From contig CAJOQN010000061.1 in NCBI GenBank assembly GCA_905236535.1, positions 1-35,740 of the forward strand: DNA of 35,740 nt, given 5' to 3'. Below are positions 1 through 35,740 of the stretch, one piece after another (the stretch's first letter is position 1; the number at the start of each line of letters is the position of its first letter). Under the pieces are notes generated by a model. That model was not told where the DNA came from and did no database searches. It was given only the letters and a program-made list of their open reading frames with translations. Both the position numbers and the translations under genes were made by a program. Origin of the DNA: an uncultured Bacilli bacterium. GTDB lineage: Bacteria; Bacillota_I; Bacilli_A; RFN20; CAG-826.

Positions 1-50
1 GAAAAAGGTTTCTTAACAATTTATTTGTTAAGTCTAAAACGTAAATTAAA

Positions 51-92
51 AGGGGCTAAGTCACCTTATAGGTTTCTTAACAGCCCCTTTTT
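51..92. terminator. Rho-independent terminator-like hairpin downstream of the HIT gene
   Basis: AAAAGGGGCT...AGCCCCTTTTT long stem with inner ACC/GGT pairing; A-tract on one side and T-tract on the other, so possibly bidirectional. Confidence 0.75.
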
Positions 93-98
93 CATTGA

Positions 99-512
99 TT
101 AAAGTTGATCTTTGATTGATTTAGCAATCATCGGGAGATTGAGATCTTTGCTGTTATCTTTCATCTCAAGAATAAAGCCATCGCCCTTTTCATAACGAGG
201 GATGACATGGACATGGAAGTGATTAACACTTTGTCCCGCGGCTTCATAGCAGTTAGTGAGAATGTTGACACCTTTCGCTCCTAACATTTGGATTTGGACT
301 TGTCCAATTCTTTGAGCGACATCCATCACCTTATGGATGACTTCTTGAGGGGCCGCTAAAAAGTTATCGTAATGCTCTTTAGGAATGACGAGAACATGTC
401 CTTTTGTGACTTGAGAGATATCTAAGAAGGCTAAGACATCTTGGTCTTCAAAGATTTTATAACATGGAATTTCTCCACGAATGATTTTACAAAAAACATC
501 ATCTTGACTCAT
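99..512 (-). CDS. HIT family protein (histidine triad nucleotide hydrolase)
   Basis: FCKIIRGEIPCYKIFED... and HFHVHVIPRY histidine triad; start trimmed from 551 to MSQDD at 512, preceded by GAGGT Shine-Dalgarno. Confidence 0.93.
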   Translation of the reverse strand: MSQDDVFCKIIRGEIPCYKIFEDQDVLAFLDISQVTKGHVLVIPKEHYDNFLAAPQEVIHKVMDVAQRIGQVQIQMLGAKGVNILTNCYEAAGQSVNHFHVHVIPRYEKGDGFILEMKDNSKDLNLPMIAKSIKDQL

Positions 513-582
513 AATTAAGTACCTCGATAAAAATATTATATCACAAAACAAAAGAGCGAGGGTTACTCGCTCTTAAGAATTA

Positions 583-2319
583 TTAATCAAATAATTCTGG
601 ATAATTTGTCTTGAAGTAATTGTAGACGACTTGGTCGTGATAGAGAATACCAGCTTTATCTAACCAATGTTTGGTGGATAAGGTTTCATAGGTATCTTTT
701 TCAGCGACGACTTCACAGATTTCCATGACGAAGGTTTCAGCATCGTCTGGTCTTGTGACAGAATAACGGTTTTCGTTAATCTTGGAGAGCTTACTGGAGG
801 AAGCGGCTTCTAAGATTTGGACGATGTAGAAGGTTGAACCATCTTTATCGTAGAAGACCATATCTCTATCAGCAGAACCACTTTCAGTGGTTTCAGTCTT
901 AAGGAAGTAGGCTCCGTTAATTCTGGCGACGTATGGTGATTCGTTTACAGGTTTGGCATAGGTGTAGTTACCAGCTTCTCCTTGCCAACGATCCGCTTGA
1001 GCTTCTAAATCAGCTTTTTCGGTTAAGGCATTGGCGACACCAACGTTGAATAAACGGGAACGAAGGCTATCTGGTAAGTTGGTTAAGCCACCATCTTTGA
1101 TGTACCAACCGGTTTCGGTGTGGTCTCTTAAGTAGATTTCTCTCTCTTTGAGTTCTTTTCCAACTTCTTTGGTGTAAGTTCCGCCACCGGTGAAATCGCT
1201 TTCAACAGAAGTGTCACTTAATTGAGGATCATCTTTAATTTTGAGATAATCTTCCATCATGTCACCATATTCGGTGCCTTTGTAATAATCATTGGTGGAA
1301 TCATATTCGAAGCCGTTAGAAGCGACGAGAAGAGCTTCTTCTTCGGCGCTTAAGTCCGCACCTTTCCAAGCGTTACTTAAAATCTTTAAGGTATCAAGAT
1401 TAACAGTGTTATTACCATTTGGTTCGGCAAGGATATAATCATTGACGAATTGGTTGACTAAGTAACGGGCTGCGAGTGGGTATTCGTTGTTTGTTTTGAT
1501 GGAGACAATATTCACTTTACGAGCATAGCTACGTCCTAAAGTATTATATTGTTCATCTAAGATATATTGTTCGACGAGCATTTCTTTATAGATTTGTGGA
1601 ACAATTTTATCTTCAACATAAGTGTTATTACCATCGGAGTATAAACCCCAGTAATATCCCTTATTTAAGATTCCGGCGTTGAAGACATCAACATCTTCGA
1701 TGGCAGGATCAAGTAATCCTGTATAGGTGGTGACGGTCGCTGGAGAATTAACTTTTTCTAAGTTATTTCTTAAGCTCATTAAGTATTTTTCTTCTCTGAA
1801 GATGCTTCTATCGGAATAGGAACCACCAGAGATGTCTTGATACATTTTTTTCGCCACTCTCTTTTCGATGTTGTTGAAACGTTCTTTAACGCGGTCTTTT
1901 TCGCTTTGAGATGCATTGGCATCTTCGGCGACTTCTGTACCTTCATCATCAACACGTTTGCCATCATCGTTGACGGTCCAATAAGCTTTATGACCTTTAA
2001 CAAAGTCATCGACATTGGTTCCATCTTTGACGGTGAATAAGGTGTCATCACCATCTTTATATCCTTTGACATATTGATCGTAAGGACCAAAGATGCTGAC
2101 AGCGTATTGATAAAGAACTTTTTCTAAGGTTTGACTTGCGACGTTGTTTTCATGAATATCATCATAGATGATAGACATAAGGTTGTTATAAAGATCATCG
2201 TCGACATTCATCACTTTGTCGTCTTTATAGCCGGTTGGCTTAGCGATGATTTCGGAGCATGCGCTTAAGGTTAATAAGGAAGCTGCACCTAAGACTAAGA
2301 GTTTAATTTTATTTTGCAT
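583..2319 (-). CDS. Large lipoprotein, SurA/PrsA-like N-terminal architecture (foldase-like)
   Basis: Lipobox LLTLSAC; start trimmed to MQNKIKLL at 2319 with AAGGAG SD; architecture resembles the upstream parvulin-like lipoprotein. Confidence 0.7.
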   Translation of the reverse strand: MQNKIKLLVLGAASLLTLSACSEIIAKPTGYKDDKVMNVDDDLYNNLMSIIYDDIHENNVASQTLEKVLYQYAVSIFGPYDQYVKGYKDGDDTLFTVKDGTNVDDFVKGHKAYWTVNDDGKRVDDEGTEVAEDANASQSEKDRVKERFNNIEKRVAKKMYQDISGGSYSDRSIFREEKYLMSLRNNLEKVNSPATVTTYTGLLDPAIEDVDVFNAGILNKGYYWGLYSDGNNTYVEDKIVPQIYKEMLVEQYILDEQYNTLGRSYARKVNIVSIKTNNEYPLAARYLVNQFVNDYILAEPNGNNTVNLDTLKILSNAWKGADLSAEEEALLVASNGFEYDSTNDYYKGTEYGDMMEDYLKIKDDPQLSDTSVESDFTGGGTYTKEVGKELKEREIYLRDHTETGWYIKDGGLTNLPDSLRSRLFNVGVANALTEKADLEAQADRWQGEAGNYTYAKPVNESPYVARINGAYFLKTETTESGSADRDMVFYDKDGSTFYIVQILEAASSSKLSKINENRYSVTRPDDAETFVMEICEVVAEKDTYETLSTKHWLDKAGILYHDQVVYNYFKTNYPELFD

Positions 2320-4132
2320 AGTAGCAAGCTCCTTCTTTCGCAAATGCGGGATCAGTACTGGCGTCTTTGAATTTTAAGGCACACATCTCAGGAATGAGAC
2401 GTTCTTCAGTACGGTTTGCTTCTTGAATGGTGATAAGTTCGAGATAGGATCTCCAACTGCTATTCATGGTTTCTGCAGCATTCCAAAGATTATATTCTCT
2501 TTGAGAAGCAATGTAGTTTGCGACTAATTCTTCTAAATTGATATTATCGTTGGAAAGGAATTCAATGTTTTCACCTTCTTCTTCAACAAAGTATTCGTAT
2601 AAACGATAGCTATATGTTGAATCGAAGTTCTTGATGGTGTTCTTTAATTCTTCTGCTCTATCTTTGTAGACAGATTTATTAGTGGTGTTTTCATATGTAA
2701 CATATGTTTTGACACTAGAGTCATAGCCTTCATCACCTGGGATTAAAGCATCAGGATTGTAGTAAGCTTGTAAATCGGAGTCGGTAATAGCCTTTTCTAA
2801 AATCATGAAGTGAATACCGTGTTGTGAACGAACGGCGATGATTGGACGGCCTAATTCATCGGTTAAGATACCTTGGTTTGCCGCTAAAGAGATGTTATCA
2901 AGATGACGGAAACCAGTCTTTGTGGAATCAGCACCTAATAATGGAAGGCTGGTATCAACATCTGTTGTGGCAGTAATTTCACCATTATAACTACCTTCTG
3001 GTAAAACGTTGTTGGTAATGACAAAGACATTGTGTCTGTTGAGATATTTATTCCAATAAATGTTTCTTGGATAATAATGTTCATTACCTTCGTTGACTTC
3101 TTTACCGGTGGAATCGGTGGTGTCTTCACGTAATTCGTTAATTTTAACGAAAGCGTTATATGGGACATAGCCTAAACCAATTTCATTTAATTTTTCAGTA
3201 ACGGTCTTTTGTTTGTTTAAACCATTACCTTCAGAATCGGTGTCAAGGAAGTCACCAGTTAATCCAAGTCCTTCAGATAAGTCTTGGATTTCGCTTGTGG
3301 TATTTTGAGAATAGATCGCATCATAAGCATAGATACCAAGTTTGAATTCGTTGACGAATGAAGTACTTGTATCCATGATGCCGACAGAACCATATTTTTC
3401 CGCACTTCCGGAATCACCACTTAAGTCGTGAGCAATTTCACCAAAGGTGGATTTGCCATCGAATAAAGCCTTAACAACTGTATATAAGCTAAGGGCTTCA
3501 TTAGAAGTAATAGTTCCATTATAGAAGCTGGATTCACCACCAGAGACACTGGTAAGGATATGTCTGATGTGATATGGGAATTTTGAAGCGGCTTTATCTG
3601 TTTGAGTTAAGCCGATATATTCCTTTAATAAATCTTCTTTGTTAACTCTGAAGTACCAATCTTTAATTTCTTCTTCTTCGGATTGATAAATTAATTTTTG
3701 TAAGAGTTCTTTTTCGTTTTCAACTCCGTGGTTTTCGAGAACTTTTTCCCATTCTTCTTTATAGTTGCCACCTTTATTTTTGGCTTCTTTCTTTAAGCCA
3801 GCGATTTCGTTTTTGGCATCTTGTTGAATTTGAGAATAACTTCTCTTTGTGGTTTCACCGCTTTGAGAAACCTCTTTGAGCTTGCTGTTATCGTTTTGGA
3901 ATTCATAACGAACAAGAACTTCAAGCATGGCATCATAAATCTTTCCAATACCTGCAGAGGTTTTTAAGTAATCATAGTAGACGCTATCGGTTAATACATC
4001 TACTTCTTGTCCGTCATATCCTTTGAATGTTACAACGGCTTTCTCATTAGAGGTGACCTTCCCGCAGGAAGTCATAGCAAGTGAAGCAATGAAAGCAGTA
4101 ACTAAACTAACTGATAGTTTACTTTTCTTCAT
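2309..4132 (-). CDS. Large lipoprotein with parvulin (PpiC-type rotamase)-like domain
   Basis: Lipobox SLAMTSC; FPYHIRHILTSV...FGEIAHDLSGDSGSAEKYGSVGIMDTSTSFVNEF matches the parvulin pattern (HILxxV, FxxxAxxxSxDxGSAxxGGxLG, F); AGGAGG SD. Confidence 0.75.
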   Translation of the reverse strand: MKKSKLSVSLVTAFIASLAMTSCGKVTSNEKAVVTFKGYDGQEVDVLTDSVYYDYLKTSAGIGKIYDAMLEVLVRYEFQNDNSKLKEVSQSGETTKRSYSQIQQDAKNEIAGLKKEAKNKGGNYKEEWEKVLENHGVENEKELLQKLIYQSEEEEIKDWYFRVNKEDLLKEYIGLTQTDKAASKFPYHIRHILTSVSGGESSFYNGTITSNEALSLYTVVKALFDGKSTFGEIAHDLSGDSGSAEKYGSVGIMDTSTSFVNEFKLGIYAYDAIYSQNTTSEIQDLSEGLGLTGDFLDTDSEGNGLNKQKTVTEKLNEIGLGYVPYNAFVKINELREDTTDSTGKEVNEGNEHYYPRNIYWNKYLNRHNVFVITNNVLPEGSYNGEITATTDVDTSLPLLGADSTKTGFRHLDNISLAANQGILTDELGRPIIAVRSQHGIHFMILEKAITDSDLQAYYNPDALIPGDEGYDSSVKTYVTYENTTNKSVYKDRAEELKNTIKNFDSTYSYRLYEYFVEEEGENIEFLSNDNINLEELVANYIASQREYNLWNAAETMNSSWRSYLELITIQEANRTEERLIPEMCALKFKDASTDPAFAKEGACYYAK

Positions 4133-4169
4133 TATTCTTCTTCCTCCTTAAAAAATGAATAGCGTTATT

Positions 4170-4198
4170 ATTGTATAGACCTGCGATATTCTTTTCAA
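4170..4198 (-). promoter_or_regulatory. Sigma-A-type promoter for the lipoprotein operon
   Basis: Minus strand TTGAAA (4198-4193), 17-nt spacer, TACAAT (4175-4170). Confidence 0.65.
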
Positions 4199-4350
4199 TA
4201 ATATTTTTTAAAAAATATCAAAAATATCAAATTTACATATACGCGTGAGGCAAAAACAGGACCCTTTTCTTATCCTATTTATTGATTTTGAGCATTTCAT
4301 TTGTAAATATAGGTAACCCTCTATAAAATAACTAAGGTTGAGGTAAAGGT

Positions 4351-5169
4351 ATGTCAACATTACGAATTAAAGATTTATATGCTGAAGTTGAAGGCAAGAT
4401 GATTCTTAAAGGATTGAATCTTACGGTCAATGAAGGTGAAACAGTGGCCCTTTTGGGTAGAAACGGACATGGAAAGTCTACTTTATTAAATGTCATTATG
4501 GGTCATCCAAGATACAAGGTGGTCTCTGGATCCATCTTTTTAGATGATCTAAATATTTTAGAAATGTCTCCAGATCAAAGAGCAAAAGCTGGTTTATTCT
4601 TCGGAATGCAATATCCAAGTGAAGTTCCTGGAGTGAATAATTCTGATTTTTTAAGAGTCGCTTTAAACGCTCGTTTGGACAAACCTGTTTCGACTTATAA
4701 ATTCTATAAAATGTTAGACGCAGCAACCAAAGAATTAGACATGCCTTTTGACCTTGCAACCCGCTCTCTCAACGAAGGTTTTTCAGGCGGAGAAAAGAAG
4801 AGAAATGAGATATTGCAACTTATCCTACTTGAACCAAAAATATCTATGCTTGATGAAATCGATTCTGGCTTAGATGTTGATGCTATTAATGTTGTTGCAA
4901 AAGCCATTAACAAAGAAAAAGATAAAGGTCATGGATTCCTTGTAATTTCTCACTATGCGAGACTTTTTGAAATTGTTAAAGCCGACCGTTCGGCGGTCAT
5001 GATTGATGGCAAAATCGTTCTTGAAGGTGGCCCTGATTTAATCAGTAAGATTGATAAAGAAGGATACGAATTCCTCAAGATCGAATATGGTATTGATATT
5101 GAAAAAGAAGAAAAAGAAATGAATGCAACTTCGCTTGGTTCTTGCGGTGTTAAAGAAGCTATTAAATAA
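4351..5169 (+). CDS. sufC: Fe-S cluster assembly ATPase SufC
   Basis: ABC ATPase with GRNGHGKST Walker A, LNEGFSGGEKKRNE signature, SMLDEIDSGLD; first gene of suf operon. Confidence 0.96.
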   Translation: MSTLRIKDLYAEVEGKMILKGLNLTVNEGETVALLGRNGHGKSTLLNVIMGHPRYKVVSGSIFLDDLNILEMSPDQRAKAGLFFGMQYPSEVPGVNNSDFLRVALNARLDKPVSTYKFYKMLDAATKELDMPFDLATRSLNEGFSGGEKKRNEILQLILLEPKISMLDEIDSGLDVDAINVVAKAINKEKDKGHGFLVISHYARLFEIVKADRSAVMIDGKIVLEGGPDLISKIDKEGYEFLKIEYGIDIEKEEKEMNATSLGSCGVKEAIK

Positions 5170-5171
5170 AT

Positions 5172-5984
5172 ATGAATTTCTCCCAATATTTAAAACAATT
5201 CAATGATAAAGATTATGACATCATGTCAATGAATGATGATTCTTTTGCTTTTATTGATGACGATGAAACTTTAAATATTTTTATTAAAGAAAATAGTGTC
5301 ATTTCAATTTCTTTTGGGGATTTCATAAGTGATGATTTTAACAATATTTGTTTTAGACTTTTACAAGGTGCTAAAGTTCAACTTTTTGGACTTCTCACCG
5401 AAGTTGTTCCCACTTTAAATGTTCACATAATTTTAGAAAAAGATGCGGAAATTGGGTGCTTTTTCCTCGATTTTATGGAAAAAACAAACAAAACATTAGT
5501 GACTATTGATCTTAATGGAGAAGGTTCTAAAGCTACATGGAAACTTGCTTCTTTAGCGAGAGAAAACGACAATAAAGAATTTGATGTTTATATTAATCAC
5601 TATTATCGAAATACCTATGCTTTAAGCGAGAATTATGGCATCGCAAAAGATAGTTCTCGACTTGTCTTTGATGGTATTAGTGATATTAAAAATGGAGCGA
5701 TTGGGTCTTCGACTAGACAAGTTGCTAAAACTGTTTTGTTCGACGATGAAGCAAAGGCTAAATCTATGCCTATTTTGAAAATTTCTGAGAATGATATTAG
5801 CGCTTCACACGCCACCAGTGTGGGAACCTTGAACGAGAACGAAGTTTTCTACCTCACATCTCGTGGTATCAGTGAAGAAATGGCCAAAAACCTTATCACT
5901 TTAGGATATTTTAATCCTATCATTTCAAAGTTTGATGAAAAGGCTCAAAAAGAAATTCAAAAATTAATTAAGGAGAGGATGTAA
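5172..5984 (+). CDS. sufD: Fe-S cluster assembly protein SufD (compact)
   Basis: C-terminal SufBD core ...ISASHATSVGTLNENEVFYLTSRGIS...; position between sufC and sufS; 270 aa. Confidence 0.9.
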   Translation: MNFSQYLKQFNDKDYDIMSMNDDSFAFIDDDETLNIFIKENSVISISFGDFISDDFNNICFRLLQGAKVQLFGLLTEVVPTLNVHIILEKDAEIGCFFLDFMEKTNKTLVTIDLNGEGSKATWKLASLARENDNKEFDVYINHYYRNTYALSENYGIAKDSSRLVFDGISDIKNGAIGSSTRQVAKTVLFDDEAKAKSMPILKISENDISASHATSVGTLNENEVFYLTSRGISEEMAKNLITLGYFNPIISKFDEKAQKEIQKLIKERM

Positions 5985-7220
5985 ATGTATAAAGTAGATG
6001 AAATTCGCAAACTCTTTCCGATGTTAAATCCTCAAAAAACGATGCAAGGAAAACCTTTAGTGTTCCTTGATAATTCATCGACTACTTTTAAACCTACATG
6101 CGTGATTGACGCGCTTGATAAATATTATCGCGAAGAGACCTCTAATTCCCATCGTGGAGACTATGATCTTTGCTACAATATGGACCAAGAATTATTAGAG
6201 GCCAGAAAAGCGGTTGCCAATTTTGTAAATTGCGATGTAAATGAAGTCGTTTTTACAAGTGGAACAACAATGTCTATAAACCTTGTCGCGTGGTGTTATG
6301 GCATGAAATTCTTAAAAGAGGGTGATGAAATCCTTCTTTCGGAAGCCGAACACGCCTCTAATTTGCTACCATGGTATAAAGTTGCCTCTTTAAAAGGAGC
6401 AAAATTATCATTTGTGCCTCTTGATAAAGAAGGTAGAGTGACTCTTGAAAATGTCAAGAAAGCATTAAATAAAAACACTAAGATTGTCTCATTGGCGCAT
6501 ATCGGCAATGTCATGGGATTCATGATTGATGTCAAAGGCATTGCCAAAGCTGCTCATGAAGTTGGGGCTATTATGGTGGTTGATGGAGCCCAATCAGTGC
6601 CACATATTAAAACAAACTTTAAAGATTGGGATATTGATTTTCTCGCTTTCTCTTCTCATAAGATGTGTGGGCCAACTGGAGTTGGGGCCTTAATTGGAAA
6701 ATATGAACTTTTAGAAAAGATGGATCCTTTATTCTCTGGTGGGGGAATGAATATCACATTTGACACAAATGGAGATGTTGAATATTTAGAAGCACCAGTC
6801 AAATTTGAATCCGGAACTTTAAATCTTGCCGGGATTATGGGGTTTAAAGCTGCGATTAATTTCATTGATGAACTTGGCATTGATAACATTCATCTACACG
6901 AAAGAGAACTTCGCGAATATGCGATTAACGAATTAGAAAAATTAGATAATGTTATTATGTATAATAAAAACGCTGAAGGAAGCATGATTACCTTTAATGT
7001 CAAAGGAGTTTTTGCTCAAGATGAAGCAACCTTATTAAATTCAAAAGGTATTGCGGTTAGAAGCGGACAACATTGTGCGAAAATTTTAAATGGTTTTTTA
7101 GAAACCCCAGCGACTGTCCGTATGTCGATTGCTTTATATACGAATAAAGGAGATATTGATGCTTTTGTGGAAGCACTTAGAAATGGAGGAGATATTCTTG
7201 ATGCCTATTTCAATGACTAA
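5985..7220 (+). CDS. sufS: Cysteine desulfurase SufS
   Basis: PLP site AFSSHKMCGPTGVGAL, active-site RSGQHCAK. Confidence 0.96.
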   Translation: MYKVDEIRKLFPMLNPQKTMQGKPLVFLDNSSTTFKPTCVIDALDKYYREETSNSHRGDYDLCYNMDQELLEARKAVANFVNCDVNEVVFTSGTTMSINLVAWCYGMKFLKEGDEILLSEAEHASNLLPWYKVASLKGAKLSFVPLDKEGRVTLENVKKALNKNTKIVSLAHIGNVMGFMIDVKGIAKAAHEVGAIMVVDGAQSVPHIKTNFKDWDIDFLAFSSHKMCGPTGVGALIGKYELLEKMDPLFSGGGMNITFDTNGDVEYLEAPVKFESGTLNLAGIMGFKAAINFIDELGIDNIHLHERELREYAINELEKLDNVIMYNKNAEGSMITFNVKGVFAQDEATLLNSKGIAVRSGQHCAKILNGFLETPATVRMSIALYTNKGDIDAFVEALRNGGDILDAYFND

Positions 7221-7638
7221 CGAAATGATGAGAGCGATTATTATGGATCATTATTCTAACCCCATCCATAAAGTTGCCCCAAAAGATGATAGCTATCAAA
7301 GAATCCATATGCATTCTGATAACTGCATCGATGACATTGATGTTTTTGTCAAATTTGATAACGATGTTATCGTTGATGCCTGTTTTACAGGGATTGGATG
7401 CACAATTTCAACCGCGTCCACTGACGTGATGTGTGAATTAATCATTGGCAAAAATAAAGAGGAAGCTAATTATTTAATCGAACAATTTATGCATATGATG
7501 CATGAAGAACATTTTGATGAAGAAGCTTTAGAAGAAGCTAATGCTTTTGTTAATACTTCGAAACAAGCCGCCCGTATTAGATGTGCGACTATTGGTTGGA
7601 GAGCCATCGACTCCATTATTAAAGACGAGAATAAATAA
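7201..7638 (+). CDS. sufU: Fe-S cluster scaffold/sulfurtransferase SufU
   Basis: [42 protein letters not shown]; start trimmed from 7129 to ATG 7201 preceded by GGAGGAG. Confidence 0.92.
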
Positions 7639-7639
7639 A

Positions 7640-9043
7640 ATGAGTGATAAGATTAAATTTCAAGAAGAACAACAAAGAAAGTACGGATTTAAAGACCAAG
7701 ATGTTTCAATTATGAACACTGGTAAGGGTCTTTCTGAAGAAGTGGTCAGGACCATTTCTAAGATTAAGAACGAACCTGATTGGATGCTTGAATTCCGTTT
7801 GAAAGCTTTAAAAGCTTTTAATTCTTTGAAGATGCCTTCTTATGGCCCAAATATGGATGATGTGGATTTTGATTCTTATACCTATTATACAAGAGTGAGT
7901 GATAAAGACGCTCAAAGTTGGGATGATGTTCCAGAAACCGTTAAAAATACCTTTAATAAACTTGGTATTCCTGAAGCTGAACAAAAATTCCTTTCTGGAG
8001 TTAATACTCAGTATGAATCCGAGATGGTTTATCACAATATGCTTAAAGAGATTGAAGATAAAGGCGTTGTTTTTGTTTCCACTGAAATGGGATTAAAACT
8101 CTATCCAGAACTTTATAAGAAATATTTTGGTAGCGTTGTTCCAATTGCTGATAATAAATTCTCCGCTTTAAATAGCGCGGTTTGGTCTGGTGGATCCTTT
8201 ATCTATGTTCCAAAAGGAGTGCATCTTGATAAGCCACTTCAATCATATTTTAGAATTAACAATGAAAAAACGGGTCAATTTGAAAGAACTTTAATTGTGG
8301 TCGATGAAGGAGCAAGTGTCCACTTTGTGGAAGGTTGTACCGCTCCTGCATATTCTAAAGATTCTTTACACGCAGCAGTCGTAGAGATTGTTGTTTTAAA
8401 AGATGCAAAATGTCGTTATACGACAATTCAAAACTGGTCGACAAATATTATCAATATGGTGACCCAAAGAGCCGCGGTTTTTGAAAATGGAACGATGGAA
8501 TGGGTGGATGGTAATATTGGTTCTTATAAGAACATGAAATATCCAGCCTGTATCTTAAAAGGTGAAGGGGCCAAAGGCACTGCTATTTCCATTGCGGTTG
8601 CCGGTCGAAATCAATTTCAAGATAACGGGGCAAGAATGATTCATGAAGCACCAAATACTTCTTCCAGAATTATTTCAAAATCAATTGTCAAGAATGGTGG
8701 AACTGCGAATTATCGTGGAACTGTTAGATTATTAAACAAGGCTAAAAACAGTCGTAGTCATATTGAATGTGACACTCTTATTTTGGATAACCTTTCAAAC
8801 AGTGATACTTATCCAAAGAACGAAGTTTATAATAACGAATCATTTATTGAACACGAGGCCACCGTTAGTAAAATCAATGAAGATCAACTCTTTTATTTAA
8901 TGTCTCGTGGGCTTAAAGAAAGCGAAGCAACCCAGATGATTATCATGGGATTTATCGAGCCATTCGCTAAGGAATTACCGATGGAATATGCGGTTGAACT
9001 CAATCAATTAATCAAGATGGATATGGAGGGTAGTGTCGGTTAA
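7640..9043 (+). CDS. sufB: Fe-S cluster assembly protein SufB
   Basis: [58 protein letters not shown]; start trimmed to MSDKIKF. Confidence 0.95.
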
Positions 9044-9044
9044 A

Positions 9045-10922
9045 ATGAAAGACTACTCAGTCATTGTTGTTGGTGGTGGTCATGCCGGTCTAGAAGCGGC
9101 CTTCGCAAGTGCAAATATGGGTGAAAAAACCCTACTTTTGTCGTTAAATCTAGATAAAATCGGCAATATGCCATGTAATCCATCAATCGGTGGAAGCGCC
9201 AAAGGAATCGTTGTTAGAGAGATTGATGCTTTAGGCGGAATGATGGGTAAAATTGCAGATATCAATTACCTTCAAATGAAGATGCTTAATACTGGCAAAG
9301 GTCCTGGTGTTCAATGTTTAAGAGCACAACAAGATAAAATTGGTTATCCTGAAGAGTGGAAGAAAGCTGTTAAGAAGCAAGAAAACCTGACTTATAAAGA
9401 TGGAATGGTTGTTTCTTTACTTCATGATGATAAACATGTTTATGGTGTCAAACTTGAAAGTGGAGAAGAGATTACTGCAGACGCTGTTATATTAACAACC
9501 GGCACGTATCTTGATAGCAGAGTGATTCGCGGCACTGAATCTTTAGTGGAAGGCCCTGATGGTGAACGTTCCTGTTTTGGTTTATCTCCATATCTTAAAG
9601 AAATGGGTATTGATATTTACCGTCTAAAGACAGGCACTCCTCCTAGGGTGAGAAGAGATTCTATTGATTTTTCAAAAGCTCTTCCTCAACCTGGTACACC
9701 TGGCAATCTTTCTTTTTCTTATGAAACTAAGGATTTTATTCCTGTAGATAAACAAGAACTTTGTTGGTTGATATATACCACTCCTGAAACTCATCAAATT
9801 ATTCGCGAACATTTAAATGATACGGCTTTATTTAATGGTCTCATTACGGGAACGGGGCCACGTTATTGCCCATCAATCGAATCTAAATTAATCAATTTCC
9901 CAGATAAAGATCGACATCAATTATTTTTAGAACCTGAATCAAGATTCACTGATTCCATTTATGTTCAAGGTTTTTCAACCTCGATGTCGAGAGAAATTCA
10001 AGATTTAATGGTTCATTCTCTGCCCGGTTTTGAAAATGCGGTTATTTTAAAATATGCTTATGCCATTGAATATGACGCTATTCAAACACATGAATATGGC
10101 CCAACATTAGAACTTAAAAAATGGCCTGGATTATATATCGCGGGTCAAATATGCGGGACTTCTGGTTATGAAGAAGCCGCAGGTCTTGGTTTACTCGCTG
10201 GAATCAATGCTGTTTTAAAGATTCAAAAGAAAGACCCCTTAATCTTACGACGTGACCAAAGTTATATTGGGGTTATGATTGATGATTTAGTGACCAAAGG
10301 AACCAATGAACCCTATAGATTACTTTCTTCTCGCGCGGAATTTCGATTATTAATGAGGCATGATAACGCTGATTTGAGATTGTCTGAGATTGGTCATGAG
10401 ATTGGTTTGATTAAAGAAGAAAGATATCAAAATTTTCTTAATAAGAAAAATAACATTCAAAAAGCCTATGATATCTTAAATAGCACGCATCTAGGAAAGT
10501 CCAAAGAAGTGGAAGAATATCTTTCCTCTTTAGGCTTTAATGAACTTAAAGGTGGAGTTTTAGCAGCAGAATTATTAAAAAGACCAACCGTTACCTTTTT
10601 AGGTATTCGAGATTTTATTCCAGAGCTTAAAGATGTTGATTTAGATGAAACAGCGATTAACCAACTTGAAATTATGGTCAAATATGAAGGCTATATCGCC
10701 AAACAACAAAAAGAAGCAAAAAATATGCAACGCCTTGAAGAATTATTAATTCCTCAAAACATCGATTATCTCCACATGGATGGACTTGCGTTAGAAGCAC
10801 GTCAAAAATTAGATATGTTTAGACCTCTTACTATCGGACAAGCCTCCCGTATTTCAGGAGTTAATCCTTCCGATATTTCAATGTTAATATTAAATATAAG
10901 AAAGTTAAGACATCATGAATAA
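9045..10922 (+). CDS. mnmG: tRNA uridine-5-carboxymethylaminomethyl(34) synthesis enzyme MnmG (GidA)
   Basis: VIVVGGGHAGLEAA, CNPSIGGSAKG, GTYLDSRV; GTG at 9033 is an alternative start. Confidence 0.97.
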   Translation: MKDYSVIVVGGGHAGLEAAFASANMGEKTLLLSLNLDKIGNMPCNPSIGGSAKGIVVREIDALGGMMGKIADINYLQMKMLNTGKGPGVQCLRAQQDKIGYPEEWKKAVKKQENLTYKDGMVVSLLHDDKHVYGVKLESGEEITADAVILTTGTYLDSRVIRGTESLVEGPDGERSCFGLSPYLKEMGIDIYRLKTGTPPRVRRDSIDFSKALPQPGTPGNLSFSYETKDFIPVDKQELCWLIYTTPETHQIIREHLNDTALFNGLITGTGPRYCPSIESKLINFPDKDRHQLFLEPESRFTDSIYVQGFSTSMSREIQDLMVHSLPGFENAVILKYAYAIEYDAIQTHEYGPTLELKKWPGLYIAGQICGTSGYEEAAGLGLLAGINAVLKIQKKDPLILRRDQSYIGVMIDDLVTKGTNEPYRLLSSRAEFRLLMRHDNADLRLSEIGHEIGLIKEERYQNFLNKKNNIQKAYDILNSTHLGKSKEVEEYLSSLGFNELKGGVLAAELLKRPTVTFLGIRDFIPELKDVDLDETAINQLEIMVKYEGYIAKQQKEAKNMQRLEELLIPQNIDYLHMDGLALEARQKLDMFRPLTIGQASRISGVNPSDISMLILNIRKLRHHE

Positions 10923-11616
10923 AGAATCTTTAAGAATTGCTTTAGAGTCTTTTAATCTTCGGTTTAGTGAAGAACAACTTTCTAATCTTGAACATTTAGT
11001 GGACACGACCTTAAAAACAAATGAGACTTTTAATCTCACTGCAATCAAAGATAAAGATTCTTTTTATGAAAAGATGATTTTAGATTCTGCATTAGGTCTA
11101 ATTAATATCAATTTAGAAAATAAAAAAGTTATCGATGTCGGAACAGGGGCAGGTTTTCCAGGAATGGTCTTATATATCTTAGGTCCTAAAATGGATTTAA
11201 CTTTATTAGATTCAACCACTAAAAAGATTAATTATTTATCTAATTATGCGAAAGAAAGAGATTATCATATTTCTTTTTCCAATGAGAGAATTGAAGATTT
11301 TGCTTTAAAAAATAGAGAATCATTTGATTTTGCTTATGCAAGAGCGGTTTCTTCATTAAATATATTATTGGAATTAATCGCTCCTATTTTAAAAGTAGGT
11401 GGATATTTTATCGCTATGAAAGGTCCAAATGTTGATGAAGAAATTAAAGAAAGTGGAAACGCTCTCAAAATTCTTTCTTTGGATACAATCCAAGATTACA
11501 AATATATTCTTCCTGAATCAAAAGAAGAAAGACACATTTTGATTATCAAAAAAAATAAAGAAACATCTAATAAATATCCTCGTCAATATGGGATAATCAA
11601 AAAGAGGCCACTTTAA
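10915..11616 (+). CDS. rsmG: 16S rRNA (guanine(527)-N7)-methyltransferase RsmG (GidB)
   Basis: NLTAIKD, KVIDVGTGAGFPGMVL, AYARAVSSL; follows mnmG. Confidence 0.95.
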   Translation: MNKESLRIALESFNLRFSEEQLSNLEHLVDTTLKTNETFNLTAIKDKDSFYEKMILDSALGLININLENKKVIDVGTGAGFPGMVLYILGPKMDLTLLDSTTKKINYLSNYAKERDYHISFSNERIEDFALKNRESFDFAYARAVSSLNILLELIAPILKVGGYFIAMKGPNVDEEIKESGNALKILSLDTIQDYKYILPESKEERHILIIKKNKETSNKYPRQYGIIKKRPL

Positions 11617-12380
11617 TGGGAAAGATTATCGCTATTGCCTCCCAAAAAGGTGGAGTAAGTAAAACTACAAGCGCAATTAATATCTGCGCAGGATTAGCTT
11701 CATATAATAAAAGGATTCTTCTTGTGGATATGGATCCATCTGGAAATGCCTCGAGAGGTTTTGGTTTTGACACCACTTTAGTGGAGACATCTATTTTTGA
11801 TGTTTTATCAAATGGACTTAATATCAACAAAGCCATTGTTAAAACAAAAATTATGAATATCGATCTTTTACCCTCTAAGTTTTCTTTATCTTCAATCGAA
11901 GAACTTAGAAAAAATGAAGAAGGACAATATCTTCTTTTGAAAGAAAAGATTTTATCTATCAAAGACGATTATGATTATCTCATTATTGATTGTCCTCCAT
12001 CATTAGGTTTTTTGACCTGTAATTGTTTGGCAGCTTCTAATAGTGTCATCATTCCATTTCAATGCGAGGCCTTTGCTTTTGAATCAATCAGTCAGATGCT
12101 AGGGTTGATTTCTAACATTCAAAACGAGGCGAATATCGATCTCTCAATTGAAGGTTTTCTCATCACCATGTTTGACAAGAAAAATAAAGTAAATCTAGAA
12201 ATTTGCTCGCAAATTCGGTCTCTTTTTAAGGAAAATGTCTTTTTAACAGAGATTCCAAGAAACACCTCAATAGTTGAAAGCATCTCCTTAGGAATGCCGG
12301 TAACTTCATATCGACCAAACTCCATTGGCGCTTTAGCCTTTAAATCGCTAGCGAGAGAAATTATTGATAAAAATCGTTAA
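11616..12380 (+). CDS. ParA/Soj family chromosome-partitioning ATPase
   Basis: ASQKGGVSKTTSAINICAGLA deviant Walker A, DMDPSGNAS, YLIIDCPPSLGFLTCNCL; follows rsmG as in many Bacillota. Confidence 0.92.
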   Translation: MGKIIAIASQKGGVSKTTSAINICAGLASYNKRILLVDMDPSGNASRGFGFDTTLVETSIFDVLSNGLNINKAIVKTKIMNIDLLPSKFSLSSIEELRKNEEGQYLLLKEKILSIKDDYDYLIIDCPPSLGFLTCNCLAASNSVIIPFQCEAFAFESISQMLGLISNIQNEANIDLSIEGFLITMFDKKNKVNLEICSQIRSLFKENVFLTEIPRNTSIVESISLGMPVTSYRPNSIGALAFKSLAREIIDKNR

Positions 12381-12421
12381 AATTAATGCATATTGAATAA
12401 TCTTTGATTATAATATAGTTA

Positions 12422-12524
12422 CTTCAGGGCAACGGTTAAATCCCGTGACCGGCGGTATACCCCGCGAGCGAAAGCAGGAACCTGTGAAATTCAGGTGGCG
12501 ACAGTATAGTCTGGATGAGAGAAG
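12422..12524 (+). ncRNA. FMN riboswitch (RFN element)
   Basis: Conserved CTTCAGGGCA...TCCCG(T)GACCGGCGGTAT...CCCGCGAGCG...CCTGTGAAATTCAGGTGGCGACAGTATAGTCTGGATGAGAGAAG. Confidence 0.96.
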
Positions 12525-12531
12525 CTTTTTT

Positions 12532-12562
12532 AAAGCCCTGTTGTCATGGGCTTTTTATTTTT
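12532..12562 (+). terminator. Expression-platform intrinsic terminator of the FMN riboswitch
   Basis: AAAGCCC-TGTTGTCAT-GGGCTTT followed by TTATTTTT. Confidence 0.85.
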
Positions 12563-13270
12563 ATGGGTAAAACAGATTTAGTTAGATTTATTATTTCTAT
12601 TGTTGCCATTGGTATCCTTGGATCATTTTTGCTTTCTAAACTTTTCTTAAAAAGAAATATTTTTACCACCAAACTAATTACAAGAGTTGCTCTTTTTTCA
12701 GGAATCAGCGCTCTATTATATATCATTCCTTATTTAAAATTCGCGGTTCCCTTTTTTCCAAGTTTTTTAGAAATTCATTTTGATGAAATCCCAGCGATGA
12801 TCGCTGGATTTGCATATGGACCATTCTGTGGTTTTTTAGTTATTTTAATTAAAACAATTATTAAATTACCTTTTACCTCTTCTTTATGTGTCGGAGAATT
12901 AACTGATTTCATTTATGGCAGTATCATTGTGGTTATTTCCTCTCTTTTTTATAAGAAGAATCGTTCAATTAAAGGCGCTCTAATTGGTTTATTGGTGGCG
13001 ATGGCGGTCCAACTTGTGGTTTCTGGATTTGTCACAACATTTATTATTTTAGATTTCTATATCTTTGTGATGGGATTCCCTAAACAAGCAATTATCGCGA
13101 TGAGTCATATGGCAAATCCAATGGTCAAATCTTTAGGGTGGGATTTTTTCTTGTTTATAGCTTTACCGTTCAACGCATTCAAAGATGTTATTATTATAAT
13201 TCTCACTATGCTTTTATATAAAAAGACCCACTCGATTATAGACAGGGCCTCAAATGCTTTAGCAAAATAA
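12563..13270 (+). CDS. ribU: Riboflavin ECF transporter S component RibU
   Basis: Multi-TM protein directly downstream of FMN riboswitch; LEIHFDEIPAMIAGFAYGPFCGFLVILIKTIIKL and VTTFIILDFYIFVMGFP typical of RibU; start placed at MGKTDLVRF. Confidence 0.9.
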   Translation: MGKTDLVRFIISIVAIGILGSFLLSKLFLKRNIFTTKLITRVALFSGISALLYIIPYLKFAVPFFPSFLEIHFDEIPAMIAGFAYGPFCGFLVILIKTIIKLPFTSSLCVGELTDFIYGSIIVVISSLFYKKNRSIKGALIGLLVAMAVQLVVSGFVTTFIILDFYIFVMGFPKQAIIAMSHMANPMVKSLGWDFFLFIALPFNAFKDVIIIILTMLLYKKTHSIIDRASNALAK

Positions 13271-13272
13271 AA

Positions 13273-13297
13273 AAGTTGGATTCGCGATATCCAACTT
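13273..13297. terminator. Bidirectional terminator between convergent ribU and ferredoxin genes
   Basis: Perfect 9-bp inverted repeat AAGTTGGAT-TCGCGAT-ATCCAACTT with flanking A and T tracts. Confidence 0.75.
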
Positions 13298-13307
13298 CTT
13301 TAATTAA

Positions 13308-13484
13308 TTATTCGGCTTGAATTGCGCCAACTGGGCAAATTTCGAGTGCATCTTCTTCAGCTTCGCCACTGATTAATTCAGCTTGGCCATTGTCGTTGAA
13401 TTGGATGTCTTCTGGGTATGTGCCAACGCACGCCCCACAACCGATGCAAAGAGAAGCATCAATTTTTAATTTTTTACGAGCCAT
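13308..13484 (-). CDS. Monocluster [4Fe-4S] ferredoxin, 58 aa
   Basis: Translated by hand: MARKKLKIDASLCIGCGACVGTYPEDIQFNDNGQAELISGEAEEDALEICPVGAIQAE*; CxxCxxC + CP motif; AGGAGG-like SD (tatAGGAGGcaaacc) upstream. Absent from supplied ORF track because <60 aa. Confidence 0.95.
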   Translation of the reverse strand: MARKKLKIDASLCIGCGACVGTYPEDIQFNDNGQAELISGEAEEDALEICPVGAIQAE

Positions 13485-13603
13485 GGTTTGCCTCCTATAG
13501 GTATTTTTATTTTACTTAATTATCTTTGTTGTTTTCAATAACATATATTTTTTTAAATCTTTGCTAGTTATCTATTTCTAATTTAATTAGAATATTAAAT
13601 GAT

Positions 13604-13894
13604 ATGAGCAATACACGAGTTGAAAAATATAAAGGCTATAGAGCCAAACTCATCAGTGAAGGTGATCCCGTTTATAAAAGTGCAAAAGAAGGGATTTCTA
13701 ATACTTTTATGACTAGTTCTACCCTTCCAATCAAAGAAGTCTATAAGACTTTAGAAGAGGAAGAAAGAAAAGAAAATGCTCTTTTAGAGCATCAAAAGAA
13801 ACAAGCTCTTATCCGCAATATTTTTATCGGAATTGGTTTAGGACTTGTCGCGATTGGATTAATCATATTTGCAATATTTGCATTTAAAAATTAA
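13604..13894 (+). CDS. Hypothetical C-terminally membrane-anchored protein, 96 aa
   Basis: Charged/coiled N-terminal part then single TM NIFIGIGLGLVAIGLIIFAIFAF near the C-terminus; just upstream of cmk. Confidence 0.75.
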   Translation: MSNTRVEKYKGYRAKLISEGDPVYKSAKEGISNTFMTSSTLPIKEVYKTLEEEERKENALLEHQKKQALIRNIFIGIGLGLVAIGLIIFAIFAFKN

Positions 13895-13907
13895 AAGGGG
13901 AAATATT

Positions 13908-14579
13908 ATGAAGAAAGTTGCTGTGGCCATTGATGGTCCTGCCGCTGCTGGAAAAAGCACTGTGGCCAAAATAGTTGCTGAAAGAAAAGGATATACCTAT
14001 ATCGATACAGGGGCGATGTATCGCGCTTTTACTTGGTACTGCCTTAAAAAAGGTGTGGATTGCCAAGATGAAAAAGCTTGTTGTGCTTTGATTCCAGAAG
14101 TTCAAATCGAACTTAAACCAAATCATATCGTTATTTGTAATGGAGAAGATGTTTCTTCGGCCATCAGACAAACCAATGTTTCTGGAAACGTTTCCTATAT
14201 TGCCTCTTATAAAGACATTCGTCTTGCTTTAGTTGTTCTTCAAAGAAAGATGGCGGAGCACGATTCCGTTATCATGGACGGCAGAGATATTGGAACCTAT
14301 GTTCTTCCTAATGCCGATGTCAAAATCTTCCAAATTGCTTCAGTTCAAACAAGAGCTATTCGTCGATATGAAGAAAATATTTCTAAGGGTATTGCTTGTA
14401 CTTATGAAGAAATTGAAGAAGATGTCAAAAAGAGAGATTATATCGACTCCCATAGATCATTTGCGCCTTTAAAACCAGCAGAAGATTCTATTGAAATTGA
14501 TACTTCAAATATGTCAATCGAAGAAGTGGTTACTGCCATTATTGAAATTATTGATAAAAAACTTGCGGAGAAAAATTAA
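13908..14579 (+). CDS. cmk: Cytidylate kinase
   Basis: VAIDGPAAAGKSTVAK, YIDTGAMYRAFTW, MDGRDIGTYVLPNADVK; start trimmed to MKKVAVA with AAAAGGGG SD. Confidence 0.96.
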   Translation: MKKVAVAIDGPAAAGKSTVAKIVAERKGYTYIDTGAMYRAFTWYCLKKGVDCQDEKACCALIPEVQIELKPNHIVICNGEDVSSAIRQTNVSGNVSYIASYKDIRLALVVLQRKMAEHDSVIMDGRDIGTYVLPNADVKIFQIASVQTRAIRRYEENISKGIACTYEEIEEDVKKRDYIDSHRSFAPLKPAEDSIEIDTSNMSIEEVVTAIIEIIDKKLAEKN

Positions 14580-15889
14580 TGCCCAAAGGAATAGTTGCGA
14601 TTGTTGGCTCTCCTAATGTTGGCAAATCAACGATTTTTAATCGTTTCATAGGCGAAAGACATGCGATTGTCGATGATGAAGCTGGCATTACAAGAGATCG
14701 TTTATATGGACAATGCACCTGGAATGGTGTGACTTTTTCTGTTATCGATACTGGTGGCATTGAATTGAAAGATGTTCCCTTTCAAAAGCAAATTCGTATC
14801 CAAGCCGAAATCGCTATTCAAGAAGCTGATGTTATAGTTTTTGTCACCGATGGTCAAGTAGGGGTTACCGCTGATGATCAGATGGTGGCAAGAATGCTTT
14901 ATAAAGTTAAAAAGCCGATTATTCTCGCGGTCAATAAAATTGATGAAGGAATGCATGTTTCTAATGCTAGTGAATTTTATGCTTTAGGATTAGGACATCC
15001 ATATCCTGTCAGTGGCTCTCATGGTGTGGGTATTGGTGATATTCTTAACGAAGTTGTTAAGCATCTTAAAAACGTTGAAGAAACAGTCAATGAAGATGTT
15101 ATTACTTTCTCCTTAATTGGAAGACCAAATGTTGGTAAATCATCCTTGGTGAACGCTATCTTAAATCAAGAAAGAGTTATCGTTAGTGATATCTCAGGCA
15201 CTACCCGTGATTCTATTGATACCCCGTTTAAAAGAGGGGATAAAAACTACCTTGTCATCGATACCGCTGGACTCAAAAAGAAGGGTAAAATTTATGAGTC
15301 TATCGATAAATATTCTGCTATCCGCGCGCTTAAGAGTATTGAACGCAGCGAAATCGTTTTATTAGTGATTGATGGTGATGCTGGAATCACTGACCAAGAT
15401 AAACATGTTATTCAATACGCTACCGATTTACATAAGGCTATTATCATCGTTGTGAATAAATGGGATTTGGTAAACAAAGATCAAAATACGATGTCCGAAT
15501 TTTCTAAAAAAATACGTAATGAATATAAATTTTTGGATTACGCTCCGATTGTTTATTTATCAGCGAAAACTAAATCTCGTCTTCCTTCTTTGTTTGAAGC
15601 TTTAGAGAAAGTTCATGAAGCCTATTATACGAGAATTTCAACCTCGCTTTTAAACCAGGTTCTTCAAGATGCACAAATGATGAACCAAGCTCCAGACTTC
15701 AATGGAGGGAGAGTAAAAATTCTTTATGGTTCACAGGTTTCCGTGGCCCCACCTTCTATTGTTTTATTCGTCAACAATAAAGAATTTATGCATTTTTCTT
15801 ATTTAAGATATATAGATAATAGATTAAGAGATACATTTAATTTTGATGGAACCCCAATTAATTTAATTTTGAAGTCGAGAAGAGAATAA
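14579..15889 (+). CDS. der: Ribosome biogenesis GTPase Der (EngA)
   Basis: Two G domains: VGSPNVGKSTIFNR and IGRPNVGKSSLVNA; VNKWDLV; KH-like C-terminus. Confidence 0.97.
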   Translation: MPKGIVAIVGSPNVGKSTIFNRFIGERHAIVDDEAGITRDRLYGQCTWNGVTFSVIDTGGIELKDVPFQKQIRIQAEIAIQEADVIVFVTDGQVGVTADDQMVARMLYKVKKPIILAVNKIDEGMHVSNASEFYALGLGHPYPVSGSHGVGIGDILNEVVKHLKNVEETVNEDVITFSLIGRPNVGKSSLVNAILNQERVIVSDISGTTRDSIDTPFKRGDKNYLVIDTAGLKKKGKIYESIDKYSAIRALKSIERSEIVLLVIDGDAGITDQDKHVIQYATDLHKAIIIVVNKWDLVNKDQNTMSEFSKKIRNEYKFLDYAPIVYLSAKTKSRLPSLFEALEKVHEAYYTRISTSLLNQVLQDAQMMNQAPDFNGGRVKILYGSQVSVAPPSIVLFVNNKEFMHFSYLRYIDNRLRDTFNFDGTPINLILKSRRE

Positions 15890-15986
15890 AATATTGTAAT
15901 TTTGATATAAATTTTTTCAAAAATTTCTTTTAATAAAAAGTTTGTTATTGCTAACATATAATTATAATAATATGGAGGTTTATTTG

Positions 15987-16271
15987 ATGGGAAAAATCAA
16001 CCGTAAAGACCTTGTCGATCGCCTCAGTGAAGAAATGCATCTTTCTAAAAAGGAATCCAGACAAATCTTTGACGCGACAATTGATTACATTGTTGAAGCA
16101 TTACGCAATGGCCAAGAAGTGAACATCAGTGGTTTTGGTGTCTTAACCCCTAAACAACGCAAAACACGCGTGGGTACAGATCCTAAAACGCACAACAAGA
16201 TTCAAATTAAATCGGCTACCACAATTCTCTTTAGACCATCTAAAGATTTTAAAGAAAAACTCAATAAATAA
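15987..16271 (+). CDS. HU family DNA-binding protein
   Basis: GFGVLTPKQRKTRVGTDPKTHNKIQI...FRPSKDFKEKLN; start trimmed to MGKINRK preceded by ATGGAGGT. Confidence 0.95.
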   Translation: MGKINRKDLVDRLSEEMHLSKKESRQIFDATIDYIVEALRNGQEVNISGFGVLTPKQRKTRVGTDPKTHNKIQIKSATTILFRPSKDFKEKLNK

Positions 16272-16301
16272 TAATTTATATAATATATTTGTTCCGTTTT
16301 A

Positions 16302-16327
16302 GAGACTTTAAAAGGTCTCTTTTTTTA
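16302..16327 (+). terminator. Intrinsic terminator after HU gene
   Basis: AGAGAC-tttaaaag-GTCTCT followed by TTTTTTT. Confidence 0.85.
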
Positions 16328-16341
16328 TTTATCATATTTAT

Positions 16342-17022
16342 ATGAATAGATTAGAAGCCTTTAATAATTTGTCATTATTATTTCAAGCCCATGGCTATAA
16401 ACTTTTTCTTGTCGGTGGAAGTGTTAGAGATTATCTATTAAAAAAGGAAATTATAGATCTTGATGTAACAAGCGATGCAACCCCTAGTGAAATAAGGGCT
16501 TTTATTGGAGATGATGCCGATTATACCTTCTCAAAATACGGTAATGTAAATATTGATTTTGTGGGTTATAAATTTGAGCTTACAACTCTAAGAAAAGAAG
16601 ATAAATATTTTGATTCTCGTCACCCTAATAAAATTACTTTTACCAAGGATTTAAAAGAGGATTCAAACCGTCGCGATTTTACGATTAATGCTTTATATAT
16701 GGATATGAATAAAAATATTTATGATTATCACCAAGGGTTAAATGATTTACAAACTGGAGTTCTTAAAATGATTGGAGAGCCGACCAAAAGAATCATGGAG
16801 GATCCTCTTCGCATTCTTAGAGCGATTCGTTTTTCCTATCTTCTCTCATTTAAGATTGATGAATCTTTAAAAATATCAATGCATCAAAATGTTGAATTAT
16901 TAAAAAAACTCAATCCTGAAAAAATCAAACAGGAATTAAGAAAATTCAACGCGGAGAAAGAAAAGATTTTTCCTCTTTTTGATGAATTTGGTATAACAAA
17001 TCTATTAGATATGTTAAATTAG
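16342..17022 (+). CDS. cca: CCA tRNA nucleotidyltransferase-like (class II), very short (226 aa)
   Basis: LFLVGGSVRDYLL, IDLDVTSDATP, RRDFTINALYMD, EDPLRILRAIRF; ends soon after the neck region. Confidence 0.85.
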   Translation: MNRLEAFNNLSLLFQAHGYKLFLVGGSVRDYLLKKEIIDLDVTSDATPSEIRAFIGDDADYTFSKYGNVNIDFVGYKFELTTLRKEDKYFDSRHPNKITFTKDLKEDSNRRDFTINALYMDMNKNIYDYHQGLNDLQTGVLKMIGEPTKRIMEDPLRILRAIRFSYLLSFKIDESLKISMHQNVELLKKLNPEKIKQELRKFNAEKEKIFPLFDEFGITNLLDMLN

Positions 17023-17031
17023 TAAACACAT

Positions 17032-17673
17032 ATGATTACTGAAGCTATTGATTTCCGTTATTTACTTATTGATAACTATAAACGTTTGGGCCTCAACGAG
17101 AATGAACTCGCGGTCATTTTTGTTGTTGATTTTCTCATCGATCAAGGTAATCCATTCATCACCGCGGATTATCTCTCATTAAAAATGAGTTTAGATGTTA
17201 AAGAAATTGATAAAATATTAGCCTCTTTGCTGAAGAAAGATTTAATTGAATATGTCTCTCAAGGCAAAAAGACAGTCACAACCTTAAACCCTTTAAAAAA
17301 TAAATTATATAAAGAATTCCAACTCTCTTTTGATTTAGAACAAAATAGCAAAGAAGATAAAAATGATCGTCTTGGCAATATTTATTCCCAATTCGAAGAA
17401 TTGCTTCAAAGAAATCTCACTCCTGTTGAATTCTCTAAAATCAGAGAATGGATTTCTTTTGGTTATAGTGATGAGATGCTTATTAACGCTTGTAAAGAAG
17501 CGGTAAACAGAGGCAAGAAATCTCTTAGAAGTATTGATAAAATTCTTCTTCAATGGATGGCGAGAGATGATGTTGAAACCGATGGAATGACTCCAATTAG
17601 AAAAGATTGGAACAAGAATTTAGAAGAGACCATTCGTATCGCTAAAACACCATGGATCAAAGATGACAAATAA
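17032..17673 (+). CDS. dnaD: DnaD family replication initiation protein
   Basis: Winged-helix N-terminus, C-terminal FEELLQRNLTPVEFSKIREWISFGYSDEMLINACKEAVNRGKKSLRSIDKILLQW; adjacent to nth as in Bacillus. Confidence 0.9.
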   Translation: MITEAIDFRYLLIDNYKRLGLNENELAVIFVVDFLIDQGNPFITADYLSLKMSLDVKEIDKILASLLKKDLIEYVSQGKKTVTTLNPLKNKLYKEFQLSFDLEQNSKEDKNDRLGNIYSQFEELLQRNLTPVEFSKIREWISFGYSDEMLINACKEAVNRGKKSLRSIDKILLQWMARDDVETDGMTPIRKDWNKNLEETIRIAKTPWIKDDK

Positions 17674-18292
17674 AGAAAAGATTAATCGTATCACCTCTTT
17701 TTTGGATGAACTTTTTCCAAATGTCGGATGCGAACTTCATTATACAAAAGATTATGAGCTCGCGATTGCGGTCATGCTATCCGCTCAAACCACAGATAAA
17801 TCCGTAAATAAAGTAACGGATGTTCTTTTTTCTAAATACCAAAGTTTAGATGAATTAGAAAACGCTTCTTTAAACGATATCGAAAATATCATTAAGAGTA
17901 TTGGTTTATATCAAAATAAAGCGAAAAACTTAAAAGGCATCGTCCATGAATTAATTACCAGGTTTGACTATAAACTCCCTTCTGATAAAGATGATTTAAT
18001 GTCGCTTCCAGGGATTGGAAATAAAACCGCTGGAGTCATCCGGGCGGAAATATTTAAGATTCCTGAACTCCCAGTGGATACCCATGTGAGTCGAATATCT
18101 AAAAGACTTAAATTAGCTCATAAAGATGATGATCCATTAACTGTTGAGGGCAAACTCAAGAAACTTTTCCCTAAAGAAAGATATATCAAAACTCATCATC
18201 AAATGATTCATTTCGGAAGATATTTCTGTCTAGCAAAAAATCCTCATTGCGAGGATTGTAAAATCAAGGATTTGTGTAAAAAAGACTATTAA
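17663..18292 (+). CDS. nth: Endonuclease III
   Basis: HhH LMSLPGIGNKTAGVI, catalytic VDTHVSRISKRL, C-terminal Cys motif CLAKNPHCEDCKIKDLC. Confidence 0.96.
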   Translation: MTNKEKINRITSFLDELFPNVGCELHYTKDYELAIAVMLSAQTTDKSVNKVTDVLFSKYQSLDELENASLNDIENIIKSIGLYQNKAKNLKGIVHELITRFDYKLPSDKDDLMSLPGIGNKTAGVIRAEIFKIPELPVDTHVSRISKRLKLAHKDDDPLTVEGKLKKLFPKERYIKTHHQMIHFGRYFCLAKNPHCEDCKIKDLCKKDY

Positions 18293-18299
18293 AAGTCCA

Positions 18300-18920
18300 T
18301 TATTTAGAAAAATATTGGGTATCGATGGCCTCTAAAAAATAGAGTCTTGGATAATACCCTCTTTTTATTTCAATCCCTTCTTGTTTAATAACTTCATAAG
18401 GAATGGATTTGCGTTCTCCATGTTCATAGAAATCAATGACAAAAGAAGCATCTAACAAATAGATTTTGTCATATGTCGAGAAAGCGATAATAAAGAATGC
18501 GATTCCATTTTGTAGAATCACTTTTTTAAGATGAGTGATTTGATGTTTGGTGATGTTGTTTAAAGGAAAGCTGGTTTTGCTTTTGGTCATCTTGGCTTCA
18601 AAGTCGAGGTATCTTCCCTTATAGACCCCATTATAGTCAGTTGTGGATTGCTCTTCATAATAAGCATTGATGATTTTAGCCCCTTTTGAATAATCAACTT
18701 TAACGACATTGATTGGAGTTGGTCTTTTATATATTAGAGCGAGATCTTTTTCCCGATAAAAATCGCATGATAAATTGATATCACGCTCCAAATCCATACC
18801 TCTATTTGCCGCGCTTAAAGAAACCTCTTCTTTTGATTTAGTTCTTGTTTTTTGAGCTTTAGAGGTTTGAATTTGTTTGGTCTCAGGATCATAGATTTTT
18901 CCGTTTGGATATTTAATCAT
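18300..18920 (-). CDS. recU: Holliday junction resolvase RecU
   Basis: NRGMDLERDIN, YNGVYKGRYLDFEAKMTKSKTSFPLNNITKHQI..HL, GYYPRLYFL. Confidence 0.94.
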   Translation of the reverse strand: MIKYPNGKIYDPETKQIQTSKAQKTRTKSKEEVSLSAANRGMDLERDINLSCDFYREKDLALIYKRPTPINVVKVDYSKGAKIINAYYEEQSTTDYNGVYKGRYLDFEAKMTKSKTSFPLNNITKHQITHLKKVILQNGIAFFIIAFSTYDKIYLLDASFVIDFYEHGERKSIPYEVIKQEGIEIKRGYYPRLYFLEAIDTQYFSK

Positions 18921-19642
18921 TTAATTTCCTTTTTAATCTCTTCTTCAAACAATTCTGGAGTAACATTCCCTCCATCCTTTAATTCTTTTAATACCGCTCT
19001 CACGGAAGTGGGGAATTTAGGATTATTGACGATAACTTTTTTATATTCTCTTAAGGTAATATCTTGTTTGGTGAGAAAAGCGTTATAGACATTAGCGAGA
19101 TTGATAGCGTCCACCGCTGGGTCGTGTGGTGGAGTGGCTAATGCTAAATCATAAAGTTCACATAGATGAATTAACGATAAAGTTTGATATTTGTCATCTT
19201 TGACATAATTGTTGATAAAACCACCAAAGTCCCAGTAATTTGTTTGAATTTGTTTGCAAATGTCTAACGGTGATTTTAAGTTATGAACAATCGTTTGACT
19301 TAAGATTCTTAAATCGTTGGTGCCATAGGTCACAAATAAAGATTTCTTCCATTTAAGACCGACATATTTTTTAAATTCCACCATCGTATCGTAGAAGGAA
19401 CGACCTTCATTTCTTAAAAGTTGATCGTCAATACCAGTGAGGTTTTTAACAATTTCTCCAACTTTTGTGGTGCTTCTCACATATCTTTTAAATGGGGGTT
19501 TGATGTGTTTAATGCTTCCATCTTTATTTAAAGAAACGGAGACTGCTCCAATCGCAATCATTTCTTGAGTTCTTTGTGTTCCTTCTAAATCGAAGAAGAC
19601 AATATTTGAACGACCTTTTAATATTTTGAGTACTTTTTCCAT
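18917..19642 (-). CDS. DEDDh 3'-5' exonuclease, KapD/ERI-1-like
   Basis: VFFDLEGTQRTQEMIAIGAV (DxE), YGTNDLRIL, HDPAVDAINLANVY (HxxxxD); ATGA overlap with recU. Confidence 0.85.
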   Translation of the reverse strand: MEKVLKILKGRSNIVFFDLEGTQRTQEMIAIGAVSVSLNKDGSIKHIKPPFKRYVRSTTKVGEIVKNLTGIDDQLLRNEGRSFYDTMVEFKKYVGLKWKKSLFVTYGTNDLRILSQTIVHNLKSPLDICKQIQTNYWDFGGFINNYVKDDKYQTLSLIHLCELYDLALATPPHDPAVDAINLANVYNAFLTKQDITLREYKKVIVNNPKFPTSVRAVLKELKDGGNVTPELFEEEIKKEIK

Positions 19643-19693
19643 ACAACGTTTAAATTATAGCAAATACTAATTGTTACATAAATAGAAAAAACA

Positions 19694-19722
19694 TTGAATT
19701 GCTCAATATCTTAATATAAAAT
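19694..19722 (+). promoter_or_regulatory. Promoter upstream of gpsB/divIVA-like gene
   Basis: TTGAAT (19694-19699), 17-nt spacer, TAAAAT (19717-19722). Confidence 0.55.
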
Positions 19723-19736
19723 ATTAACCGTACATT

Positions 19737-20099
19737 ATGAGCGTCAAACTATTTTTGTCTTCAAATGCGATTTTAGAAAAAGTATTTCATGGGGCTACTC
19801 CTGGATACAATCCTTTGGAAGTTGATACCTTCCTTGACCAAGTAATAAAGGATTATAAAATCGTGGAATCAAATTATCTTCTTAAGAAAAAAGAAGTAGA
19901 TGATCTCAACGCTAAAATTGAAAGACTCGAAAACGAAAATTCAGCTTTAAAACTTGAGAATGAAAAATTCAATCAACGTTATGGGAATCTAAAACCCACT
20001 GAAAATGTCTCTCAAGACAACATGAAGTTATTAAAAAGAATTGATGCTTTAGAAAAGTTCCTCTTTAAAGAGGGATATGATGTCACTAAAATAAAATAA
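19737..20099 (+). CDS. gpsB: DivIVA/GpsB family cell-division protein
   Basis: ILEKVFHGATPGYNPLEVDTFLDQVIKDY followed by coiled coil; adjacent to rnpB as ypsB(gpsB) is in B. subtilis. Confidence 0.85.
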   Translation: MSVKLFLSSNAILEKVFHGATPGYNPLEVDTFLDQVIKDYKIVESNYLLKKKEVDDLNAKIERLENENSALKLENEKFNQRYGNLKPTENVSQDNMKLLKRIDALEKFLFKEGYDVTKIK

Positions 20100-20100
20100 A

Positions 20101-20433
20101 TCCGATCCGGATGATAGCTGGTTATTCCAGAGGAAAGTCCATGCTCGCACAGGCTGTGATGCCTGTAGTGATTGCGCTAGCGGAAAAAATAACGCTAGGG
20201 ATGCGGGAGCGCATCACGGCGGAAGAAGACCTAAGGCTTAGGCTATGGTGGCCTTCCTGAAAGTGCCACAGTGACGGAGTTTAACAGAAATGTTAAAGTG
20301 GAACGCGGTAAACCCCACAAGCGAGAAACCCAAATTTGGTAGGGGAGGCTTATACGGAGAATTGAATCCTAAAAAGCAGGCATTGCCTAGATAAATTATC
20401 ATCTTAAACAAAACATGGCTTACAAGATCGGAT
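20101..20433 (+). ncRNA. rnpB: RNase P RNA
   Basis: GAGGAAAGTCCATGCTCGCACAG, GTGCCACAGTGACG, GGAACGCGGTAAACCCCACAAGCGAGAAACCCAAATTTGGTAGGGG; terminal TCCGATC(C)/(A)GATCGGA pairing. Confidence 0.96.
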
Positions 20434-20448
20434 ACTCACTTTAAAAAG

Positions 20449-21096
20449 ATGAATACTCCAAACAAAATTACGATTTCAAGAATTATCTTAATAGCAATTA
20501 CGTTGTTATCTCTTTTTGTTTTATCTTTTTTTAAAGATTTGCAAACCCCTCTTCTTGGTAATAGCGGGATCAATCTCATCTTCTTAATCGTCGCTTGTGT
20601 CTTTATCATCGCGGCCTTCACCGATTTCTTGGATGGTTATTTGGCAAGAAAAAATAACGAAGTCACTAATCTTGGGAAATTTTTAGATCCTATTGCTGAT
20701 AAGATTCTCATCAATTCTTTAGTCATCTTATTAATCGCTCCTCAATTTTTTGCTCCCTATAACCATGAACAAGTAGTTTCTTTTAACATTTGGTGCGGAG
20801 TTTTATTAATTGTGAGAGATGTGATTGTCGACGCTTTAAGATTTATCGCCGCTTCAAAGAATGTGGTTATCGCCGCTAACATCTTTGGCAAACTTAAAAC
20901 CGTCTTTGAGATGGTTACTATCTCTTTAATTTTATTAAACGGATTCCCATTCTATTACTTTGACGCCTCTTGGTATCAAGGATTACATATCACTGATTTC
21001 GCTGTTTATATCACAACAGCAATGTCCCTTATTTCAGGGATTATCTATATTGTTCAAAACATCAAAGTCTTCAAAGACAACAAGGAGAAAGAATAA
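20449..21096 (+). CDS. pgsA: CDP-diacylglycerol-glycerol-3-phosphate 3-phosphatidyltransferase
   Basis: MNTPNKITISRI, DFLDGYLARKNNEVTNLGKFLDPIADKI (CDP-alcohol phosphotransferase motif). Confidence 0.95.
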   Translation: MNTPNKITISRIILIAITLLSLFVLSFFKDLQTPLLGNSGINLIFLIVACVFIIAAFTDFLDGYLARKNNEVTNLGKFLDPIADKILINSLVILLIAPQFFAPYNHEQVVSFNIWCGVLLIVRDVIVDALRFIAASKNVVIAANIFGKLKTVFEMVTISLILLNGFPFYYFDASWYQGLHITDFAVYITTAMSLISGIIYIVQNIKVFKDNKEKE

Positions 21097-21566
21097 TGAA
21101 CGCTCAAGACATTAATACCTTATTTCGTGATAAAGGGAGAACATTAGGTTCTGTCGAATCATTCACCGGCGGAATGTTTGCCAGTGATGTTATCTCTGTC
21201 TCTGGCGCTTCTCACTTCTTTAAAGGTGCATTAGTCACTTATATGACTGAAGAGAAAGTTCGTCTTCTTGGAATCCCTTATGATCTCATTGATAAATTTG
21301 GAGTTGTCTCTAAAGAAATCGCCGAAATGATGGCGACCTTAGGTTCTCAAAGATTAGCGGTTGATTATTGTATTGCCTTTACAGGAAATGCTGGTCCAAA
21401 GGCGATGGAAAATAAACCAGTTGGTGAAGTATATATCGCTGTTTGTGCTTATCAAAATGTTGAAGTCATTAGATTTAATTTCCAAGGTGATAGAGAAACC
21501 ATTCGTAAGAATGCTCTTGAAGCTGGATACGTTTTCCTCGAAGAAATGTTAAAAAAATATAATTAA
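21096..21566 (+). CDS. CinA C-terminal domain protein (PncC-like nicotinamide-nucleotide amidase)
   Basis: LGSVESFTGGMFASDVISVSGASHFFKGALVTYMTEEK; lacks the N-terminal MoCF-like domain of full CinA; immediately upstream of recA. Confidence 0.9.
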   Translation: MNAQDINTLFRDKGRTLGSVESFTGGMFASDVISVSGASHFFKGALVTYMTEEKVRLLGIPYDLIDKFGVVSKEIAEMMATLGSQRLAVDYCIAFTGNAGPKAMENKPVGEVYIAVCAYQNVEVIRFNFQGDRETIRKNALEAGYVFLEEMLKKYN

Positions 21567-21618
21567 TTTTACGAAAATTAGAAAAAATTCACTATTTATA
21601 TATTGAGGGGGTCTTTTT

Positions 21619-22629
21619 ATGGCTAAACAAAATAACGAACAAATTATTGATAAAGATGTCGCCTTAGAAGAAACGTTAAAAGAGATTCAAAAACTCTATG
21701 GCAAAGGCGCGGTTATGAAACTTGGAAATCGTAATCCAGTCGATGTCGATGTCATTCCTAGCGGCTCTTTATTAATTGATGATGTCCTCGGTGTTGGGGG
21801 ATATCCAAAAGGACGTATCGTCGAAATCTATGGTCCTGAATCCTCAGGTAAAACTACACTTGCTTTACACGCGATTGCGGAATGCCAAAAGCAAGGTGGA
21901 CGCGCGGCATTCGTTGATGCGGAACACGCGATTGATCCAGTTTATGCGAAAAACTTAGGGGTCAACATTGATGAATTAATCCTTTCTCAACCAGATAGTG
22001 GAGAACAAGCTCTTGAAATCGTTGAGATGCTCGCATCTTCCAAAGCTATCGATTTGATTATTGTCGATAGTGTCGCCGCCTTAGTTCCTCAAGCTGAACT
22101 TGATGGTGAGATGTCCGATAACTCTGTCGGTCTTCAAGCTAGACTTATGTCTAAAGCGATGAGAAAACTCGCTGGTATCTTAAATAAAGCAGATTGCGCG
22201 GTTATCTTCATCAATCAACTTAGAGAAAAAGTTGGTGTGATGTATGGAAATCCTGAAACAACTTCGGGTGGTAGAGCTTTAAAATTCTACGCTTCTATCC
22301 GTATCGATATTAGAAGAGTGGACGCCATTAAAAATGGTTCTGATATCGTTGGTAACTCTTGCCGCGTTAAAGTGGTAAAGAACAAAGTTGCCCCACCATT
22401 CAAACAATGCGAAATCGATATTATCTATGGTGAAGGTATCTCCATGGAGGGCGAAATCATTGATAAAGCCGTCGAACTTGGACTTATGAAAAAGAGTGGA
22501 TCTTGGTATGAATATAAAGGCAACAAGATTGCCCAAGGCCGTGACCAAGCGAAAGCCTATCTTCAAAGCAACGAAGATGTGGTAAAAGAATTAAAAGAGG
22601 CAATTAAAACTGGTGTCAAAGCCGAATAA
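21619..22629 (+). CDS. recA: Recombinase RecA
   Basis: [53 protein letters not shown]. Confidence 0.99.
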
Positions 22630-22636
22630 GCTAATT

Positions 22637-22665
22637 CCGTCACTTCATGTGGCGGTTTTTCTTTT
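22637..22665 (+). terminator. recA terminator
   Basis: CCGTCAC-TTCAT-GTGGCGG followed by TTTTTCTTTT. Confidence 0.85.
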
Positions 22666-22684
22666 AAAAATTTTATTTAAAAGA

Positions 22685-22690
22685 TATAAT
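22685..22690 (+). promoter_or_regulatory. -10 element upstream of the rny leader
   Basis: Perfect TATAAT after the recA terminator; only a weak -35. Confidence 0.45.
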
Positions 22691-22853
22691 AATTATGCAC
22701 CCCTCGAAAGGTGTTTACCTATAGATCTCTATATGAGAACCTTATTATCAGGCTTGCCTGTTAAATATATAAAGTGTCAATATATCGTATTTTTTGGCAT
22801 ACTTAGGTAAATTATAGCTTTTAGCTATATTTTGATATAGAAAGGACCATTTT

Positions 22854-24425
22854 ATGATCGTACTCGTAGATGCGATGGCCATTGCTTTGCCAATCATCTG
22901 TGGTGTTGCTGGTCTTATAGTCGGAGGACTAGTTATTTTCCTCATCCCCGTTTTTAGAAAATATCGCGCAGAAAACACTGCGAAAAAGATTATTCGTGAA
23001 GCGGAAATTAAAGCCGAACACATTACCAAAAACGCTAAACTTGATGGCAAACAGGCTATCTTTGAAATGAAACAAGAAGCCGACAAAGAAATTCGCGAAA
23101 GAAAAATGGAAGTCGCGAACCAAGAAAACAAATTAGCCCAAAGAGAACAAGGTATCGATAGAAGAGATGCCGCGCTCATTCAAAAAGAGAGCAATTTGGA
23201 CGCTAAAGAAGAAACTCTTAATCGCCGTTTAAAAGACGTCGATAAGAAAGAAACCCTTCTTCAAGAAAAAATCGATAGCATTATCGTCGAACTTGAAAAA
23301 GTCGCTCAAATGTCCACTCAAGAAGCGAAAGATGAACTCTTTGCGAGAGTGGAATCTAAGATTTCTCAAGAAATCGCTGCCTTCGTTAAAAATAAAGAAG
23401 ACGAAGCTAAAGAACAAGTGGAAGAGAAAGCTAAAGATATGCTCGCGCTTGCCATTTGTAAATATTCTCAAGACACCGTGACCGAAAGAACGGTCTCTGC
23501 GATTGCCCTCCCTAATGATGAAATGAAAGGACGTATCATCGGTCGTGAAGGCCGTAACATCCGTTCCTTAGAACAACTTTTAGGTGTTGATTTAATCATT
23601 GATGATACCCCTGAAGTTATCACTGTTTCCTGCTTTAATCCTATTCGTAGAGAAATTGCTCGTCGTTCCTTGGAAGCTTTAATCAAAGACGGGAGAATTC
23701 AACCTGGAAGAATTGAAGAGATTGTCAACAAATGTTCCCAAGAAGTGGAAGAAGAATCTCATAAAGCCGGTATGGATGCAGTCAATAGACTTGGTTTACC
23801 AAGAATTAATAAAGAACTCGTTAATTATATCGGTAAACTTAAATATCGTACCTCCTTTGGGCAAAACCAATTACAACACTCCATCGAAGTGGCATATCTC
23901 ACTGGAATTATGGCTGCGGAACTTGGTTTAGACCAAAACCTTGCTAGAAGAGCGGGTTTATTACACGATGTCGGTAAGGCAGTGGACTATGAAACTGATG
24001 GTTCACACGTCGAAATCGGCGCTCATTTAGCAAAGAAATATGGAGAGCCAGATGTCGTTATCAATTCCATTGAATCGCATCATGGTGATGTTCCAGCAAA
24101 ATCTATAATTGCGAACTTAGTCCAAGCCGCGGATACCTTATCTGCTGCTAGACCAGGGGCTCGTAGTGAAATGCTTGAAAATTACATCAAAAGAATCGAA
24201 AAACTCGAAGAAATTTGTAATTCCTATGATGGTGTTTCTCAAAGCTTTGCGCTACAAAGCGGTCGTGAACTTCGTGTGATGGTTATCCCTGATAAAGTTG
24301 ACGATATTGGCGCTTTCAAATTAGCGAGAGAAATCAAAGAAAGAATCGAAAATGAAATGACCTATCCAGGTCAAATTAAAGTTTCTGTCATCCGCGAATA
24401 TCGCGCGGTTGAAACAGCGAAATAG
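22854..24425 (+). CDS. rny: Ribonuclease Y
   Basis: N-terminal TM, long charged coiled coil, KH domain GRIIGREGRNIRSLEQLLGVDLIIDDTPEV, HD motif LLHDVGKAVD. Confidence 0.98.
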   Translation: MIVLVDAMAIALPIICGVAGLIVGGLVIFLIPVFRKYRAENTAKKIIREAEIKAEHITKNAKLDGKQAIFEMKQEADKEIRERKMEVANQENKLAQREQGIDRRDAALIQKESNLDAKEETLNRRLKDVDKKETLLQEKIDSIIVELEKVAQMSTQEAKDELFARVESKISQEIAAFVKNKEDEAKEQVEEKAKDMLALAICKYSQDTVTERTVSAIALPNDEMKGRIIGREGRNIRSLEQLLGVDLIIDDTPEVITVSCFNPIRREIARRSLEALIKDGRIQPGRIEEIVNKCSQEVEEESHKAGMDAVNRLGLPRINKELVNYIGKLKYRTSFGQNQLQHSIEVAYLTGIMAAELGLDQNLARRAGLLHDVGKAVDYETDGSHVEIGAHLAKKYGEPDVVINSIESHHGDVPAKSIIANLVQAADTLSAARPGARSEMLENYIKRIEKLEEICNSYDGVSQSFALQSGRELRVMVIPDKVDDIGAFKLAREIKERIENEMTYPGQIKVSVIREYRAVETAK

Positions 24426-24455
24426 ATCACCCCTATTTCATAGAAAGAACAACAA

Positions 24456-25241
24456 TTGAATATTTTATTTATTGGTGACATCGTTGGACGTGTTGGACGT
24501 CGAATGATCAAAGACTACTTAAACATCTATGTGGAGAAATACCATATAGATTTTGTCATTGCTAATGGGGAAAACGCTACCCACGGAAAAGGTTTAATTC
24601 AAAACCATTATAATGAGTTAATCAATGATGGAGTGGATGTTATCACCCTTGGCAATCACTATAAGAGCAAGAATGAGATTCTCCGTTATTTGGATTTCGC
24701 GGATAATCTTGTTAGACCTTATAACATCTTAGAGAAATGCCCAGGAGTGGGCACTGCCATCTATGATGTTGACGGAATAAGCGTGAGGGTCACAAATATC
24801 TTAGGAGCGGCCTTTATGAACGAACAAGTCAATGCCCCTTATTATTCCATTTTAGAAATCCTCTCTGATGAGGAAAAAGCTAATATTCACATCATTGATT
24901 TTCACGCAGAAGCGACCGGAGAAAAGCAAAGCTTTGCCTATGCTCTTGATGGAAAAGTAACCGCGGTGTTAGGGACTCATACCCATGTTCAAACTAGAGA
25001 CTATATGGTTCTCCCCAATGGAACTGGATATATCTCAGATGTTGGAATGACTGGATATTATGAAGGCGTTTTAGGGTTTACAAAAGAAACCGTTGTCGCT
25101 AAAAATATGTATGGAGAGATGAAAAGATTTGAAGTTCCTGATGAAGGAAGAGGACTTCTCTCCGCGGTTGTTCTCCACGTTGATGATATAAGTGGAAAAT
25201 GCTTAGAAATATTCCCAATCTACTTTGTAGAGGAAAAATAA
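24456..25241 (+). CDS. ymdB: YmdB-like metallophosphoesterase (TIGR00282 type)
   Basis: ILFIGDIVGRVGRRMIKDYL, NGENATHGKG, GNHYKSK, GTHTHVQT; TTG start; downstream of rny as in Bacillus. Confidence 0.93.
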   Translation: MNILFIGDIVGRVGRRMIKDYLNIYVEKYHIDFVIANGENATHGKGLIQNHYNELINDGVDVITLGNHYKSKNEILRYLDFADNLVRPYNILEKCPGVGTAIYDVDGISVRVTNILGAAFMNEQVNAPYYSILEILSDEEKANIHIIDFHAEATGEKQSFAYALDGKVTAVLGTHTHVQTRDYMVLPNGTGYISDVGMTGYYEGVLGFTKETVVAKNMYGEMKRFEVPDEGRGLLSAVVLHVDDISGKCLEIFPIYFVEEK

Positions 25242-25242
25242 A

Positions 25243-26952
25243 GTGAAAGAAAAAATCTTAAACAAACCAGATTTAAAAAAGGCGATTCAAAGAGATTCTA
25301 GTGTTTCTCCGATTATTTATGTTGAAGACAATCGTTCTCAAAAGCTTTTAGATTTCGCCAAAGATAAAAAATATTACATTCACACCTATGGTTGTCAGGC
25401 TAATGTCAGAGACGAAGAATCGATGAGAGGAATGCTTGAGAGCATTGGTTTAACAAAAACTGAAAATAGAGAAGAGGCGGATGTTATCCTTCTTAATACC
25501 TGTGCGGTGAGAGAAAACGCTGAAGATAAATTATATGGAGAAATTGGTAACCTTAAAGGTTATATGGAAAAGCATAAAGATGCGGTTCTCGGCATCTGTG
25601 GTTGTGTTCCTGAAGAACCTGAAATCTTAGAAAGAATTCTTAAAACGTTCCCATATGTTAATTTGGTCTTTGGCACTCATGAAGTTTATCGCTTACTTGA
25701 GTTCCTTGAAGAAGTTATCTCTTCTAAAAAGAGATTAATCGCCGTGGAATCTAAATCTGGAGAAGTCTATGAAGGTTTACCAGTTATTAGAACTTCTAAA
25801 TATAAAGCCTTTGTTAATATTATTTATGGTTGTAATAAATTCTGTACTTATTGCATTGTTCCTTACACTAGAGGAAAAGAAAGAAGCCGTAAGTTCTCTG
25901 ATATCTTAAAAGAATGCCAAGAACTTATTGATGATGGGTATCAAGAGATTACCTTATTAGGCCAAAACGTCAATGCTTATGGAAAAGATTTAGATGAAGG
26001 AAAAGACTTCGCTGACCTTTTGGAAGCAGTGGCAAAACTTGGAATTCCTAGACTTAGATTCACAACATCTCATCCATGGGATTTTACCTCAAAGATGATT
26101 GATGTTATCGCTAAATATGATAATGTCATGAACTTTATTCATCTTCCAGTGCAATCTGGAAATGACAATGTTCTTAAAAAGATGGGAAGAAGATATACCT
26201 CCTCAGATTATTTAAAACTCGTTAAAGAGATGAAAGAAAAGATTCCAGGATTAGGATTATCCACGGATATCATTGTGGGCTTCCCAAATGAATCAGATGA
26301 AGAATTTAATGACACTTTAAAACTAGTGGATGAAGTAGAGTATGATTCCGCGTTCACTTTTATCTATTCACCAAGAAAAGGGACACCTGCTGCGAGGATG
26401 GAAGATACTATCTCTAAAGAAACTAAAGGCAAGAGATTTAAAGAATTAGTTAGTCATCTTGAAAAGAGTATCAGCGCCTCCAGTGAAAGAATGGTGGGTC
26501 AAGTTTATGATGTCTTAGTGGATGGAGTAAGCAAAAATAATGAGGATATGTATAGTGGTTACACCGAATCTAATAAGCTCGTCCATTTCAAAGGCGATGA
26601 ATCGATGGTGGGTAAGATAATTAAGGTTAAAATTACTGAATCCCATACTTACTCCTTAATTGGTGAAGTTATTAGTGATGATCCCATTATTCAAAAAGCC
26701 AAAGAATTAAAAGAATGTTTGAAAAATGAGCCAGTTTTAGAGGAATATTTAAGGATTAAAGCTATTTTTGAAGTCGATGAATCATTAAAAGAACTCCGTC
26801 AAAAGATTGCTGAATCAAAAGCTAAAAACGAAAAGGATGAATATGATAGATTAAAACAAATGTATGATAATCATCCACTTGTCATTAACTACTATAAAGC
26901 CAAAGAAGAAGCGATGGAGTTATTAAAAGGATTGCACGATATTATCCAATAA
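25243..26952 (+). CDS. miaB: tRNA-2-methylthio-N6-dimethylallyladenosine synthase MiaB with C-terminal YlbF/YmcA-like extension
   Basis: YIHTYGCQANVRDEE, radical-SAM GCNKFCTYCIVPYTRGKERSR, TRAM region, then ~90-aa helical extension; GTG start. Confidence 0.95.
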   Translation: MKEKILNKPDLKKAIQRDSSVSPIIYVEDNRSQKLLDFAKDKKYYIHTYGCQANVRDEESMRGMLESIGLTKTENREEADVILLNTCAVRENAEDKLYGEIGNLKGYMEKHKDAVLGICGCVPEEPEILERILKTFPYVNLVFGTHEVYRLLEFLEEVISSKKRLIAVESKSGEVYEGLPVIRTSKYKAFVNIIYGCNKFCTYCIVPYTRGKERSRKFSDILKECQELIDDGYQEITLLGQNVNAYGKDLDEGKDFADLLEAVAKLGIPRLRFTTSHPWDFTSKMIDVIAKYDNVMNFIHLPVQSGNDNVLKKMGRRYTSSDYLKLVKEMKEKIPGLGLSTDIIVGFPNESDEEFNDTLKLVDEVEYDSAFTFIYSPRKGTPAARMEDTISKETKGKRFKELVSHLEKSISASSERMVGQVYDVLVDGVSKNNEDMYSGYTESNKLVHFKGDESMVGKIIKVKITESHTYSLIGEVISDDPIIQKAKELKECLKNEPVLEEYLRIKAIFEVDESLKELRQKIAESKAKNEKDEYDRLKQMYDNHPLVINYYKAKEEAMELLKGLHDIIQ

Positions 26953-26954
26953 AA

Positions 26955-26983
26955 TTGTGTTTTAAAATGTTGTTTGCTATATT
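26955..26983 (+). promoter_or_regulatory. Promoter driving the RHS gene
   Basis: TTGTGT (26955-26960), 17-nt spacer, TATATT (26978-26983), ATG 6 nt further. Confidence 0.55.
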
Positions 26984-26989
26984 TAAAAT

Positions 26990-29900
26990 ATGAAGCAACT
27001 CATCTATAAATCATACACAAATTCATCCACTGATTTTTTAGTGTCACTCCAAGAGAATTTACCAGGAGAAAGTAGTTATCTCCCACTTGATGGAAGCGTT
27101 TCATCCTATGTTTCTCTTATTCTTACCATCTCAGGATTAAACCTTCATAAAAACGACATTATCACCAATGTGACTTTGAAGTTTGAAACAAGTGCGACTT
27201 CAGGTCAAAACAATATCTCTCTTCAAGCTAATGGAACCCTCATTGACTATTCAACTAATAGAAACGAGACTGATTCCATTTATTTTGATATTACACATCT
27301 TTTCTTAACAGATTTTAATAATAACAAAACCTTCACTTTAAATCGTAACGGGAATAACAATATGACCTTTTATCTTAGACAGCCATCTGATAATGGTCTA
27401 TGCCCTGAATTAATAATTAAATATATTCCTGCTTTTGATTTTATCGATAATCAAAATAAGATTAGTGGAAGTATTGGGGATGATATGTCTTATTCTTTAT
27501 TTCTTCCGTCTTCTTTATTTAATGTTTCTTTAAAACTATTTCCTACCTTGCTTCCGTTTGAATTATCGTTTATCTATTCTTCCTATAATCCAAATCAAGC
27601 TAATTCTATTTTCCCAAAAGGCTGGAATCTTAATCTTTTATCTTCTTTAATCATAGAGTCTAATCAAATTACCCTTATAAATGCTTCTCAGATTCAAAGA
27701 GTGTTCCTCCCTGTTCCTAATGAAAGTGGATCTTACTTTGATTCAAGTGGAAGTGGACGTCTCCTCAAACTTATCAATAATGAATATCACCTCTATTCAA
27801 ATACCTTTGATGAAGACTCATATAGTGTTTTCTCTTTAGCTGGTGATATCACCTCAATCCATCTTTTAGGATATGGAGATATCACGATTACTAGAGATAC
27901 CTCTTCTCTTACGATTACAGATTATAACGGGAATGTTGTGACCTTTTTAAAATCTACACGTAGTTCATTATCCTCTCTCACCATTTCTTTAAGCGGATTT
28001 AATTCAAATTATTATTCCTTGCTTGGCAATAATTCAAATTCGTTAACCAATCTAAATTCTGATGATGGATTTTATTCTTTTTCCTATGATTTATCCAACA
28101 ATCTGATCCAGATTATTTCTCCTTCAAATGACACGTTGAAGCTATCGTATGATTCTAACAAGCGAATTAATAAGCTCGAAGAAGGAACAAGAATAAATAA
28201 CGTCAATACTTTTTCTAACTCCTATTCCATCACTTATCAACTATTCAAATATTCAATCACCGATTTTCATAATGTAATGGTGAATTATACCTATGATGAT
28301 GAATTAAGACTATTAAGCGCCTATGAACCCGAAAAGAGCAACTTTATTGGAGCGTATAAACATAGTCTTGTTTCTTCTCATAATATTCCGTTTAATAGCC
28401 TTTCATACAAATGCACTTTAAAAAATGGAAATAATGAAAGTGCTTCTATTACCTTATCTTCTTCAAACAACAATCAAAGTGTCTCTTTTATTGGATCTTT
28501 ATCAAACAATGAGACTTTTTTGAATAACAAATACTATGTCCTTGCCTTTAAACTTGATCGCTCGCCTTTGATATATTTTGAAAGCGATCATAATACCTTT
28601 TTCTCAGCTGAGAGAAGTGTTTACGCTTTGATGGAGTGTTATGATTCAAATAATAACCTCGTCTATGGGACAAGCGCCTATGTCCCTTTGATCATTAATG
28701 AAGCGACAAACGAGATAATTTTCCCATTTAAATTTATAGAGACCACTGAGTATTCTTTGGTAAATAAAATTAAAATCACCTTCTATTTAAAGGGCGATTA
28801 CGGTTCATTCACTTTTAATGATTTCAAAATCTATGAATCCTTAGAACAAGAAAAGGAGATGTATTTGGAAGTTTCTGATTCTTATCAAAGCCCAGACCTT
28901 GTTATCAATTTTAAAAAATATAAGAAAATCATTTCTTTAAAACAATATATCTACTCAACCCCATTTAACCTTTCCTATCAAGATTTCATCATCAATAAAT
29001 TGAGGTATTATTTTTCTAGTCCATCTTTTATTTTTTATAACAGACTCAGAGAGATTATTTCTTTTAATAATCAATATAACGCTGCGACATATGATGGTGA
29101 CATTTATATTAATCACTCTAATAACATCGCTCTTATTTCTAAAAGTCAAACTAGTGATTCTTCCTCGCTTTATTTAGAAGCCCAAATCCTTAAATATGAT
29201 CCTGATAACACTAATTACTTCATTATTGAAACCATCAAAAAACATGGAGTTATAGAAGAAATAACAAAATCATATTATGACAAGCACTTTAGACTCATCA
29301 AAACCATCGATAAGGATGGGATTGTTTCTTTAAATACCTATTCATCCGCGAATAATCTCACCTCGAATAAAGTGTATTTAGAAAATAATCTAAGTAAATA
29401 TTTTGAGACCACATATTCTTATAATAGACATCGTCTCACCCAAGAGAGTTACTTTTCTTCAACTTCTGTTGTCTCTAAGCAATATACATATAAGAATTAT
29501 TCTGAGATATGCACTAAATATACAAATCCTAACTCCAATAGTTTTGATTATTCATATTCCACAAATTATAAATATCTCACTAAAAATAGATATCATTTAG
29601 GGATGACCGTGGATGATTACACCCAAAGTTCATATTCTACTCAAAAGTTATCTAACACCTCATCTTCTAATCACACAAAATATCTTTTCACCTATGATAA
29701 ATATAACCTTTTAGCCTCGTTTGATTATGAGGAGTACACAAGTGGAGGTGGAGGTATCACTCCTTTTGATCCACTTGAGCCAATTGGACCTATCTCAATT
29801 GGAGATACCTATTACACCGATGACCCTCCAACATATTCAAAACTTATCGAATTTAGAAACGAGATAACCTCTAACGGAAAAACCAACCTCGCGATTTATA

Positions 29901-32047
29901 AAAATCACGATGTTATCATTTCGGAGTTTGATAAATATAGTCGCTTAACTTCTCTTAGATGTGAGAAGGATGGTGTTTCTCAAGGGGAAGCTACTTATTT
30001 ATATGCGGATTTAGATTGGATTATTAATAACTTTTATCCTTATAATTCGCCAATGTTTGATATTGCAAGCGTTCCTAATGACTATATTTCTTCAGAATCT
30101 AAACTGATCAAAATAACTGATGATGTCTTAAGCTGTTATACTTTATTCTTTTATTATCCAAATGGTTTAGTTAGTGAAATATATGTGACGGATGCTCCAT
30201 ATTCAAATATGATTGCTACCGAGTCTTTTGCTTATGATAGTCTTTTTAGACCAACAAGAGTTGCGTTTGATTATGTAGCCCCATTTGCAGCCACAATTAG
30301 AACATATGAATATGATGGTCTAGAAAAACAGCCATATAAGGAATTTATTACTCTAGATAGTCAAACCTCTCCAACTTTTGCTGTTGAAATCCATAAAGAC
30401 TCATTTGGAAGAGCCTCTCAAATAGATGAAAAGTTTACATTCTCAAAAGGATTCATCTATTCTTATGATTACTTTACGAATGGGACGCTTTTAAGTAATT
30501 TAGTTTCATCTATTGCAATAACGAGTGTTGCTAATTCATCAAATTATTCCGTCAATGATTTAACATATGATAACAACGGGAATATAACTTCAATTACCGA
30601 AACAATTCATGAGGGCAATCAAACACCAGTTACTTATCATCGCTCTTTCTCTTATTCAAGCACTGGGGTGTTGTTAAGAGACAATAATGAACAGCTTGGT
30701 AAAAGCACTAAATATGCATATGATTCAAATGGCAATATTAAAACCATTGTTTCGGGAACCTATTCAACATCATCTACAATTCCTAATTCCACAACTAAAA
30801 CATTCACTTATAGTTCAACATTTCCTGATCTTTTAACTGATTATAATGGCTCCACAATTGAATATGATGCTTATCTCAATCCTATTAGATGGGGCACAAC
30901 ATATTATGAATGGACTAGGGGAAGACTATTAAGCAAATGGCAAAAAGGCTCCACAACTGTCACATTTACCTATAACGATTCTGGATTAAGAACCTCAAAA
31001 ACGGTTGGATATACTACTCGTTTGTATTTTTATAATTCATCTAACCAACTTACTTATGAAACTACAATTGGGAATGTGACTAGTTATTACTATTCACTTA
31101 ATGGAATAGTTGGCTTTAAATACAATGGGAATCTTTATTATTACAAAAAGAACATCTTTGGTGATATCACTCATATCTATAATAGCAGTGGCAACCTTGT
31201 AGCCACTTATAAATATGATGCCTACGGTAACACAATAGTATGTAACCCAAATGGTATAGAGAATACCTCATCGTCGTTTATTGGTAATATCAATCCTTTT
31301 AGATATAGAGGGTATTACTATGATAAAGAAACCGGGTTATACTATTGTAAGTCCAGATACTACAATCCAACATGGTGTCGATGGCTCAACGCTGATTCTT
31401 TAGATTATTTGGATAACACTGAGATAGGTGGTATTAACTTATTCTCATATTGTCATAATAATCCAGTGATGTTTAAGGATGAGACTGGTCACCTACCAAC
31501 TTGGGCAAAATGGGTGATTGGAGGAGTTACTTTTGCTATATCTATCGCTTTGACGGTCGCTACTGCTGGTTCTTTGGCTCCTCTCTTTATTGGCATGGGT
31601 ATTAGTATTTTGGGTGGAGCATTAGTTGGTGGATTATCCTATACAATTGAAAACAAAGATTTTTGGGATGGTTTTGCAGAAGGAGCTGCCGATGGTGCAA
31701 TGTGGGGAGGTATTTTTTCATTAGTAGCTTCTTTATTTAATGTTGTTTCAATGGCTAGACAAGGATATACTATCGGAAAATATGGAGTTTACCAAGATGT
31801 TGCAAGAGCGACCGGAACTAATTATTATAGAGGCATGAAATCATATAATTTTGTTAAAAGCATTCTTGGAGAAAAAACAGCGAATACTTTAGCGTGGACA
31901 CAAAACAAATTTGTCTTAAAAACGGTTATGTTATTTCGCGGCCCAATTTTTAATGCAGTTAGCCCATTAACAGGAACATATGCAAAGGAAGTTGCTTTGA
32001 TTACCTCTCTGGGATATAAATATTTTTATGAAGTTTGGCCGTATTAA
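26990..32047 (+). CDS. RHS/YD-repeat protein with C-terminal variable (candidate toxin) region
   Basis: N-terminal DNRLRE-like jelly-roll region, multiple YD motifs (YDSNGNIKTI, YDNNGNITSI, YKYDAYGNTI), RHS core NPFRYRGYYYDKETGLYYCKSRYYNPTWCRWLNADSLDYLD...NLFSYCHNNPVMFKDETGH. Confidence 0.93.
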   Translation: MKQLIYKSYTNSSTDFLVSLQENLPGESSYLPLDGSVSSYVSLILTISGLNLHKNDIITNVTLKFETSATSGQNNISLQANGTLIDYSTNRNETDSIYFDITHLFLTDFNNNKTFTLNRNGNNNMTFYLRQPSDNGLCPELIIKYIPAFDFIDNQNKISGSIGDDMSYSLFLPSSLFNVSLKLFPTLLPFELSFIYSSYNPNQANSIFPKGWNLNLLSSLIIESNQITLINASQIQRVFLPVPNESGSYFDSSGSGRLLKLINNEYHLYSNTFDEDSYSVFSLAGDITSIHLLGYGDITITRDTSSLTITDYNGNVVTFLKSTRSSLSSLTISLSGFNSNYYSLLGNNSNSLTNLNSDDGFYSFSYDLSNNLIQIISPSNDTLKLSYDSNKRINKLEEGTRINNVNTFSNSYSITYQLFKYSITDFHNVMVNYTYDDELRLLSAYEPEKSNFIGAYKHSLVSSHNIPFNSLSYKCTLKNGNNESASITLSSSNNNQSVSFIGSLSNNETFLNNKYYVLAFKLDRSPLIYFESDHNTFFSAERSVYALMECYDSNNNLVYGTSAYVPLIINEATNEIIFPFKFIETTEYSLVNKIKITFYLKGDYGSFTFNDFKIYESLEQEKEMYLEVSDSYQSPDLVINFKKYKKIISLKQYIYSTPFNLSYQDFIINKLRYYFSSPSFIFYNRLREIISFNNQYNAATYDGDIYINHSNNIALISKSQTSDSSSLYLEAQILKYDPDNTNYFIIETIKKHGVIEEITKSYYDKHFRLIKTIDKDGIVSLNTYSSANNLTSNKVYLENNLSKYFETTYSYNRHRLTQESYFSSTSVVSKQYTYKNYSEICTKYTNPNSNSFDYSYSTNYKYLTKNRYHLGMTVDDYTQSSYSTQKLSNTSSSNHTKYLFTYDKYNLLASFDYEEYTSGGGGITPFDPLEPIGPISIGDTYYTDDPPTYSKLIEFRNEITSNGKTNLAIYKNHDVIISEFDKYSRLTSLRCEKDGVSQGEATYLYADLDWIINNFYPYNSPMFDIASVPNDYISSESKLIKITDDVLSCYTLFFYYPNGLVSEIYVTDAPYSNMIATESFAYDSLFRPTRVAFDYVAPFAATIRTYEYDGLEKQPYKEFITLDSQTSPTFAVEIHKDSFGRASQIDEKFTFSKGFIYSYDYFTNGTLLSNLVSSIAITSVANSSNYSVNDLTYDNNGNITSITETIHEGNQTPVTYHRSFSYSSTGVLLRDNNEQLGKSTKYAYDSNGNIKTIVSGTYSTSSTIPNSTTKTFTYSSTFPDLLTDYNGSTIEYDAYLNPIRWGTTYYEWTRGRLLSKWQKGSTTVTFTYNDSGLRTSKTVGYTTRLYFYNSSNQLTYETTIGNVTSYYYSLNGIVGFKYNGNLYYYKKNIFGDITHIYNSSGNLVATYKYDAYGNTIVCNPNGIENTSSSFIGNINPFRYRGYYYDKETGLYYCKSRYYNPTWCRWLNADSLDYLDNTEIGGINLFSYCHNNPVMFKDETGHLPTWAKWVIGGVTFAISIALTVATAGSLAPLFIGMGISILGGALVGGLSYTIENKDFWDGFAEGAADGAMWGGIFSLVASLFNVVSMARQGYTIGKYGVYQDVARATGTNYYRGMKSYNFVKSILGEKTANTLAWTQNKFVLKTVMLFRGPIFNAVSPLTGTYAKEVALITSLGYKYFYEVWPY

Positions 32048-32387
32048 ATTACAACACAATAATAGTGCCATGATTAAGGCATTTAGATTTCTTTTTGATG
32101 AATTTGATTTGGAACTTGATTTTTGTTATCCATATGGTTTTCAATGGTCAAAATGGTCAAACTCAAAAATGTCTATCAAAATATCTTTTTTTTATTCTGA
32201 TTCACCTTTTTTTATTTTTGCTATTGGTTCGACAGAACAAAATCCAATCAGTTTTTATTATGAATTTTCTCCGCCTTTTTCTGATAACATGATTCAAATG
32301 CCCCTCACAGAACTTTTTTATCTTGCGGCAGACTGGTTTAAGAAGAAACTTTTTGATATACTACATCCTTGCTGTAATTTCTTTTAA
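32028..32387 (+). CDS. Small hypothetical protein, candidate immunity partner of the RHS C-terminus (119 aa)
   Basis: ORF overlaps the 3' end of the RHS ORF by 20 nt, same strand, no TM segment; function inferred from position only. Confidence 0.6.
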   Translation: MKFGRIKLQHNNSAMIKAFRFLFDEFDLELDFCYPYGFQWSKWSNSKMSIKISFFYSDSPFFIFAIGSTEQNPISFYYEFSPPFSDNMIQMPLTELFYLAADWFKKKLFDILHPCCNFF

Positions 32388-32402
32388 TATATTTTTATTT
32401 AT

Positions 32403-33263
32403 ATGCTTTATATCATTGTTGGTCCAACAGGCTCTGGAAAGACTGCTTTAGCGCATCAATTATCTGACCTCTTTGATAAGTGTCCTTTAGTGAATGCGGA
32501 TGCTTTTCAAGTGTATAAAGATTTAGATATTGGGACTGCGAAGATTAAAAAAGATTCGCCTTATTATTCTCGTTATCAACTTCTTGATTATCTATCCCCT
32601 GATAAGCCATTCTCTATTAAGGATTTTCAAGACGATTTCAGAAAAGTGGTAGATCCTAATAAAGACTATGTTGTCGTTGGTGGTTCTGGGCTTTATATTA
32701 AAGCCGCGATCTATGATTATTCATTCCCAGAAGAAGAACAATCATTTGATAACTATGATGATTTAAGCAATGAAGAATTATATTCAATGCTTCAAGAATT
32801 AGATATTGAAGCTTCTAAGAATATTCACCCTAACAATCGTAAGAGAGTGATAAGAGCGATTCAAATTGCGAAAAGCGGCCTCACTAAAAGTGAAGTGATT
32901 GAATCTCAAGAGCATAAGCTTTTATATCCATGTCGAATTATCTTTATCAATCCACATAGAGATGAATTATATGAACACATCAACAAACGAGTGGACATTA
33001 TGATTAAAGAAGGTCTCGTGGATGAATGTAAGATGCTCTTAGAGAAATATGAGTTATCCCTTACTGCAAGACAAGCGATTGGATATAAAGAGATATTTGA
33101 TTATTTAGAAGGTAAATGTTCTTTAGAATCTGCGATTGAATTAATTAAAAAGAGAAGTAGAAATTATGCGAAGAGACAAGTTACTTTCTTTAAACATCAA
33201 TTTCAGACAATTGAATATATAAGTGCTGAAGAAGCACTAAAGGCTATTAAAAATGAAAGATGA
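32403..33263 (+). CDS. miaA: tRNA dimethylallyltransferase MiaA
   Basis: IIVGPTGSGKTALAHQL, NADAFQVYKDLDIGTAK, VVVGGSGLYIKA, ARQAIGYKE. Confidence 0.97.
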   Translation: MLYIIVGPTGSGKTALAHQLSDLFDKCPLVNADAFQVYKDLDIGTAKIKKDSPYYSRYQLLDYLSPDKPFSIKDFQDDFRKVVDPNKDYVVVGGSGLYIKAAIYDYSFPEEEQSFDNYDDLSNEELYSMLQELDIEASKNIHPNNRKRVIRAIQIAKSGLTKSEVIESQEHKLLYPCRIIFINPHRDELYEHINKRVDIMIKEGLVDECKMLLEKYELSLTARQAIGYKEIFDYLEGKCSLESAIELIKKRSRNYAKRQVTFFKHQFQTIEYISAEEALKAIKNER

Positions 33264-33939
33264 ATATTTAAAAAGAACGATTGGATTATTAGGTGAAGAT
33301 AATGCCTCCAAACTTTCCGAGATTACTGTTTTAGTCTGTGGTCTTGGAGGAGTGGGAGGTACTGCTTTAGAAGCTTTAGCGAGAAGTGGAATCAAACATT
33401 TCATCATCGTTGATTTTGATGTTGTTGATCCTTCTAACTTAAATAGACAAATTCTTTATGGAGAAAAAGATTTAAGACTATTGAAAGTGGAATGTGCAAA
33501 ACAACACATCTTAAATATCGATAACTCCATTAGTATGGTTTCTATGAACTCCAAGATTGATGATTCAATCGGTACAGCGTTAGATCATTTTGAAATAGAT
33601 TATATCGTGGATGCAATTGATGATGTCAAAGGGAAGATTGCTTTGGCAAAATATGCTTCTAAAAAGAACATTCCACATATCATGTCACTTGGAATGGCCA
33701 ATAGACTTGATCCCACAAAAGTGGTTATTGAAAGATTAGATAAAACCACCGATGATCCATTAGCAAGAAAGATTCGTTATGAGTTTAAGAAAGAGGGAAT
33801 TGAGACTAACAAAATTATCTGTGCGGTCTCTAAAGAAAAACCTCAAAAGGATGGCGTCAATCTCAATTCAATGATGCTTGTCCCTTCTAGTGCGGGCTTA
33901 GCAATTGCTTATCAAGTGATTTCTCACTTTATAAAATAA
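33253..33939 (+). CDS. tcdA: tRNA threonylcarbamoyladenosine dehydratase TcdA-like (ThiF/E1-like)
   Basis: TVLVCGLGGVGGTALEALARSGIKHFIIVDFDVVDPSNLNRQILY, DAIDDVKGKIALAKYASKKNIPHIMSLGMANRLDPTKV. Confidence 0.9.
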   Translation: MKDEYLKRTIGLLGEDNASKLSEITVLVCGLGGVGGTALEALARSGIKHFIIVDFDVVDPSNLNRQILYGEKDLRLLKVECAKQHILNIDNSISMVSMNSKIDDSIGTALDHFEIDYIVDAIDDVKGKIALAKYASKKNIPHIMSLGMANRLDPTKVVIERLDKTTDDPLARKIRYEFKKEGIETNKIICAVSKEKPQKDGVNLNSMMLVPSSAGLAIAYQVISHFIK

Positions 33940-33980
33940 AAATATAGATTATAATTAATGACAATTACGAGGAAATAAGT

Positions 33981-35585
33981 ATGGAAAGCATCTATCAAAT
34001 CGCCAAGAAAATTGGCATCAAAGAAGACTATGTCATCCCTTATGGAAAAGACAAAGCCAAAATAGATTTAGAGATTTTAAAAGAAGTTGGCAACAACCAA
34101 AACGGTAAACTTGTTTTAGTGACCGCGATTACCCCCACAAAAGCGGGCGAAGGAAAGACCACAACCAGCATCGCTCTTCACGATGGCTTTGCTTGCATCG
34201 GTCAAAAATCTTTACTTTGTTTAAGAGAACCATCTCTTGGCCCAGTCTTTGGTATTAAAGGTGGAGCCACCGGTGGTGGAAAAGCTTCCATTACTCCAAG
34301 CGAAGATATCAATCTCCATTTCACTGGTGATATGCACGCTTTAACAAGTTCCATCAATCTTATTTCCGCGATTATTGATAACCATATCTATCAAGGTAAT
34401 GAATTACGTATTAATCCTCATAAGATTATTTGGAAGAGAGCTCTTGATATGAATGACAGATCTCTTAGAAGCATCACTGTCATGCAAGATGATAAAAAAG
34501 GTATTCCACATCATGATGAATTCGTTATTACAGTTGCAAGTGAATTAATGGCCATTCTTTGTTTATCAGAGAATGATGAAGACTTCATCAGAAGAGTGAA
34601 CAACATTATCGTTGCCTATAATATGGATGATAAACCAATCTTCTTAAGAGATTTAAGAATCTCTAAAGCCATCATGAAACTTATGAGAGATGCTTTAAAA
34701 CCAAATCTCGTTCAAACCTTAGAAGGCAATCCAGTCTTCGTCCATGGCGGACCATTCGCGAATATCGCTCACGGATGTAACTCAATTATCGCCACAAAGT
34801 TAGCCCTTAAATTATCTCCAATCGTCATCACTGAGGCCGGCTTCGGCGCGGACTTAGGCGCGGAAAAATTCTTAGATATCAAATGCCGTGTGGGTGGGTT
34901 GAAACCTGACTGTGCGGTGATGGTGGCGACCATTAGAGCCCTCAAGATGCATGGAGGGCAAGCCTTCGAAGAATTAGACCAAGAAAATTTAGAAACGTTA
35001 AAGATTGGCTTTGCCAACTTAAAACAACATGTCGAGAATATAAAGAAATTTGGTTTACCAGTGGTCGTTTGTATGAATCATTTCACCCAAGACACTGAAA
35101 AGGAAACCAAACTCTTAAGAGAACTTTGCAAAGAAGAAGGCTATAAAGTTGCTTTCTGCTCCGCTTTCGTCGATGGTGGTAAAGGGGCGGTTGAACTCGC
35201 TAATGCGGTTAAAGAAACCTTGGAAAACGAAGAATCTAAATATCATCCTTTATATGATGTTAATGATTCTATAAAAGAAAAGATTAAAACCATTGCCCAA
35301 GAAATTTATCGCGCGGATGATGTCGTCTATACCGATGAAGCTTTAGAACAAATCAAAGAATTTGAAAAACTTGGATTTGGTAAGACTCCAATTTGTATCG
35401 CTAAAACCCCTCAATCATTCTCTGATGATCCTAAAGTCTTAAACTGCCCACGTAATTATAATATTTATGTGAGAGAAGTTCGCTTATCAGCAGGAGCGAA
35501 CTTCATTGTTCCACTTGCGGGAAAGATTATGACGATGCCAGGTTTGCCAAAGGTTCCAGCCGCGGTCAAAATGGAAGATAATTAA
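33981..35585 (+). CDS. fhs: Formate-tetrahydrofolate ligase
   Basis: TPTKAGEGKTTTSIALHDG, LREPSLGPVFGIKGGATGGG, EAGFGADLGAEKFLDIKCR, PGLPKVPAA. Confidence 0.98.
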   Translation: MESIYQIAKKIGIKEDYVIPYGKDKAKIDLEILKEVGNNQNGKLVLVTAITPTKAGEGKTTTSIALHDGFACIGQKSLLCLREPSLGPVFGIKGGATGGGKASITPSEDINLHFTGDMHALTSSINLISAIIDNHIYQGNELRINPHKIIWKRALDMNDRSLRSITVMQDDKKGIPHHDEFVITVASELMAILCLSENDEDFIRRVNNIIVAYNMDDKPIFLRDLRISKAIMKLMRDALKPNLVQTLEGNPVFVHGGPFANIAHGCNSIIATKLALKLSPIVITEAGFGADLGAEKFLDIKCRVGGLKPDCAVMVATIRALKMHGGQAFEELDQENLETLKIGFANLKQHVENIKKFGLPVVVCMNHFTQDTEKETKLLRELCKEEGYKVAFCSAFVDGGKGAVELANAVKETLENEESKYHPLYDVNDSIKEKIKTIAQEIYRADDVVYTDEALEQIKEFEKLGFGKTPICIAKTPQSFSDDPKVLNCPRNYNIYVREVRLSAGANFIVPLAGKIMTMPGLPKVPAAVKMEDN

Positions 35586-35616
35586 AATTTTTAAAATATT
35601 TTTACGAAAATGACAT

Positions 35617-35650
35617 AAAACCCTCCTATTTATAAGTAAGGGGGTTTTTA
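35617..35650 (+). terminator. fhs terminator
   Basis: AAAACCCTCC ... GGGGGTTTTT hairpin with T tail. Confidence 0.75.
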
Positions 35651-35711
35651 TTATTGATAAAAGCAATATATTTTTTACCAATTAAGGGAAAATATGTTTC
35701 ACCAATATTGG

Positions 35712-35740
35712 TTATTCGTCTTTAAACAAGTCCTCCTTGC
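35712..35740 (-). CDS. 3' end of a minus-strand gene running off the window
   Basis: Reverse strand reads ...KEDLFKDE* open to the window edge; too short to assign. Confidence 0.35.

Follow-up and report, generated by a model that had tools for sequence, protein, structure and literature searches.

A miaB-ymcA (ricA) gene fusion downstream of rny in an uncultured Bacilli bacterium, probably arisen by a net one-nucleotide deletion in a gene overlap

In a 35,740-nucleotide stretch of DNA from an uncultured gut bacterium of the Bacilli (the window, meaning the whole stretch that was analysed), we found a single gene encoding the tRNA methylthiotransferase MiaB with a RicA (YmcA) domain at its C-terminus. 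The best explanation as a whole, to which we give a probability of about 0.78, is a real miaB-ymcA fusion made by a net 1-nt deletion, with a bifunctional product and a tether that is tolerated or mildly favoured. The same fusion certainly exists in other genera of the family, and in the window's own genome it is very probably real. By comparison with relatives, a net loss of one nucleotide in an 8-nt gene overlap would have removed the stop codon of miaB together with the start codon of ymcA. Most likely the product is bifunctional, each half keeping its known job: the MiaB part, judging from its intact domains and cysteines, would make ms2i6A37 in tRNA, and the C-terminal RicA part, like B. 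subtilis RicA, would pair with a separate RicF and, together with RicT, deliver RicT to RNase Y. The tether would put a covalent link in place of translational coupling and probably creates no new activity. Two halves that each do their known job appear to us the most economical reading. The fusion was not reported in the literature searched for MiaB with YmcA, YlbF or Com_YlbF, and other literature or domain databases may show it. The features of the fused gene and its neighbours are as follows.

25243..26952, + strand: fused miaB-ymcA (ricA), GTG start, TAA stop (open frame, translation, Pfam/NCBIfam)
25369..25674, + strand: UPF0004, N-terminal domain of MiaB, residues 43-144 (Pfam)
25813..26328, + strand: radical SAM domain of MiaB, residues 191-362, with CxxxCxxC (Pfam)
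26488..26673, + strand: TRAM domain of MiaB, residues 416-477 (Pfam)
26665..26688, + strand: fusion junction EVISDDPI, with miaB stop and ymcA start both lost
26686..26949, + strand: Com_YlbF domain, RicA/YmcA type, residues 482-569, five helices (Pfam, PDB profile, AlphaFold, Foldseek)
22854..24425, + strand: rny, RNase Y, context (RNase_Y_N, KH_1 and HD in Pfam)
24456..25241, + strand: ymdB, YmdB-like phosphoesterase, context (PF13277)
32403..33263, + strand: miaA, dimethylallyltransferase, context (PF01715)

The reading frame at 25243-26952 (+) is a single open frame of 569 amino acids, passing from the TRAM domain into a 92-residue tail without a break; the first-pass annotation, which had described a MiaB continuing for about 90 amino acids past TRAM, was correct in coordinates and sequence. 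The MiaB part matched TIGR01574 with 536.2 bits over residues 43-477 (NCBIfam; cut-off 355.3 bits), and MiaB structures (PDB 7MJV-7MJZ) were the top matches of the full-length model. The auxiliary-cluster cysteines C51, C87 and C121 and the radical SAM cysteines C197, C201 and C204 (CxxxCxxC) were invariant in the aligned fused proteins. The gene had also been placed two genes downstream of RNase Y, and indeed rny and ymdB lie directly upstream of it.

The product of MiaA is i6A, the substrate of MiaB. In two fused genomes (G018 and G129) miaA stands directly 3' of the fused gene. In the window, a 1685-residue protein of RHS/YD-repeat character (26990-32047, +) is encoded between the fusion and miaA, together with a 119-residue orphan that overlaps it (32028-32387, +). 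The larger protein carries, by eye, a C-terminal 'GLYYCKSRYYNPTWCRWLNADS...' motif, and Pfam gave a sub-threshold DUF6531 match and nothing else. The window also encodes a CCA-adding/poly(A) polymerase (16342-17022, +) of 226 residues, shorter than usual, with a PolyA_pol head and a weak RNA-binding-domain match.

The tail had been assigned by eye to the YlbF/YmcA pattern, and the profile search agreed: against PF06133 (Com_YlbF; gathering cut-off 23.9 bits) the domain alone scored 33.7 bits (E 5e-8) and the whole protein 26.7 bits, covering profile positions 1-101 of 105. Profile, fold and gene position together indicate that the domain is specifically of the RicA/YmcA type and not RicF/YlbF. 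A profile built from 32 tail-domain relatives, the window's own domain among them, had B. subtilis RicA as its best PDB match (33.6 bits, E 4e-7), with RicF at 19.0 bits (E 0.015); the single tail domain gave no meaningful match to the PDB by phmmer. The AlphaFold model of the domain has a pLDDT of 96.4 and five helices. Through Foldseek, its best four matches were YmcA, RicA and the RicA-RicF complex (TM 0.62-0.77, probability 1.00) and the top 11 hits were all Com_YlbF proteins, with weak E-values of about 0.05; the comparison with YmcA/YlbF structures proposed in the first-pass annotation thus turned out in favour of YmcA/RicA. The tether is short in the full-length model, where the helix at 481-494 begins within four residues of the TRAM strand at 471-476.

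Separate orthologues of the tail domain lie directly 3' of miaB in relatives, as expected from the proposal that two neighbouring genes were fused. Elsewhere in the genome, a separate Com_YlbF gene adjoins rsmD and coaD (the ylbF-rsmD-coaD locus), which is where ylbF (ricF) lies in B. subtilis, and a separate PSP1/RicT gene contains two CxxxxCC motifs; both ylbF and yaaT, for which a genome search had been suggested, were found in this way. Since RicF and RicT have their own genes, the fused domain is expected to be RicA/YmcA.

RicA, RicF and RicT form a complex with 1:1:1 stoichiometry, in which RicA and RicF pass RicT on to RNase Y (PMC6751060, PMC10470536). In B. subtilis its cluster 1 is held by RicT alone, and the ligands of cluster 2 are RicT C167, RicF C134 and C146, and RicA C141 (PMC6751060). 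The C-terminal cysteine corresponding to RicA C141 is absent from the fused domain and also from the family's separate YmcA proteins. The lack of tail cysteines in RicA is a trait of the family irrespective of fusion, and the window's domain is RicA-type by descent, not by the C-terminal cysteine feature. RicF of the window's genome and its genus has one C-terminal cysteine; with none in RicA, a cluster 2 as in the B. subtilis complex may not form. The absence of the Cys tail had been noticed before, and this part stood. The further suggestion that any Fe-S function may rest on MiaB's own clusters is unsupported: all six cysteines of the cluster region are still present in RicT, and the loss is seen with and without fusion.

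The ancestral arrangement is seen in relatives. In the first 40 fetched from the family and the order, miaB is followed by a Com_YlbF gene some 90-115 codons long, G018 itself being fused, and in more distant Bacilli and Erysipelotrichia a separate Com_YlbF gene follows miaB in most cases. Outside the fused clades MiaB ends about 0-13 residues from the TRAM domain with the separate gene mostly next, and the extension is therefore not a general property of MiaB proteins, a point on which the first-pass annotation had staked its proposal. In all 46 separate pairs fetched, ymcA occupied the +1 frame with respect to miaB; 34 of them had an overlap of exactly 8 nt, for which ATGAATAA and ATGAATGA are typical sequences. 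Measured between MiaB residue 477 and a fixed position in a YmcA helix, the spacing in separate genes was mostly 70 nt (26 pairs) or 73 nt (8 pairs); fused genes mostly had 69, 72 or 75 nt, the commonest value being 69 nt (31 of 34), and the window has 72 nt (G242 was left out of the junction comparison for a run of N). As this spacing is one nucleotide shorter than that of the separate pairs, the fusion comes down to one nucleotide lost, net and modulo whole codons, and a net -1 indel at the overlap of miaB and ymcA is the event to which the sequences point. An exact model of 4-nt repeat slippage was given up, since a net 1-nt change fits the spacing equally well or better; only the net -1 is claimed.

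One genome, G318 (L196, reverse strand, nt 596-2405), reads miaB-TAA-ATG-ymcA in the same frame, where stop readthrough would yield a fused protein. It gave a full match with one stop and was rejected as a fused genome.

A survey of the spread of the fusion had been proposed. We searched the family (224 genomes) with a YmcA profile, and the class (395 genomes) and the phylum (392 genomes) with a TRAM+YmcA junction profile. Unbroken fused frames turned up in at least 46 genomes, all of the window's family and none outside it among the matches listed. Most of genus g17 is fused, as are genus g24 and two members of g26, while in g1 the window is the only case. One fused genome is a single contig of 1.06 Mb; most genera keep miaB and ymcA separate. 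A search of viral_contigs gave ordinary MiaB relatives only, matching over the MiaB part alone. On a quick tree of the MiaB part, with the fused domain excluded and some forks open, the state changes five times, as four fusions (the ancestor of g17 and g24, G129, G151 and the window) and one re-split (G079); the number of changes is independent of the root, and their direction is interpretation. G079 (L156) has the sole separate miaB-ymcA pair found nested in the fused genus g17, its stop being closely followed by a new start, and is apparently a re-split of a fused gene.

Another overlapping gene pair served as a control. The mnmG-rsmG overlap of the window at 10915-10922 is ATGAATAA, identical to the commonest miaB-ymcA overlap. 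Of 20 genomes checked, 19 show an overlap of these two genes, though in many cases it is one of 4 nt in the other frame, and no RsmG frame fused to MnmG was found among roughly 155 family matches listed (one absurd frame length was ignored). This control, of a single gene pair, suggests that fusion is especially tolerated or favoured for miaB-ymcA; alternatively, RsmG may need a free N-terminus.

Might the fusion be a Rosetta-stone link, in which MiaB has to be close to the RNase Y specificity complex? MiaB would then be a working part of that complex, and tRNA methylthiolation, or its iron/SAM status or supply, would feed into and tune the choice of RNase Y targets. We consider the link, and this content of it, rather unlikely. 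The conserved miaB-ymcA neighbourhood with its tight overlap, the four independent fusions, the maintenance of the domain by purifying selection in the large fused clade and the lack of mnmG-rsmG fusion among the matches listed all speak in its favour; however, a single-nucleotide deletion suffices and the recurrence may be mutational, one fusion was re-split, most genera do without it, and no known physical or genetic MiaB-Ric interaction was found in the literature searched. The recurrent fusion hints that tRNA modification and RNA cleavage are functionally linked, and is not proof of it.

The fusion of the window could also be a sequencing or assembly error, one base missing at the overlap of genes that are actually separate. 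It is a singleton in its genus, where both congeners have separate, overlapping genes; the net difference is one nucleotide, adding one base at the junction makes the genes separate again, ymcA then starting with GTG or TTG, and the assembly is a draft of 114 contigs. Yet in a scan of single insertions at the junction none brought back the usual ATG start with the 8-nt overlap, and fusions of this kind occur in no fewer than 45 further genomes of the family. The other annotated genes of the window appear uninterrupted, so indel errors are not frequent. We judge such an error improbable.

That the domain is decaying or decoupled, a remnant still translated at the end of MiaB and inactive in the Ric complex, is quite improbable. 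Such a state would suit the divergence of the YmcA domains of the family (24-47% identical to that of the window) and the lack of the B. subtilis tail cysteine in fused domains, but the family's separate YmcA proteins diverge equally fast (43% identity between the congeners) and lack the cysteine as well. The dN of the window's domain against the congeners' separate YmcA was about 0.50, and that of the congeners against each other 0.56. In three close fused pairs, one of them with high dS, dN/dS was 0.03-0.10 for the YmcA part and 0.01-0.07 for MiaB, which argues for purifying selection on the fused domain and against decay; the window compared with its congeners was saturated, and the close fused pairs alone were used. 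RicT is retained in 33 of 34 genomes checked, a separate RicF-like gene is present in most, and the five-helix fold was modelled confidently. An unrelated helical extension merely resembling Com_YlbF, for which low identity and a moderate Pfam score could be cited, is refuted by the concordance of profile, fold, neighbourhood and separate orthologues.

Under the preferred reading of a real, bifunctional fusion, a short gene overlap that is one base from fusion can repeatedly give a two-domain protein. The conserved miaB-ricA synteny has been noted without explanation (PMC6751060), and the recurrent, conserved fusion offers a natural molecule for testing joint action, supplying a covalently linked MiaB-RicA pair for co-purification and structure work. 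If a working link were true, the separate overlapping miaB-ymcA pairs of other Bacilli would be the transient version of a MiaB-RicA unit.

Compared with known systems, the domain shares with B. subtilis RicA/YmcA (PF06133; PDB 2PIH, 6PRH, 6PRK) the Com_YlbF fold, the association with miaB and the presence of RicF and RicT in the genome, whereas it is joined to MiaB, has about 92 residues and is without the C-terminal tail bearing the cluster-2 cysteine C141. As in ordinary MiaB (TIGR01574), the UPF0004, radical SAM and TRAM domains are complete with all six cluster cysteines, but the fused protein bears an additional C-terminal RicA domain. The genes for all members of RicAFT (the Y-complex) and for RNase Y are present: rny and ricA lie in the window, ricF and ricT elsewhere in the genome. 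A complex formed from their products would, unlike the known one, contain its RicA subunit as a covalent part of MiaB.
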